From Novosphingobium flavum (lineage in GTDB: Bacteria; Pseudomonadota; Alphaproteobacteria; Sphingomonadales; Sphingomonadaceae), in NCBI RefSeq assembly GCF_014230315.1, contig NZ_JACLAW010000003.1, positions 1-64,000 of the forward strand: 64,000 nt of DNA, given 5' to 3'. The position numbers and the translations under genes were made by a program. The notes under the pieces are model-generated. The model did no database searches, was not told the origin of the DNA, and was given only the letters and a program-made list of their open reading frames with translations. This document shows, one piece after another, positions 1 through 64,000 of this stretch. Within the stretch, counting starts at the first letter, position 1. Each line of letters begins with the position of its first letter.

Positions 1-352
1 CAGCAGGGGCCGGCGCGGCGGCAGCGGCCGGCGCAGGCGCGGCAGCAGCGGGAGCCGGGGCGGCGGCGGCAGCCGGGGCGGGCGCGGCCTTGGCGGCGGA
101 GGCATCTTCGCCCTCACCCGCAAGCACGGCGATCACGGTACCGACCTTCACGCCTTCGCTGCCTTCCGGCACGGTGATCGAGGCAATGATGCCTTCGTCG
201 ACCGCCTCGAATTCCATCGTGGCCTTGTCGGTCTCGATCTCGGCGAGGATGTCACCGGAGGAAACGGCATCTCCCTCCTTGACCAGCCATTTCGCTAGTG
301 TTCCCTCTTCCATCGTGGGAGAAAGGGCGGGCATCTTGATCTCGATCGGCAT
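1..352 (-). CDS. Pyruvate dehydrogenase complex subunit with N-terminal lipoyl domain (partial: PdhB E1-beta or E2)
   Basis: Only the first 117 codons are in the window; the gene runs off the left edge. They encode a complete lipoyl domain (residues 1-80) with the lipoyl-lysine in the ETDKATME motif, K43, followed by an Ala/Pro-rich swinging-arm linker. In this complex the lipoyl lysine carries acetyl groups between the E1 and E2 active sites. In alphaproteobacteria both E2 and the E1-beta subunit PdhB start with such a domain, so the identity stays open. The VLAGEGED stretch after the domain makes me lean weakly to PdhB. The linker causes the GC-rich repetitive DNA at 1-110. Confidence 0.85.
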
Positions 353-478
353 GGGTGGCTCGCTCCGTCAAACTGGCGCTGCTCTTGGCGCTTGGTCTTG
401 ACCAATCGGCCGCGCGTTGCAAGCGAATTACATGGAAAAGTGCAACAGACGGTTAGAAATTTGTTGGAGAGCGAGAGG

Positions 479-934
479 TTGAGAACCTATCTGGTTATTG
501 TTGACGAGACGGAGGAGGTCAGAATGGCGCTCCGCTTCGCTTCCCGCCGCGCCGCCAAGACCGGCGGTGAGCTGCAATTGCTCGCCATCGTCCCCCGCCA
601 GGCCTTCGTCGCCTTTGGCGGAGTCCAGGCCACGATCGAGGAAGAGGCCCGTGCCCGGGCCGAGGTTCTCGTCACTTCGCTGGCCGGAAACGTCTTCTCC
701 GACAGCGGCAAGATGCCCGCCATCGCCGTCCGCCAGGGAGACGCGATCAAGGTGGTGACCGAATACATGGCCGAACATGGCGACGTTGCCGCGCTGGTGC
801 TGGGCGCAGCGGAAGTCGATACGCCGGGGCCGCTGGTCAGCTGGTTCGCCGGGCCGGGGATCGGCACCCTGCCCTGCCCGCTCTACATCGTGCCCGCGTC
901 GCTCGACGAGGCGAAGATCGACGACCTCAGCTGA
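479..934 (+). CDS. Universal stress protein family protein
   Basis: The 151-residue product begins RTYLVIVDETEE after a TTG start. It has the UspA-type alternating beta/alpha layout and ends in LPCPLYIVPAS, resembling the last strand of the fold. The TTG at 479 is chosen because a GGAG lies 8-9 bases upstream and homologues begin near this point. An open frame extends up to 392 but adds 29 residues that do not look like the family. The protein is probably cytosolic; USP proteins bind nucleotides or act in stress survival, and the specific role here is unknown. It stands alone, divergent from the dehydrogenase gene and convergent with rnr (12-base gap). Confidence 0.72.
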   Translation: MRTYLVIVDETEEVRMALRFASRRAAKTGGELQLLAIVPRQAFVAFGGVQATIEEEARARAEVLVTSLAGNVFSDSGKMPAIAVRQGDAIKVVTEYMAEHGDVAALVLGAAEVDTPGPLVSWFAGPGIGTLPCPLYIVPASLDEAKIDDLS

Positions 935-946
935 AACCGACAGCGA

Positions 947-3247
947 TCAGCGCCGCTTGCCCTGATGGCGGATATTGCCGGGACGGCCGCGCTTGCCGGC
1001 CATGTGCCCACCCTTTTTCTGGAAATCGCCCTTCTTCTTGAACTCCATCGCCCTGCCGCGCGGCTCGATCTTGCTGCCGGGGCCGTCGACCGGCTCGAAC
1101 TTGAGTGCGCCGGTTAGCGGGTTGGCTTCGGCCAGCTTGAGCTCGACGATCTGGCCTATGGCGAATTTCGTACCACTCTGCTCGCCTTCAAGGACCTGCG
1201 CGCGTTCGTCGTAGTTGAAACGCTCCCAGCCGAGGGTGGAGACGGGGACAAGGCCGTCTCCGCCGAGACCGAGGATCGTGGCGAAGAGGCCGAATTTCTG
1301 CACGTCGGTGATGCGGGTGGTGAAGGTCTCGCCAACCCGGCCGGACAGCCAGGCGGCGACGTAGCGGTCGATGGTCTCGCGCTCTGCCTCCATCGCGCGG
1401 CGTTCGGCGGCGCTGATAGCTTCGGCGATGCGGGTGAGATCGGCGCGGTCACGTTCGGACAGGCCGGACGTGCCGGGGACATCGGCCTTCGGCGCGGGCT
1501 GTTCAAGGCCGAAGGCATCGACGAGGGCACGGTGGACGAGAAGGTCCGCGTAGCGCCGGATCGGGGAAGTGAAGTGCGCGTAGGAACCGAGCGCGAGGCC
1601 GAAGTGACCGGCGTTGCGCGGGCCGTAGTAGGCCTGGGTCTGACTGCGCAGCACGGCTTCCATGACCAGGATGCGCTCGGCCTCGTCGGTCACGTCCTTG
1701 AGCAGGCGGTTGAACAGGCCGGGGGTAATGACCTGGCCCAGGGCGATGTTGCGATCGAAGGTGGAAAGGTATTCCTTGAGCGCGACGAGCTTTTCCCGGC
1801 TCGGCGGCTCGTGGATGCGGTAAACCACGGGGGCGACCTTGCTTTCCAGCGCCTTGGCCGCGGCGACGTTGGCGGCGATCATGAAATCTTCCACCACCCG
1901 GTGCGCGTCGAGCCGTTCGCGCACGGCGATCTCGACGATCTTGCCGTGCTCGTCGAGGCGGACACGACGCTCGGGGATTTCGAGCTCAAGCGGATCGCGC
2001 TTGGAGCGGGCGGATTCCAGCAGGCGCCAGGCGGCCCAGAGGTTGTTGAGGTGCTCAGGCGCCTCGCCCGTGTCGATCCGGCGCTGGGCCTCCTCGTAGG
2101 CGATGACCTCGGCGATGCGGACGAGGGCGCGGGTGAAGCGGAATTCGGTGATGCGGCCTTCGCTGTCGATCGTGAGGTGGCAGGCCATGGCCGCGCGGTC
2201 CTCGCCCGAGCGGAGGGAGCAGACGTCGGCGGACAGGACTTCGGGCAGCATCGGCACGACGCGGTCGGGAAAATAGACCGAGTTGCCGCGCTTCCTTGCC
2301 TCACGGTCGAGCATGCCGCCGGGGCGGACGTAGAAGCTGACGTCGGCAATGGCGACGATGGCGTCGAAGCCGCCCGCTTCGTTGGGCTGGGCCCAGATCG
2401 CATCGTCATGGTCGCGCGCGTCGGACGGGTCGATGGCGACGATCGGGAGGTGGCGCAGGTCTTCGCGCTTGTTCTCCGCAAGGGGGAGCTTGGCCGCGAT
2501 CTGGCCTTCTTCCAGCACTTCGCCGGGGAAGGTGAAGGGGATGCCGTGCTTGTGGATCGCGATCAGGCTGAAGGCGCGCGGGGCGAGCGGATCGCCGAGC
2601 ACGGCGGTGACCTTGACCCCGGAGCGCGGCGAGCGCCCAGCCGGTTCGGCCAGCACGAGGTTGCCCGCTTCCGCGCCGGCAAGATCCGCGATCGGCACGG
2701 CATTGCGCACGCGCTTGTCCACCGGCGCCAGCCAGCCCTTGCCGCCGCCATCGATCTCGACCACCCCGAGCATCTGGTCTTCGTGGTGCGCGAGCTTCTT
2801 CATTGGGTGAGCGCGCCAGCCCTGCCCCGCTTCCTCGGTGCGGCACAGCACCCGGTCACCCACCTTGAGCGCGCCGTCGCGCCGGGCGGCCTTGCCCTTG
2901 GGCTCGACGATGCGCAGGCGCGGCGGGGGGCTGGCATCGTCGGGCTGCCAGCTATCGGGGATAGCATAGGCCTCGCCGTCCTCGATCTCGACCACCCGCA
3001 GGACGGTGACCTTGGCGACCCCGCCCATGCGGTGGAAGGCGGTGCGGTTGCCGTCGATCAGGCCTTCGTCGGCCATGTCGCGCAGCAGGGCCTTGAGCTG
3101 GATCTTTTCCTGCCCCTTGAGGCCGAAGGCGCGGGCGATCTCGCGCTTGCCGGCCGGTTCCTCGCTGCTGGCGATGAAATCCAGCACCTGCTGGCGGGTC
3201 GGCATTCCGTGGGGCAGCTTGGCTCGGTTCTGGGGCTTGCGGTTCAT
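947..3247 (-). CDS. rnr: Ribonuclease R (3'-5' exoribonuclease)
   Basis: This 766-residue protein matches RNase R, the processive 3'-5' hydrolase of structured RNA. An N-terminal winged-helix/cold-shock region is followed by the RNB catalytic domain, with the DPSDARDHDD motif near residues 270-280 carrying the metal-binding aspartates. An S1 domain spans about 625-720 and a short Lys/Arg/Gly-rich tail closes the protein. The start at 3247 (MNRKPQNRAK) is preferred. An open frame reaches 3463, but that extension lies opposite the peptidase gene and has no family similarity. The gene is divergent from the M3 peptidase, with 82 bases between the starts. Confidence 0.93.
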   Translation of the reverse strand: MNRKPQNRAKLPHGMPTRQQVLDFIASSEEPAGKREIARAFGLKGQEKIQLKALLRDMADEGLIDGNRTAFHRMGGVAKVTVLRVVEIEDGEAYAIPDSWQPDDASPPPRLRIVEPKGKAARRDGALKVGDRVLCRTEEAGQGWRAHPMKKLAHHEDQMLGVVEIDGGGKGWLAPVDKRVRNAVPIADLAGAEAGNLVLAEPAGRSPRSGVKVTAVLGDPLAPRAFSLIAIHKHGIPFTFPGEVLEEGQIAAKLPLAENKREDLRHLPIVAIDPSDARDHDDAIWAQPNEAGGFDAIVAIADVSFYVRPGGMLDREARKRGNSVYFPDRVVPMLPEVLSADVCSLRSGEDRAAMACHLTIDSEGRITEFRFTRALVRIAEVIAYEEAQRRIDTGEAPEHLNNLWAAWRLLESARSKRDPLELEIPERRVRLDEHGKIVEIAVRERLDAHRVVEDFMIAANVAAAKALESKVAPVVYRIHEPPSREKLVALKEYLSTFDRNIALGQVITPGLFNRLLKDVTDEAERILVMEAVLRSQTQAYYGPRNAGHFGLALGSYAHFTSPIRRYADLLVHRALVDAFGLEQPAPKADVPGTSGLSERDRADLTRIAEAISAAERRAMEAERETIDRYVAAWLSGRVGETFTTRITDVQKFGLFATILGLGGDGLVPVSTLGWERFNYDERAQVLEGEQSGTKFAIGQIVELKLAEANPLTGALKFEPVDGPGSKIEPRGRAMEFKKKGDFQKKGGHMAGKRGRPGNIRHQGKRR

Positions 3248-3329
3248 GCTACAGCCTTGGCGGCAAACGCTTCTGCTGGCAACGTGGGGTGAAGCCGATT
3301 TTGGGCCGAATTTGCGGAGTACCTTGTAA

Positions 3330-5369
3330 ATGCGCCGATCTTTTGCCCCTGCCCTGCTCGCCTGCTCGGTCCTTGCGGGGAGCGCCGAGGCAGCGCCACT
3401 GCGGCCCAACGGGTCGGACCTGTTCGCCGGGGCGATCCTTGGCAATCCGCAGGACGCAGGCACGATTTCGCGGCGCTGCGATGCTTACCTTGCCGAGATC
3501 GCGCGGCGGCAGGCCGTGCTGGAGAACGGAGCCGGAGCGGCGACCGTGCACCTGACCTTGCAGACCTTTGATGACGTCAACAACCTGCTGATCGCGGCGG
3601 CGGGCGAGTTCGCGCTGTACCGGGAGGCTTCGGCCGATGCGGCGCGGCGAGAGGCGGGCAGCGCCTGCGAGGTGAAGGTCGCGGCGGCCAACACCCGGCT
3701 CAACCTTTCCCGCAAGGTCTATGACCGCCTGAAGGCGATCCCGGCGGCCAAGGCCGATCCGGCCACGCGCCTTTACCTGACCCGCAGCCTTGGGGGATTT
3801 GAGCGCTCGGGCGTGGCCCTGCCTGCGGCGCAGCGCAAGCGGGCGCAGGACCTGCAGGACAAGATCTCGGCCGCCGGTGCCGCGTTCGACCGCGAGATCG
3901 CCAATGGGCGCAAGACCGTGAGCGCCGATCCGGCCGAGCTGGAAGGCCTGCCGCCCGACTTCATTGCCGCGCACAAGCCGGGGCCGGACGGAAAGGTGAC
4001 GATCTCGACCGACTATCCCGACCTCTTTCCGGTCCTCTCCTATGCCCGGAGCGAGGGCCTGCGCCGGAAGCTCTACGAGGCCAACCTGACGCGGGCCTGG
4101 CCGGCGAACGACGCCAACCTGCGCGTCATGCTCGACCTGCGACAGCAGTTCGCGGCCCTGCTGGGCCGCAAGGACCACGCGACGCTGGTGCTGGAAGACA
4201 AGATGCTCGACCGGCCCGCCAAGGTCGAAGGCCTGCTCACCGAAATGGCGGCAGCGGCGCGCCCTGCGGCGGCGCGGGACTATGCGCGCAAGCTGGCAGT
4301 CTATCAGATGGGCCACCCCGGGGCGACGAGCTTCAACGCCTGGGACAATGCCTGGCTCAGCCAGCAGGTGCAGAAGCGCGACTTTGCCTATGACCGGCAG
4401 GAGGCGCGGCAGTATTTCGCTTATGACAATGTCCGCGACGGCATCCTGCGGCTGACGGAAAGCCTGTTCGGCGTGACCATCCGCCCGTGGAGGACCACGA
4501 CATGGGACTCGTCGGTCGAGGCCTACGAGATGTTCGAGGGGCGCGGTGCCAATGCCGGCAAGCTGATCGGGCGGTTCTATTTCGACAGCCACCCCCGCCC
4601 CGGCAAGTACAACCATGCCAACATGATCAACCTCAGGCAGGGCCTGGCGGGACGCGCAGTGCCGGTTGGCGTGCTGGTGATGAACCTGCCGGAAGGCGGG
4701 CACGCGACCGGGCTGATGGAGCACGGCGACGTGGAGACGTTCCTCCACGAATTCGGTCATATGTTGCACCACATCTTCGGCGGCCAGGCCGCGCGCTGGG
4801 CGGGGCTTTCGGGAGTTTCGACCGAGTGGGACTTCGTCGAGGCGCCTTCGCAGATGCTGGAGGAATGGGTCTATGATTATGACACGCTGGCGAAGTTCGC
4901 GGTGAACGCCAAGGGCGAGACGATCCCGCGCGCGCTGGTGGAGAAGATGAACGCGGCGCGCTACTTCGATCTTGGCATGACCGACATGCGGCAGCTGGCC
5001 CTGTCCAACATCTCGCTGCGGCTGCACCAGGGCCCTGCGCCAGCAGACCTTGGCGCGCGGACCCGGCAGCTCGATGCGGAGTACGATGCCCTGCCCCTCC
5101 CCGCTTTCGCCCAGCAGCAGGACAGCTTCGGCCACCTCAACGGCTATTCGGCGGTCTATTACACCTATCGCTGGTCCAAGGTCATCGCCGACGACATGTT
5201 CACCCGCTTTGCCAAGGCCGGGCTGCGAGACCCGGCAACGGCGCTGGCCTATCGCCGCAAGGTGCTCGAGCCGGGCGGAAGCAAGCCGGCGGCGCAACTG
5301 GTTGCCGACTTCCTCGGGCGGCCGATCAGCATTGATGCCTACAAGGCGGAGATGGCCAAGGACCGGTAG
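3330..5369 (+). CDS. Secreted M3-family zinc metallopeptidase (oligopeptidase / peptidyl-dipeptidase type)
   Basis: A Sec signal peptide (residues 1-22, ending GSAEA) precedes a 679-residue thimet-oligopeptidase-like protein. The zinc site HEFGH lies at about residues 473-477 and a second metal-ligand glutamate in FVEAPSQMLEEW about 25-30 residues later, the standard M3 arrangement. Family members cut short peptides; a periplasmic location follows from the signal peptide. The length equals that of Dcp/OpdA-type enzymes. Whether it is a dipeptidyl carboxypeptidase or an endo-oligopeptidase cannot be told from sequence alone. It stands alone, convergent with the chemoreceptor gene. Confidence 0.88.
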   Translation: MRRSFAPALLACSVLAGSAEAAPLRPNGSDLFAGAILGNPQDAGTISRRCDAYLAEIARRQAVLENGAGAATVHLTLQTFDDVNNLLIAAAGEFALYREASADAARREAGSACEVKVAAANTRLNLSRKVYDRLKAIPAAKADPATRLYLTRSLGGFERSGVALPAAQRKRAQDLQDKISAAGAAFDREIANGRKTVSADPAELEGLPPDFIAAHKPGPDGKVTISTDYPDLFPVLSYARSEGLRRKLYEANLTRAWPANDANLRVMLDLRQQFAALLGRKDHATLVLEDKMLDRPAKVEGLLTEMAAAARPAAARDYARKLAVYQMGHPGATSFNAWDNAWLSQQVQKRDFAYDRQEARQYFAYDNVRDGILRLTESLFGVTIRPWRTTTWDSSVEAYEMFEGRGANAGKLIGRFYFDSHPRPGKYNHANMINLRQGLAGRAVPVGVLVMNLPEGGHATGLMEHGDVETFLHEFGHMLHHIFGGQAARWAGLSGVSTEWDFVEAPSQMLEEWVYDYDTLAKFAVNAKGETIPRALVEKMNAARYFDLGMTDMRQLALSNISLRLHQGPAPADLGARTRQLDAEYDALPLPAFAQQQDSFGHLNGYSAVYYTYRWSKVIADDMFTRFAKAGLRDPATALAYRRKVLEPGGSKPAAQLVADFLGRPISIDAYKAEMAKDR

Positions 5370-5393
5370 AAGCCGCCGCCCGGTGGGACGGGG

Positions 5394-6827
5394 TCAGAAC
5401 TCCGCCCAGTCGCTTTCGACTGCGACAGGGGCGCCGTTGGCGACGTAGCGCACTTCGGCCGGGCGAGGTGCCGTTTCGTTGGCTGCCGGCCGAAGCATCG
5501 GGGCCGGCGCGGCGCGATCGGCCTTGGGCGACTTGCCGGCCGGTGACTGCGCGCCGCCCGGCAGGCGGAAGGCGCCGACCAGGGTGCCGAGCGCCTGGGC
5601 CTCGGACGCGAGACTGGCGGCGGCGGCGGTGCTTTCCTCGACCATCGCGGCGTTCTGCTGGGTCATGCGGTCCATCTCCTTCACCGCGGCATTGACCTGT
5701 TCCAGATTGCGCACCTGCATCCCGGCGCTGTCCGACACTTCGGCGACGAACTGGCTCATCGAACCCACGCGCTCGACCAGGCTCGAGATGATCTGTCCGG
5801 CCTGCTGGGCAAGATTGACCCCGGAAACGACGTCCGAGCCACTCTGCTTGATCAGGTTCTTGATATCCTGCGCCGCCTCGGCCGAACGCTGGGCCAGCGT
5901 TCGGACCTCGTTTGCCACGACCGCGAAGCCCTTGCCCGCTTCACCGGCGCGCGCGGCCTCGACCCCGGCGTTGAGCGCGAGCAGGTTGGTCTGGAAGGCG
6001 ATCCCGTCGATCAGGCCGATGATCGCGTGAATCCGGTCGGACGAGGTGCGGATCGTTTCCATCGCGCCGATCACCTCGCCGACCACCGCACTGCCATTGT
6101 TGGCGATGCCGAGGGTCTCACCTACCGCCTTGGCAGCTTCTTCAGCCTGATGGGCGATCTGGCGGACATTGCCGGTCGCCTCGTTCATCGCGCCGGAGGT
6201 TTCGCCGAGATTGGCGGCGAGGCGTTCGTTACGCTGCGCGAGGTCGGCGGCGGCGCTGCTGATTTCCTTCGCCCCGGTGAGGACTGAACCCGCGCCGGAA
6301 TGGACATCGGCGATGGCCTGGGCGAGCGACCGGGCAGCGGCGTTGAAATTGACCCGGATCTCGTCATAGGCGCCGGGGAAAGTCTCGGTGATCGCCGCGT
6401 CAAGATCGTTGCCGGCGAGGCGCTTGAGGTGATCGCGCAAGGTGGTGATGATGTGCTGCTGCGTCTCCAGCCCGGTCATCTGCTCGATATTGTCGCGGAA
6501 GCGGCCCATGGCGACTGTCATCCGGCCCACGCAATCGCGGTGATCGGCATAGAGGATCGGGCTGCTCACGTCTCCGGCGGCGAGCGCCTCCATCCGGACC
6601 ACGGTGTCGACATAGGGCCTGCAGATCAGCTCGCCAGCGACGTGCAGGACGGCGAGGTTGACGGCACCTGATGCGGCCATCACGACCAGCACGGCCCAGG
6701 CGGGAAGCCATCCAAGGGAGCAGGCAACCGCCACCACGGTGGCGGGAAGCCACAGGCCCACCACCACCAGTTTCAATGACGCGAACTTGCGGCGAATAGG
6801 CAGATTCTTCACGAAAGCATCGAACAT
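5394..6827 (-). CDS. Methyl-accepting chemotaxis protein without a periplasmic sensor domain
   Basis: The 477-residue protein has two adjacent hydrophobic segments (about 18-40 and 42-65) joined by almost no loop, then a HAMP-like region and a long coiled-coil signalling domain. The conserved hairpin tip ([20 protein letters not shown], about residues 275-295) contacts CheA and CheW. The C-terminus ends DWAEF, resembling the WxxF-type pentapeptide that tethers CheR/CheB. With no sizeable periplasmic domain it probably senses a cytoplasmic or membrane signal. No other chemotaxis gene is nearby, so it is an orphan receptor. A 9-bp inverted repeat lies upstream at 6880-6903. Confidence 0.9.
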
Positions 6828-6879
6828 GACCGCACTCCAGCCTGTGGATACGGTTCGACACTAACCAAAGTTCATTCTA

Positions 6880-6903
6880 CTGCGGATAATGCCCTATCCG
6901 CAG
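6880..6903. promoter_or_regulatory. 9-bp inverted repeat upstream of the chemoreceptor gene (possible operator)
   Basis: CTGCGGATA at 6880-6888 and TATCCGCAG at 6895-6903 are perfect inverted repeats separated by six bases. They lie 53 bases upstream of the chemoreceptor start. No T-run follows on either strand, so a protein-binding site is more likely than a terminator. The regulator is unknown. Confidence 0.4.
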
Positions 6904-6976
6904 AACGCCCTAGCCATCCGCTCATTGTAAAGTGCGAATTTGCAATTGATTGCGAAATGCACTGAACGCTCGCGGA

Positions 6977-8539
6977 TCAATAGGCGCGCGCGACGTAGAT
7001 CGTCTCCACCACCGCATCGCCAGTGAAGGGGCATGTCCCCGCCGGCGCGGGCCCGTTCATCGGCGTGTTTCGGATCGTCAGCTTGAGCGCCTTGAGCTTC
7101 TGCACCACGGCTTCCAGTGCAGCGCCGGTCGGCCGCGACCAGCCCAGCTCGACCCAGCCGGGATAGCGCTTCGCGTCAGCGAAGAATTCGGCGAGGCCTT
7201 CGAGAGTGGTCACGCCGCGCTCGATCTGGGCGTCGCGCTTGGTCGTCGCTTCGGCATGGAGGCTGGACTGGATCGATTCCAGCTCGGCCGAGGCGGTGGC
7301 GAGGAATTCGTCACGCGCCTGCCCGGCGAAATTGACCTTGCCATCCTCGCGCCACAGCCTGTCACGCCGCAGGACCGAGACCTGTCCGCCAGCAGCATCG
7401 CGCCCGCCAATCTCGAGGATCAGCGGCACACCCTTCTTGACCCAGGCCCAACGCTTCTGGGTGGCCTTGCCCGGGCGCTTGTCGAGCAAAACGCGCGTCC
7501 GTTCGCCAAGCGCGGTCTGCGCGGCGAGCGCGCGGCGCAGGTCTTCGCAATAGGCGAGCAGGGCCTCGTCGCCATCGTCGTCGCGCAGCATGGGCAGGAT
7601 CACGATCTGGTGCGGGGCAATTGCCGGGGGCACGCGCAGGCCATCATCATCTCCATGAGTCATGATGACGCCGCCGATCATCCGGGTCGACACGCCCCAC
7701 GAGGTGGTGTGACAGTGCTGCTGCGCGCCTTCCTTGTCCTGGTAGCGGATGCCCGCCGCCTCGGCGAAGCCGGTGCCGAGATAGTGCGAGGTGCCGGCCT
7801 GAAGGGCCTTGCCGTCCTGCATCATCGCCTCGATCGAATAGGTCGCGACGGCACCGGGGAAGCGTTCGTTCTCGGGCTTTTCGCCGGCGATCACCGGCAT
7901 GGCGAGGACGTCTTCCGCGAAAGAGCGGTACATTTCCAACGCGCGCAGGGTCTCGGCCATGGCGTCGGCGCGGTCGGCGTGAGCGGTATGGCCTTCCTGC
8001 CAGAGGAATTCGCTGGTGCGCAGGAACATCCGGGTGCGCATTTCCCAGCGAACCACGTTCGCCCACTGGTTGGTGAGCAGCGGCAGATCTCGCCACGACT
8101 GGACCCAGCGCGACATGGCCGCGCCGATCACCGTTTCGGAGGTGGGGCGGACGACAAGCGGCTCTTCGAGCTTTGCCTCGGGGTCGGGGACCAGGCCGCC
8201 CTTCCCGTCACCCACCAGGCGGTGATGGGTAACGACCGCCATTTCCTTGGCGAAGCCTTCGACGTGTTCGGCTTCCTTGGCGAAATAGGACAGGGGGATG
8301 AACAGCGGGAAATAGCAGTTGGAGACGCCGGCATCCTTGATCCGCGCATCCATCACCTGCTGGATGCGTTCCCAGATACCGTAGCCCCACGGCTTGATGA
8401 CCATGCAACCGCGCACGCCGCTCTCCTCCGCCATGTCGGCTTCGGAGATGACTTCCTGGTACCACGCGGCGAAATCCGCATCGCGGGTGACGGAAAGGGC
8501 GTGTTTGATAGCGACGGGCTTTTGGGCGGGCTGATTCAT
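6977..8539 (-). CDS. proS: Prolyl-tRNA synthetase, archaeal/eukaryotic-type architecture
   Basis: This class II synthetase charges tRNA-Pro. The 520-residue length, the motif-2 block FLRTSEFLWQEGHTAHA (about 170-186), the GTSHYLG segment and a C-terminal extension ending IYVARAY are marks of the archaeal/eukaryotic-like ProRS. The bacterial form with its INS editing domain looks different, and the shorter alphaproteobacterial form is about 440 residues. No INS domain is visible. The start MNQPAQKP is the only sensible one; its ATG lies inside a 10-bp hairpin (8537-8562). phaR lies 41 bases upstream on the same strand. No second proS is in the window. Confidence 0.93.
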   Translation of the reverse strand: MNQPAQKPVAIKHALSVTRDADFAAWYQEVISEADMAEESGVRGCMVIKPWGYGIWERIQQVMDARIKDAGVSNCYFPLFIPLSYFAKEAEHVEGFAKEMAVVTHHRLVGDGKGGLVPDPEAKLEEPLVVRPTSETVIGAAMSRWVQSWRDLPLLTNQWANVVRWEMRTRMFLRTSEFLWQEGHTAHADRADAMAETLRALEMYRSFAEDVLAMPVIAGEKPENERFPGAVATYSIEAMMQDGKALQAGTSHYLGTGFAEAAGIRYQDKEGAQQHCHTTSWGVSTRMIGGVIMTHGDDDGLRVPPAIAPHQIVILPMLRDDDGDEALLAYCEDLRRALAAQTALGERTRVLLDKRPGKATQKRWAWVKKGVPLILEIGGRDAAGGQVSVLRRDRLWREDGKVNFAGQARDEFLATASAELESIQSSLHAEATTKRDAQIERGVTTLEGLAEFFADAKRYPGWVELGWSRPTGAALEAVVQKLKALKLTIRNTPMNGPAPAGTCPFTGDAVVETIYVARAY

Positions 8540-8562
8540 GAGCGGCCTGTTAGCCGCTCATG
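8537..8562 (-). promoter_or_regulatory. Hairpin covering the proS start codon, with a three-codon upstream ORF
   Basis: CATGAGCGGC (8537-8546) and GCCGCTCATG (8553-8562) form a perfect 10-bp stem with a six-base loop. On the minus strand the proS ATG (8539-8537) is in the 3' arm. The 5' arm contains another ATG (8561-8559) opening an ORF of Met-Ser-Gly and then TAA. No U-tract follows, so a simple terminator is unlikely. The stem could limit proS translation or mark the phaR-proS boundary; that role is inferred. Confidence 0.45.
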
Positions 8563-8580
8563 CGCCCACGTTCAAATGCC

Positions 8581-9144
8581 TTACTTACCGAGTTCGTCGA
8601 GCTTCTTCTGCATCGCAGCCATCTGGGCCTTGAGCGAGGAGAGATCGTCCTTGGGCTTTTCCTCGCCCGGGGTTTCGCCGGCGGCCATTTCCGCACCCGG
8701 CATGAAGGCGGCGGCAGCGGCCTTGAACATTTCCATGTTGCGCTGAGCGATCGCGGCGAGCGGATTGTTGCCGAGGCTTTCCTCGAAGGCCTTGCGCAGC
8801 TTGAGCTGGTTCTCGCGGAAATGCTCCATCGAGGCTTCGAGATAGTGCGGCAGCAGCGACTGCATCGAGTTGCCATACATGGCGATCAGCTGGCGCAGGA
8901 AGTTGACCGGGAGGATCTGCTCCCCTCCGCTGGCCTCTTCTTCCATGATGATCTGGGTGAGGATTTGGTGCGTGATGTCGGCGCCGGTCTTGGCGTCGAC
9001 CACCTTGAAGTCCACCCCTTCGCGGGTCATCTTGGCAAGATGGTCGAGCGTGATGTAGCTGGACGAGCGCGTGTTATAAAGCCGCCGGTTGGCGTACTTC
9101 TTGATCACCACGATATCGCCGTCTTCGCTCGACTTACCGGCCAT
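8581..9144 (-). CDS. phaR: Polyhydroxyalkanoate synthesis repressor PhaR
   Basis: The 187-residue protein begins with the PHB/PHA accumulation regulator DNA-binding domain (VIKKYANRRLYNTRSSSY through TQIIMEEE), followed by a PHB-binding-type region and a C-terminal coiled coil. PhaR represses phasin genes and its own gene and is released when it binds PHA. The start at 9144 (MAGKSS) is preferred because GGGGG sits about nine bases upstream; in-frame ATGs at 9180 and 9159 are less well supported. TGC-rich palindromes upstream (9198-9229) fit autoregulation. No pha synthesis gene is in the window. Confidence 0.88.
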   Translation of the reverse strand: MAGKSSEDGDIVVIKKYANRRLYNTRSSSYITLDHLAKMTREGVDFKVVDAKTGADITHQILTQIIMEEEASGGEQILPVNFLRQLIAMYGNSMQSLLPHYLEASMEHFRENQLKLRKAFEESLGNNPLAAIAQRNMEMFKAAAAAFMPGAEMAAGETPGEEKPKDDLSSLKAQMAAMQKKLDELGK

Positions 9145-9197
9145 TTGCAACACCCCCATAATGCCTGATTCGGCTTTCATATGGTATAGGCGTTTGG

Positions 9198-9229
9198 TTG
9201 CATTGCAACAACGGCATTGTTGCGCAGCA
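9198..9229. promoter_or_regulatory. Candidate PhaR operator (TGC-rich palindromes)
   Basis: TTGCATTGCAA at 9198-9208 is a perfect palindrome around a 3-base centre. TTGCGCAGCA follows at 9220-9229. Described PhaR proteins bind TGC/GCA-rich palindromes, including in front of their own gene. These sites lie 54-85 bases upstream of phaR and would overlap its promoter. Assignment is by position and motif likeness only. Confidence 0.4.
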
Positions 9230-9237
9230 CAAGCCCC

Positions 9238-10293
9238 TCAGCGGACGAAACGACGCCCCAGCAAGGTGAGCAATTCGTATTGTGACAGGCCGCTGACACG
9301 CGCGGCCTCGGGCAGGGCATAGTCAGCGCTCACCCAGTCCCCCTCCCCGAGGTCGGGTGCGGCAGCGAGATCGATCACGGTCATGTCCATCGAGACCCGG
9401 CCCAGAACCGGAAGGACCCGGTCGCCCGCGCGCAGGATTCCCCGGCTCGACCAGCAGCGCAGGTAGCCGTCAGCATAGCCGAGCGAGATGACGCCAACGC
9501 GCATCGGCGCCGCAGCAACGAAAGTGGCGTTGTAGCCGACGCTCTCTCCCGCAGCGATATTGCGCACCTGCATGATGGCCGCTTCGGGACGGACGACCTG
9601 CGCGATGTGCGGTGCCAGCGCTGCGCAGGGCACCCCGCCGTAGAGGGCAAGGCCAGGGCGAGTCAGATCGCCGTGATAGTCCCGCCCGAGCGCGATTCCG
9701 GCGCTGTTGGCAAGGCTTGCCCGGCGGTGCGGCAGGCTGCGGCAGACTTCCTCCCAGCGGTGCAGTTGCTGCTGGTTGAGCGGGGTTTCCTCCTCGGCGG
9801 AAGCGAGGTGCGAGAGCAGGACGTCGATCTCGAGCCGGGACAGGCGTTCGTCCGCGAGGTCCGCCATCGACAGCCCGAGGCGGTTGATCCCGGTGTCCAC
9901 CATGACGTCGCAAAGGCCGCCGCCCGCGTCGAGCCAGGTCTGGACCTGGGACGGCGAATTGAGCACCGGCCTTACCCCCGCCTCACGCGCCCAGACTGCA
10001 TCGGCGGCCGACATGGGCCCATGGAGCACCGACAGCGAGCCCTGCGGAACGAGATCGAGCACCTCCTCCGCCTCGCGCCAGTGAGCAACGAAAAAATCGC
10101 GGCAGCCGGCCTCGGCCAGAACCTTGGCCGCGCGGCGCGCGCCGGTGCCGTAGGCGTCGGCCTTGATCGCAGCGCCGGCCGTCGCCGCGCCGGACAGCCG
10201 GTCGAGCGCCTGCCAGTTGGCGGCAAGCGCAGCCTTGTCGAGCGCGAGGCGAACCGGCGGTGCGGGAGAGCGCAGGTCAGGCAGCATCGGCAT
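9238..10293 (-). CDS. alr: Alanine racemase
   Basis: This PLP enzyme interconverts L- and D-alanine for peptidoglycan. The PLP lysine is K44 in AIKADAYGTG; the second catalytic tyrosine lies in SVGYNATF and the substrate-binding region in RVSMDMTVIDL. The 351-residue length fits fold-type III racemases. The ATG at 10293 lies inside the end of the MHS transporter gene (17-base overlap), so translation is probably coupled. A longer reading to 10404 would add 37 unrelated residues. It is the last gene of the radA-cvpA-scaffold-transporter-alr run. Confidence 0.92.
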   Translation of the reverse strand: MPMLPDLRSPAPPVRLALDKAALAANWQALDRLSGAATAGAAIKADAYGTGARRAAKVLAEAGCRDFFVAHWREAEEVLDLVPQGSLSVLHGPMSAADAVWAREAGVRPVLNSPSQVQTWLDAGGGLCDVMVDTGINRLGLSMADLADERLSRLEIDVLLSHLASAEEETPLNQQQLHRWEEVCRSLPHRRASLANSAGIALGRDYHGDLTRPGLALYGGVPCAALAPHIAQVVRPEAAIMQVRNIAAGESVGYNATFVAAAPMRVGVISLGYADGYLRCWSSRGILRAGDRVLPVLGRVSMDMTVIDLAAAPDLGEGDWVSADYALPEAARVSGLSQYELLTLLGRRFVR

Positions 10294-11908
10294 CGAAATC
10301 ACGGGGTGGCCCGCCCTTGAGGCCCCAGGCGGAGACGGCAAAGGCCACCGCCACCACCGCCCAAGTGTACCACAGACCCGAATAGGGATCGCCGGTGCGC
10401 GCAACGATATAGCTGGAAATCAGGGGCAGGAAGCCGCCGAAATAGCCGGTGCCGATGTGATAGGGGATCGACATCGAGGAATAGCGGATCCGGGGCGGGA
10501 ACATCTCGGAGAGCAGGGCCGCGACCGGTCCGAAGGTGGCACCGGACAGGGCCATCATCACCAGCAGCGCGGCGATGATGGCCAGCGCCGTGCCGAGCGA
10601 CGGCGTGACCTTGGCCAAATTGTAGCCGGCATCGCCCAGCCATTGCTGGAGGAGCTTGGTCCGCGCCGCCTTGTCGGCAAAGGGATAGGCGCCGACCGGC
10701 AAGGCCTTGTCGCCGACCGACAGGGTGAGCGCGGGAGCTTCGGCGCGGGAATAGGATATTCCCATGGCGGTAAGATCACCCAGCAGCTTGCCACATTCGG
10801 TCTTCTGCTCAGAATCGAACGGGTTGAAACGGCAGCCCGGTCCGGCGACGGACACGGGTGCGGCCCGGGCCGCCGCGACCAGCGCGGGATTGGCGACGCT
10901 GCCGATCGTCCAGTAAATCGGGAACATCGCGAGCAGGACGAGCAGGTAACCGAACACGATCGGCTTCTTGCGCCCGACCCGATCAGACAGGGCGCCAAAC
11001 AGCACAAAGAAACCCGTGCCGACCAGCGCGGCAATGCCGATGATGATCTCGGCATGGATATCCTCCATCCGCATCGGCCCCTTGAGGAACGACAGGGCGG
11101 AAAACATCGCCGTGTACCAGATCACGGTTAGCCCGGCGGCGATGCCGAACAGGGCGATGAAGATCCGCTTCCTGTTGCCGGGATAAGTGAAGCTCTCCTT
11201 GAACGGGTTGCCGGCGATCTCGCCCTCTTCGCGCATGGCGATGAAGACCGGGCTTTCCGACAGCTTCAGCCGCATCCACAGCGAGATGCCGAGGAGAGCA
11301 AGGCTGAGCAGGAACGGCACGCGCCAGCCCCGGGCGGACCAGATCTCGGCCGGCATCAGGCTCTTGCACGAAAGCACGACGACGAGGCTGAGGACGAAGC
11401 CGCCGACCACGCTGGCCTGGATATAGGACGTGAAATAGCCCCGGCGGCCGGGCCCCGCGTGCTCGGCCACGTAGATCGCTGCCCCGCCATATTCCCCGCC
11501 AAGCGCAAGGCCTTGCAGGATGCGCAGGAACAAGACGATGAGCGGCGCGGCCAGGCCGATGCTCTCCGCCGAAGGGATCAGGCCGACCCCGGCCGTCGCC
11601 ACACCCATCAGGAGGACGGTGACCAGGAAGGTGTATTTGCGGCCGAGCCGGTCGCCCAGAAATCCGAAGAGGATCGCGCCGAGCGGCCGAAAGCCGAAGC
11701 CCACAGCAAACCCCGCCCAGACCAGCAGCGTCTGCAGCGTTTCGTTGCCGGAGGGAAAGAAGGTCTTGCCGATGATCGCGGCAAGGGTTCCGTAGATAAA
11801 GAAATCATACCACTCGAACACCGTTCCGGCCGACGAGGCGGCGATGACGAGGCGCATATCGCTTGCGCTCGGTTCGAGATGTGCCGGTGTTGCTTCCGCC
11901 GTGGCCAT
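10277..11908 (-). CDS. MFS transporter of the metabolite:H+ symporter (MHS) family
   Basis: The 543-residue protein carries the MHS signature FEWYDFFIYGTLA in the first membrane segment and GFLGDRLGRKYTF between helices 2 and 3. About 12 membrane segments are visible. MHS proteins import organic acids, betaines or osmolytes with protons; the substrate is not predictable. A hydrophilic insertion of about 90-100 residues, including two cysteines (GCRFNPFDSEQKTEC), separates helices in the second half, unusual for the family. GGGGGAAGG sits just upstream of the ATG at 11908. Longer readings from 12094 have no family likeness. Confidence 0.87.
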   Translation of the reverse strand: MATAEATPAHLEPSASDMRLVIAASSAGTVFEWYDFFIYGTLAAIIGKTFFPSGNETLQTLLVWAGFAVGFGFRPLGAILFGFLGDRLGRKYTFLVTVLLMGVATAGVGLIPSAESIGLAAPLIVLFLRILQGLALGGEYGGAAIYVAEHAGPGRRGYFTSYIQASVVGGFVLSLVVVLSCKSLMPAEIWSARGWRVPFLLSLALLGISLWMRLKLSESPVFIAMREEGEIAGNPFKESFTYPGNRKRIFIALFGIAAGLTVIWYTAMFSALSFLKGPMRMEDIHAEIIIGIAALVGTGFFVLFGALSDRVGRKKPIVFGYLLVLLAMFPIYWTIGSVANPALVAAARAAPVSVAGPGCRFNPFDSEQKTECGKLLGDLTAMGISYSRAEAPALTLSVGDKALPVGAYPFADKAARTKLLQQWLGDAGYNLAKVTPSLGTALAIIAALLVMMALSGATFGPVAALLSEMFPPRIRYSSMSIPYHIGTGYFGGFLPLISSYIVARTGDPYSGLWYTWAVVAVAFAVSAWGLKGGPPRDFDADAA

Positions 11909-11958
11909 TGCCGTGAAACCTTCCCCCCGGTGTCGTTCCGCCCGCTCTAGCGACGGTT

Positions 11959-12381
11959 TCAGGCGGTGGGAAGCGCGGCGAGCGCAGCCTTCCACGCCAG
12001 CAGAATCGCGCCGTGGCGGGCCGGGTAAGCTGCGGCAGGTGCAATGGCGGCAAGGCCCGGCCAATCGGGCATCGGCGCCCCGCCGGCAAGCCATCCGGCA
12101 ATCGCTTCCGCCGAACGGGCAAGGTCAGCCCGCGTCCGTCCAGTCGCGGCCCGGGCGAAGATCGCGGCGCTGGCCTGGCCAACGGCACAGGCCTGGGCGC
12201 GCAGACCAAGGGCGCAGATCGCTCCCGCTCCATCAACGGTAAGGGATATGGCAAGGGTCGAGCCGCAGCTTTGCGAGCGCGCTGTACCCTGGAGCGGCAT
12301 GGCAGGATCGAGCGGCCAGGCGGCAAGCCCCGTGGCCAGGCCCAGCACTTCGGGCGTGTAGAGCTTGGCGGCGGAAGCCAC
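11959..12381 (-). CDS. Iron-sulfur cluster scaffold-like protein (NifU-N/IscU family)
   Basis: The 140-residue protein resembles NifU N-terminal/IscU-like proteins. It has cysteines C39 (SQSCGS), C56 and C65 (ICALGLRAQACAVGQ) and the terminal YPARHGAILLAWKAAL block found in this alphaproteobacterial subgroup. IscU-type proteins assemble Fe-S clusters on three cysteines; here the spacing differs from IscU, so scaffold function is plausible but unproven. The start is GTG at 12381, six bases after the cvpA stop. The gene sits between cvpA and the MHS transporter and is probably co-transcribed. Confidence 0.75.
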   Translation of the reverse strand: MASAAKLYTPEVLGLATGLAAWPLDPAMPLQGTARSQSCGSTLAISLTVDGAGAICALGLRAQACAVGQASAAIFARAATGRTRADLARSAEAIAGWLAGGAPMPDWPGLAAIAPAAAYPARHGAILLAWKAALAALPTA

Positions 12382-12386
12382 CGGCC

Positions 12387-12926
12387 CTACTTCTTCTTTG
12401 CGGCGAGCCGCTTGGCCTCGGCGTCGGCCGCTTCCTGCCGCCGTTCGCCGATCATCTTGACCAGGGCATCGCTGCTGGCATTGATGAAGGGATAGGTGCG
12501 CGACTGGGTGATCCAGTCCGGCCGGCCGTTGACGCCCCAGACAGTGTCATAGCCGAGCACGATGATCGAGAACCCCAGCACCGACAAGAGCATGCCCTTT
12601 ACCGCGCCGAAGCCGAAGCCGATCACCCGGTCGACCGGCCCGAGCAGCGAACCGCGCGTGGCCGTGCCGATGGTGCGGGCCAGCAGGCGGACCACGGCGT
12701 AAGGCACGAGCAGCAGCAGCGCGAAGGCCAGCACCGCCGCCGCGCTGTAGCGATCGCCGACATAACCGGCGAGCATGTTGGTGACCGGCGTGTGAGCGTA
12801 ATGAATCGCCAGAAGCGAAACCAGCCAAGCGCCAAGCGTCAGCACCTCCTGCACGAAACCGCGCACGAAGCCAGTGATCGCGCCAAGCGCGACCAGAATG
12901 AGCACACCGATGTCAAATCCCGTCAT
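12387..12926 (-). CDS. cvpA: CvpA family inner-membrane protein
   Basis: The 179-residue protein has four hydrophobic segments and the typical opening GFDIGVLILVALGAITGFVRG, then a Lys/Ala-rich cytoplasmic tail. CvpA is named after colicin V export; in other bacteria it supports envelope integrity. It starts 11 bases after radA and ends five bases before the Fe-S scaffold gene. The radA-cvpA order is common in alphaproteobacteria. Confidence 0.88.
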   Translation of the reverse strand: MTGFDIGVLILVALGAITGFVRGFVQEVLTLGAWLVSLLAIHYAHTPVTNMLAGYVGDRYSAAAVLAFALLLLVPYAVVRLLARTIGTATRGSLLGPVDRVIGFGFGAVKGMLLSVLGFSIIVLGYDTVWGVNGRPDWITQSRTYPFINASSDALVKMIGERRQEAADAEAKRLAAKKK

Positions 12927-12937
12927 TGACCCGATTC

Positions 12938-14305
12938 CTAGGTGTCACCGACGATCCGGTCAACGAGGCGGTTGAGCATGGCTATATCGTGCCGTCGCAT
13001 TCCCGGAACTTCCGGCCCGGATTCCGGCGGGGCGTGCGCCGAGTCAAACCCCAGTTTGGCGGCCTCGCGCAGCCGGATCGCGCCATGAGCGACCGGGCGA
13101 ACCTCGCCTGCCAGTGAGACTTCGCCAAACCAGGTCGTGGCCTTGGGCAGTGGCCGATCCGCCAGCGCCGAGACCAGCGCGGCGGCAACGGCAAGGTCCG
13201 CCGCCGGATCGGCGAGACGGTAACCGCCGGAGACGTTGAGATAAACCTCGGCCGATGAGAAGTTGAGCCCGCAGCGCGCCTCGAGCACGGCCAGCAGCAT
13301 GGCCATGCGCCCGCTGTCCCACCCGACCACGGCGCGGCGCGGCGTGGCCCCGCTCTGCAGGCGTACGATCAGCGCCTGGATCTCGACCAGCACCGGCCTC
13401 GTCCCCTCCATCGCCGGGAAAACTGCCGAGCCGGGCACCGGGTCTTCACGCCCCGAGAGGAACAGCATCGAGGGGTTCGAAATTTCCTGCAGCCCCTGCC
13501 CGGCCATGGCGAAAACGCCGATCTCGTCCACCGGGCCGAAGCGGTTCTTGAGGCTGCGCAGGATGCGATACTGGTGGCTGCGCTCGCCCTCGAAGGCCAT
13601 GACCACATCGACCATATGCTCGAGCACGCGCGGGCCGGCGATCGAGCCGTCCTTGGTGACGTGACCGACGAGGACCAGCGCAGCCCCGCTGTCCTTGGCA
13701 TAGCGGATCAGCTCGAAGGCCGACGCGCGGACCTGGCTGACCGTGCCTGGGGCGCCCTCGATCTGGTCGGAATGCATGGTCTGGATCGAATCGATCACCA
13801 GCAGGGCCGGCGGCTCCATCGCGCCCAGCGTGGTCAGGATATCGCGGACGGAGGTGGCCGAGGCGAGCTGGATCGGGGCCTTGCCAAGACCCAGCCGTTC
13901 GGCGCGCAGGCGCACCTGTCCGGCCGCTTCCTCACCGCTGATATAGACCACCGTGCCGCCGCCCAGCGCGATCTTCGCCGAGGCCTGGAGCAGCAAGGTC
14001 GATTTGCCGATGCCGGGATCGCCGCCCATCAGGATGGCCGAGCCCGGAACGAGGCCACCGCCCAGCGCGCGGTCGAACTCGGGAAGGCCTGTCGAGCGGC
14101 GCTGCGGCATCTCGCCCTTGGCATCGAGCGGCTCGAACTGGATGGGTCGGCCCCCGGTCGACAGGTCGTGCTTGACCGAGAACACCGTTTGCGGCGCCTC
14201 CTCGGTCAAAGTGTTCCATTCCCCGCAATCGGCGCATTGCCCCTGCCACCGGGTGGAGAGCGAGCCGCAGGCGGCGCAGACATAACGGCGTTTCGGCTTG
14301 GCCAT
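12938..14305 (-). CDS. radA: DNA repair protein RadA
   Basis: The 455-residue protein has an N-terminal zinc finger (CAACGS...CADCGEW), a RecA-like ATPase with Walker A GGDPGIGKST near residue 95, the RadA-specific LKNRFGPVDEIG motif, and a C-terminal Lon-protease-like domain. RadA drives branch migration during recombination repair. It heads the minus-strand run ending in alr. It is divergent from the patatin gene, with 87 bases between the starts. Confidence 0.95.
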   Translation of the reverse strand: MAKPKRRYVCAACGSLSTRWQGQCADCGEWNTLTEEAPQTVFSVKHDLSTGGRPIQFEPLDAKGEMPQRRSTGLPEFDRALGGGLVPGSAILMGGDPGIGKSTLLLQASAKIALGGGTVVYISGEEAAGQVRLRAERLGLGKAPIQLASATSVRDILTTLGAMEPPALLVIDSIQTMHSDQIEGAPGTVSQVRASAFELIRYAKDSGAALVLVGHVTKDGSIAGPRVLEHMVDVVMAFEGERSHQYRILRSLKNRFGPVDEIGVFAMAGQGLQEISNPSMLFLSGREDPVPGSAVFPAMEGTRPVLVEIQALIVRLQSGATPRRAVVGWDSGRMAMLLAVLEARCGLNFSSAEVYLNVSGGYRLADPAADLAVAAALVSALADRPLPKATTWFGEVSLAGEVRPVAHGAIRLREAAKLGFDSAHAPPESGPEVPGMRRHDIAMLNRLVDRIVGDT

Positions 14306-14392
14306 GATCCGGCTCTAAATGGAACGCAACGGGAACGCAATTGTATTCCCGCAATAATTGCCTTCTCACGATTATCGGTCCACACCCTGCTC

Positions 14393-16705
14393 ATGCGGCA
14401 GAAGGAATTGCGGATCGCGCTAGTCTGCTACGGCGGCATCAGTCTTGCGGTCTATATGCATGGCGTAACCAAGGAATTGTGGAAGCTGTGCTGCGCCAGC
14501 CGCTCGTTCCACGCCGGCGAACCGGTCCCGAGCGATTGCCAGGGGGTCTACCGACGGCTGCTCGAACATGTGCAGGAGCGCCACGGGCTAAGGCTGCGCG
14601 TGCTGACCGACATCATCGCCGGGGCCAGCGCGGGAGGGATCAACGGCGTGTTCCTTGCCCAGGCGATCCATTCCGGGCGTTCGATCGAACCGCTGACCAA
14701 GCTCTGGCTCGAACGGGCCGATGTCGACGTGCTGCTCGACCCGTCGGCGCGGCCGTGGTCTCGCTTCGCCAAGTTCTGGGCCGCACCGCTGGTTTGGTAC
14801 GTGCTGACCCGGCCGGGCAACGTGATCTCGCAGAGCGTGGCCCCCGAGACACGGGCCGAGGTGCGGACGAAGCTGTCTCGGCTGATCCGTTCGCGCTGGT
14901 TCGAGCCGCCCTTCGGCGGGCTCGGATTCTCTCACCTGCTGGCCGACGCGCTCGATGCGATGGGCGGCGGCGTGCAAGGCGAGCCGCTGCTGCCGGCAGG
15001 GCACCCGATCGACCTGTTCGTGACGGCTACCGACTTCAAGGGGCATATCGAGACACTGCGGCTCCATTCGCCGCACCTTGTCGAGGAAAGCGAACATCGC
15101 CTCTCCATCGGGTTCCGGTCGCAGACCCCGGGCCATGCCGGCGTTGACCTGGCCGACCCACTGGAACTCGTCTTCGCCGCGCGAGCCACGGCGAGCTTCC
15201 CCGGGGCTTTCCCGCCGCTGCAATTGCACGAGATCGACATGCTCGGCGTCGAGCGCGGCCGCATCTGGGCCGGGCGCCGGGAATTCCTCGAGCGGATCAT
15301 GCCCGAGCACGCCTATCGCGGCGAGGCCGAGGGGGTTTCGCTGATCGACGGTTCGGTGCTGGTCAACGCACCCTTCGCGGATGCCATGGCCGTGCTGCGC
15401 GACCGCCCCGCCCAGCGCGAGGTGGACCGGCGTTTCGTCTACATCGACCCCAAACCGGACCGGATCGGCGGACTGCGGCGCGACGACCCGCGCCTGCCCG
15501 GCTGGTTCTCGGTCATTTTCGGCTCGCTCTCATCGATCCCGCGCGAGCAGCCGATCCGCGACAACCTTGACGACCTTGCCCACCAGTCGCGCGAAATGAC
15601 CCGGCTGCGCGGGATCGTCGCGGCACTGCGTCCCGAGGTCGAGGAAGCAATCGACAAGCACCTCGGCCGCACCCTGTTCCTTGACCGGCCCACGCCGCGC
15701 CGGCTGGCCCAGTGGCGGCACAAGGCGCACAAACTGGTGCACAGGGAATCGGGGCTGGCCTGGCGCGGCTATGAGGAGGTCAAACTGGCCGGGCTGGTCG
15801 ACGGCCTTGCCGGCATGGTCCAGCAGGCGGCGCCGGAACTGACGCTCGCTTCGCACGATGCGCTGGTTCACCTGTTTCTGGGGGCCATCCGCGACGGCAC
15901 GGAGAACGACGGGCTGAGCCAGGAGGAACGGCTGATCGCCTTTTTCCGCGCGCACGACCTGCCCTTCCGCATTCGCCGCCTGCGCTTGCTGGCGCGCGGA
16001 CTGACCCAGGACTGGGAGGACGATCCCGAGGTCAGCGAGGAGCAACGACACGCCGCGCGAGAGGCGGTTTACCGCGCCATGTCGCTCTATTTCGAACTGG
16101 AGCCGCTGCGCGGCCTCGGCGAGGATTTCGCCGCAGTGGCCAGCCGCGCCTTCGATGATCCGGCCGCCGTGCTCGCCCATATTGCGCAGCGCCGGCAATT
16201 GCCGGCGACCGATCTGGTGGTCGATGCGATCCTTGCCTCGGCCCTTGCCGAGATGCCCGCTCCGCTCAAGCGTCGGGTGCTGCTGACCTATCTCGGGTTT
16301 CCATGGTTCGACGCGATAACCCTGCCCTTGCTGCGCGGCGAAGGGCTGACCGAGTTCGACCCGGTGAAGGTCGACCGGATCTCACCCGACGACTGCAACG
16401 CGATCCGCACCGGCGGAACCCATGCCACGCTGCGCGGGGTGGAGTTCTACAACTTCGGCGCCTTCTTCAGCCGGGCCTACCGGGAAAATGACTACCTGTG
16501 GGGGCGGCTCCATGGGGCCGAGCGAATGGTCGACCTGATCGCCACGGCCCTGCCGCCCGGTTCGCTGCTCGATCCGAACGAGATTCAGCGCTTCAAGCGC
16601 GAGGCATTTCTCGCGATCCTGGACGAGGAAGAGGACCGGCTTCAGGCAGATCCGGGCCTCGTCGGCGCGCTGCGCGACGAGGTGCTCCGGAAAATGCCGG
16701 CCTGA
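14393..16705 (+). CDS. Patatin-like phospholipase-type protein with DUF3376 C-terminal region
   Basis: The 770-residue protein opens with a patatin fold: strand LRIALVCYGG, nucleophile motif GASAGG (S79), and the catalytic aspartate in LIDGS near residue 318. A long C-terminal region follows, as in the 'patatin-related protein' family with DUF3376. Patatins are Ser-Asp dyad lipid acyl hydrolases; substrate and role here are unknown. No signal peptide is seen. The frame is open back to 13574 opposite radA, but family similarity starts at MRQKELRIAL, so 14393 is used. It ends 24 bases before dnaJ (convergent). Confidence 0.85.
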   Translation: MRQKELRIALVCYGGISLAVYMHGVTKELWKLCCASRSFHAGEPVPSDCQGVYRRLLEHVQERHGLRLRVLTDIIAGASAGGINGVFLAQAIHSGRSIEPLTKLWLERADVDVLLDPSARPWSRFAKFWAAPLVWYVLTRPGNVISQSVAPETRAEVRTKLSRLIRSRWFEPPFGGLGFSHLLADALDAMGGGVQGEPLLPAGHPIDLFVTATDFKGHIETLRLHSPHLVEESEHRLSIGFRSQTPGHAGVDLADPLELVFAARATASFPGAFPPLQLHEIDMLGVERGRIWAGRREFLERIMPEHAYRGEAEGVSLIDGSVLVNAPFADAMAVLRDRPAQREVDRRFVYIDPKPDRIGGLRRDDPRLPGWFSVIFGSLSSIPREQPIRDNLDDLAHQSREMTRLRGIVAALRPEVEEAIDKHLGRTLFLDRPTPRRLAQWRHKAHKLVHRESGLAWRGYEEVKLAGLVDGLAGMVQQAAPELTLASHDALVHLFLGAIRDGTENDGLSQEERLIAFFRAHDLPFRIRRLRLLARGLTQDWEDDPEVSEEQRHAAREAVYRAMSLYFELEPLRGLGEDFAAVASRAFDDPAAVLAHIAQRRQLPATDLVVDAILASALAEMPAPLKRRVLLTYLGFPWFDAITLPLLRGEGLTEFDPVKVDRISPDDCNAIRTGGTHATLRGVEFYNFGAFFSRAYRENDYLWGRLHGAERMVDLIATALPPGSLLDPNEIQRFKREAFLAILDEEEDRLQADPGLVGALRDEVLRKMPA

Positions 16706-16729
16706 GGCCGGACGGAAAACCGCCGCGGA

Positions 16730-17863
16730 TTACTCCGTAAGGCCTTCCCATGCGTTCTTGAGGCGGTCGAAGAACCCGCGCGACTGAGGGCATTCCTCAC
16801 CGGTTTCGGTTTCCTGCAGTTCGCGCAGCAATTCCTTCTGCCGCCCGGTCAGCTTGGTCGGGGTCTCGACCATGATTTCGATGACAAGGTCACCCTTGCC
16901 GCGCCCCTGCAACACCGGCATGCCCGCGCCGCGCTGGCGCAATTGCTTGCCCGACTGGATGCCCGCCGGAATTACGATCGCGTGGCGCGCGCCATCGAGG
17001 CCAGGAATGGCGATCTCGCCGCCCAGCGCCGCCGTGGTGAAGCTGATCGGCACCTTGGTCATCAAGGTGGTCCCGTCCCGCTCGAACATGGAATGGCGCT
17101 TGACGTGGACGAAGATGTAGAGGTCGCCCGGAGGCGCGCCGAACGGTCCCGCCTCGCCCTTGCCGGAAAGCCGGATGCGCGTACCGGTATCGACGCCCGG
17201 CGGTACGTTGACCTCAAGCTTTTGCGGCTGGTCGACCCGGCCTTCGCCCCGGCACGAACGGCAGGGACTTTCGATCACCTCGCCGCGGCCGTGACAGGTC
17301 GGGCAGGTGCGCTCGACCATGAAGAAACCCTGCTGGGCGCGGACCTTGCCATGCCCGCCGCACATGCCGCAGCGGCGTGTGCCGGTGCCGGGCTGGGCGC
17401 CCGAGCCGCTACACGGTTCACACGGGCGCGAGACCTCGATCTCGATCTCCACGTCCTTGCCGTGATAGGCATCGTCGAGCGAGATTTCGAGATCGTAGCG
17501 CAGGTCAGCGCCGCGCCGGGCTTGCTGGCGACCGCCGCCGCCGAAGGCATTGCCGAAGATCGTCTCGAAGATGTCGCCGATGTCGGAGAAGCCCTCGCCG
17601 CCATGGAATCCACCATTGCCGCCGGGGCCGCCCTGGCGGAACGCGGCATGGCCATATTGATCATAGGCCGCGCGCTTCTGAGGGTCCTTGAGGCAATCGT
17701 AGGCCTCGTTGATCGCCTTGAAGCGGTTTTCGGATTCGCCGCAGCCCGGATTCTTGTCCGGGTGAAACTTCATCGCAAGCTTGCGATAGGCGGTCTTGAG
17801 CGTGGCGTCGTCAGCCGTCCGCTCGACTTCCAGCAGTTCGTAATAGTCAATCTCGGCCGACAT
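16730..17863 (-). CDS. dnaJ: Chaperone protein DnaJ
   Basis: The 377-residue co-chaperone has a J domain with the HPD motif at about residues 33-35, a Gly/Phe-rich linker (about 70-115), four CxxCxGxG zinc repeats (CEPCSGSG, CGMCGGHG, CPTCHGRG, CRSCRGEG) and a C-terminal substrate-binding domain. It stimulates DnaK ATPase and delivers unfolded clients. It follows dnaK by 79 bases on the same strand. A strong hairpin sits in the gap, so it is probably read from the dnaK heat-shock promoter. Confidence 0.96.
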   Translation of the reverse strand: MSAEIDYYELLEVERTADDATLKTAYRKLAMKFHPDKNPGCGESENRFKAINEAYDCLKDPQKRAAYDQYGHAAFRQGGPGGNGGFHGGEGFSDIGDIFETIFGNAFGGGGRQQARRGADLRYDLEISLDDAYHGKDVEIEIEVSRPCEPCSGSGAQPGTGTRRCGMCGGHGKVRAQQGFFMVERTCPTCHGRGEVIESPCRSCRGEGRVDQPQKLEVNVPPGVDTGTRIRLSGKGEAGPFGAPPGDLYIFVHVKRHSMFERDGTTLMTKVPISFTTAALGGEIAIPGLDGARHAIVIPAGIQSGKQLRQRGAGMPVLQGRGKGDLVIEIMVETPTKLTGRQKELLRELQETETGEECPQSRGFFDRLKNAWEGLTE

Positions 17864-17885
17864 ATCGCCCCGTCCCTAACCCGTC

Positions 17886-17913
17886 CCGCCGCCCATGCGA
17901 ACACGGGCGGCGG
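17886..17913. other. Hairpin in the dnaK-dnaJ intergenic gap
   Basis: CCGCCGCCC (17886-17894) and GGGCGGCGG (17905-17913) form a perfect 9-bp GC stem with a ten-base loop. No U-tract follows on the minus strand, so it is not a standard terminator. It may protect the dnaK mRNA 3' end or lower dnaJ output relative to dnaK. Confidence 0.45.
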
Positions 17914-17942
17914 ATCGGTTTCATCGCAGCATCAGCCCCGGA

Positions 17943-19853
<1,911 letters not shown>

Positions 19854-19944
19854 TATACCCCATTCCTCACGTCGCAAGGTTGACACCGCAGCCAGCCCCC
19901 CGGTGCCCGGCAAGGCGTACTCGTGCGGCTCGTTGACGGGGGCG

Positions 19945-19972
19945 ATATAGGAGCGGTTTTTCTTGGCACAAG
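19945..19972 (-). promoter_or_regulatory. RpoH (sigma-32) type heat-shock promoter for dnaK
   Basis: On the minus strand, CTTG (19972-19969) is followed after 17 bases by CCTATAT (19951-19945). This matches the alphaproteobacterial RpoH pattern CTTG-N17/18-CYTATNT. The start codon is about 90 bases downstream. Sequence match plus the identity of the gene make this convincing. Confidence 0.78.
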
Positions 19973-20038
19973 GGCGCGGGCAAACTAGTTCCCGGGCGAT
20001 TTCCCTCGTTTTCTCGCCCTGTCCCGAAAGGCAACCGG

Positions 20039-20539
20039 ATGAACCGCTTTTCCCGCCCGCTGGCCTTTGGCCTGGCCGCCCTCGCCCTGCCTTTGGCGGC
20101 CTGCCGGCAGAACGGGGCCGCGCCCGAGACGGTGCAGACGAGCGAATCCGCGCCCGAAGCGAAACCGGGCCTGTCGCTCGGCGGAGGACGGCTGATCCTG
20201 CCCGCTGTCTCCGGCAACCCGGCCGCGGCCTACTTCTCGCTGACCAACGGTTCGGACAAGGCCGTGACCCTTGCGGCGGTCGACGTCGCCGGCGCGGGCA
20301 TGGCCATGATGCACCAGACGATGGAGACGAGCGGTCATTCGACCATGGGCGAGATGAAGCAGGACGAGGTGAAGCCGGGCGAGACACTGGTCTTCGCCCC
20401 CGGCGGCAAGCACGTGATGGTGTCCGACCTGCCCGCCGGGCTCAAGCCGGGCGGCACGATCGAGATAACGCTCATTTTCGCCGATGGTGACAAGCTTTCC
20501 GCACCGCTCACCATCGAAGCGCCGGGTGGCGGGGCCTGA
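20039..20539 (+). CDS. Periplasmic copper chaperone, PCu(A)C family lipoprotein
   Basis: The 166-residue protein has a lipoprotein-type signal (ALPLAAC, Cys about residue 22) and a PCu(A)C domain. Its Met/His copper ligands are visible in [19 protein letters not shown] and [10 protein letters not shown]. Family members deliver Cu(I) to the CuA site of cytochrome oxidase in the periplasm. Here an SCO partner is not in the window. It is divergent from dnaK; the next gene follows after eight bases. Confidence 0.85.
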
Positions 20540-20547
20540 CCCCTACC

Positions 20548-21075
20548 TTGCCCCCGGGCGGAGAACGCCCTCTCACGCCGGGCGAGCGAGACTTGGCCCG
20601 CGCGGTGTTCGGCCCCGCGCTCGACCCCGATCCGGTCAGGGTGCGGCGGCGCAAGTGGTTCGCCTTCCAGCCGCGCGAAACGGTCATGGCGCCTTGCGGG
20701 CACCTTCATTTCCACCCGGCCGGATCGCGATATTCGGATGATTTCTCGCAGGAAGGCGTGTCACTGACGGGCCTGTTCGTGCACGAACTGACCCACGTCT
20801 GGCAAAGCCAGCAACGCGGAAGATTGTGGCTGCCGCTGATGCGCCATCCGTTCTGCCGCTACGACTATGTGCTGGAGCCGGGAAAGGCGTTCGAGCGCTA
20901 CGGCATCGAGCAACAGGCCGAGATCGTCCGCCACGGCTGGCTGGCCCGGATGGGCCTACCATTAGCGAACGATCTCGCTCGTGACGAACTCGAACGGTTG
21001 CTGCTCTCGATCAGCACGCCACCTCGTATTCGTAGCCATACCGATCGGTGCGATAGCAGCGGCCGTTCTTCTTGA
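20548..21075 (+). CDS. HExxH-motif protein ('vgr-related' family) with tail overlapping the next gene
   Basis: The protein of about 175 residues starts with TTG at 20548. A conserved opening (RPLTPGE) and MAPCGHLHFHP block lead to HELTHVWQ (H79, E80, H83), a possible zinc site. Sphingomonad genomes often annotate such proteins as vgr-related; I do not know a proven function. The last ~22 codons (from 21011) read through the 3' end of the convergent glycine-zipper gene and look non-conserved. The tail may be recent read-through after loss of an earlier stop. Start codon and exact end of the functional part are uncertain. Confidence 0.65.
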   Translation: MPPGGERPLTPGERDLARAVFGPALDPDPVRVRRRKWFAFQPRETVMAPCGHLHFHPAGSRYSDDFSQEGVSLTGLFVHELTHVWQSQQRGRLWLPLMRHPFCRYDYVLEPGKAFERYGIEQQAEIVRHGWLARMGLPLANDLARDELERLLLSISTPPRIRSHTDRCDSSGRSS

Positions 21076-21268
21076 TCAGCGCGCCGACCGCGCCGCCAGC
21101 GGCAGCACCGATCGCCGCACCCTTGACGACATCGCCGCCGGTAGCCGCGCCGATCACGGCGCCGCCAGCCGCGCCGGCAAGGGCGCCCTCTCCAGCGTAG
21201 TTGCTTGCGCAGCCGCCCAGCGCCAAGGCGCCGGCCGCCGCCAGCGGGACAAGAAATCTTGCCAACAT
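21011..21268 (-). CDS. Small glycine-zipper outer-membrane-type lipoprotein
   Basis: The 85-residue product has a lipoprotein signal with lipobox ALGGC, then a glycine-zipper 2TM-type segment (GALAGAAGGAVIGAATGG, then GAAIGAAAGGAVGAL). Its end is short, with CYRTDRYGYEYEVAC giving two cysteines. Family members span or associate with the outer membrane and are often stress-related; the function is unknown. The ATG at 21268 follows GGAG by eight bases. It overlaps the convergent HExxH gene by 65 bases. Confidence 0.75.
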   Translation of the reverse strand: MLARFLVPLAAAGALALGGCASNYAGEGALAGAAGGAVIGAATGGDVVKGAAIGAAAGGAVGALIKKNGRCYRTDRYGYEYEVAC

Positions 21269-21352
21269 TTCGGTTACTCCGATCAATTTATTCCTTGCTG
21301 GAAAAATGGATCGGAGCCCGAACGGGTTCCCGCAGATCGGCTAGAAGGACGC

Positions 21353-21907
21353 TCAGTCCGGCTTCTTGGCGACAGCCACCATGGCCGGGCGCAGCAGGCG
21401 GTCCTTGATCATGTAGCCGGCCTGCAGTTCCTGCAGCACGGTGCCCGGTTCGGCGTCGGCAGAGGGCAGCTCGATCATGGCCTGGTGCTGGTTGGGATCG
21501 AGCGGCAGGCCGAGCGCAGCAATGCGGGTGATGCCGTGGCTGGCGAAGACCTTGTCGATCTCGCGGCCCGTGGCCTCGATCCCGGCAACGAGATTCTTGA
21601 ACTTCTCGTCCTCGCGCAGGTCGGCCGGAATCGAGCCCAGTGCGCGGGCCAGATTGTCGGCCACCGAAAGGATGTCGCGGGCAAACGAGGTCGCCGCATA
21701 GGCGCGCGTGTCGGCCACGTCCTTTTCCAGGCGGCGGCGCACGTTCTGCGTCTCGGCCTTGGCGTAAAGCACTTCCTGCTGCGCCGCTGCCAGCTCTTCA
21801 CGCAGGCGCGCGGCCTCGTCAGCGTCCTTTTCGAGCAGTTCCTCGGGAACGCCCTTCAATTCCTCGGCCACCGCCGGGTCGACCTGCGGCTTGGTATCTT
21901 CAGTCAT
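21353..21907 (-). CDS. grpE: Nucleotide exchange factor GrpE
   Basis: The 184-residue protein has an acidic N-terminus, a long helix (LREELAAAQQEVLYAKAETQ to RRRLEKD) and a C-terminal beta domain ending with VLQELQAGYMIKDRLLRPA, the GrpE signature. It releases ADP from DnaK. It follows hrcA by 17 bases on the same strand, so both are read from the RpoH-type promoter upstream of hrcA. Confidence 0.95.
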   Translation of the reverse strand: MTEDTKPQVDPAVAEELKGVPEELLEKDADEAARLREELAAAQQEVLYAKAETQNVRRRLEKDVADTRAYAATSFARDILSVADNLARALGSIPADLREDEKFKNLVAGIEATGREIDKVFASHGITRIAALGLPLDPNQHQAMIELPSADAEPGTVLQELQAGYMIKDRLLRPAMVAVAKKPD

Positions 21908-21924
21908 TTTCAGCTTGTTTCCGC

Positions 21925-22968
21925 TTATCCGATGAGCTTGCCCAAACTCTGGGCGGTGAAATCCACCATGGGGACCAGCCGCGCATAATTCAAGCGAGTC
22001 GGGCCGATTACCCCCACCACGCCGACCACGCGTCCTTCCCGATCACGGTAAGGCGAGGCGATGACCGACGAGCCGGAAAGGGCGAACAGCCGGTTCTCCG
22101 CGCCGATGAAGATGCGGGTGGCGTCAGCCTCGCGCGCGGCATCGAGCAGAGAGGCGACGGACTGCTTGTTTTCCAGATCGTCAATCAGCGAGCGGACCCG
22201 TTCGAGATCGCCGATGGCGGTTTCATCAAGCAGGTTGGCCTGCCCGCGCACGATCAGCACGGGGCGGTGGTCGCTGTCCTCGCTCCACACCGCAAGGCCG
22301 CGCTCCACGAGGTCGCGGCTCGCGGTATCAAGCGCGGTGCGCCCATCCGCGATCTCAGCGGCGATGGCGCGGACGGCTTCGGCCAGGGTTCGCCCGCCAA
22401 GATGGGCCGAGAGATAGTTGGAAGCCTCCTGCAGGGCGCCGATCGGGGTGCCGAGGGGAAGTTCGAGTACGCGGTTCTCGATTCCCCCGTCCTCGCCCAC
22501 CAGAACGGCAAGCGCCTTGCCGGGGCTGAGGGGGACCAGTTGCAACTGCTGCAGGCGCGGCTCGCGGCGCGGAACCATGACCACGCCCGCGCAGGCCGAA
22601 AGGTCAGACAGCACTGCCGAGGCTGCCGTCAGCGCCGCCTCGATCGGGCCGGGCCGGGCCATGCGCCGCTCGATCGCGGCGCGCTCCTCCAGCGTCGGCT
22701 CGGCGGCCTGCATCATGCCATCGACAAACAGGCGCAACCCAAGGTCGGTCGGCATCCGGCCCGCGCTGGTGTGCGGCGCGGCCAGCAGGCCAAGCGATTC
22801 GAGATCGTGCAGGACCGAGCGGATCGAGGCGGGCGAGAGGTTGAGCCCGGCCCCGCCCGCGAGCGTCTTCGAGCCCACCGGTTGGCCGGAATCGAGGTAG
22901 CCCTCCACCACGAGACGGAAGATCTCGCGGGCTCGGGTGTTCAGTTCGGTGATGGGTGGGCCGGTCAT
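21925..22968 (-). CDS. hrcA: Heat-inducible transcription repressor HrcA
   Basis: The 347-residue protein has an N-terminal winged helix ([20 protein letters not shown], then [18 protein letters not shown]) and the HrcA GAF-like C-terminal region ([20 protein letters not shown]). HrcA represses groESL-type operons by binding CIRCE palindromes. No CIRCE element is visible in this window, so its targets are elsewhere. The start at 22968 (MTGPPITEL) is chosen because family similarity begins there. It is divergent from rph. Confidence 0.93.
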
Positions 22969-22980
22969 TTGTGAAACCTT

Positions 22981-23008
22981 ATTTAGTCTGCACTCTTGCA
23001 GCCTCAAG
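22981..23008 (-). promoter_or_regulatory. RpoH-like promoter for hrcA-grpE
   Basis: On the minus strand, CTTG (23008-23005) is followed after 18 bases by CTAAAT (22986-22981), about 13 bases before the hrcA start codon. The -10 is weaker than that of dnaK. The heat-shock identity of the downstream genes supports the call. Confidence 0.5.
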
Positions 23009-23054
23009 CCCGAAGCGCCAAACGCGGCTCGAACATTCACTTGAGGAACAGTCC

Positions 23055-23771
23055 ATGCGTCCTTCCGGCCGCGCGCCTGACGAAATGCGCGCCATCAGCT
23101 TCGAACCCCATTTCACCAAGCATGCCGAGGGTTCCGTGCTGATCAGCTTCGGCGACACCAAGGTGATCTGCACCGCCTCGGTCGAAGAGCGCGTGCCCCC
23201 GTTCCTGCGCGGCAAGGGCGAAGGCTGGGTTACGGCGGAATATTCGATGCTGCCCCGCGCCACGCACACCCGCGGCAGCCGCGAGGCGGCCAAGGGCAAG
23301 CAGTCGGGCCGGACCCAGGAAATCCAGCGCCTGATCGGCCGGTCCTTGCGCGCCGTGTGCGATCTGAAGAAGCTGGGTGAGCGCCAGATCACGCTCGATT
23401 GCGACGTGATCCAGGCCGATGGCGGCACCCGCACGGCCTCGATCTCGGGCGCCTGGGTGGCGCTGCGCATCGCGATCGACAAGCTGATGGCCCAGGGGCT
23501 GATCAAGGAAGACCCGCTGACCGCGCGCGTGGCGGCGGTGTCCTGCGGTATTCACCAGGGCACGCCGGTCCTCGACCTCGACTATGTGGAAGACAGCGCG
23601 GCCGATGCCGATGCCAACTTCGTGCTGATCGAAGGCGGCAAGATCGCCGAAGTCCAGGCCACGGCCGAAGGCGCGACCTATGACGAGGAAGGCCTGCTGC
23701 GCCTGCTGCGTCTCGCCCGGATCGGCTGCGACCAGATCTTTGCCGAGCAGGCCAAGTCCGCAGGCCGCTGA
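23055..23771 (+). CDS. rph: Ribonuclease PH
   Basis: The 238-residue phosphorolytic exonuclease trims tRNA 3' ends using phosphate. Typical blocks are [16 protein letters not shown], the RNA-binding [26 protein letters not shown] region and the catalytic [20 protein letters not shown] segment. The start ATG at 23055 begins MRPSGR as in the family. It leads a tight run: its stop TGA overlaps the rdgB ATG by one base. Confidence 0.95.
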
Positions 23772-24394
23772 TGGGCAAGCTCTCCGGCCAATTGGTGATC
23801 GCCACGCACAATGCCGGCAAGCTCAGGGAAATCCAGGCCCTGCTTGCCCCGTTCGGCGTGACCTGCCTCTCGGCCGGAGACCTCGGCCTGCCCGAGCCCG
23901 AGGAAACCGGCACGACCTTCACCGAGAACGCCCTGATCAAGGCGCGGGCGGCGGCGGACGGCGCCGGGCTTCCGGCACTCGCCGACGATTCGGGTCTTTG
24001 CGTCGATGCGCTGGGCGGCAAGCCAGGTGTCTATACCGCCGACTGGGCCGAACGGCAGTGGTTCGAAGGGCCAGAAGGGCGCGACTGGTTCATGGCCATG
24101 GGCAAGGTCGAAGGACTGCTTTGCGAACAGGGCCCCGATGCCGATCGCTCCGGCCACTTCGTCTCGGTCCTGGCGATCGCCTGGCCGGACGGGGACAGCG
24201 CGATCTACGAAGGCACGGTGGACGGCACGCTGACCTGGCCGCCGCGCGGCAAGCTCGGCTTCGGCTATGACCCGATCTTCGTGCCGAACGGGATGGACCA
24301 GACCTTCGCGGAGATGGCACCCGAAGACAAGCACCGCATCAGCCACCGCGCCAATGCCTTTGCCAAGCTGGTGAAGGACCAGTTCGAGGCGTAG
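23771..24394 (+). CDS. rdgB: RdgB/HAM1 non-canonical purine NTP pyrophosphatase
   Basis: The 207-residue enzyme hydrolyses dITP, XTP and ITP to monophosphates, keeping deaminated bases out of nucleic acids. The nucleotide-binding start [14 protein letters not shown], the catalytic [14 protein letters not shown] and [11 protein letters not shown] segments, and the late [10 protein letters not shown] motif are all present. It is coupled to rph by a one-base stop/start overlap and is followed after nine bases by hemW. Confidence 0.94.
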
Positions 24395-24403
24395 AAGGCA
24401 AAG

Positions 24404-25555
24404 ATGGCCCGCGCGCTCTATATCCACTGGCCGTTCTGCCTGAAGAAGTGCCCCTATTGCGACTTCAACAGCCATGTGCGCGACGGCGTCGACCACGGCC
24501 TGTGGCGCGATGCCTTGCTGGCCGATCTGCGCCACGAGGCCGAAGTTGCTGGCGGAGAGGCGCTGGAAAGCGTGTTTTTCGGCGGGGGCACGCCCTCGCT
24601 CATGCCGCCTGCGCTGGTTGCGGACCTGCTGACCGAGGCCGAGCGGCTCTGGGGATTCGCGGACGGGATCGAAATTACGCTGGAGGCAAATCCTTCATCG
24701 GTGGAGGCGGCGAAGTTCGCGGCGCTGGCCGATGCCGGGGTCAACCGGGTTTCGCTCGGATTGCAGGCGCTGGATGATGAAGCGCTGCGTTTTCTCGGGC
24801 GATTGCATGGGGTTGCGGAGAGCCTTGCGGCGCTCGACGTTGCCCAGAAGCATTTCGGGCGGGTCAGCTGCGACCTGATCTATGCCAGGCCCGGGCAGTC
24901 CGTAAAGGATTGGGAAAGCGAGCTTTCCCGGGCGCTTGGCTTCGGGACGGGGCATCTCTCGCTCTACCAGCTGACGATCGAGCCGGGGACCCGGTTCGCG
25001 ACCATGGTGCGCGAGCGGCAGTTCGACCCGCTGGACGACGATGCGGCGGCGGACCTGTTCACCCTGACCCGCGAATTGACTGATTCTGCGGGGATTCCGG
25101 CTTACGAAATCAGCAACCACGCCCGCATTGGCGAGGAAAGCCGGCACAACCTCGCCTACTGGCGCTACCAGGACTACGCCGGGATCGGACCGGGGGCGCA
25201 TGGCCGCCGCAACGCCGCTGCAACGGTGCGGCATCGCAAGCCAGAGAATTGGCTCGAGGCGATCGGGCGCAGCGGGCACGGCATCGCCGAGGAACGCGCG
25301 CTCGGCCGGGCCGAGCAGGCCTCGGAAGCCATGCTGATGGGGCTGCGGCTGGGCGAAGGGATCGACCTTGCGGCGCTAGCCGCGCGCTTTGCCATGACGC
25401 CGGACAGCCTGTGCGAGGCGGACCGGTTCGCCTTTTACGAAATGCAGGGCCTGACGTGGCGCAAGGGGCCGCGCATCGGGGTGACCGAGGCCGGGATGCC
25501 ACTGCTCGATGCCCTGCTTGGCGAACTGGTGCCGGCGGAGTTGGTCGCCTCGTGA
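24404..25555 (+). CDS. hemW: Radical SAM heme chaperone HemW
   Basis: The 383-residue protein has the radical SAM cluster motif CLKKCPYC near residue 11, preceded by YIHWPF, plus a GGGTPSL segment and a HemW C-terminal domain. HemW binds heme and inserts it into respiratory proteins. Older annotation called it oxygen-independent coproporphyrinogen oxidase, which needs features not seen here. Its TGA overlaps the GTG start of xerC, so the two are probably coupled. Confidence 0.92.
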   Translation: MARALYIHWPFCLKKCPYCDFNSHVRDGVDHGLWRDALLADLRHEAEVAGGEALESVFFGGGTPSLMPPALVADLLTEAERLWGFADGIEITLEANPSSVEAAKFAALADAGVNRVSLGLQALDDEALRFLGRLHGVAESLAALDVAQKHFGRVSCDLIYARPGQSVKDWESELSRALGFGTGHLSLYQLTIEPGTRFATMVRERQFDPLDDDAAADLFTLTRELTDSAGIPAYEISNHARIGEESRHNLAYWRYQDYAGIGPGAHGRRNAAATVRHRKPENWLEAIGRSGHGIAEERALGRAEQASEAMLMGLRLGEGIDLAALAARFAMTPDSLCEADRFAFYEMQGLTWRKGPRIGVTEAGMPLLDALLGELVPAELVAS

Positions 25556-26448
25556 ACGCGCGGGCCGACCTCCTCGAGGCCTGGCGCGATCATCTGGCTC
25601 TGGCGCGGCGGCGCTCACCCCATACGGTGCGGGCCTATCTGGCGACGGCGGCGCGGCTGCTGGACGAGGTGGGCGCGGCAGACTGGGCTGCCCTCGCCCG
25701 GCTGGACGCCGCGACCCTGCGCGCGCAACTGGCGCGGCGGCGAGCGGACGGGATCGGCAATGTCTCGGCCGCGCGCGAGCTTTCGGCGCTCAAGGCCTTC
25801 CTTGGCTTTGCCCGCGAACAGGCGGGGGTCAGCGAGGCGGCGGCGCCGCGCCTGCGGGGGCCGCGCATCAAGAAGGGCATTCCCCGCCCGGTGACGCCGG
25901 ACGAGGCGGTGAACCTTGCCGCCATGGTCCACGAAGATGCGGCGCTGGAATGGATCGGGGCTCGCGACCGGGCCGTGCTGCTGCTGCTCTACGGCGCGGG
26001 CCTGCGCATTTCCGAGGCGCTTTCGCTCACCGCGGCCGCCCTGCCGCTGGGCGAGACCATCACCGTGACAGGCAAAGGGGCCAAGCAGAGGGTCGTGCCC
26101 CTGCTACCGCTCGTGCGCGAGGCCGTGGCCGACTATGCCCGCAAATGTCCGTGGCCGCTGGGCAAGGACATGCCGCTGTTTCGCGGGGCCAAGGGCGGGC
26201 CGCTGTCGCAAGGGCTGGTGCAGAAGGCTGTGGCGCGGGCACGGGTCGTGCTCGGCCTGCCGGCCAGTGCCACGCCTCATGCGCTGCGCCATTCCTTCGC
26301 CACGCATCTGCTTGGCGCGGGGGCAGACCTGCGCTCGCTGCAGGAACTGCTCGGCCATGTGAGCCTGAGTTCGACCCAGATCTACACCCAGGTCGATGCC
26401 GCGACCTTGCTCGACGTCTATCGCAGCGCACACCCGCGCGAGAACTAG
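25552..26448 (+). CDS. xerC: Tyrosine recombinase XerC
   Basis: The 298-residue protein has a SAM-like N-terminal DNA-binding domain and a catalytic domain with the full set of residues: Arg in YGAGLRISEAL, His-x-x-Arg in HALRHSFATHLL, His in LGHVSLSSTQ and the nucleophile Tyr in IYTQVD. XerC with XerD resolves chromosome dimers at dif. The start is GTG at 25552, overlapping the hemW stop. The core position, length and lack of phage genes argue against a phage integrase. It converges with dedA (four-base overlap). Confidence 0.9.
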   Translation: MNARADLLEAWRDHLALARRRSPHTVRAYLATAARLLDEVGAADWAALARLDAATLRAQLARRRADGIGNVSAARELSALKAFLGFAREQAGVSEAAAPRLRGPRIKKGIPRPVTPDEAVNLAAMVHEDAALEWIGARDRAVLLLLYGAGLRISEALSLTAAALPLGETITVTGKGAKQRVVPLLPLVREAVADYARKCPWPLGKDMPLFRGAKGGPLSQGLVQKAVARARVVLGLPASATPHALRHSFATHLLGAGADLRSLQELLGHVSLSSTQIYTQVDAATLLDVYRSAHPREN

Positions 26449-27044
26449 GCCCTGTTCTTGTTCCAGGTGGCGACGCGCCAGAGGTACCACCCGATGACCC
26501 CGGCGGTCAGCGCCGCAATGGCCCAGCCGAGCACCTCCTGCGCGCCGGTAAAGCGCGCCAGCAAGCGCCCGCCGTGGATCAGCAGCGCATTCCACACCGC
26601 CGCGCCGAAGAAGGTGAAAACAAGGAAGCGCCAGTGCTTCATGTGGGCAAGCCCTGCCGGAAGCGAGATCATCGTGCGCAAGAATGGCGAGAAGCGCAGG
26701 GCGAATACCACCCATTGCCCATGGCTGCGGAAGAAGGCACTGGCCTTTTCAATGTCCTGCCACTCCATCGTCATCCAGCGGCCCCAGCGCCTGACCAGCG
26801 GCAAGAGCCGGGCATAGCCGAAGCGGTCACCGAGCAGGAACCAGACGTAATTGCCGATGGTCGAGCCGACCGTGCCGACCAGCAGCAGCGGCCAGAAAGT
26901 CATCGACCCGCGCGCGACCGCGATCCCGCCGACGCCCATGATGATCTCGGACGGGATCGGCGGAAAGACGTTCTCGAGTACCATCAGGGCGAAGATGCCC
27001 CAATAGCCGCCCTGTTCGATCAGGTGGATGATCCAGTGGTTCAT
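26445..27044 (-). CDS. DedA family membrane protein (SNARE-associated/VTT type)
   Basis: The 199-residue protein has the family's opening re-entrant region (ENVFPPIPSEIIMGVGG), later a GSTIGNYVWFLLGDRFG block and a conserved RFSPFLRTMISLPAG segment. About five membrane helices are visible. DedA proteins act in membrane homeostasis; some flip lipid carriers or phosphatidylethanolamine. The specific role is not predictable. It follows gshB by 71 bases and overlaps the convergent xerC by four. Confidence 0.88.
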   Translation of the reverse strand: MNHWIIHLIEQGGYWGIFALMVLENVFPPIPSEIIMGVGGIAVARGSMTFWPLLLVGTVGSTIGNYVWFLLGDRFGYARLLPLVRRWGRWMTMEWQDIEKASAFFRSHGQWVVFALRFSPFLRTMISLPAGLAHMKHWRFLVFTFFGAAVWNALLIHGGRLLARFTGAQEVLGWAIAALTAGVIGWYLWRVATWNKNRA

Positions 27045-27115
27045 GGCTTACCCGGCTGCCGTTTGCGCGCGTCCATCGACAGGCTCAGGACGAGCGGAGG
27101 CGGTGAGTGGTTCCG

Positions 27116-28096
27116 TCAGCCGCGCAGCATTGCGGCGTGGCGTTCCTCGATCGCGTCCCAGATGCGCGCGCCGGTGTCGGTGCCGTTGAACCGGTCAATC
27201 GCCACGATCCCGGTCGGGCTGGTGACGTTGATCTCTGTCAGCCATTCGCCGCCGATGACGTCGATCCCGACGAAAACAAGCCCCTTGGCCTTGAGCACGG
27301 GACCGAGCGCGGCGCAGATTTCTTCTTCCCGCGCGGTGAGTTCGGTCGGCTCGGCCGAGCCGCCGACGGCGAGATTGCTGCGGAACTCACCTGCCCCCGG
27401 CCGGCGATTGATCGCCCCGGCATAGACGCCGTCGACCAGCACGATCCGCTTGTCGCCCTTGGCTACATCGGGAAGGAAGGGTTGGACCATGAACGGCTCG
27501 ACCCATGCGGCGTGGAACATCTCCAGCAGGGCGCCAAGGTTCGAGCCATCGGCCGGGATGCGGAACACGGCCTTGCCGCCGTTGCCGTGAAGCGGCTTGA
27601 TCACCAGATCGCCGCCCATGCCCTTGGCGATCATCCGCGCCTGGAATTCGCGGACATCGTCGATGCGCCGGGCAACCAGCGTGGGCGGCATGAACCGCGC
27701 GAAATCGAGCACCATGACCTTTTCCGGCGCATTGCGGACCGAGGCCGGGTCGTTGACCACCAGCGTCGTCCCCTCGAGCCGTTCGAGCAGGTGGGTGGCG
27801 GTGATGTAGCCGAGATCGAAAGGCGGATCCTGACGCATCAGGATCACGTCGATATCCTCGGCAAGATCGAGCTTGCGGTAGTCACCCCTCTGAAAATGGT
27901 CGCCGGCCTTGCGCTGGACCGTGACGGGAGCGGCCCAACAGGTGATCCGCCCCATGTCGAAAGCAAGGGTGGCGACATCGTAGTGCCACAGCTCATGCCC
28001 GCGCGCCTGGGCGGCGAGCATCAGGGCGAAGCTCGAATCGCCGGCTAGGTTGATCGTTTCCAGCGGGTCCATCTGGACCGCGACGCGCAGGGTCAT
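27116..28096 (-). CDS. gshB: Glutathione synthetase
   Basis: The 326-residue ATP-grasp ligase joins gamma-glutamylcysteine and glycine. It shows the N-terminal VAVQMDPLETINLAGDSSF signature, the ILMRQDPPFD motif, the ATP-grasp loop KPLHGNGGKAVFRI and a C-terminal INVTSPTGI segment. gshA is not in the window. The gene is the third of the rsmI-yraN-gshB run, starting 29 bases after yraN. Confidence 0.95.
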   Translation of the reverse strand: MTLRVAVQMDPLETINLAGDSSFALMLAAQARGHELWHYDVATLAFDMGRITCWAAPVTVQRKAGDHFQRGDYRKLDLAEDIDVILMRQDPPFDLGYITATHLLERLEGTTLVVNDPASVRNAPEKVMVLDFARFMPPTLVARRIDDVREFQARMIAKGMGGDLVIKPLHGNGGKAVFRIPADGSNLGALLEMFHAAWVEPFMVQPFLPDVAKGDKRIVLVDGVYAGAINRRPGAGEFRSNLAVGGSAEPTELTAREEEICAALGPVLKAKGLVFVGIDVIGGEWLTEINVTSPTGIVAIDRFNGTDTGARIWDAIEERHAAMLRG

Positions 28097-28125
28097 GAAA
28101 TTGTTCTTCCCGTCAATTCAGCCCC

Positions 28126-28491
28126 TCAATTCAGCGAGGCGTTGGCGATGTGGCGCGGCCAGCGCCCCGGCGCAAGGAGGATCGCGTCGATCCGCACGTC
28201 TTCGCCGCCCTGAGCATAGCGATGAGCCAAGCCTTCGGCAGCGGCGACGACCCGCGCGAGGCGCCGGGAATCGATGGCGAAATCGCGCTGCTCGGCCGTG
28301 GCCCGCCACTTCACCTCGATGAACGCGACCGTGCGGCCGCGCCGGGCGATCAGGTCCACTTCGCCGCGCGGGGTCTTGATCCGGCGGGCCAGGATCGACC
28401 AGCCCTTTAGGCGCAGATACCACGCCGCGAGCGTCTCGCCCCGGCGTCCGCGCCGCTCGGCCTCAGCGCGCTGTTGCCCGCTCCGCTTCAC
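28126..28491 (-). CDS. YraN family (UPF0102) putative endonuclease-fold protein
   Basis: The 121-residue protein has the restriction-endonuclease-like core: RRGETLAAWYLRLKG, GEVDLIARRG and FIEVKWRA, giving the PD-(D/E)xK-like acidic and lysine residues. The function is unproven; Holliday-junction-resolvase-like folds suggest DNA processing. It begins with GTG at 28491, overlapping the rsmI stop by four bases. rsmI-yraN adjacency is widely conserved. Confidence 0.88.
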   Translation of the reverse strand: MKRSGQQRAEAERRGRRGETLAAWYLRLKGWSILARRIKTPRGEVDLIARRGRTVAFIEVKWRATAEQRDFAIDSRRLARVVAAAEGLAHRYAQGGEDVRIDAILLAPGRWPRHIANASLN

Positions 28492-29318
28492 TTCAGTTCA
28501 AGCGCGCGGGCATAGAGCGCCTTGCGGTCGAGCCCGGTGGCCTTGGCCACCTTGCCGGCGGCCTGCGAGGCCTTGTCGGTTTCGAGCGCGGCGCGCAGCA
28601 GGGCATCGACGTCCACCCCCTCGCCCGGCGCGGTTTCGCCCGGCGGGCCGATGAGGAGAACGATCTCGCCCTTGGGCGGGTGCGCCTCATAATGGGCGAT
28701 AAGCTCAGCCGGAGAGCCGGTGCGGCATTCCTCGAACTTCTTGGTCAGCTCGCGCGCGACGCTCGCCTCGCGGCCGGGCAGGACTTCGGCAATCGCGGCG
28801 AGACTGTCGGCCAGGCGCGGCGCCGTCTCGTAGAAGACCAGCGTGGCCTTCACCGCGCCCAGTTCAGTGAGGATATCGCGCCGGGCCTTTTCCTTGTTCG
28901 GCAGGAAGCCGGCGAACAGGAAACGGTCGCTCGGCAGGCCCGACAGGGTGAGCGCGATGGTGGCGGCGCTGGCGCCCGGCAGGCTGGTGACCGCGATCCC
29001 CCGCTCGCGCGCGGCGCGCACCAGCTTGTAGCCGGGATCGGAAATCAGCGGGGTTCCGGCATCGGAGACGAGGGCCAGCGCCTCGCCGGCGGCAATGCCC
29101 AGCAGGTGATCGCGCGTCGCCTCGCTCGCATGATCGTCATAGCGGATCAGGCGCTGTTTTATTTCAAGGTGATGGAGCAGCTTGCCGGTGACGCGGGTAT
29201 CTTCACAGGCTATCGCAGCTACGGAACGGAGTACCTCCGCCGCGCGTAGGGTGATATCGCCCAGATTGCCAATCGGCGTGGCGACAATATAGAGCCCGGG
29301 TTCAAGCGGCGTGGTCAT
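28488..29318 (-). CDS. rsmI: 16S rRNA (cytidine-1402-2'-O)-methyltransferase RsmI
   Basis: The 276-residue SAM enzyme methylates the ribose of C1402 in the ribosomal P site. Motifs of the tetrapyrrole-methylase fold are present: LYIVATPIGNLGDITLRA, the VSDAGTPLISDPG block and FAGFLPNKEKARR. The start at 29318 (MTTPLEPG) is favoured; an ATG at 29330 would add four residues. It is divergent from the LpoA-like lipoprotein gene (39 bases between starts), an arrangement like E. coli rsmI/lpoA. Confidence 0.94.
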   Translation of the reverse strand: MTTPLEPGLYIVATPIGNLGDITLRAAEVLRSVAAIACEDTRVTGKLLHHLEIKQRLIRYDDHASEATRDHLLGIAAGEALALVSDAGTPLISDPGYKLVRAARERGIAVTSLPGASAATIALTLSGLPSDRFLFAGFLPNKEKARRDILTELGAVKATLVFYETAPRLADSLAAIAEVLPGREASVARELTKKFEECRTGSPAELIAHYEAHPPKGEIVLLIGPPGETAPGEGVDVDALLRAALETDKASQAAGKVAKATGLDRKALYARALELK

Positions 29319-29357
29319 CCACCGTGCCATGAACCAACTGTGAGGGGAGCGGCAAGC

Positions 29358-30542
29358 ATGATCGGTGTGGAGCTGACGAAGTTGAATATATGCAGCTCCC
29401 GCAGGAAGGTCATCGCCTTTGCCGGAATCCTGCTGCTGGCAGGCTGCAAGGTCATTCCGCAAGGGCCGGTCGAGCAGGCCCCGCCGCCGCCGACCCGGCC
29501 GCAAGCGAGCACCCTGCCCGAGGATCAGGCGCGCCACCGCGTGGCCCTGCTGGTGCCGCTGTCCGGCCCGAACATGAACGTGGGCCAGAGCCTCGCCAAT
29601 GCGACGACCATGGCCCTGCTCGACACCAATGCCGCCAACCTGCGCATCACCACCTATGACACGGCGACCGGGCCTTCGGCCGCCGCGACGCGGGCCATCG
29701 CCGATGGCAACAAGCTGATCCTCGGCCCCCTGCTGGGCGACGAGGTGGCCGCCGTGGCCCAGGTGGCGCGCCCGGCCCGGGTGCCGATCATCTCGTTTTC
29801 CAACGATGCCGGCGTCGCCTCGCCCGGGGCCTTCGTGATGGGTTCGATCCCCGCCCAGTCGATCGCGCGGACCGTGCGCTATGCCCGGGCCCACGGGGTG
29901 AACCGTTTTGCCGCGCTGGTGCCGGACGGCGAATATGGCGAACACGTTCTCGCTTCCTACCGCGCGGCGGTGAGCGGGGCCGGCGGGGCGCTTGGCCCGG
30001 TCGAGAACTATGCGCGGGGCAATACCTCGGTGGTGAGCGCGGCGCGGCGGCTCAAGCCGGGCACGTTCGATGCCGTCCTGATCGGCGACGGCGGGCGGAT
30101 CGCGGCGCTTGCCGCCCCCGCCCTGCGCGCCGGCAGGCCCGCAAAGACGGCGGGGCCGCGCATCCTCGGCACCGAGCTGTGGAGCGGGGACGGGGCCGTG
30201 GCAGCCAATGCCGCCCTTTCCGGGGCCTGGTATTCGGCCGTGGCGGACAGCCGCTTCCGCCAGTTCGCGGAAAGCTACAACGCGCGCTTCGGGGCCAAGC
30301 CGTTCCGCATCGCCACGCTGGGCTATGACGCGGTCCTGCTCACGCTGCGCGTGGCGCGGGACTGGAAGCCGGGCACGGTGTTCCCGACCGGACGGCTGGG
30401 CGACAAGGGCGGATTTCTCGGGCTCGACGGGCCGTTCCGATTTGATGGCCAGGGCGTGGTCGAGCGAGCGCTCGAGGTCAACGAGGTGCGCGCCGGCGGG
30501 GTGACCGTGGTCAGCCCGGCAGCGGCCAAGTTCCAGGACTGA
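29358..30542 (+). CDS. Penicillin-binding protein activator, LpoA/LppC-like lipoprotein
   Basis: The 394-residue protein has a lipoprotein signal with lipobox LLLAGC, then a Pro-rich linker and a type I periplasmic-binding-protein fold (VALLVPLSGPNMNVGQSLAN, later ILGPLLGDEVAAV). LpoA-type outer-membrane lipoproteins activate PBP1a in the periplasm. The genomic neighbour rsmI matches that in E. coli, but the N-terminal TPR domain of LpoA is missing, so activity on a PBP is inferred. The ATG at 29358 is used because AGGGGAG lies about ten bases upstream. Confidence 0.82.
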   Translation: MIGVELTKLNICSSRRKVIAFAGILLLAGCKVIPQGPVEQAPPPPTRPQASTLPEDQARHRVALLVPLSGPNMNVGQSLANATTMALLDTNAANLRITTYDTATGPSAAATRAIADGNKLILGPLLGDEVAAVAQVARPARVPIISFSNDAGVASPGAFVMGSIPAQSIARTVRYARAHGVNRFAALVPDGEYGEHVLASYRAAVSGAGGALGPVENYARGNTSVVSAARRLKPGTFDAVLIGDGGRIAALAAPALRAGRPAKTAGPRILGTELWSGDGAVAANAALSGAWYSAVADSRFRQFAESYNARFGAKPFRIATLGYDAVLLTLRVARDWKPGTVFPTGRLGDKGGFLGLDGPFRFDGQGVVERALEVNEVRAGGVTVVSPAAAKFQD

Positions 30543-30609
30543 GCATAACCCGCAGATTTCGGCGCACACCGCTTGCGCGCGCGATTCCGGCGCTTCTATA
30601 GTCGCGCAT

Positions 30610-32595
30610 ATGTCCGATGACCTGTTCGACAAGCTGCCGGCGGGCAGCGCCGAGGCTTACGATAGTTCCGCGATCGAGGTGCTGGAGGGGCTCGAGCCTG
30701 TCCGGCGGCGCCCCGGCATGTACATCGGCGGGATCGACGAGCGCGCCCTGCACCACCTCGCGGCCGAAGTGCTCGACAATTCGATGGACGAGGCCGTGGC
30801 CGGCCACGCCAACCGGATCGAGGTGACGCTGGAGGAGGGAAACCGCCTCACCATCACCGACAACGGGCGCGGCATGCCGGTGGACGAACATCCGAAGTAT
30901 CCGGGCAAGTCGGCGCTGGAAGTGATCCTGACCACGCTGCACTCGGGCGGCAAGTTCTCGGGCAAGGCCTATGCGACTTCGGGCGGCCTGCACGGCGTCG
31001 GCGTTTCGGTGGTCAATGCGCTCTCGGTGCTGACCCGGGTCGAGGTGGCGCGCAACAAGGAAGTCTACGCGCAGGAATTTTCGCGCGGAAGCCCGACGGG
31101 GCCATTGGCAAAGATCGGCAATGCGCCGAACCGCCGCGGGACCTGCGTTACTTTCGTGCCGGATGCCGAGATTTTTGGCGAGGATGCGAAGTTCAAGCCG
31201 CTGCGGCTGTTCCGGCTGGCGCGGTCCAAGGCCTATCTATTTGCCGGGGTCGAGATCCGCTGGAAGTGCGCGCCCTCGCTGGTGAGCGACGAGGTCCCGG
31301 CCGAGGCGACCTTCCAGTTTCCCGGCGGCCTGGCGGACCACCTGACCGAGCAACTGGGCACGCGCGAATGCGTGACCACCCAGTTCTTTCGCGGTTCGCA
31401 GGATTTTCCCGGCGAACAGCAGGGCCGCGTGGAGTGGGCGATCGCCTGGCCCTTGTGGTCGGACGGAGCGTACAGCTGGTACTGCAACACGATCCCGACC
31501 CCCGATGGCGGGACGCACGAGCAGGGGCTGCGCGCCGCGCTGACCAAGGGCATCCGCGCTTTTGCCGAGCTGATCGGCCAGAAGAAGGCCAAGGACATCG
31601 CGCCCGAGGACGTGATCACGGGCAGCGAGATCATGCTCTCGGTCTTCATCCGCGACCCCCAGTTCCAGAGCCAGACCAAGGACCGCCTGACCAGCCCGGA
31701 AGCGGCCCGCATGGTCGAGAACGCGGTGCGCGATCATTTCGACCATTTCCTGTCCGACAACCTGGAGCGCGGCAAGGCCCTGCTCGGCCATGTCATGGAG
31801 CGGATGGACGAGCGGCTGAGGCGCAAGGCGGAGCGCGAGGTCAAGCGCAAGACCGCGACCAATGCGCGCAAGCTGCGCCTCCCCGGCAAGCTGACCGACT
31901 GTTCGGGCGAAGGCAGCGGCGAGACCGAGCTGTTCATCGTCGAGGGTGACAGCGCGGGCGGCAGCGCCAAGCAGGCGCGCGACCGCAAGACCCAGGCGAT
32001 TCTGCCGATCCGGGGCAAGATCCTCAACGTTGCCAGCGCCACGGCCGACAAGATCCGCGCCAACCAGGAAATCGCCGACCTCGGCCTCGCCCTCGGCTGC
32101 GGCACCCGCAAGGACTGCAACCCGGACAACCTGCGGTATGACCGGATCGTCATCATGACCGACGCCGACGTCGACGGAGCGCACATCGCCACGCTGCTGA
32201 TGACCTTCTTCTTCCAGGAAATGCCCGAACTGGTCCGGCGCGGGCACCTCTACCTTGCCCAGCCGCCGCTGTACCGGATCACCAGCGGCAGCACTTCGGC
32301 CTATGCCAAGGACGACGCCCACCGCGCAGAGCTGGAGGCGACCAAGTTCAAGGGCAAGAAAGTGGAAGTGGGCCGGTTCAAGGGCCTGGGCGAAATGAAC
32401 CCGCAGCAATTGCGCGAGACCACCATGTCCCCGGCCACCCGCTCGCTGATCCGCATTACCCTGCCGCCCGAATACGAGGGCCGCGCGGCGGTAAAGGAAC
32501 TGGTCGACAAGCTGATGGGCCGCGATCCGGCGCAGCGTTTCATGTTCATCCAGAACCGCGCCGGCGAGCTTGATCCAGAAATGATCGACGCCTGA
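30610..32595 (+). CDS. parE: DNA topoisomerase IV subunit B
   Basis: The 661-residue subunit has the GHKL ATPase motifs EVLDNSMDEAVAGHA and TDNGRGMPVDEH, the HGVGVSVVNALS loop, and a Toprim domain with EGDSAGGSAKQARDR and MTDADVDGAHI. The length and lack of a GyrB-type insertion support ParE over GyrB. With ParC it decatenates daughter chromosomes; parC is not in the window. It ends 13 bases before the convergent membrane protein gene. Confidence 0.94.
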   Translation: MSDDLFDKLPAGSAEAYDSSAIEVLEGLEPVRRRPGMYIGGIDERALHHLAAEVLDNSMDEAVAGHANRIEVTLEEGNRLTITDNGRGMPVDEHPKYPGKSALEVILTTLHSGGKFSGKAYATSGGLHGVGVSVVNALSVLTRVEVARNKEVYAQEFSRGSPTGPLAKIGNAPNRRGTCVTFVPDAEIFGEDAKFKPLRLFRLARSKAYLFAGVEIRWKCAPSLVSDEVPAEATFQFPGGLADHLTEQLGTRECVTTQFFRGSQDFPGEQQGRVEWAIAWPLWSDGAYSWYCNTIPTPDGGTHEQGLRAALTKGIRAFAELIGQKKAKDIAPEDVITGSEIMLSVFIRDPQFQSQTKDRLTSPEAARMVENAVRDHFDHFLSDNLERGKALLGHVMERMDERLRRKAEREVKRKTATNARKLRLPGKLTDCSGEGSGETELFIVEGDSAGGSAKQARDRKTQAILPIRGKILNVASATADKIRANQEIADLGLALGCGTRKDCNPDNLRYDRIVIMTDADVDGAHIATLLMTFFFQEMPELVRRGHLYLAQPPLYRITSGSTSAYAKDDAHRAELEATKFKGKKVEVGRFKGLGEMNPQQLRETTMSPATRSLIRITLPPEYEGRAAVKELVDKLMGRDPAQRFMFIQNRAGELDPEMIDA

Positions 32596-32608
32596 CTAGG
32601 CCGGCGGG

Positions 32609-33382
32609 TCAGCCGTCGTCGCTCGATCGCTTGCCCCTGGTGAAATCGAAGCGGATCCGCACCCAGGTGCCGAGCATCGGCTTACCGTCAACCCGCGGCG
32701 GGCGGACGAGGAATTGCCAAGCCGCCTGCCGCAAGGCGCGTGCCATGCCCGATCCGCGCGGAGATTCGTCCAGTTCGCGGCAATCCTCGACGTGGTAGTG
32801 GTCGATCGTGCGGCAGGCGATCATCGCCCATTCACCGGGAGCGTGGCCGGGCTGGATATAGCCGGCCAGTTCGGCATCGCGCGGCTCGCGGTACCATTCG
32901 GCGTTGTAAAGCTTGGCACCGCCCGGCCCCTGCCCGGTCCCGTCGGCAGAACCGTCGCCCGAACCCGATCCGCTGCCCGCCGCCGCGCCGGAGGGGGCGG
33001 AATGCATGGAACCGATGTCCGACTTCGCCATGTCGGCCTTGGAAAGCTGGATGAAGCCTTCGGGCAACTGGTAGGTATTCTTCGTCGGCACGATAGCCGG
33101 CGGGATCACGGCGGTTCGCGTCTCGGCAACGGCAACCGCCTGATTCGCCACCTGCTGCCGGGCCTTGGCATGGGCAGCCTTGGGCTTGGAATTTTCCTGG
33201 GAAATCGAGATCGCCACCAAGTTGCCGCCCGCGCGCCCGCCGGGGGCATCGAACGAGCCCATGGCCAGCATGGTTGCGAAAAGAAGCGCGCAGACGATGG
33301 CCGACAGCGCAAGCGCCACGGGGCGGTTGCGTTTCGAGGTGCCGTAGCGGCCGTGTTCCGGTTCGGTCGAGGGCTGTTCCAT
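32609..33382 (-). CDS. Single-pass membrane protein with TonB-C-like end (unknown function)
   Basis: The 257-residue protein has one N-terminal membrane helix (about 20-42), a long periplasmic linker with a Gly/Ser-rich segment (GSGSGSGDGSADGTG) and a C-terminal domain whose end (RQAAWQFLVRPPRVDGKP, then WVRIRFDF) resembles TonB C-terminal domains. Two cysteines (CRTIDHYHVEDC) sit nearby. It may be a TonB-like energy transducer lacking the usual Pro repeats, but no exbBD or receptor gene adjoins. The start at 33382 (MEQPSTEP) is chosen because the membrane helix follows soon after. Confidence 0.65.
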   Translation of the reverse strand: MEQPSTEPEHGRYGTSKRNRPVALALSAIVCALLFATMLAMGSFDAPGGRAGGNLVAISISQENSKPKAAHAKARQQVANQAVAVAETRTAVIPPAIVPTKNTYQLPEGFIQLSKADMAKSDIGSMHSAPSGAAAGSGSGSGDGSADGTGQGPGGAKLYNAEWYREPRDAELAGYIQPGHAPGEWAMIACRTIDHYHVEDCRELDESPRGSGMARALRQAAWQFLVRPPRVDGKPMLGTWVRIRFDFTRGKRSSDDG

Positions 33383-33537
33383 CGCCAGTGCAAGGTTTGA
33401 GTTGCAGCCCCTTACCCGTCCTGCCTGCCAAGGCCAACCTTGCCGCCGCGTGAACGGGACAAATGGTTGAGCCGCCTTTCCCCGGCAAAGTTCCGCGCGC
33501 ATAAAAGATCCTGATCGCAGACAGGAGCGCCAATGCC

Positions 33538-33960
33538 ATGACTCACACCGGCCAATGCTTTTGCGGGCAGGTCCACTTCTCCATCGACGCCGAGCCCAAG
33601 GGTGCGCGGGTTTGCTGGTGCCGTTCCTGCCAGCGCATTGCCAGCGGCTCGCCCACGGTCAACGTGCTCTTTCCGGAAGAAGCCGTGACATGGAGCGGCG
33701 AGATCACCACGATCATCAAGCAGGCTGACAGCGGGAATACGGTCGAGCGCGGTTTCTGCCCGCAGTGCGGATCGCAGCTGTTCAGCCGGACGGTCGACCC
33801 CCAAGGGGCGCCGATCCGCATCCGCGCCGGGGTGCTGGACGATCCCGATCTTTGCCCGCCGAGTTCGGCGATCTGGGTGAGCAGCGCGCCGCGCTGGGCC
33901 GTGTTCGATCCGAACCTGCCCAAATTCAGCAAGGGGCCGGATTCGCCGCAGGTGGAATAG
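33538..33960 (+). CDS. GFA family zinc protein (copy 1)
   Basis: The 140-residue protein carries the GFA/CENP-V-type zinc motifs: CFCGQVHF near the start, CWCRSCQRIASG, and FCPQCGSQLFS. Family members were named for glutathione-dependent formaldehyde activation, a role disputed for many. A second family member follows after 82 bases at 34043. No formaldehyde dehydrogenase gene is in the window. The ATG at 33538 is preferred over one five bases earlier that is out of frame. Confidence 0.85.
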   Translation: MTHTGQCFCGQVHFSIDAEPKGARVCWCRSCQRIASGSPTVNVLFPEEAVTWSGEITTIIKQADSGNTVERGFCPQCGSQLFSRTVDPQGAPIRIRAGVLDDPDLCPPSSAIWVSSAPRWAVFDPNLPKFSKGPDSPQVE

Positions 33961-34042
33961 GCCAAATGACCGGGGTGCGACGTGCGGATTGACTTCACGT
34001 TGCAGTGCGGCATTCTCCGCAGCGGGGCCGTCGGAGGTAAGA

Positions 34043-34471
34043 ATGGCATATTCAGGGCGTTGCGCATGCGGCCAGGTCACCCTCGCGATCTCGGGCGAGC
34101 CGATCGGAACCCGCCAGTGCTGGTGCCAGCAATGTCGCCGGATCGCGGCGGGCGGGCCCACCAATAACGCGATCTTTCGATCCGAATCCGTGGCAATCGC
34201 CGGTGCACTGGGCGCGGCTTCGTGGACGGCGGCCTCGGGCAACCGGCTGGTCTTCCACTTCTGCCCGGAATGCGGAACCCAGGTCTTTGCGCAAAGTTCG
34301 GCCCGGATGCACCTGCGCACGGTGCGGCTCGGCATGCTGAACGAACCGCACGGCCTGCGCCCGGAAATGGCGATCTGGACCGAGGATGCGCCGGACTGGG
34401 CGGTGATCGATCCCGATCTGGAACAGTGGCCGCAGCAGCCTCCGGCCCCGGTGATGCCGCCTGCCCTCTAA
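34043..34471 (+). CDS. GFA family zinc protein (copy 2)
   Basis: The 142-residue protein repeats the cysteine pattern of the preceding gene: CACGQVTL, CWCQQCRRIAAGGP and FCPECGTQVF. The two are clearly paralogous but differ outside the zinc motifs, so the duplication is not recent. An ideal GGAGGTAAGA precedes the ATG at 34043. It ends four bases before the DUF817 gene, so the two are probably co-transcribed. Substrate unknown. Confidence 0.85.
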   Translation: MAYSGRCACGQVTLAISGEPIGTRQCWCQQCRRIAAGGPTNNAIFRSESVAIAGALGAASWTAASGNRLVFHFCPECGTQVFAQSSARMHLRTVRLGMLNEPHGLRPEMAIWTEDAPDWAVIDPDLEQWPQQPPAPVMPPAL

Positions 34472-34475
34472 TGGC

Positions 34476-35372
34476 ATGACGAAGGGCGGGATCGGACTGG
34501 CCGAGACCCGCTTCGCGGCGATCCGCGCCCGGCTGGAGCGTTTCTCGCCCCGGCCGGGATGGCGCGCATGGCTCTATGAATTCCTGCTGTTCGGCTTCAA
34601 GCAGGGCTGGGCCTGCCTGTTCGGCGGCCTGATGCTGGCGCTGCTGCTGGGAACGCACTTGTGGTATCCGCCGGGCGCTGGGCTGGCGCGCTATGATTTC
34701 CTGACCCTTGCGGCGCTGGCGATCCAGCTGGCGATGCTGGCCATGCGGCTGGAGACACTGGACGAGGCCAAGGTTATCCTCGCCTTCCACGTGGTGGGAA
34801 CGGTGATGGAACTGTTCAAGACCGCCGCCGGATCATGGCTCTATCCCGAACCAAGCCTGCTGCGGATCGGGGCCGTGCCGCTGTTTTCCGGATTCATGTA
34901 TGGCGCGGTCGGAAGCTATATCGCGCGGGTCTGGCGGATTTTCGACTTTCGCTATTCTTTCTATCCGCCGCGCTGGGCCACCGTGGTGCTGGCCATCGCG
35001 ATCTACGTCAATTTCTTCGCGCATCACTGGCTGGTCGATGTGCGGTGGATGTTGTTTGCAGGGATCGCCCTGCTGTTCGCACGCACGCGGATCTGGTTCC
35101 GGGTCTGGCAGGAGGATCGCTGGATGCCGCTGATGCTCGGATGGCTGCTGGTCGCCCTGTTCATCTGGCTGGCCGAGAATGTCGGGACCTTTTCCAATGC
35201 ATGGCTCTATCCCGATCAGCGGGCCGGCTGGCACCTTGTTTCACCCGGCAAGCTGGGGGCGTGGTATCTGTTGATGTACATCTCATTCGTGCTGGTCGGG
35301 CTGGTCCACGGCATCGGGCAGCGAGCTAAGGACTTGGCGGGCGAGGCCGGGCTTCCTACATCCGCGGCATGA
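34476..35372 (+). CDS. DUF817 family integral membrane protein
   Basis: The 298-residue protein is mostly hydrophobic, with about eight membrane helices, and shows recognisable family stretches (YEFLLFGFKQGWACLFGG, FHVVGTVMELFKTAAGSW, WLAENVGTFSNAWLYP). No function is known. It follows the second GFA gene by four bases and overlaps the dioxygenase gene by four bases, suggesting one transcript. Confidence 0.85.
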   Translation: MTKGGIGLAETRFAAIRARLERFSPRPGWRAWLYEFLLFGFKQGWACLFGGLMLALLLGTHLWYPPGAGLARYDFLTLAALAIQLAMLAMRLETLDEAKVILAFHVVGTVMELFKTAAGSWLYPEPSLLRIGAVPLFSGFMYGAVGSYIARVWRIFDFRYSFYPPRWATVVLAIAIYVNFFAHHWLVDVRWMLFAGIALLFARTRIWFRVWQEDRWMPLMLGWLLVALFIWLAENVGTFSNAWLYPDQRAGWHLVSPGKLGAWYLLMYISFVLVGLVHGIGQRAKDLAGEAGLPTSAA

Positions 35373-36169
35373 GCCAGCGCCTGCCAGTCCTGTTCGTCGG
35401 CCACGGGTCGCCGATGACCGTGATCACCGATGGCCCCGAACGCCGCGCCCTGGCCGAATTGGGCAAGGCCCTGCCCCGCCCTCGCGCAGTCCTGTGCGTG
35501 AGCGCGCACTGGGAGACGCAGGGGCGAACCCATGTCACCGCCGCCGGGCATCCGCGCACGATCCATGATTTCTACGGCTTTCCGCAGGCGCTGTTCGACT
35601 GGCGCTATCCGGCCCAATCGCCCGAATGGATGGTCGAGCGCGTCTCTGCCCTGATCGGCGAGGACAGGGTGCTGCGTGACGATGCCTGGGGCTATGACCA
35701 TGGCACGTGGGGCGTGCTCGACCTGCTGTTTCCGGGCGAATATCTGCCGACCGTGGCGATGAGCCTCGACCGCACGCTCGGCCCCGAGGCTCACCTCGCG
35801 CTGGCGGAGAAACTGGCCCCGCTGCGGGACGAAGGGGTGCTGATCGTCGCCAGCGGCAACGTGATCCACAACCTTGCCCTGTGGCGGCAGGCCAAGGGAA
35901 CCCAGCCGGACTGGGCGGTGGAATTCCGCGAGCGGATCAACCGCGCGGTGACGGCCGATGATCGCGGGGCCCTCACCCGGTTTCCGGTCGACGATCAGGC
36001 GGCCGCTTATGCTATCAACAGCGCCGAGCATTACCTGCCGCTGCTCTATGCGGTGGGCGCGCGCGAGGCGGGCGACGAGGTGACCACGTTCAACGACACG
36101 CTCGACGGGGCGCTGTCGATGACTTCCTACCTGCTCGGCGATCCGGCGGCGCTGGCGGCCGTTCAGTAA
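35369..36169 (+). CDS. Class III extradiol ring-cleavage dioxygenase, 4,5-DOPA dioxygenase (YgiD) type
   Basis: The 266-residue protein has LFVGHGSPM at the start, SAHWET, a GYDHGTWG segment and a GNVIHNL motif. The conserved histidines would bind the catalytic Fe(II) or Zn. E. coli YgiD cleaves L-DOPA in vitro; the natural substrate here is unknown, and the wider family includes aromatic ring-opening enzymes. It overlaps the DUF817 stop by four bases and converges with the NamZ-like gene (seven-base overlap). Confidence 0.86.
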   Translation: MSQRLPVLFVGHGSPMTVITDGPERRALAELGKALPRPRAVLCVSAHWETQGRTHVTAAGHPRTIHDFYGFPQALFDWRYPAQSPEWMVERVSALIGEDRVLRDDAWGYDHGTWGVLDLLFPGEYLPTVAMSLDRTLGPEAHLALAEKLAPLRDEGVLIVASGNVIHNLALWRQAKGTQPDWAVEFRERINRAVTADDRGALTRFPVDDQAAAYAINSAEHYLPLLYAVGAREAGDEVTTFNDTLDGALSMTSYLLGDPAALAAVQ

Positions 36170-37371
36170 AGCAGCAGGTCGCGGATGTCGTGAGCCCAGC
36201 GTTGCTCGTCGGCGCTGGCTATGGTTTCGAGATCGGCCGGCTGGGTGGCGGGATCATCGACCCATTGCCGCAGGGCCGGACCGCCGTTGATCACGTCGAT
36301 CGCGAGGCGGTCGAACTCGTACTCATACGGAAAATCGCGCCACAGCGGATAGTCACCGTGGAGGCCCCGGATCGCCTTGAAAGCCAGCGCCTGAAGGCGC
36401 CACGGGCGGAACTTGTGGTGATCGTAGAACCCGCCCTCGGCATGGATCATCAGGGCGCTGCACAGGCTCTTGGCGTGCTTGTGGAAGGTCGGCTCGAACC
36501 AGCATTCGCGCAGGGCGCAGCCGGCGAGCCACTCGGGTGCGACGCGCTGCATCTCGGTCAGAACTGCCTTGGCATCGAGATCGGGCGCGCCGAACAGGAC
36601 TTCGAGCGGACGGGTCGTGCCGCGCCCTTCCGACAGGGTTGCCCCTTCGAGCATGACCGTGCCGGCATAGGCGCGGGCCATGTTGAGATTGGCGGCATTG
36701 GGCGAAGGGTTGACCCAGATCCGGCTTTCCGGCCAGCCGAAGCCCGGCCCTTCGGGCTGCCAGCCGTGCATCGGGATCACCCGGTAGTCGACATCGAGAT
36801 TGAAGTGGCGAACGAACCAGTGGCCCATTTCGCCCAGCGTCAGCCCGTGGCGCATCGGCATGGGCCCGGCGCCGACGAAGCTTTCATGGCCGTCAAGCAG
36901 CGAGGTGCCCTCGATCGGGCGACCGGCGGGATTGGGCCGGTCCAGCACCCACACCGCCTTGCCGCTCTTCGCCGCCTCTTCCAACAGGTAGAGCAGGGTG
37001 GTGACGAAAGTGTAGATGCGGCAGCCAAGGTCCTGCAGGTCGAACAGGAAGACATCGGCGCTGTCCATCATCGCGGGCGTCGGCCGGCGAACCTCGCCGT
37101 AGAGGCTGTAGATCGGGATGCCGTAGGCCGGGTCGAGCTCGTTGGCCGTCTCGACCATGTTGTCCTGCTTGTCACCCTTCAGTCCGTGCTGCGGGCCGAA
37201 GGCGCTGGTGACATTGACCCCCGCCGCGATCAGCGCGTCCAGCGAATGGGTCAGGTCCGCCGTCACGCTCGCCGGGTGAGCGACAAGGGCGACGCGGCGG
37301 CCCTCCAGCGGATGGCGCAGGGAAGGTTCCGCGAGGAGGCGGTCGATACCGGTCTGGAAGCTCGAGGTCAT
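36163..37371 (-). CDS. DUF1343 / NamZ-like protein without signal peptide
   Basis: The 402-residue protein belongs to DUF1343 (RRVALVAHPASV, FGPQHGLKGDKQDN, VFLFDLQDLGCRIYTFV, LDRPNPAGR). Members such as NamZ are exo-beta-N-acetylmuramidases that release MurNAc from peptidoglycan fragments. No signal peptide or membrane helix is seen, so it would act on imported wall fragments in the cytoplasm; that is inference. It starts inside the last codons of the DOMON-like gene (four-base overlap), suggesting coupled synthesis. Confidence 0.8.
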   Translation of the reverse strand: MTSSFQTGIDRLLAEPSLRHPLEGRRVALVAHPASVTADLTHSLDALIAAGVNVTSAFGPQHGLKGDKQDNMVETANELDPAYGIPIYSLYGEVRRPTPAMMDSADVFLFDLQDLGCRIYTFVTTLLYLLEEAAKSGKAVWVLDRPNPAGRPIEGTSLLDGHESFVGAGPMPMRHGLTLGEMGHWFVRHFNLDVDYRVIPMHGWQPEGPGFGWPESRIWVNPSPNAANLNMARAYAGTVMLEGATLSEGRGTTRPLEVLFGAPDLDAKAVLTEMQRVAPEWLAGCALRECWFEPTFHKHAKSLCSALMIHAEGGFYDHHKFRPWRLQALAFKAIRGLHGDYPLWRDFPYEYEFDRLAIDVINGGPALRQWVDDPATQPADLETIASADEQRWAHDIRDLLLY

Positions 37372-37946
37372 GCCCGTTCGGGTGCCGCAAGCGAGGCGGC
37401 GAAGCAAGCGGGAGAATGGAAATCGGGCTGGCCGGGGGCATGGCGCAGGGCCCAGAGCGACTTGACCGGCGAGGCCTCTTCCCCCGCCTGCGCATCCTCG
37501 TCCTCGCCCAGTTCCTCGATCACCGCCGAAATGCCGAGCTTCCAAGGCAATGGTGGCAGGGCCGCGACCGGGATCGCGGCGTCGAAGATCGCCATGTTGC
37601 CGCCGAGGCGCATCGTGCAATCGGGATCGCGCGGCATGTCCCGGTTCTCCATGCCGGCGCGATAGGTGGCGAAATCGTAAGCCGCCCAGCGTTCGGACGG
37701 GGAGAGGTTGAGCTCGACGTAGCCATCCTCGTCCGGGGTCTTGATGAACAGCTCGAAGCAAGTCTGCTGCCACAGTCCGTCCGTCCGCCCCTTGCCCGCG
37801 AAGGGCGGGACGAGCAGGCGCGCCGAACCCTCGATCCGCCAGCGCACCCGGAGCCAATGGGCGTCAAGGCCGATGACGGCCGCCTCGATTCCCGTCACCG
37901 CCAGCGGCGGGCTGTCGGGGTGAGGCATGAGGCGCAGCGTTCCCAA
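37368..37946 (-). CDS. DOMON-like domain protein
   Basis: The protein of about 192 residues shows the DOMON-like core: [36 protein letters not shown] and [22 protein letters not shown]-type beta sandwiches bind heme or sugars. No signal peptide is present. The start is uncertain: TTG at 37946 has GGAG eight bases upstream and is used; TTG at 37952 and ATG at 37928 are alternatives. Four-base overlap with the NamZ-like gene points to shared function, perhaps carbohydrate handling. Confidence 0.72.
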
Positions 37947-37993
37947 GTGCAATTCTCCGTGCTAGGCGGCGCCCCTCATTCAAGAAGGCCGTC

Positions 37994-39220
37994 ATGACTT
38001 ACAATTCCTCCCTCCTCCGCCTGCTCGACGAGCGCGGCTACATTCACCAGCTGACCGACCCGGAAGGGCTCGACGAGCTGGCGGGCAAGGGGATCGTGCC
38101 GGCCTATATCGGCTTCGACGCAACGGCGCCATCGCTCCACGTCGGTAGCCTGGTGCAGATCATGATGCTGCGCCGCCTGCAACAGGCCGGGCACAAGCCG
38201 GTCGTGCTGATGGGCGGCGGAACCACCCGGATCGGTGATCCGACCGGGCGCGATGAGAGCCGCAAGATGCTCTCGGACGAGACGATCGAGGCCAATATCG
38301 CCTCGATCCGCACGATCTTCTCGCGCCTGCTCAAGTTCGGTGACGGGCCGACCGACGCGGTCATGGTCAACAACCACGATTGGCTGGGCCAGCTCGGCTA
38401 CATCCAACTGCTGCAGGAAGTGGGCACCCACTTCACGGTCAACCGGATGCTCAGCTTCGATTCGGTCAAGCTGCGGCTGGAGCGCGAGCAGCCGATGACC
38501 TTCCTCGAATTCAACTACATGATCCTGCAGGGCTACGACTTCCGCCACCTGTGCAAGACCTCCGCCGTGCGGCTGCAGATGGGTGGGTCTGACCAGTGGG
38601 GCAATATCATCAACGGGGTCGAGCTGACCCGGCGGATGGACGGGATCGAGGTGTTCGGCCTCACTACCCCGCTGCTGACCACGGCTGACGGCAAGAAGAT
38701 GGGCAAGACCGCCGCCGGCGCGGTCTGGTTGAACGACGATGCCCTGCCCGCCTACGATTTCTGGCAGTTCTGGCGCAACAGCGACGACCGCGACGTCGGC
38801 CGCTTCCTGCGCCTGTTCACTGACCTGCCGCTCGACGAGATCGCCCGGCTCGAAGCGCTCGAAGGCAATGAGATCAATGCCGCCAAGGTGGTCCTGGCGA
38901 ACGAGGTGACGAAGCTGTGCCGGGGCGAGGAAGCAGCACGCACCGCCGAGTCGACCGCCCAGGCCACCTTTGCCGGCGGCGGTCTCGGCCAGGACCTGCC
39001 GGTATTCGACCTGCCGGCCGAGGGGCTGGGCATCATCGATGCGCTGGTCGGTATCGGATTTGCGGCAAGCCGCGGCGAAGCCAAGCGGCTGGTTTCCGGC
39101 GGCGGCGCGCGAGTCGGCGGAGTCGCGATCAGCGAAGATGGTTACCATATTCCTGGCGGGGCCGAGCTGCGCATCTCCTCGGGTAAGAAAAAGCACGGAA
39201 TCCTGCGCCCTGCGGCCTGA
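37994..39220 (+). CDS. tyrS: Tyrosyl-tRNA synthetase
   Basis: The 408-residue class I enzyme has a HIGH-like PSLHVGSL motif, a GGSDQWGNI tyrosine-binding segment and a KMSKS-like [12 protein letters not shown] loop. A C-terminal S4 RNA-binding domain follows ([15 protein letters not shown]). It charges tRNA-Tyr. It is monocistronic, divergent from the DOMON-like gene; the PilZ gene follows after 98 bases with its own leader. Confidence 0.95.
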
Positions 39221-39267
39221 TCGGCGAGCCCGCTAAGGGTTTGCCACAGGGTTTACCAAATGTTCGG

Positions 39268-39303
39268 CTTTCTCCGGCAATTTGTTGCCGGTCGCAGAGA
39301 AAG
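39268..39303 (+). promoter_or_regulatory. Hairpin leader overlapping the PilZ ribosome-binding site
   Basis: CCGGCAA (39274-39280) pairs with TTGCCGG (39285-39291) across a TTTG loop. The flanking CTTTCT (39268-39273) pairs with AGAAAG (39298-39303). The outer stem includes the first bases of the AAAGGAG Shine-Dalgarno sequence of the PilZ gene. It could modulate translation; this is inferred from base pairing only. Confidence 0.4.
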
Positions 39304-39318
39304 GAGCCGAGCCGCAAA

Positions 39319-39657
39319 ATGGGTGCAGGAGCACAGCTGTCCGTCACCGACATGCGTCGGTCGACCCGCCATCCGGTCGATTGCCGGGTGATCGGTGAAC
39401 ATCGCCAGCGCGGCGACGTCCACCTGCATATCGTCAACCTTTCGGCCCATGGCTTCATGGCCCAGGGCGAGCTTGAGCTTGGCCGCGGCGAGCGCGTGGT
39501 GATCCGCCTGCCGCAGGTCGGCCGGATCGAAGCCCACCTGATCTGGACGAACGGAGACCGTGCCGGCTTCCAGTTCGAACGGATCGTGCGCGCCAACGAG
39601 TTCATGGCCCTGATCGACCATCTCCAACCCAATCCGCGTCTGCGCGCCCGGCGCTGA
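39319..39657 (+). CDS. PilZ domain protein
   Basis: The 112-residue protein is a single PilZ-like domain: RRSTRHPVDCRVIGEHRQRG holds an RxxxR-type N-terminal motif and VNLSAHGFMAQGE corresponds to the (D/N)xSxxG motif. PilZ domains bind c-di-GMP; both motifs are near consensus, so binding is plausible. AAAGGAG precedes the ATG at 39319 by about 12 bases. It is likely cytosolic and its partner is unknown. Confidence 0.78.
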   Translation: MGAGAQLSVTDMRRSTRHPVDCRVIGEHRQRGDVHLHIVNLSAHGFMAQGELELGRGERVVIRLPQVGRIEAHLIWTNGDRAGFQFERIVRANEFMALIDHLQPNPRLRARR

Positions 39658-39783
39658 CCGGCGCCGCCGGCCGGGTCCGCCCGCCTGCCGAGGGTGTGAA
39701 ATCTCGGGCCGGCAAGGCCCGCTTTGGCGGTGCAAACCTTTGCCCCGCTTGGCAATCGGGCGACAGGCTGGCATGGCCCGCGG

Positions 39784-41099
39784 GTGTCCAGCGAAGTCTC
39801 CTCCCCCGCGCCGTCTTCTCCCTTTGGAATTCCCGATTTTCGCCGCTTCTGGCTGACGCGGGTCTGTTCGGTCTTCGCCACCGCGGCGATCGCCGTGGTG
39901 CTCGGCTGGCAGGTCTATGACGTTGCCCGCGCCCAGTACGGGATGACTCCGGGGCAGGCTGCATTCCAGCTCGGCGTGGTTGGATTGGTGCAATTCGTGC
40001 CGATGTTGCTCCTCGCGCCGATCGCCGGCGTGATCGCCGACCGGTACGACCGGCGCAAGGTCGGTGCCTTCTCGCTCGGCATCGATCTCGTCATGGCCCT
40101 TTCGCTGGGCCTGAGCACGGCGCTGGGGGCGGCCAGCCTGCCGCTGCTGCTGGGCCTCGCCTCGCTTCACGGGGTAGCGCGCGCCTTTTACGGACCGGCG
40201 GTCAGCTCGATCGCGCCCAACCTGCTCCCGCCCGCGCTGATCCCGCGCGGCGTGGGCGCCAGCTCCATGGCCATGCAAATCGGCACGATCGGCGGCCCGG
40301 CAATGGGCGGCCTGCTTTACGCCCTCTCGCCCGCCCTGCCCTACTGGATCGCCTCTGCCTTGCTGGCGACCGGCCTGGTGATGGTGCTGACGATTCGCCC
40401 CCTGCCCGCACCCGCGAACAACCGCGAGGTTCACCCGGTGCGCCAGATCATCGACGGGTTCCGCTTCGTCTCGCGCTCGCCGATGCTGCTCGGTTGCATC
40501 ACGCTCGACCTGTTCGCCGTGCTGCTGGCGGGCGCCACGGCGCTGCTCCCGGTCTATGCCCGCGACATCCTGACCTGGCATGGCCAGGCCGTCGGGCCGA
40601 TGGGGCTGGGCCAGATGCGCGCCGCCCCGGCGGTTGGCGCGGCGGTCGTGGCCGTGGTTCTCTCGGTCCGCCCGGTCGCGCGGAACGTGGGGGTCAAGAT
40701 GCTGTGGGCCGTGGTCGTTTTCGGCGTGGCGACCGCCATCTTCGGCATTTCCCGCAATTACCTGCTCAGCCTCGCCATGCTGGCCGTGCTGGGCGCGGCC
40801 GACATGGTCTCGGTGTTCATCCGCAGTTCGCTGATCCAGCTTTCCACCCCGAACGACATGCGCGGGCGTGTCGCCTCGCTCTCGGGCATCGCCATCTCGG
40901 CTTCCAACGAACTGGGCGAAATGCAGTCCGGCATTGCCGCTGCGCTGCTCGGTGCCACGGGGGCGGTTGTCTTCGGGGGGGTAGGTGCGATAGTCGTCAC
41001 CGCACTCTGGTCGGTCCTGTTCCCGGTCCTTCGCCAGTCCCGAACCTTTGCTTCAGCCTATAGTCCACAGGCTGCCAATCCCACCAAGGAGCAAGCGAC

Positions 41100-41103
<4 letters not shown>
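39784..41103 (+). CDS. MFS transporter (EntS-like, MFS_3 type)
   Basis: The protein of about 439 residues has about 12 membrane helices and the MFS loop [15 protein letters not shown] between helices 2 and 3. It resembles the EntS/macrolide exporter-type branch. The substrate is unknown. The start is uncertain: GTG at 39784 matches where family members begin ([13 protein letters not shown] follows), while TTG at 39724 would add 20 atypical residues. Its TGA overlaps the ATG of cysK, so the two are translated together. Confidence 0.78.
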
Positions 41104-42013
<910 letters not shown>

Positions 42014-42017
<4 letters not shown>

Positions 42018-42724
42018 GCGGGCTTGAGGAACACCGCTACGACGATCGCGGGACCGCGCTGACCGGGTGGCTTGCTCGCCCGGCCGGCGTCCCGCGCGGG
42101 GCCGTGCTGGTGTTTCCGACCATCGCCAACCTCAGCCCTGCGGTCGAGGCCAAGGCCCTGCGGCTGGCGCAGACCGGCTTCGTCGTGCTCGTCGCCGATT
42201 TCTACGGCAAGACCGCCAGCTCGCCTGAGGAATGGCGGCTGTTTGCCGGGGAATTGCGGGCCGACGTCGATCATTATCGCGCCCGCCTCGCCGCCGCCCT
42301 GACCGCGCTGCTGGCCCTGCCAGAGGCGAGGGGCCTGCGAGCATCGGCCATCGGCTTCTGCATGGGCGGGCAGGCCGCGCTCGAACTGGCCCGGTCCGGC
42401 ACCGACCTTGCACTGGTGGCCAGTTTCCACGGCCTGCTCGAAACCGGGCGCAGGGCCAGCGCCGACACGCCGGTCAAGGCGCGGATCCTCGTCTGCCATG
42501 GCGACCGCGATCCGATGGTCCCGCGCGAGCAGGTGCTCGCCTTTTGGGAGGAAATGGATGGCGCCGGGGCCAACTGGCATTTCCATGCCTATGCCGGGGT
42601 GAAGCACGGCTTTACCGATCCCGGCAGCGATGCGCGCGGCATTGCCGCCCTCGGCTACGACGCCAGCGCCGACCGGCAGTCCTGGGCTTCGCTGGGCGGC
42701 CTGCTGGACGAAATCTACGGCTGA
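42014..42724 (+). CDS. Dienelactone hydrolase family protein
   Basis: The 236-residue alpha/beta hydrolase has the cysteine nucleophile in GFCMGGQAA, an aspartate in HGDRDPMVP and the histidine in VKHGFTDP, the Cys-Asp-His triad of the dienelactone hydrolase family. No chlorocatechol genes are near, so the substrate is open. It overlaps cysK by four bases. Its end shares a hairpin with the convergent hisI (42729-42756). Confidence 0.85.
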
Positions 42725-42728
42725 TCCT

Positions 42729-42756
42729 GCGGGTGGGGGCTCAGCCCTCCACCCGC
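42729..42756. terminator. Hairpin between convergent dienelactone hydrolase and hisI genes
   Basis: GCGGGTGG (42729-42736) pairs with CCACCCGC (42749-42756), and GGGC/GCCC extend the stem inside. It covers the hisI stop codon. There is no clear T-run on either side, so it may stop transcription weakly or only protect mRNA ends. Confidence 0.4.
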
Positions 42757-43118
42757 TCCAGTTCGTCCCCGTTGAGCAGGCGGTAGAAACAGGAGCGCGC
42801 GCCGGTGTGGCAGGTTGGCCCAGCGGGGCGCGCCTTCAGCACCAGCGCGTCCTGGTCGCAATCGACCAGAATCTCGGTCACCTCGAGCACGTGGCCCGAG
42901 CTTTCGCCCTTCATCCACAGCTTTCCGCGCGAACGGGAATGGAAGTGAGCCTTGCCCGTGCGCCGCGTGGCGTCGAGCGCGGCCTGGTCCATGAAGGCCA
43001 CCATCAGCACCTCGCCGGATTCGCTGTCGGTGACGACCGCGCTGAGCAGGCCCTTGTCGTCGAATTTCGGCATGAATCTGCGGCCTTGTTCGCGCTCGGC
43101 GCTGGCGCTGTCGGCCAT
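42741..43118 (-). CDS. hisI: Phosphoribosyl-AMP cyclohydrolase
   Basis: The 125-residue enzyme opens the adenine ring of phosphoribosyl-AMP in histidine synthesis. The metal-binding motifs are visible as VDCDQDALVLK and CHTGARSCFYR, together with the typical FMDQAAL and GKAHFHSRSRGKLWMKGE blocks. HisE is not fused and no other his gene is in the window. The start at 43118 follows AAAGGA by about eight bases. A structured 365-base stretch lies upstream. Confidence 0.93.
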   Translation of the reverse strand: MADSASAEREQGRRFMPKFDDKGLLSAVVTDSESGEVLMVAFMDQAALDATRRTGKAHFHSRSRGKLWMKGESSGHVLEVTEILVDCDQDALVLKARPAGPTCHTGARSCFYRLLNGDELERVEG

Positions 43119-43137
43119 GGTAAGTCCTTTCGGCATT

Positions 43138-43200
43138 TCAAAGGTTAACGTGTTGCACGATAACCACAGACCCGACCCAAAATCCAACAATGCCGCGCAT
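43138..43200 (-). CDS. Possible 20-codon leader ORF upstream of hisI
   Basis: ATG at 43200 opens a 20-residue hydrophobic peptide (begins MRGIVGFWVG, one histidine) ending at TGA 43138, 19 bases before the hisI ATG. AGGAAAG lies about nine bases upstream of its ATG. It has no run of histidine codons, so a classical his attenuator is unlikely. Its start codon lies directly after the 11-base inverted repeat arm. Coding status is unproven. Confidence 0.25.
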   Translation of the reverse strand: MRGIVGFWVGSVVIVQHVNL

Positions 43201-43299
43201 GGCACTTTTCTTTCCTGTCGATTCGATGAACAAGGGCCGTGCGGTTCGACAGGGAACCGCCCGCCGATCCGGCGGAACCAGGCAAAAGTGCCATGGTTC
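43199..43299. repeat. Nested inverted repeats with alternative pairings upstream of hisI
   Basis: ATGGCACTTTT (43199-43209) and AAAAGTGCCAT (43284-43294) are perfect 11-base inverted repeats. Inside are CCTGTCGA/TCGACAGG (43214-43221, 43246-43253), GCGGTT/AACCGC (43241-43246, 43255-43260) and CCGCC/GGCGG (from 43261 and from 43271). GAACCAGGCA/TGCC-A-TGGTTC (43275-43284, 43289-43299) pairs across the right outer arm. Several pairings exclude each other, as in RNA switches. No similar copy is seen elsewhere in the window. Confidence 0.6.
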
Positions 43300-43453
43300 A
43301 GGGGTAAATAGGCCGGGACCCGCGAAATGCAGGGCCGCCTGAATTGAGGGATTGGGTGAAGCGATCGTGGGGGCGATCGCCGAACCGCGGAAGCGGCACC
43401 CGGACGGTTTCGTCACGAGGACGCCCGGAGCTTCGGTTCCGGGCGTTTTCGTT
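43300..43453 (+). ncRNA. Candidate small RNA ending at an orphan intrinsic terminator
   Basis: A strong plus-strand terminator (43421-43453) lies where no plus-strand gene ends: comF and hisI are both on the minus strand. Between 43300 and the terminator are further stems, such as GCGATCG/CGATCGC (43361-43367, 43374-43380) and CGAACCG paired with CGGTTTCG (43381-43387, 43405-43412). The 5' end is not determinable; no clear promoter was found. It matches none of 6S RNA, SRP RNA or tmRNA by the hallmarks I know. Confidence 0.35.
43421..43453 (+). terminator. Strong intrinsic terminator with UUCG tetraloop
   Basis: ACGCCCGGAGC pairs with GTTCCGGGCGT over 11 bp (one G-U) around a TTCG tetraloop, and TTTCGTTT follows on the plus strand. 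On the minus strand it could also serve as the comF end, but the T-rich side faces plus. Confidence 0.75.
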
Positions 43454-43483
43454 TGTCGGCTTGCGGAACCTGGGATCGCTAAC

Positions 43484-44221
43484 TCACCCCGGGAGCGATT
43501 CGTTCAGCACGCGCGCGAAACAGGCTATCACCACCTTGTCCGCCCCGGCCCGTTTCAGCGCACGCACACAGGCTTCGCTGGTCGCGCCACTAGTCAGGAC
43601 GTCGTCGACAAGCACGATCTTCGCGCCTTTCAGCCGCTCCGCGTGCCTCGCATTGATCGCAATCGCACCTTTCAGCGCCTGCTCGCGCTGCCGGGCGCCG
43701 AGCCCGCCAAGGCTGGGCGTCTGCTTCACCCGCAGCAGACCATCGACCAGCATCGACATGCCAAGGTCCCGCGCGATCTCGCCGGCCAGCAGGGCCGACT
43801 GGTTGTAGCCACGACTCCACAACCGCCAGCGGTGCAAGGGCACCGGCACGGCCAGCCAGTCCGCCCCCACCGGCGGCAGGCGCGCCTCGATCAGCCGCGC
43901 CAGCCACGGTGCCAGCGCGATGTTGCCGCCGCGCTTGAAAGCGAGAACGAGGCGGCGGGAAGGCTCGTTGTAAAGGGTCGCGGCGGCGATCCCATCATGC
44001 CGTGGCGGCTCGGCCAGGCAGACGGCGCACAGCGAATTGTCGTCAACAGGATCGGTAAACGGGCGCTGGCACGCGGCGCAGCAGGGATGGCCCGGAATGG
44101 ACAGTTCGGACCAGCATGCCGCGCAGATCCCTTCCTGCACGGCGATGGCCTCGCTGCACAGCGGGCAACGCGGCGGGAATACAAGGTCGATCAGCGGCGC
44201 GATGGCCGGGTGAATGCGCAT
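43484..44221 (-). CDS. ComF family phosphoribosyltransferase-like protein
   Basis: The 245-residue protein has an N-terminal double zinc-finger region (CPLCSEAI, CAACWSEL, CCAACQRP, CAVCLAEP) and a PRTase-type domain with the PRPP loop IVLVDDVLTSGATSEAC. ComF supports DNA uptake in naturally competent bacteria, but many non-competent species carry it. The start at 44221 (MRIHPAIAP) is used; the upstream open frame lies over the divergent methyltransferase. Confidence 0.88.
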   Translation of the reverse strand: MRIHPAIAPLIDLVFPPRCPLCSEAIAVQEGICAACWSELSIPGHPCCAACQRPFTDPVDDNSLCAVCLAEPPRHDGIAAATLYNEPSRRLVLAFKRGGNIALAPWLARLIEARLPPVGADWLAVPVPLHRWRLWSRGYNQSALLAGEIARDLGMSMLVDGLLRVKQTPSLGGLGARQREQALKGAIAINARHAERLKGAKIVLVDDVLTSGATSEACVRALKRAGADKVVIACFARVLNESLPG

Positions 44222-44266
44222 GGCGCCATGCTTGCAATGCCCGGGCGAGCGGGGCAAGCCGCCGCC

Positions 44267-45013
44267 ATGGACCAGCCCACAACTCCCGAGATCTTCGCCC
44301 CACATCGCCGCGCCGCGCAGGCCGCCCGGATGGCCGCGCGGCAAGGCCGGGCCGATGCCGCGCGCTTCCTTCTCGAAGACGTGGCCGAGGATGTGGCCGA
44401 GCGGCTTGGCTTCCTGCGCCATGAGCCGGGCCGGGTACTGGTACTCGGCGATCCGGCCGGGGTGATCGCCGCAGCGCTGGGCCTAGCGGCGGAGGCAGGC
44501 ACTTTCGCGCTGGAGCAACCGTGGCCCACTGGCGGCTACGACACGATCGTCTCAGTCTTTGCCCACGATACGGCGAACGACCTGCCCGGCGCCCTGATCC
44601 ATGCCCGCCGCGCCCTTACGCCGGGCGGGCTGGCGCTCGTGACCATGTTGGGCGCAGGCAGCCTGCCGAGCCTGCGGGCGGTGATGCTCGCCGCCGACGG
44701 TGAGCGCCCCTCGCCGCGCATCCACCCGCAGGTCGACGTCCGCGCTGGGGCCCAATTGCTCCAGCGCGCGGGCTTTGCCGATCCGGTGGCCGACAGCCGT
44801 TCGCTCGCGGTGCGCTACGGCACGCTCAACCGGCTGGTCGAGGACCTGCGCGATCAGGGCCTGTCGGGCGTGCTGACCCAGTCCGGCCCTCCCCTCGGCA
44901 AGGCCGCGCGCGCGCGCGCCGAGGCCGCCTTTGCCGCCGAGGCGGATCAGGACGGGCGCGTTACCGAACGGTTTGAATTGCTGACCCTGTCGGGCTGGGC
45001 CTTGAGGAAATAG
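44267..45013 (+). CDS. SAM-dependent methyltransferase-like protein (BioC/NDUFAF5-like)
   Basis: The protein of about 248 residues resembles the BioC/NDUFAF5-like group: PEIFAPHRRAAQAAR at the start, a VLVLGDPAG segment where the SAM motif I normally sits, and a late ARRALTPGGLALVTMLG block. The glycine motif I is degenerate (GDPAG), so methylation is uncertain. The start at 44267 is favoured by homologue length; ATG at 44228 would add 13 residues. It is divergent from comF by 45 bases and convergent with ppdK. Confidence 0.72.
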   Translation: MDQPTTPEIFAPHRRAAQAARMAARQGRADAARFLLEDVAEDVAERLGFLRHEPGRVLVLGDPAGVIAAALGLAAEAGTFALEQPWPTGGYDTIVSVFAHDTANDLPGALIHARRALTPGGLALVTMLGAGSLPSLRAVMLAADGERPSPRIHPQVDVRAGAQLLQRAGFADPVADSRSLAVRYGTLNRLVEDLRDQGLSGVLTQSGPPLGKAARARAEAAFAAEADQDGRVTERFELLTLSGWALRK

Positions 45014-45049
45014 GAGCAGGGGCCGCAAGCCCCCGCCCCAAATCCATTA

Positions 45050-47713
<2,664 letters not shown>

Positions 47714-47757
47714 GACCTGCTCACTCCACCCTGCATGGGTCAACGCCAAGCCTTGGC

Positions 47758-50082
47758 TCAGCCCTCTATACGGGAAAAATCGGCTACGTGTTGCACTGCA
47801 TCACGGAAGTGCGCGAGCAAATCAAGCCGCGTCGCGCGCTTGTTAGCATCCGCATCATTGACCGTAACCGCATCAAAGAACGCATCGATCGGGCCGCGCA
47901 GGGCTGCGAGGGCCGCCATGGCCGCCGCGAAATCTTCCGCCGCAACCGCCGCGCGCGCAGCCGGCTGCGCCTTGTTCAGCGCCGCGACGAGCGCGGCCTC
48001 TGCCGGTTCCATGACGTAGTCGGCAGGATGAACCATCTGGCTGCGGGCGAGCGCCACCTCGCGCATGTCGGGATCGTCGACGCCCGACAGCGGGTCCTCG
48101 TCGCCCGAACGCGGAATGGTCACATCGGCGCCCTGCCAGTCTTCCTTCTTGAGGATATTGGCCGCGCGCTTGTACCCGGCGAGCAGGTTCACACCATCAT
48201 CGGTGCCGACAAATGCCTGAAGCGCCTGGACCCGCGCCAACAGGCGGACGAAATCGCCATCCCCGCCCAGCGCGAACACGGCATCGATCAGATCATGCCG
48301 GACGCCGGCTTCCTTTTGCTGGACCTTGAGCCGCTCGGCGAGAAAATTGAGCAGGGCCTCCGTTCCATCGACAGCCCGGTGCATCGAAAGGGTTACTGCG
48401 GACTGCTTGCGCTCCTCCGCGTTCGCCCAGACAACATCGTCGACAGGCATCGCCTCACCCAGGTTGGCGAGTGCCTGCGCCGCGTAAACTTCGGAATCCG
48501 CGTCAACCCGGCCCGCGCGGTAAGCGACACCGCGCGCCATCTCTACGGCGAGGGCCATTTTCAGCCCTACCCGCAGCCTGTTTTCCTGCAGGACCGCCAG
48601 CACCGCCAAGGCTTGCCGACGCAAGGCGAACGGGTCCTTCGATCCGGTTGGCGTCAGACCTTCAACGAAGAACTGCGCCAAGGTGTCCAATTTGTCCGCG
48701 AGCGCCACGGCCACGGTCACCGGCGCGGTGGGCACTTCATCGCCCTGCCCGACCGGCTTGTAATGGTCGCGGATCGCGTCGGCCACGGCGTCGGGCAGAC
48801 CTTCGGCGCGGGCATAGTAGCCGCCCATCAGGCCCTGCAGCTCAGGGAATTCGCCGACCATTTCGGTGACGAGATCGGCCTTGCACAGTTCGGCCGCCTG
48901 GCGGGCGAGCGCAGGGTCGCAGTTCGGCACGATCCCTTCGCTGGCCAGCCATTCGGCCAATTTCGCCACGCGCTCGACCTTGTCGGCCACCGTCCCCAGC
49001 TTCTCGTGGAAGGTGATCCGCGCCAGCTTCTCGGCGTGGACCGAAAGCGGGGTCTTACGGTCCTGCTGCCAGAAGAAGCGCGCGTCGGAGAGGCGCGCGG
49101 CCAGCACCTTGCGGTTGCCGTTCACGATCGCCGCGCCGCCGTCGCTCGCCTCGATATTGGCGGTGCAGACGAAGGCGTTGGCAAGATTGCCCGCGCCGTC
49201 ACGGCAGATGAAATACTTCTGGTTGGTCCGCGCGGTAAGCTGGATCGTCTCGGGCGGAACCTCGAGGTAATCCTCGTCAAACCGGCCGAGCAGCGGCACC
49301 GGCCATTCGGTCAGGCCCGCGTTCTCGATCACCAGACCTTCGTCCTCGACCAGCACCAGCCCGGCATTCACCGCGGCGGCCCGGGCCAGCTCGCGGACCA
49401 TGCCTTCACGCTCGGCATGATCGACCAGGACGTGGCAGGCGCGCAGCTTCTCCACATAATCGTCCGCCGTGCCGATGGTGATCTGGCCCGGATGGTGAAA
49501 GCGGTGGCCGAGAGTGGCATAGCCCGAGCGGACACCGCCGACCTCGCACTCGACCAGATCCTGCCCGAAAATGGCAACGATGCCCGAAAGCGGGCGCACC
49601 CAGCGCAGGCTCTCGGTGCTGATCGAGGCCTTGCCCCAGCGCATCGACTTGGGCCACGGGAAGGCGCGGCAGATCGCCGGGATCGCCTCGCCCAGCACGG
49701 CGCGGGTATCGCGGCCAGGCTTTTCGGTGATGGCGAAAAGCACGCCGTCACGCTCGGTCAATTGCTCGGCGGTCAGCCCGGTCTTGCGCAGGAAGCCTTC
49801 GAGCGCCTGCGGCGGCGCGCCGACGCGCGGTCCCTTCACCTCTTCGGAAACGGCGGCGGTCGCGTCCGGCAAGCCCTTGGCGATCAGCGCGAGGCGGCGC
49901 GGGGTCGAATAGACCGTGACCGCGCCGACCGAAACACCGGCGCCAGCCATCTGCTCGCGGAACAGTTTCTCAAGGCTCGCGCGGGCACCGGCCTGCATCC
50001 GCGCCGGGATCTCCTCGGAGCGCAGTTCGAGGAGGAAATCACGCGCCTTTGCGGCCGCGCCAGATGCAAGCTGATCGCTCAT
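47758..50082 (-). CDS. glyS: Glycyl-tRNA synthetase beta subunit
   Basis: The 774-residue subunit recognises tRNA-Gly in the alpha2-beta2 enzyme. It begins [15 protein letters not shown], carries the HD-like central region ([20 protein letters not shown]) and ends with a DALR anticodon-binding-type domain. The start at 50082 (MSDQLASG) overlaps the end of glyQ by four bases, coupling the two subunits. Confidence 0.95.
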
Positions 50083-50981
50083 ACCGTCCACCCCGGGAAC
50101 TTCTCGGCCCATTCGGCCTCGTTCTTCCTGATCCACGCCTCGCACGAACCCTTGGCGAGATCACGCACCCGGCCGATGTAGCTGGCGCGTTCCTGCACCG
50201 AGATCACGCCGCGCGCCTGCAGCAGGTTGAACAGGTGGCTCGCCTCGATCGCCTGGTCATAGGCGGCGAGCGGAACTTCGGCCTCGATGCAGCGCCTGCA
50301 CTCGGCCTCAGCCGCCTGGAAGCCGCGGAACAGCGAATCCGTGTCCGCGACCTCGAAGTTGTACTTCGACATCTGGCGTTCGTTCTCGAGGAACACCTCG
50401 CCATAGGTCACGCCGTCGTTGTTGAACTTGAGGTCATAGACCCAGTCCACGCCCTGGATATACATGGCGAGACGCTCGAGCCCGTAAGTCAGCTCACCCG
50501 CCACCGGCTTGCAGTCGAACCCGCCGACCTGCTGGAAATAGGTGAACTGGGTCACTTCCATCCCGTCGCACCAGACTTCCCAGCCCAGCCCCCAGGCGCC
50601 CAGCGTGGGGCTTTCCCAGTCATCCTCCACGAAGCGGATATCGTGGGCGAGCGGATCGACGCCGATCGCGGCGAGGCTCTGGAGATAGAGTTCCTGCAGG
50701 TTTTCCGGGTTAGGCTTCAGGATCACCTGATACTGGTAATAGTGCTGCAGTCGGTTCGGGTTTTCGCCATAGCGCCCGTCGGTCGGCCGGCGCGAGGGCT
50801 GGACATAGGCCGCCTTCCACGGCTGCGGGCCGAGCGCGCGCAGAGTGGTCGACGGGTGGAAGGTACCCGCGCCCATGCGCATGTCATAAGGCTGGAGGAT
50901 GAGGCAGCCCTGCGCGCTCCAGAAGGCGTGGAGGCGCAGGATCATGTCCTGGAAGGACAGCGGTGCGGCGGTATCCGTCAT
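50079..50981 (-). CDS. glyQ: Glycyl-tRNA synthetase alpha subunit
   Basis: The 300-residue subunit has the catalytic class II core: [53 protein letters not shown] and [20 protein letters not shown]. It forms glycyl-adenylate. The start at 50981 ([10 protein letters not shown]) matches the family. It is the first gene of glyQ-glyS-ppdK. Confidence 0.96.
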
Positions 50982-51096
50982 GAGGGCGCCTTTGGCGGAT
51001 GGCGCGCGGGGAATCAACCGTGCACACGGCCTGCAAACGGTGCCATGTCAATTTCCGTTCATCTCTTGGCAGGTTTACCCGCTATAGGCCGTGATC

Positions 51097-52029
51097 ATGC
51101 GCCTTGCCCTCCGTTCGCTCGCCCTTCCCGTTCTTGCCGCCCTTGCCTCGCTGGCCGCGCCCGGAGCGGCACAGCAGCTCGCGCCCATCCCGGCCGCGGC
51201 GGCTGCAGCCACGACGCCGCCCACCGTACCGGTCACGCCCGCGCTGTGGAAGCTGTCGGACAAGGACACCACGATCTACCTGTTCGGCACGATCCACGCC
51301 CTGCCGGCCGGGGTGAACTGGCTGACCGGGCCGGTCGAGGCCGCCTTCCGCAAGTCGGACCAGCTTGTCACCGAGATTCCCGAGACCGACGCGAAGGAGA
51401 TGCAGAACGCAATCCTGTCCAACGCCATGCTTCCGGCAAGCCAGACCCTACGCGGCCTGCTCTCGGCCGAGGACAAGGCCAAGCTGGAAGGCGCTCTGGC
51501 CTCGTTCAAGCTCCCGCCCGAGGCCTTCGACCGGTTCGAGCCGTGGTACGCCGCCGTCGCGCTGACCACCCTGCCGCTCGCCAAGGAGGGCTACAGCGCC
51601 GATACCGGGGCCGAGGAAACCATTTCCGCCGCGGCCAAGCAACTGGGCAAACCCCGGATGGGCCTCGAAACGGCGGCCTACCAGCTGTCCCTGTTCGACG
51701 GCCTGCCGATGGAGGTCCAGAAGAAGTACCTGCGCGACGTGATCGACGGCCTGCCCACGCTCGATACCGAACTGGCAGCGATGATCCGCGAGTGGAGCGC
51801 GGGCCATGCCGACAAGCTCGCCGAACTGCTCAACGACAAGGAAGACGATCCGCGCATTTCCGCCGTGCTGCTGACCGGGCGCAACAAGATGTGGGCCAAC
51901 TGGGCGAAGAAGCGCATGGCCGAGCCGGGCACGGTCTTCGTCGCGGTCGGCGCGGGGCACCTCGCGGGCAAGGAATCAATGCTGACCATGCTGACCAAGA
52001 ACGGATTGAAGGTCGAGCGCATCCAGTGA
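51097..52029 (+). CDS. Secreted TraB/GumN family protein (copy 1)
   Basis: The 310-residue protein has a Sec signal peptide ([18 protein letters not shown]) and the family's two conserved ends: FGTIHALP, with the histidine, near the start and [12 protein letters not shown] near the end. These TIKI/TraB-like motifs form a metal-dependent protease-like fold; bacterial function is not known. The start is ATG 51097, or GTG two codons earlier. It overlaps a second copy by four bases. Confidence 0.83.
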
Positions 52030-52880
52030 AGCCCGTCGCTGCGCTCGCCGCGCTGGCGCTGCTCGGGGCCTGCTCGCGGGCCCAGCCGGCCAATCCAGCG
52101 CTGTGGGAAGTGAGCGGACCGCAGGGCGAGAAAGGCTGGCTGTTCGGCACCATCCACGCACTGCCCCAAAAGGTCGGCTGGCGCACCGACAAGGTCGATG
52201 CAGCCCTGCGCGGGGCCGATTCGATCGTGATGGAAATCGCCCGGATCAACGACGACACGGCCACGGCGCAGGTCTTTGGCGAATTGGCGAGGAGCCCCGG
52301 CCAGCCGCCACTCACCCAGCGGATCGCGCCTGACCTGCGCCCTGCCCTCGCCCGCATTCTCAATGACAAGGGCCTGTCAGACACCGCCTTCGCCGAGACC
52401 GAGACCTGGGCTGCGGCGCTGGAGCTTGCCCAGGCCGTAACCAAGGCCGGCGATCCGGCCAACGGGATCGACCGGGCACTGACGAATGCCGAGCCGGGCC
52501 TGCCGGTGGGCGAATTCGAAGGCGCGCGGCGGCAGCTCGGCATTTTCGACGCCCTGCCCGAGACCGAGCAGCGCGACCTGCTCGCGGCTGTCATTCGCGG
52601 CGCGGGCGAGCCGGATGACGAAAGCCGCATCGCTGAAGCCTGGCGCACCGGCAACATGAAGACCATCGCCGAGGCCACGCACCAGGGCCTTCTGGCCGAT
52701 CCCGAACTGCGCGAGGCGCTCTATTCAGCGCGCAACCGCGACTGGACCGGACAGCTCGACACCATGCTCAGGGCCGGGCGCCACCCCTTCGTCGCGGTCG
52801 GCGCGGCGCACCTTGCCGGGCCCGATGGCCTGCCCGCCCTGCTCGTCCAGCGGGGGTGGACCGTACGCCGGGTGGAATAG
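52026..52880 (+). CDS. TraB/GumN family lipoprotein (copy 2)
   Basis: The 284-residue protein starts with GTG at 52026, overlapping the stop of the previous gene. A lipoprotein signal (LALLGAC) is followed by the same motifs as its neighbour: [13 protein letters not shown] and [12 protein letters not shown]. The two are paralogues; this one is probably membrane anchored, the other soluble in the periplasm. The frame is open far upstream opposite glyQ, but similarity starts here. Confidence 0.82.
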
Positions 52881-52988
52881 CTTGCTTTTCCGCCGCTTTG
52901 CGCTTAGGGGCCGCCGCTTCCCGTCATGGTCATCCCTGGAGGCGTGGCGGGAGAAACAAACTTCAATCGCAATTCGAAAGGCAAGTCC

Positions 52989-53597
52989 ATGAGCGAAACG
53001 CTTAACCTGCCGGCCGAGGCGCGCGATCGGGTTGGCAAGGGAGCCTCCCGCAGTCTGCGCCGCACGGGCCGTGTCCCCGCCGTAGTTTACGGCAACAACG
53101 AAGAACCCCTCAGCGTCCACGTTGAGGAGAAGGAACTGGTCCGTCAGCTGATGACCGGTCACTTCTTCAACTCGATCGTCGAGATCGAGGTCGATGGCGC
53201 CAAGGTGCGGACGCTTCCCAAGGACGTGGCCTTCCACCCCGTGAGCGACCGTCCGGTCCACGCGGACTTCCTGCGCATCTCGGCTGACCATCAGGTCCAC
53301 GTCGAAGTGCCGGTGATCTTCGTCAACGAAGCCGGCTCGCCCGGCCTCAAGAAGGGCGGCGTGCTGAACATCGTCCGTCACGAGCTCGAACTGGTCTGCG
53401 CGCCGGATTCGATCCCCGACGAGATCCAGATCGACGTTGCCGGTCTCGACATCGGCGCCTCGATCCACATCAGCAACGTGAACCTGCCGGCCGGCGTCGC
53501 CTCGGCGATCACCGACCGCGACTTCACGATCGCGACCATCGTTGCCCCCTCCTCGCTGAAGAGCGAAGAAGGCGACAACGAAACGCCTACGGCGTAA
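52989..53597 (+). CDS. rplY: 50S ribosomal protein L25, long (Ctc-type) form
   Basis: The 202-residue protein has an N-terminal 5S-rRNA-binding L25 domain ([20 protein letters not shown]) and the C-terminal TL5/Ctc beta domain ([20 protein letters not shown]), longer than the E. coli form. The start at 52989 ([10 protein letters not shown]) is standard. A terminator follows at 53608. The rplY-pth order is common. Confidence 0.94.
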
Positions 53598-53607
53598 TGG
53601 ATTTCGG

Positions 53608-53645
53608 GGGCCGCGCCTCGGTGCGCGGCCCTCTTTCCTCTTTTC
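53608..53645 (+). terminator. Intrinsic terminator after rplY
   Basis: GGGCCGCGC (53608-53616) pairs perfectly with GCGCGGCCC (53623-53631) across CTCGGT, followed by a pyrimidine-rich TCTTTCCTCTTTT. It separates rplY from pth, perhaps partially. Confidence 0.7.
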
Positions 53646-53665
53646 TCAGGTAAACACCCCAAGCC

Positions 53666-54235
53666 ATGCAAGTCTGGGTCGGCCTCGGCAATCCCGGTCC
53701 GCAATATGCGCTGCATCGGCACAACGTGGGGTTCATGGCGGTGGACACCATCGCCGAGGTGCATGGCTTCGGGCCAGTGCAGAAAAAGTTCCAGGGCTGG
53801 GCCCAGGAAGGCCGCATCGGCGGCCAGAAGATCCTCCTGCTCAAACCCGCCACCTTCATGAACGAGAGCGGCCGCGCGGCCGGAGAGGCGCTGCGCTTCT
53901 ACAAGCTCGGCGTCGAGGCGCTGACCGTGTTCCATGACGAGCTCGACCTCGCTCCGATGAAGGTCAAGGTGCGCACCGGCGGCGGCCTTGCCGGCCACAA
54001 CGGCCTGCGCTCGATCGACCAGCACCTCGGGCCCGATTTCCGCCGGGTCCGGATCGGCATCGGCCACCCCGGCCACAAGGACCGGGTGACCGGCCACGTC
54101 CTCGGCAACTATGCCAAGAGCGAGATCGACGCCCTGTCCGACATGCTCGGCGCAATCGCCGGCGAGGCCGAATGGCTCGCCAAGGGCGGCGACGCGCGCT
54201 TCATGAGCGACGTCGCCCTGCGCCAGAACGGCTGA
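53666..54235 (+). CDS. pth: Peptidyl-tRNA hydrolase
   Basis: The 189-residue enzyme recycles stalled peptidyl-tRNA. The catalytic histidine lies in LHRHNVGFMAVD (about residue 20), with the asparagine in FMNESGRA and the HDELDL segment also conserved. It lies 68 bases after rplY beyond a terminator. A hairpin begins at its stop codon. Confidence 0.95.
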   Translation: MQVWVGLGNPGPQYALHRHNVGFMAVDTIAEVHGFGPVQKKFQGWAQEGRIGGQKILLLKPATFMNESGRAAGEALRFYKLGVEALTVFHDELDLAPMKVKVRTGGGLAGHNGLRSIDQHLGPDFRRVRIGIGHPGHKDRVTGHVLGNYAKSEIDALSDMLGAIAGEAEWLAKGGDARFMSDVALRQNG

Positions 54236-54264
54236 AAGGGCCGCTCCCTCGGGAGCGACCCTTT
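54235..54264 (+). terminator. Hairpin at the pth stop codon
   Basis: AAAGGG (54235-54240) pairs with CCCTTT (54259-54264), enclosing a GCTCC/GGAGC stem. No long T-run follows, so termination strength is unclear. Confidence 0.45.
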
Positions 54265-54334
54265 CGCGATTTCGAGAGACCGCCCCCGCCCACGCGGGAC
54301 GGAGACAATCCGGTTAGGTTTAGCCCGACCAGGT

Positions 54335-54784
54335 TTAGCGCAGAGCGCCGCCGATGATCAGGCCGATCAGGCCCGTGGCCACGGCAGCCATCACGATATC
54401 GCCGTTATCGGCCCGGTAGTAGCGATAGCCCGGGCGCGGGGCCGGCAGGCCATAGTACGAATAGTTCGTGATGTAGTAGCCACGGTCGCGCCAGTAGGGG
54501 TAGCGCTGACCGGTGCGCCAACGGCCCTGATAGCCGTTGTAGCCGTAGTTGCCGCCATAATAGCGCCAGGTGTGGCGGTCGCGCCGATTGTCGCGGCGAT
54601 TGTCGCGGCGGTCATACTGGTCGGGCCGGCCGTCACGGTCGCGGTCACGGTTCCATTCGCGGCGATCCGGCACACCGTCGCGGTCGCTGTCGCGGTTGCG
54701 GTACTGCGCCTGGGCAGGAATGGCTGTCACCACGCTGCCCACTGCGACGAGCGCGGCAACAGTGCTGGTGAGGTACTTGTTCAT
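54335..54784 (-). CDS. RcnB-like periplasmic protein with Asp-rich repeats
   Basis: The 149-residue protein has a signal peptide ending PAQA and an Asp/Arg-rich stretch with two DxDGxPD-type units (DSDRDGVPD, DRDRDGRPD), like calcium-binding thrombospondin type 3 repeats. A Tyr/Gly-rich region and an RcnB-like end (YRYYRADNGDIVMAAVATGL) follow. RcnB helps nickel/cobalt homeostasis in E. coli, but this family often has other or unknown roles. Start at 54784 (MNKYLTST). Confidence 0.72.
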   Translation of the reverse strand: MNKYLTSTVAALVAVGSVVTAIPAQAQYRNRDSDRDGVPDRREWNRDRDRDGRPDQYDRRDNRRDNRRDRHTWRYYGGNYGYNGYQGRWRTGQRYPYWRDRGYYITNYSYYGLPAPRPGYRYYRADNGDIVMAAVATGLIGLIIGGALR

Positions 54785-54991
54785 GTTTATTCTCCCGGTG
54801 GGGTGACTTCGGGCAAACCCCTGATGCCGCGTCATGTTCCGCCCACGACGGCGGAAGGGACGCGACAAGCGGTGGGCTGAGCGCGTTAATCCGAGCGAAA
54901 GCTTGTGAAATCGCCAGTCGCGCTGGCAACTGGCCAAAGCGGCCCGGCCCGGCTAAGGGGCGCGGCAACCAGCAGTTTATCGGAGTGCAAG

Positions 54992-56092
54992 ATGGGTTTT
55001 CGTTGCGGGATCGTCGGCCTGCCCAACGTCGGCAAGTCGACGCTGTTCAACGCCTTGACCGAGACGCAGGCGGCGCAGGCGGCGAACTATCCGTTCTGCA
55101 CGATCGAGCCGAACGTCGGCAATGTGGGCGTGCCCGATCCTCGGCTCGATGCCCTGGCGAAGATCGCGGGCAGCCAGAAGATCATCCCGACCCAGCTCGG
55201 CTTCGTCGACATCGCCGGCCTCGTGCGCGGGGCGAGCAAGGGCGAGGGCCTTGGCAACCAGTTCCTCGGCAACATCCGCGAGGTGGACGCGATCGTCCAC
55301 GTGCTGCGCTGTTTCGAGAACGATGACATCCAGCATGTCGACAACAAGGTCGATCCCATCTCGGATGCCGAGACAGTCGAGACCGAGCTGATGCTCTCCG
55401 ACCTTGAAAGCCTCGAGAAGCGCGTCCCCGCCGCCCAGAAGAAGGCCGCGCAAGGCGACAAGGAAAGCAAGATCATTGCCTCGGTCCTCGGCCAGGCGCT
55501 CGACCTGCTGCGCGAAGGCAAACCCGCCCGCCTGACCAAGCCCAAGGACGAAGAGGAAGCCCGCGTCTTCCTTCAGGCGCAATTGCTGACTGCAAAGCCG
55601 GTGCTTTACGTCTGCAACGTCGAGGAAGAGAGCGCGGCCGAGGGCAACGCCTTCTCCGCCCGCGTGTTCGAGAAGGCCAAGGCCGAGGGCGCCAATGCCG
55701 TGATCGTCTCAGCCGCGATCGAGGCCGAGTTGGTCGGCATGGACCCGGAAGAGCGCACCGTGTTCCTGGAGGAGATGGGCCTGCACGAAACCGGCCTCGC
55801 CCGCGTGATCCGCGCCGGTTACGAGCTGCTCCACCTGATCACCTTCTTCACCGTTGGCCCCAAGGAGGCCCGCGCCTGGACCGTGCACAAGGGCGCAAAG
55901 GCCCCGGACGCTGCGGGCGAGATCCATTCCGACATGCAGCGCGGCTTCATCCGGGCAGAAACCATCGCCTATGACGACTACGTGTCGCTCGGCGGCGAAG
56001 GCGGCGCGAAGGATGCCGGCAAGCTCAGGCAGGAAGGCAAGGAATACGTGGTGCAGGACGGGGACTGCCTGCATTTCAAGTTCAACGTCTGA
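54992..56092 (+). CDS. ychF: YchF/OLA1 family redox-regulated ATPase
   Basis: The 366-residue protein has the P-loop GLPNVGKSTLFNALT, the G2/G3 region YPFCTIEPNVG and DIAGLVRGASKGEGLGN, and a C-terminal TGS domain. Its G4-like motif differs from classical GTPases; YchF prefers ATP. It associates with ribosomes and stress responses. The start at 54992 matches the family. The MaoC gene follows after 21 bases. Confidence 0.94.
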   Translation: MGFRCGIVGLPNVGKSTLFNALTETQAAQAANYPFCTIEPNVGNVGVPDPRLDALAKIAGSQKIIPTQLGFVDIAGLVRGASKGEGLGNQFLGNIREVDAIVHVLRCFENDDIQHVDNKVDPISDAETVETELMLSDLESLEKRVPAAQKKAAQGDKESKIIASVLGQALDLLREGKPARLTKPKDEEEARVFLQAQLLTAKPVLYVCNVEEESAAEGNAFSARVFEKAKAEGANAVIVSAAIEAELVGMDPEERTVFLEEMGLHETGLARVIRAGYELLHLITFFTVGPKEARAWTVHKGAKAPDAAGEIHSDMQRGFIRAETIAYDDYVSLGGEGGAKDAGKLRQEGKEYVVQDGDCLHFKFNV

Positions 56093-56113
56093 CCGTTCGG
56101 CATCGAACGGGCC

Positions 56114-56578
56114 ATGAGCGCGGACAAGGCTCACTACGAAGATCTCGCGGTCGGCACCGAACTGCGATTCGGAGACGAGCCGGTCACGCGCGAGGACGTG
56201 CTGGAATTTGCCCGCAAGTACGACCCGCAGCCGTTTCACCTCGATGACGAGGCGGCGGCAGCGGGCCCGTTCGGCAAGCTCGCGGCCAGCGGGTGGCAAA
56301 CAGCGGCCTTCTCGATGCGCATGCTGGCCGATCATGTCCTCTCGCACCAGGCCGGCATGGGCGGGGCGGGGACCGACAACCTGCGCTGGCACCGCCCGGT
56401 CTATCCGGGCGACCGGCTCTCGTGCCGCCTTGTCCTCAACGGCAAGCGCCGCAGTTCCAGCCGCCCGGAAATGGGGCTGATGTTCCTCCACCTCGAAACC
56501 CTGAACCAGCATGGCGAGGTGGTCATGTCCTACGATTCGACCGGAATGATCCGCGTTCGCCATCCCGAGCGGGACTAG
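56114..56578 (+). CDS. MaoC family dehydratase-like protein
   Basis: The 154-residue hotdog-fold protein shows YEDLAVGTELRFG, ARKYDPQPFHLDDEAAA (hydratase-type Asp/His motif) and ASGWQTAAFSMRM. MaoC proteins are enoyl-CoA hydratases or relatives. The substrate is not predictable. It is probably co-transcribed with ychF. Confidence 0.85.
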   Translation: MSADKAHYEDLAVGTELRFGDEPVTREDVLEFARKYDPQPFHLDDEAAAAGPFGKLAASGWQTAAFSMRMLADHVLSHQAGMGGAGTDNLRWHRPVYPGDRLSCRLVLNGKRRSSSRPEMGLMFLHLETLNQHGEVVMSYDSTGMIRVRHPERD

Positions 56579-56620
56579 CCGAGCTTCCCGTTCGGCCCCT
56601 GACCGGCTAGGCATGGGGCC

Positions 56621-56962
56621 ATGCTCCGCCGAGTCCTCATGGCCCTTCTGGTTCTCTGCCTCGCCCTTCCGGCGGCGGCGCTGCCCGTGGCGCATGAGCA
56701 CACGGCCCCCGCGATGCCGGCTCATGAGCATCATGCCGCCGCCCACGCGATGAACGGGCACGATCAACGCCAGCCGACCGACGAACGGCACTCCCCGCCC
56801 GTCGCTCCGGCGCATGACTGCATCGGCTGCGTCGCCGACAGCGGCGGGATCGCGGCCATGCCGCCTGTCGTCGAATGGCGCGGTTTGGCGCCGCGCCCGG
56901 CGCTCGCCGCTTCCGGCATCGGCCACCTGCGCGATCCGGAAACCCCGCCGCCGCGGGCCTGA
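56621..56962 (+). CDS. Small secreted His-rich protein of unknown function
   Basis: The 113-residue protein has a signal peptide (LLVLCLALPAAALP) and many histidines (HEHTAPAMPAHEHHAAAHAM) plus a CIGC pair in HDCIGCVADSG. The content suggests metal, perhaps copper, binding in the periplasm. I do not recognise a named family. The large secreted protein follows after 58 bases on the same strand, so the two may form one operon. Confidence 0.6.
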   Translation: MLRRVLMALLVLCLALPAAALPVAHEHTAPAMPAHEHHAAAHAMNGHDQRQPTDERHSPPVAPAHDCIGCVADSGGIAAMPPVVEWRGLAPRPALAASGIGHLRDPETPPPRA

Positions 56963-57020
56963 CCTGTTACGCGCGCCGCTCTCGCGGCGTTTGCTCACGA
57001 CAGGACAGGACTTTTCCAAC

Positions 57021-58367
57021 ATGAAGCAGATTTCGCTGCTGGCGCTTGGCTGCGCCGGCCTCATCGCCAGTCCCGCCAGCGCGCAGGACCAGCCGACCGA
57101 TCACGCCGCCCACGCGGAACACGGCGCCGCGCCGACCGCACCGCCCCCGGAACCCACCGTCGACGCCATGGACGACATGGCCATGGAGCACACCGCAATG
57201 AACCATTCCCGGATGGATCACCCCATGCCCGCCCGCGCGCAATGGACCGCCGGCTCCGGCACCTCGCGCCTGCCCGGCGCCGAAGGAATGATGCCCGGCA
57301 TCATGGCGGATACCGGCGGCTGGAACATCATGGCCCATGCCGCCACCAACCTGAATTACACCTCCGCCAGCGGTCCGCGCGGGTCGGACATGGCCTATGT
57401 CACCTCGATGCTGATGGCCTCGGCCACCCGCGACACCGAGGCGATGACGTTCCAGTTCTCCGCCATGATGAGCGCCGAACCGGCCATGAACGCGCGCGGC
57501 TATCCTAATCTCTTCGCCACGGGCGAGACCGCCGGCGGCGCGCCGCTGGTCGACCGGCAGCACCCGCATGACCTATTCATGGAACTGTCCGCCCGCGCCG
57601 ACATCAAGCTCGGCGCTGGAACCACCCTGTTCGTCTATGGCGGCCCGGTGGGCGAGCCGGCGCTCGGCCCCAGCGCCTTCGTGCACCGCCTGTCAGCCTC
57701 GTTGAATCCCGAGCCGCCGATCTCCCACCATTGGCTCGATTCGACCCATATCACTTACGGCGTGGTCACGGCGGGGCTGTCAGCGCCGCTCTGGCAGCTC
57801 GAAGCCTCGGCCTTCCGGGGGCGGGAGCCGGACGAGAACCGCTGGGACATCGAAACCCCACGGCTCGATTCGTGGTCGGTCCGCGCCACCCTGACCCCGA
57901 ATCCGCGCTGGGCCGTGCAGGCGAGCTACGGCTGGATCAAGGCGCCCGAGATCACGCACCCCGGATCCAACGAGCGGCGCTTCACCGCGTCGGCGCACTA
58001 TGCCAGCGGCGGCGGGCTGACCGCGATGCTCGGCTACAGCGCCAGGCGCCGGAGCGGGGAGACGACCCTGCCCGCATGGCTGGCCGAAGCGAACTGGAAC
58101 TTCGACCTGCGCAACGCCGTGTTCGGCCGGATCGAGAATGTCACCAACGACGAACTGTTCCCTGACCATGCCGACCCGCTGCATGACCAGCCCTTCAAGG
58201 TGACCAAGCTTCAGGCCGGCTATGCCCGCAAGGTCCGCCTTGGCCGGGTCGGGCTGGCGCTGGGCGCCAGCGGCGCGGTGTTCCTCACGCCCGCGGCGCT
58301 CGGCACGGTTTATGGCAAGACCCCGGTTCAGGGCACCCTGTTCCTGCGTTTCTGGCTCGACCGGTAA
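57021..58367 (+). CDS. His/Met-rich putative outer-membrane protein of unknown function
   Basis: The 448-residue protein has a signal peptide (ASPASAQ), then a region rich in Met, His and Asp (MDDMAMEHTAMNHSRMDHPM), like copper-handling linkers. The rest has alternating beta-type segments ending in aromatic FLRFWLDR, suggestive of an outer-membrane barrel. A DRQHPHDLFMELSARADI stretch looks conserved. It is not a clear CopB. A role in copper or metal export is inference from composition and from the preceding His-rich gene. Confidence 0.6.
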   Translation: MKQISLLALGCAGLIASPASAQDQPTDHAAHAEHGAAPTAPPPEPTVDAMDDMAMEHTAMNHSRMDHPMPARAQWTAGSGTSRLPGAEGMMPGIMADTGGWNIMAHAATNLNYTSASGPRGSDMAYVTSMLMASATRDTEAMTFQFSAMMSAEPAMNARGYPNLFATGETAGGAPLVDRQHPHDLFMELSARADIKLGAGTTLFVYGGPVGEPALGPSAFVHRLSASLNPEPPISHHWLDSTHITYGVVTAGLSAPLWQLEASAFRGREPDENRWDIETPRLDSWSVRATLTPNPRWAVQASYGWIKAPEITHPGSNERRFTASAHYASGGGLTAMLGYSARRRSGETTLPAWLAEANWNFDLRNAVFGRIENVTNDELFPDHADPLHDQPFKVTKLQAGYARKVRLGRVGLALGASGAVFLTPAALGTVYGKTPVQGTLFLRFWLDR

Positions 58368-58382
58368 GCCCGGCCACCAGCC

Positions 58383-58901
58383 TCAAGACGAGCAGGTCAG
58401 CTCGCCCGAGGCCGAATAGACCAGCTGATCGTGCGCATCGCGCACGGTCACGCTGCCTTCCCAGCGCATGGCATCCTGCCCCAGGCTGGTGCCATCACCG
58501 GGCGAGCGCGCGATCGTCAGGGTCTGGGCCTTGCCCACATAGTGCCCGCGCGTGCCCACAGCGAGAACCGGGCTGCCCATATCGGCGGCGAAAGTGACGA
58601 ACCGCCCCGCGAGCTTGATCGCGGCGCGGCGGTCATTGGCCATCATCACCGGATCGCCGCCGGGCTGGGCCGCCGGGACCAGCGAACAGCCTGCGCCATA
58701 TATGCCGTTCTTCTCGATATCGGCGGCGGTGATCGGCTGGAGTTCGATCGGCGCAGGCGGCGGCGCTGCGGTCTGGACAGCTTCGACCATGGCGACCGCG
58801 CGGGCATCCTCGGCCGCCTGCTGCGCGGCGCTTTCGCCCTGGTGGCAGGCGGACGACAGCAGCGGCAGCACGAGCAGGGTGGCTACCGCAGGCTTGGTCA
58901 T
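58383..58901 (-). CDS. Predicted lipoprotein of unknown function
   Basis: The 172-residue protein starts MTKPAVATLL with a lipoprotein-type signal (LLSSAC) and has no recognisable domain. Two more cysteines lie in the mature part (GAGCSLVP and the terminal ELTCSS). Its ATG overlaps the mutL stop by one base, so it is probably translated after mutL. It converges with the His/Met-rich gene (15-base gap). Confidence 0.65.
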   Translation of the reverse strand: MTKPAVATLLVLPLLSSACHQGESAAQQAAEDARAVAMVEAVQTAAPPPAPIELQPITAADIEKNGIYGAGCSLVPAAQPGGDPVMMANDRRAAIKLAGRFVTFAADMGSPVLAVGTRGHYVGKAQTLTIARSPGDGTSLGQDAMRWEGSVTVRDAHDQLVYSASGELTCSS

Positions 58902-60730
58902 CACTTTCTCCCGAACAGCTTCTCGATATCGCCGTGAGCCAGCTTCACCCACGTCGGCCGGCCGTGATTGCACTGGCCGGACCGGGGGGTACGCTCCATC
59001 TCGCGCAGCAGGGCATTCATCTCTGCCACCGACAACGCACGGCCCGCCCTGACGGATCCATGGCAGGCCATCGTTGCCAGCACGTGGTCGAGCCGCTCGC
59101 CCAGGAGCAGCACGTCGCCGTTCTGGGCCAGATCGTCGGCGATGTCCTGCACCAGCGCGGAAACGTCGCTCTTCGCCAGCGGCGCCGGGATCGACCGCAC
59201 CAGCATGGCGTTCGGCCCGAACCGTTCGATCGCCAGCCCGAACGTGGCCAGCTTGCCGGCGTTCTCCTCCAGCCGGTCGCAGGCCGGTTCGTCGAGTTCG
59301 ACCACTTCGGGCAGGAGCAGCGCCTGCGCCGCCGCCACCTTGTCCCCCGCCCCGGCCGCCTTGAGCCGTTCCAGCACAAGGCGTTCATGGGCGGCGTGCT
59401 GGTCTACGATGACGAGGCCATCCGCCGCCTCGGCGACGATATAGGTGTGCGCCACTTGCCCGCGCGCGACCCCGAGCGGAAACTCGGCCTGCTCCGGCTC
59501 CAGCGGCTCGGCCACTTCGGCGCGGCCCGCCGGGGCCATGACGGCCTGCTCATAGCCCCGCCAGGCCTGCCCGGCCTCGGACACGCGCGGCGCGCCGAAC
59601 AGCGAAGGGCTGGCAGCCGGCCACAACGGCGCCGCACTCGTCCCGCCACTGGACGGGAACGCAGACTGCGGCCCGAGCGGCGCCAGAGGCTCGGCCTGCC
59701 AATTACCCATGGCTCCGGCCGCCGGGGTCTGCGCCGTGCGCTTCCCCTCGCTCTCCAGCGCGTGGCGCAGGCCCGAAACGAGGAACCCCCGGATGAAAGC
59801 CGGATCGCGGAAACGCACCTCGGTCTTTGCGGGATGGACGTTTACGTCCACTTCTTCAGGTGGAACCTCAAGAAACAGGGCCAGCACGGCGTGACGGTCT
59901 CGCGCCAGCATGTCGGCATAGGCGCCGCGCACGGCCCCCACCAGCAGACGGTCCTTCACCGGGCGGCCATTGACGAAGAGATACTGGTGATCGGCCACGC
60001 CCCGGTTGAAGGTCGGCAGGCCCGCCACCCCGGTCAGCCGGGCGAACCCGCGCTCGGCGTCGATCACCACTCCATCCTCGGCCAGTTCACGCGCCACCAG
60101 CCGGGCCACGCGATTGGCCAGCCCCTCCCCGCCCTGCACGGCCAAGGCGCGGCGCCCGTCATGCTCCAGCGTAAAGCCGATCTCGGGCCGGGCCATGGCA
60201 AGCCGGCGGACCACGTCGAGGCAGGCCGCATATTCACTGCGCGGCGAGCGCAGGAACTTGCGCCGCGCCGGCACCCGGCCGAACAGGTCCTCGACCCGGA
60301 TGCGCGTGCCGGGCGGCAGGGCGGCCGGGCCTTCACCGGCCAGTTGGCCGTGATCGACCACCCGCCGCCAGCCTTCGGCCGCGCCTTTGGCCCGGCTCTC
60401 CAGCGTCAGCCGCGCGACAGAGGCGATCGAAGGCAGCGCCTCGCCCCGGAAACCGAGCGTCGCCACCAGTTCGATCGCCTCGTCGGGCAGCTTCGAGGTG
60501 GCATGGCGTTCGAGCGCGAGGGCCATCTCGTCAGGCGCCATGCCGCAGCCGTCGTCGGTCACCTCGATCAGGTCGAGCCCGCCATTGGCGAGGCGCACCG
60601 CGATCTGGGTCGAACCCGCGTCGATCGCGTTCTCGACCAGTTCCTTGAGCGCCGCGGCGGGCCGCTCCACCACCTCGCCGGCGGCAATGCGGTTGACAAG
60701 GTTTTCGGGCAGGCGGCGAATGGTGGGCAT
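58901..60730 (-). CDS. mutL: DNA mismatch repair protein MutL
   Basis: The 609-residue protein has the GHKL ATPase motifs (ENAIDAGSTQIAVRLANGG, DDGCGM, GFRGEALPSIASVA), a variable Pro/Ala-rich linker and a C-terminal dimerisation domain (QAEFPLGVARGQVAHTYIVA onward). It couples mismatch recognition to repair. No MutS is in the window. Its start (60730) is 192 bases from mreB (divergent). Confidence 0.94.
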   Translation of the reverse strand: MPTIRRLPENLVNRIAAGEVVERPAAALKELVENAIDAGSTQIAVRLANGGLDLIEVTDDGCGMAPDEMALALERHATSKLPDEAIELVATLGFRGEALPSIASVARLTLESRAKGAAEGWRRVVDHGQLAGEGPAALPPGTRIRVEDLFGRVPARRKFLRSPRSEYAACLDVVRRLAMARPEIGFTLEHDGRRALAVQGGEGLANRVARLVARELAEDGVVIDAERGFARLTGVAGLPTFNRGVADHQYLFVNGRPVKDRLLVGAVRGAYADMLARDRHAVLALFLEVPPEEVDVNVHPAKTEVRFRDPAFIRGFLVSGLRHALESEGKRTAQTPAAGAMGNWQAEPLAPLGPQSAFPSSGGTSAAPLWPAASPSLFGAPRVSEAGQAWRGYEQAVMAPAGRAEVAEPLEPEQAEFPLGVARGQVAHTYIVAEAADGLVIVDQHAAHERLVLERLKAAGAGDKVAAAQALLLPEVVELDEPACDRLEENAGKLATFGLAIERFGPNAMLVRSIPAPLAKSDVSALVQDIADDLAQNGDVLLLGERLDHVLATMACHGSVRAGRALSVAEMNALLREMERTPRSGQCNHGRPTWVKLAHGDIEKLFGRK

Positions 60731-60808
60731 GGGGCTGCGAACCTAACGACGAAGCGCCGCCTTTGCGAGACGAGGGGAGACGGTATCACCCGCTTTCGCG
60801 ACAAATTT

Positions 60809-60837
60809 TTGGCCTTTGACGCAAGGCTGCGCTAAGG
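60809..60837 (+). promoter_or_regulatory. Candidate mreB promoter
   Basis: TTGGCC (60809-60814) and CTAAGG (60832-60837) are separated by 17 bases, 86 bases before the mreB start. GCTAAGG or GCTTAGG also occurs before other genes in this window (39230, 52902, 54953), so it may be a -10-type element of this lineage. Confidence 0.35.
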
Positions 60838-60901
60838 AGCCGCGTTCCCGATCCCGGCGCCTGCCCAGCGCATCCGCGAAAGGGCCCGCCAGAACCTGTA
60901 A

Positions 60902-61969
<1,068 letters not shown>

Positions 61970-61990
61970 TCGGGCTGATCCAGTTTGTCA

Positions 61991-62017
61991 GGCGGCGCCG
62001 AGAGGGGCCGGGCCGCC
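61991..62017 (+). other. GC hairpin between mreB and mreC
   Basis: GGCGGC (61991-61996) pairs with GCCGCC (62012-62017), with an inner GCC/GGC extension. It has no T-run and could act as a partial attenuator or RNA-stability element, so that MreB is made in excess over MreC and MreD. Confidence 0.35.
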
Positions 62018-62037
62018 GCAATTGAGGAGAATACGGC

Positions 62038-62952
62038 ATGGCGCCGCCGAACACCCGGCGCACCGGCTTTTCCAAGCGGGCGCAATACGGGACGTTCTTC
62101 GGCTATGTCGCCGCGCTTGCCGGCGCACTCGTCGGCGGCGGGGTGCTGCTGGTCTCGCTGCTGGACCACGACGCCTTTTCCGGCGTGCGCGGGCTGGCGG
62201 CGGACGTTGCCGCGCCTGCTGGTTCGGCCGTGGCCGCAGGCCGGTCTGGCGTGCAGGATGCCGGGGCCACGCTTTATGGCTGGCTGACCTGGGGCACGAC
62301 GAACAAGCGAATGGCGCAGGAGCTGGAACTGGCGCGGGTCCGCCTTGCCGAGGCGCGCGCCGTGTCCGAGGAAAACACCCGGCTCAAGGCCATGCTGGGC
62401 CTGCGCGATGCGCTTGGCCCCGGCAACCCGAAGCCCGTGGCCGAAGCACGCCTGATCCAGTCGTCCGCCACCAGCCTGCGCCGTTTCGCCACGATCTCTG
62501 CCGGCTCCGACGACCGAGTGGCCGTGGGAATGCCGGTGCGCTCGCCGCTCGGACTGGTCGGCCGCGTACTCGAAGTCTCGCGCTCGACCGCGCGGGTCCT
62601 TCTGGTTACCGATCCCGAGAGCCTCGTGCCAGTCCGCCGCGCGCGTGACGGCCTGCCGGCCTTCGCCCAGGGCAAGGGCGACGGATCGCTCCAGATCAAG
62701 CTGATCAACCTCGGGGTCAATCCGCTCAAGCCCGGCGACGTCTTCGTCACTTCGGGCGCGGGCGGGCTTTACCGGCCGGGCATCGCCGTCGGCGTGGTCA
62801 CCCAGCTCAGCCGTGACGGCGCGGTCGCCAAGGTCCTGAGCGACCCGACGGCAAGCGAATTCGTCAGCATCGAGCAGGTCTTCGCCGTTGCCGCCGGAAT
62901 GCCCGAGGCACTGACCCCCTATCAGCCGCCCGTTCCGGAGCGGAAGAAATGA
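62038..62952 (+). CDS. mreC: Rod shape-determining protein MreC
   Basis: The 304-residue protein has one N-terminal membrane helix (about 20-40), a coiled-coil segment (ELELARVRLAEARAVSEENT) and a periplasmic beta domain (GMPVRSPLGLVGRVLEVSR). It links MreB to PBP2. GAGGAG precedes the ATG. Its stop overlaps mreD by four bases. Confidence 0.94.
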   Translation: MAPPNTRRTGFSKRAQYGTFFGYVAALAGALVGGGVLLVSLLDHDAFSGVRGLAADVAAPAGSAVAAGRSGVQDAGATLYGWLTWGTTNKRMAQELELARVRLAEARAVSEENTRLKAMLGLRDALGPGNPKPVAEARLIQSSATSLRRFATISAGSDDRVAVGMPVRSPLGLVGRVLEVSRSTARVLLVTDPESLVPVRRARDGLPAFAQGKGDGSLQIKLINLGVNPLKPGDVFVTSGAGGLYRPGIAVGVVTQLSRDGAVAKVLSDPTASEFVSIEQVFAVAAGMPEALTPYQPPVPERKK

Positions 62953-63491
62953 ACGCATTCGGCCCCGCCGAGAGCAATCGCGTGATCAACCGCGCGCCCT
63001 CGCCGCTGGTGGCGCGGGCGCTGCCATGGCTGGTAATCATGGCTGGATCGGTGGCGCAGGGAATGCCGCTGATCGCTTCGGCCCCGGTCATGCCGCCTTT
63101 CGGCTTTCTCCTGCTGCTCGCCTGGCGCCAGCTGCGCCCGGGCGTGCTCCCGGTCTGGGCCGGGCTGCCGCTGGGGCTGTTCGACGATTGCTATTCCGGC
63201 CAGCCGATGGGCTCGGGCATGTTGCTGTGGTCGGCCGCGATGATCGGGATGGACGCGATCGAGATCCGCTTTCCCTGGCGCTCCTACGTCATGGAATGGC
63301 TGGTCGCCGCCGCCTTCATCCTCGGCTACCTGCTGCTCGCCGGCGGCATCGCCCATGTCGGCGGCTCGATCCCCGTGCTCAACGCGCTGGTCCCGCAGCT
63401 GATCTTCTCGGTTCTCACCTTCCCGCTGGTCGAACGCTTCGTGGCGGCCTGCGACCGGGCGCGGCTGTGGCGCTTCAGGGCCTTTACATGA
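62949..63491 (+). CDS. mreD: Rod shape-determining protein MreD
   Basis: The 180-residue protein has about five or six membrane helices and little charged sequence, in the usual mreD position between mreC and mrdA. It overlaps both neighbours by four bases. It supports MreC-PBP2 assembly. Confidence 0.88.
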   Translation: MNAFGPAESNRVINRAPSPLVARALPWLVIMAGSVAQGMPLIASAPVMPPFGFLLLLAWRQLRPGVLPVWAGLPLGLFDDCYSGQPMGSGMLLWSAAMIGMDAIEIRFPWRSYVMEWLVAAAFILGYLLLAGGIAHVGGSIPVLNALVPQLIFSVLTFPLVERFVAACDRARLWRFRAFT

Positions 63492-64000
63492 TCTGGCCAT
63501 TCCGGCGCGACAAGACGCGCCAGACCGTTGGCCGGCACATCTCCTCGGGCACGCTCGCCAACTCCTTCGAGCGGCGCTCCGTCGTGGTCGGCGCCATGCA
63601 GGGGGGGATCGGCATGCTGCTCGCCGCGCGGATGGGCTACATCGCCCTGTTCCAGAACGAGCGCTACAAGACCCTGTCCGAAAGCAACCGGGTCAACCTC
63701 GCGCTGATCCCGCCCCGCCGGGGCTGGATTCTCGACCGCCACGGCAATCCGCTGGCCACCAACCGTTCGGACTTCCGGATCGACCTCATCCCGGACCGGC
63801 TGGTCGACAAGGAAAAGACCCTCGCCGAACTCGGCCAGTTGCTCAGCCTGAGCCCGGTCCAGCTCCAGGACCTGTCGGACAAGATCAAGCGCAGCCGCGG
63901 GTTCCAGCCGGTCGAAGTCGCCACCCGGCTCGATTTCGATACCTTCTCGGCAGTGAGCGTGCGCCTGCCCGAGCTGACCGGCGTGATCCCCCAGCGCGGC
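63488..64000 (+). CDS. mrdA: Penicillin-binding protein 2 (partial)
   Basis: The first 171 codons are in the window. A membrane helix (about 33-53) precedes the class B PBP N-terminal region, with LALIPPRRGWILDRHGNPLA matching the conserved start of the pedestal domain. The transpeptidase domain with the SxxK serine lies beyond the window edge. The ATG overlaps the mreD stop. It makes cross-links for elongation. Confidence 0.92.
   Translation, partial: MIWPFRRDKTRQTVGRHISSGTLANSFERRSVVVGAMQGGIGMLLAARMGYIALFQNERYKTLSESNRVNLALIPPRRGWILDRHGNPLATNRSDFRIDLIPDRLVDKEKTLAELGQLLSLSPVQLQDLSDKIKRSRGFQPVEVATRLDFDTFSAVSVRLPELTGVIPQRG

Follow-up and report, generated by a model that had tools for sequence, protein, structure and literature searches.

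A probable stand-alone RNA gene between hisI and comF in Novosphingobium flavum and its relatives

The intergenic region between hisI and a comF-type gene of Novosphingobium flavum probably carries a plus-strand, stand-alone RNA gene about 260 nt long, a reading to which we give a probability of roughly 0.9 on the basis of sequence comparison. The region lies in a 64,000-nucleotide stretch of DNA that was analysed as a whole, referred to here as the window, and its features are collected in Table 1. An earlier note had singled out a 101-base block of nested inverted repeats as an element in itself; the block is real, but it would form the 5′ half of a gene that runs on to about 43453. That note correctly described a structured non-coding RNA, outside the known riboswitch classes and distinct from a dispersed palindrome, whereas the strand, extent and role that it proposed did not hold. 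Comparison supports the predicted gene well, through an upstream box at near-fixed spacing, compensatory changes in the helices, a terminator, and relatives, found here and at other loci, that fall in one family. The start of the gene was estimated from a −10-like element and its end was set at the T run of the terminator.

Table 1. Predicted RNA gene, its parts and its neighbours, with positions in the window.
Feature	Position	Strand	Basis or remark
hisI (phosphoribosyl-AMP cyclohydrolase), neighbour	42741..43118	-	PF01502, 3.2e-32
Upstream box TGTTGCACGATAACCACA, probable promoter/operator of the RNA	43151..43168	+	Consensus of 88 unique intergenic regions
CAAAAT element, candidate -10	43178..43183	+	Spacing to TGTTGCA
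Predicted RNA gene	43190..43453	+	hisI/comF flanks, covariation, terminator
Outer 12-nt arms	43198-43209/43284-43295	+	Pairing not conserved
Hairpin H1, GCGGTTC-GACAGG-GAACCGC, purine-rich loop	43241..43260	+	Shuffle test, covariation
Hairpin H2, CCGCCG-ATC-CGGCGG	43261..43275	+	Sequence; hairpin there in relatives by eye
GAACCA-GGCA-loop-TGCC-A-TGGTTC hairpin, then AGGGG	43275..43304	+	Holds conserved GGTTCAGGG
3′ domain (model R1)	43344..43451	+	Closing helix TTGAGGGA/TTTCGTCA, three-way junction, terminator
Three-way junction GGGTG/CACCC, GCGATCG-TGGGGG-CGATCGC, CCGC/GCGG	43354..43401	+	Changes on both sides
Intrinsic terminator ending GTTTTCG	43420..43453	+	Sequence and alignments
comF-type phosphoribosyltransferase ORF, neighbour	43484..44422	-	PF18912 and PF00156

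The predicted gene is oriented opposite to both of its neighbours, with hisI behind it and comF ahead of it in its direction of reading. The true start of the comF-type ORF probably lies further inside than the tabulated frame, and the first 66 codons were omitted from the domain query. A 553-aa open frame on the plus strand (43352-45013) crosses the end of the RNA and then the whole of comF in antisense, probably as a by-product of high G+C. Relatives of the locus were fetched through the RNA sequence itself, so that the presence of the RNA was preselected and the flanking genes are the actual finding: of 116 loci, 101 carry both hisI and comF around the RNA, 7 carry one of them and 8 neither, the last being chance pattern matches. 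The two genes also flank the RNA at all 18 loci of a further series (L152-L169).

Covariation points to a conserved fold in the 3′ domain. Among 78 mostly Novosphingobium sequences, 95.4% of cells are paired and 218 cells show double changes, compared with 64.8 in shuffles, and none of 500 shuffles was equally high on any measure. Changes on both sides occur at 17 of 29 pairs, including 11/11 modelled pairs of the three junction helices (helices 2-4), while slid versions of the helices pair at 39-50%. Folded independently, 16 loci that represent three other genera show the same plan (97.5% paired, 38 double-change cells versus 13.0). The closing helix, which joins UGA-GG to UU-UCA, consists of nearly invariant pairs; with almost no variation they prove nothing, and covariation leaves the helix unproven. 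Counted without that helix and the terminator base, the plus orientation has 99 G-U pairs against 24 A-C mismatches. Because of this asymmetry and of the plus-strand terminator, the RNA gene is assigned to the plus strand, away from hisI. The underlying alignment (A1) holds 78 of 86 unique domains, omitting five shortened by the anchor (L034, L056, L083, L122, L130), two cut at the terminator (L046, L135) and L043 with a long insertion; L041 and L086 yielded no anchor. In L043 the insertion (1738-1883), a tandem array of GGGCCCATCAGATTTT-like repeats, follows the junction and precedes TTTCGTCACG.

Variable in length, the 5′ half is difficult to align, and its best-supported part is hairpin H1. 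In a test run without preselection for H1, a stem of at least 6 pairs was found at this place in 68 of 103 loci, compared with a mean of 27.9 and a maximum of 42 over 30 shuffles. An alignment of 47 of the 70 loci with a detected H1, drawn from 104 loci with the GTTC motif (A2), is 98.7% paired in H1 and has 33 double-change cells versus 7.2 when shuffled, figures to be read in a set selected for H1 and so favouring it. For the 5′ part of A2, RNAalifold gave six consensus pairs only, four of which are H1. Hairpin H2 and the GAACCA hairpin were identified by eye and not by covariation. GTTCAGG is invariant or almost so in the 47 sequences, and GGTTC(A/G)GGGA is present too in members distant from hisI. 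Over the 88 unique regions, the consensus passes from the box (TGTTGCAnGATAACCACA ... CAAAATC) through GGTTCAGGGA, ATGAGGGAT, a G-rich loop and TTTCGTCACG to the terminator.

The distribution of the RNA was followed in several samples. Used whole as a query, the intergenic region matched 26 of 61 genomes, the own genome included, all of the same genus, and most of the best-matching pieces lay to the right of the block of repeats, at about 43345-43455, where the sequence ends on the plus strand in a hairpin followed by TTTT. A pattern scan of named genomes returned 89 stretches, among the listed ones mostly from Novosphingobium or Sphingomonadaceae. The pattern TTTCGTCACGAGNNCGCCCGG also matches in Methylobacterium, Mycobacterium, Planotetraspora and others, where the domain is absent on reading; five of eight such chance loci scored at most 24.8 bits against R1, and the own genome scored 107 bits. 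Four of the chance matches, in Methylobacterium and Methylorubrum (L054, L110, L111, L117), share by eye a 200-nt stretch around the match, the picture expected of an element that moved recently.

In a sample of 296 genomes from the order, model R1 matched 160 at E ≤ 0.01, including 16/16 of the same genus, and 94 at E ≤ 1e-6, all in the family of the window by row count. In a class-wide sample of 240 genomes only four matched at E ≤ 1e-4. Three of these, the own genome among them, belong to the same family; the fourth (L212), from outside the family, is a bare terminator. That match and a 33-nt piece (L174) are not counted as members. Among 35 weaker R1 matches, the stretches shown contain TTC(A/G)GGG in 23, GGGGG in 30 and CGTCACG in 32; L222 and L252, which miss most motifs, and L253, without TTC(A/G)GGG, were excluded as members. 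At four of these 35 matches (L237 and L248-L250) comF or hisI lies next door, and the other 31 have neither within 1.3 kb.

A second model, R2, was built from 15 diverged loci with neither hisI nor comF in the fetched stretch; its alignment (A4) uses 15 of 17 references, as L211 duplicates L239 and L247 has a divergent end. At E ≤ 1e-4, R2 matched 94 of the 296 genomes, and these too belong without exception to the family of the window. It misses the window genome at this threshold, along with 14 of the 16 genomes of the same genus and 86 of the 94 that are strong for R1. In the eight genomes where both models are strong (G015, G063, G086, G173, G199, G219, G239, G253) they coincide every time, and the place is the hisI-comF copy in all eight; R2 thus marks hisI-comF copies though it was built without any. 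By our own count, the two models together mark about 180 of the 296 genomes sampled from the order, and every one belongs to a single family.

Outside the hisI-comF setting the RNA takes other neighbours. Both genes are absent within about 1.5 kb at all 30 R2 loci, and one of them (L257) lies next to genes for an FtsX-like permease and an isochorismatase. A third type of setting was noted at L228, L231 and L245, from one other genus, where a tRNA gene lies less than about 450 nt from the RNA. In 25 genomes chosen mainly for a weak or absent R1 match, hisI was detected in 24; TGTTGCA occurs within 420 nt upstream of hisI in none of these 24, and none has a strong comF neighbour of hisI (four short or weak matches, 31-44% identity). 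The RNA lies 228-440 kb from hisI in three genomes (G061, G080, G083) and on a separate contig in a fourth (G075). Because the RNA of relatives occurs away from hisI, the hisI neighbourhood is a matter of lineage, not of function.

The upstream box travels with the predicted RNA. In 104 of 108 loci where the spacing was measured, with a pattern that permitted 20-26 nt, AAAA follows TGTTGCA after 21 nt in 99 and after 20 nt in 5; CAAAAT would then serve as the −10. A related TGT(T/G)GC...CACA box stands 113-122 nt before GTTC.GGG at 30/30 R2 loci without hisI or comF, although it lies outside model R2. The own genome has one exact box, plus two sites with 3 mismatches, and this single exact site rules out a general promoter class. 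A simple sigma-70 scan found no consensus promoter in the upstream region of the RNA. An upstream element of its own, a terminator and a covarying structure are what we find for the candidate, as for a stand-alone, intrinsically terminated sRNA.

We infer that the gene is transcribed, how its product acts, and that it acts in trans, the last because of the genomes in which it lies far from hisI. The leading, though tentative, hypothesis is that it works as a titrating, sponge-like RNA, which would capture a protein or C-rich RNAs through repeated G-rich sites; the fold would hold and protect these sites in loops and linkers, namely the H1 loop, GTTCAGGGA and the TGGGGG loop. Across 104 RNAs, GGGA/GGGG runs number 4.28 per RNA, several of them in loops or linkers, versus 0.82 for TCCC/CCCC. 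The mean unpaired probability is 0.44 for G runs, 0.24 for C runs and 0.35 overall, a modest excess, and one conserved GGGA (in UGAGGGA) probably forms part of the closing helix. RNAs of the CsrB/RsmZ type titrate their partner through a repeated motif, ANGGA in hexaloops. The candidate likewise has a stand-alone gene, an intrinsic terminator and several hairpins and linkers that may present a repeated purine-rich motif, but its motif is GGGA/GGGG. CsrA is the textbook partner for GGA sites, and we found no CsrA (PF02599) in 41 genomes, with 3 of 14 controls positive; a strict CsrA sponge was rejected on this basis. That the RNA is a family-wide, CsrB-like global regulator, directed at a protein preferring GGGA/GGGG or at C-rich RNAs and keeping its own promoter box across loci, strikes us as a rather unlikely extension. 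If true, a single conserved RNA would control such a protein or such RNAs from different loci in different genera.

The same RNA gene could instead encode a base-pairing regulator, whose G-rich loops and near-invariant UUUCGUCACG would be the seeds for mRNAs, an option that we consider doubtful. Its near-invariant stretches and the copies distant from hisI agree with such a role, and AAGGGGG could pair, with one G-U pair, with the 16S anti-SD sequence, so that contact with the ribosome is thinkable. The invariant stretch, however, lies partly inside the closing helix, and the T tails are short at both hisI-comF and R2 loci, the latter read at 26 of 30; for the hisI-comF type the pattern swallowed one T, making these run lengths one too low. 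A classical Hfq-binding tail has seven or more T, according to one source (PMC5558911), and because the tails here are short such a tail is less likely, which speaks mildly against this type. Whether titrating or base-pairing, an RNA with this covariation and an upstream box of its own, kept in about 180/296 genomes, is probably important to the cell.

A riboswitch or leader acting in cis on hisI from the minus strand, as the earlier note proposed, is very improbable. Its upstream position, a minus-strand folding z of −2.18 and near-isoenergetic competing folds, the latter computed for the plus strand of the window genome, would suit a switch. Yet folding beats shuffles on both strands and more strongly on the plus strand (z −2.97), and the G-U/A-C ratio (99 to 24) and the terminator place the RNA on the strand opposite to a 5′ UTR of hisI. 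The distance from the box to hisI is free to vary (4 to 93 nt), no known Rfam class matches, and in other genera the RNA does not stay with the gene that it would regulate. The outer stem had also been said to block the ribosome site of a short leader ORF, which is not kept: an ATG stands at that position in 10 of 99 loci, and any start codon with a stop 12-30 codons further on in 5 of 99. At this locus hisI has a probable RNA gene as its neighbour, not a switch.

Nor are the outer arms kept. All five inverted repeats described in the earlier note are found at their places: the outer arms, which measure 12 nt and not 11, TTTCCTGTCGA/TCGACAGGGAA (43211-43221/43246-43256), GCGGTTC/GAACCGC (43241-43247/43254-43260), CCGCCG/CGGCGG (43261-43266/43270-43275) and GAACCA/TGGTTC (43275-43280/43294-43299). 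The repeats thus exist, but pairing of the outer arms and of CCTGTCGA/TCGACAGG is no more than chance would give or is confined to this genome. Perfect 12-nt inverted repeats with a spacer of 15-100 nt number 2 in the window, versus a mean of 1.7 (maximum 4) in 15 Markov simulations; because the two counts are alike, the outer arms alone are ordinary. The sole other such repeat in the window spans 60420-60481, with a spacer of 38 nt. In the nearest relative (L179, 80% identity across the block) the outer arms and the partner strand TCGACAGG are gone, while by reading the GCGGTTC hairpin is still pairable despite substitutions. A swap test took in 85 of the 88 unique loci, including L053, in which an arm is empty; across this set the outer-arm register pairs at 51.7%, versus 53.5% for swapped arms; some other registers beat swaps, by at most 4 points. 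The swap test, the loss in L179 and the chance frequency together rule out the outer arms as a conserved stem. Competition between CCTGTCGA/TCGACAGG and H1 as a conserved switch falls likewise, as the partner strand is absent in L179 and H1 is the conserved one. Covariation among relatives, which the earlier note had proposed to look for, therefore supports the inner helix H1 and not the outer arms.

The mutually exclusive pairings are nevertheless predicted in the window genome itself, the outer pairs being unconserved and the inner ones conserved. Mean pair probabilities there are 0.49 for the outer arms, 0.51 for the CCTGTCGA stem, 0.48 for GAACCA/TGGTTC and 0.07 for H1. The fold with the outer arms has a predicted energy of −130.1 kcal/mol and that with the GAACCA hairpin alone −130.0 kcal/mol; H1, H2 and the GAACCA hairpin together reach −127.9 kcal/mol, 2.4 kcal/mol worse than the best fold. 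We read this modelled preference for the outer arms as a private fold or as a limit of the energy model.

Comparison with known families leaves the predicted RNA gene on its own. A search of Rfam 15 gave no gathering-level match in the window or in 16 relatives, as the earlier note had anticipated for riboswitches, and nothing but tRNAs at that level in 20 loci of the wider set. The nearest miss is ar35 (RF02346), an alphaproteobacterial sRNA that shares CACGAGGA before the terminator hairpin; its score of 21.7 bits (E 0.066) is under the gathering cut-off of 45 and its body aligns only via mismatched pairs and a 43-nt gap, so this identity was rejected. We found no description of the RNA in the open literature, a scope outside which many subscription papers fall. 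Passages of two reports describe SuhB and FnrS of the sphingomonad Sphingopyxis granuli (PMC13414033, PMC6563040), and SuhB, as described there (PMC6563040), is a trans-encoded RNA of 61 nt that acts with Hfq, which sets it apart from the candidate. To those who study these degraders and water bacteria, the predicted gene offers a deletion target and a bait for its partner.

That the RNA might be a diverged 6S RNA is exceedingly improbable. The size fits, and none of nine genomes of the genus has an RF00013 match above the cut-off; 6S RNA seems diverged there. RF00013 has no match in the window or elsewhere in the own genome, however, and in two same-genus genomes (G002, G005) a weak 6S-like match lies at a locus separate from the RNA. 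A multi-hairpin fold with G-rich loops is, moreover, not that of 6S RNA, and we rejected the identity.

A small protein gene or dual-function RNA is equally hard to credit. ATG, TTG or GTG precedes AGGG in most loci, but some members stop after three codons (ATGAGGGATTGA, for example L026 and L027), domain lengths vary by non-multiples of three, and conservation tracks base pairs.

A mobile palindromic element of the REP or MITE kind, which the earlier note had named as the alternative and which the inverted repeats and the size would allow, is next to impossible: the 101-base stretch is a single copy in its genome and so not dispersed, plasmid and phage records gave no blastn match at 1e-5, and the hisI-comF location recurs in 101/116 loci. 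Elsewhere in the window, a tRNA-Thr gene (anticodon GGT) lies at 63002-63094 on the plus strand.
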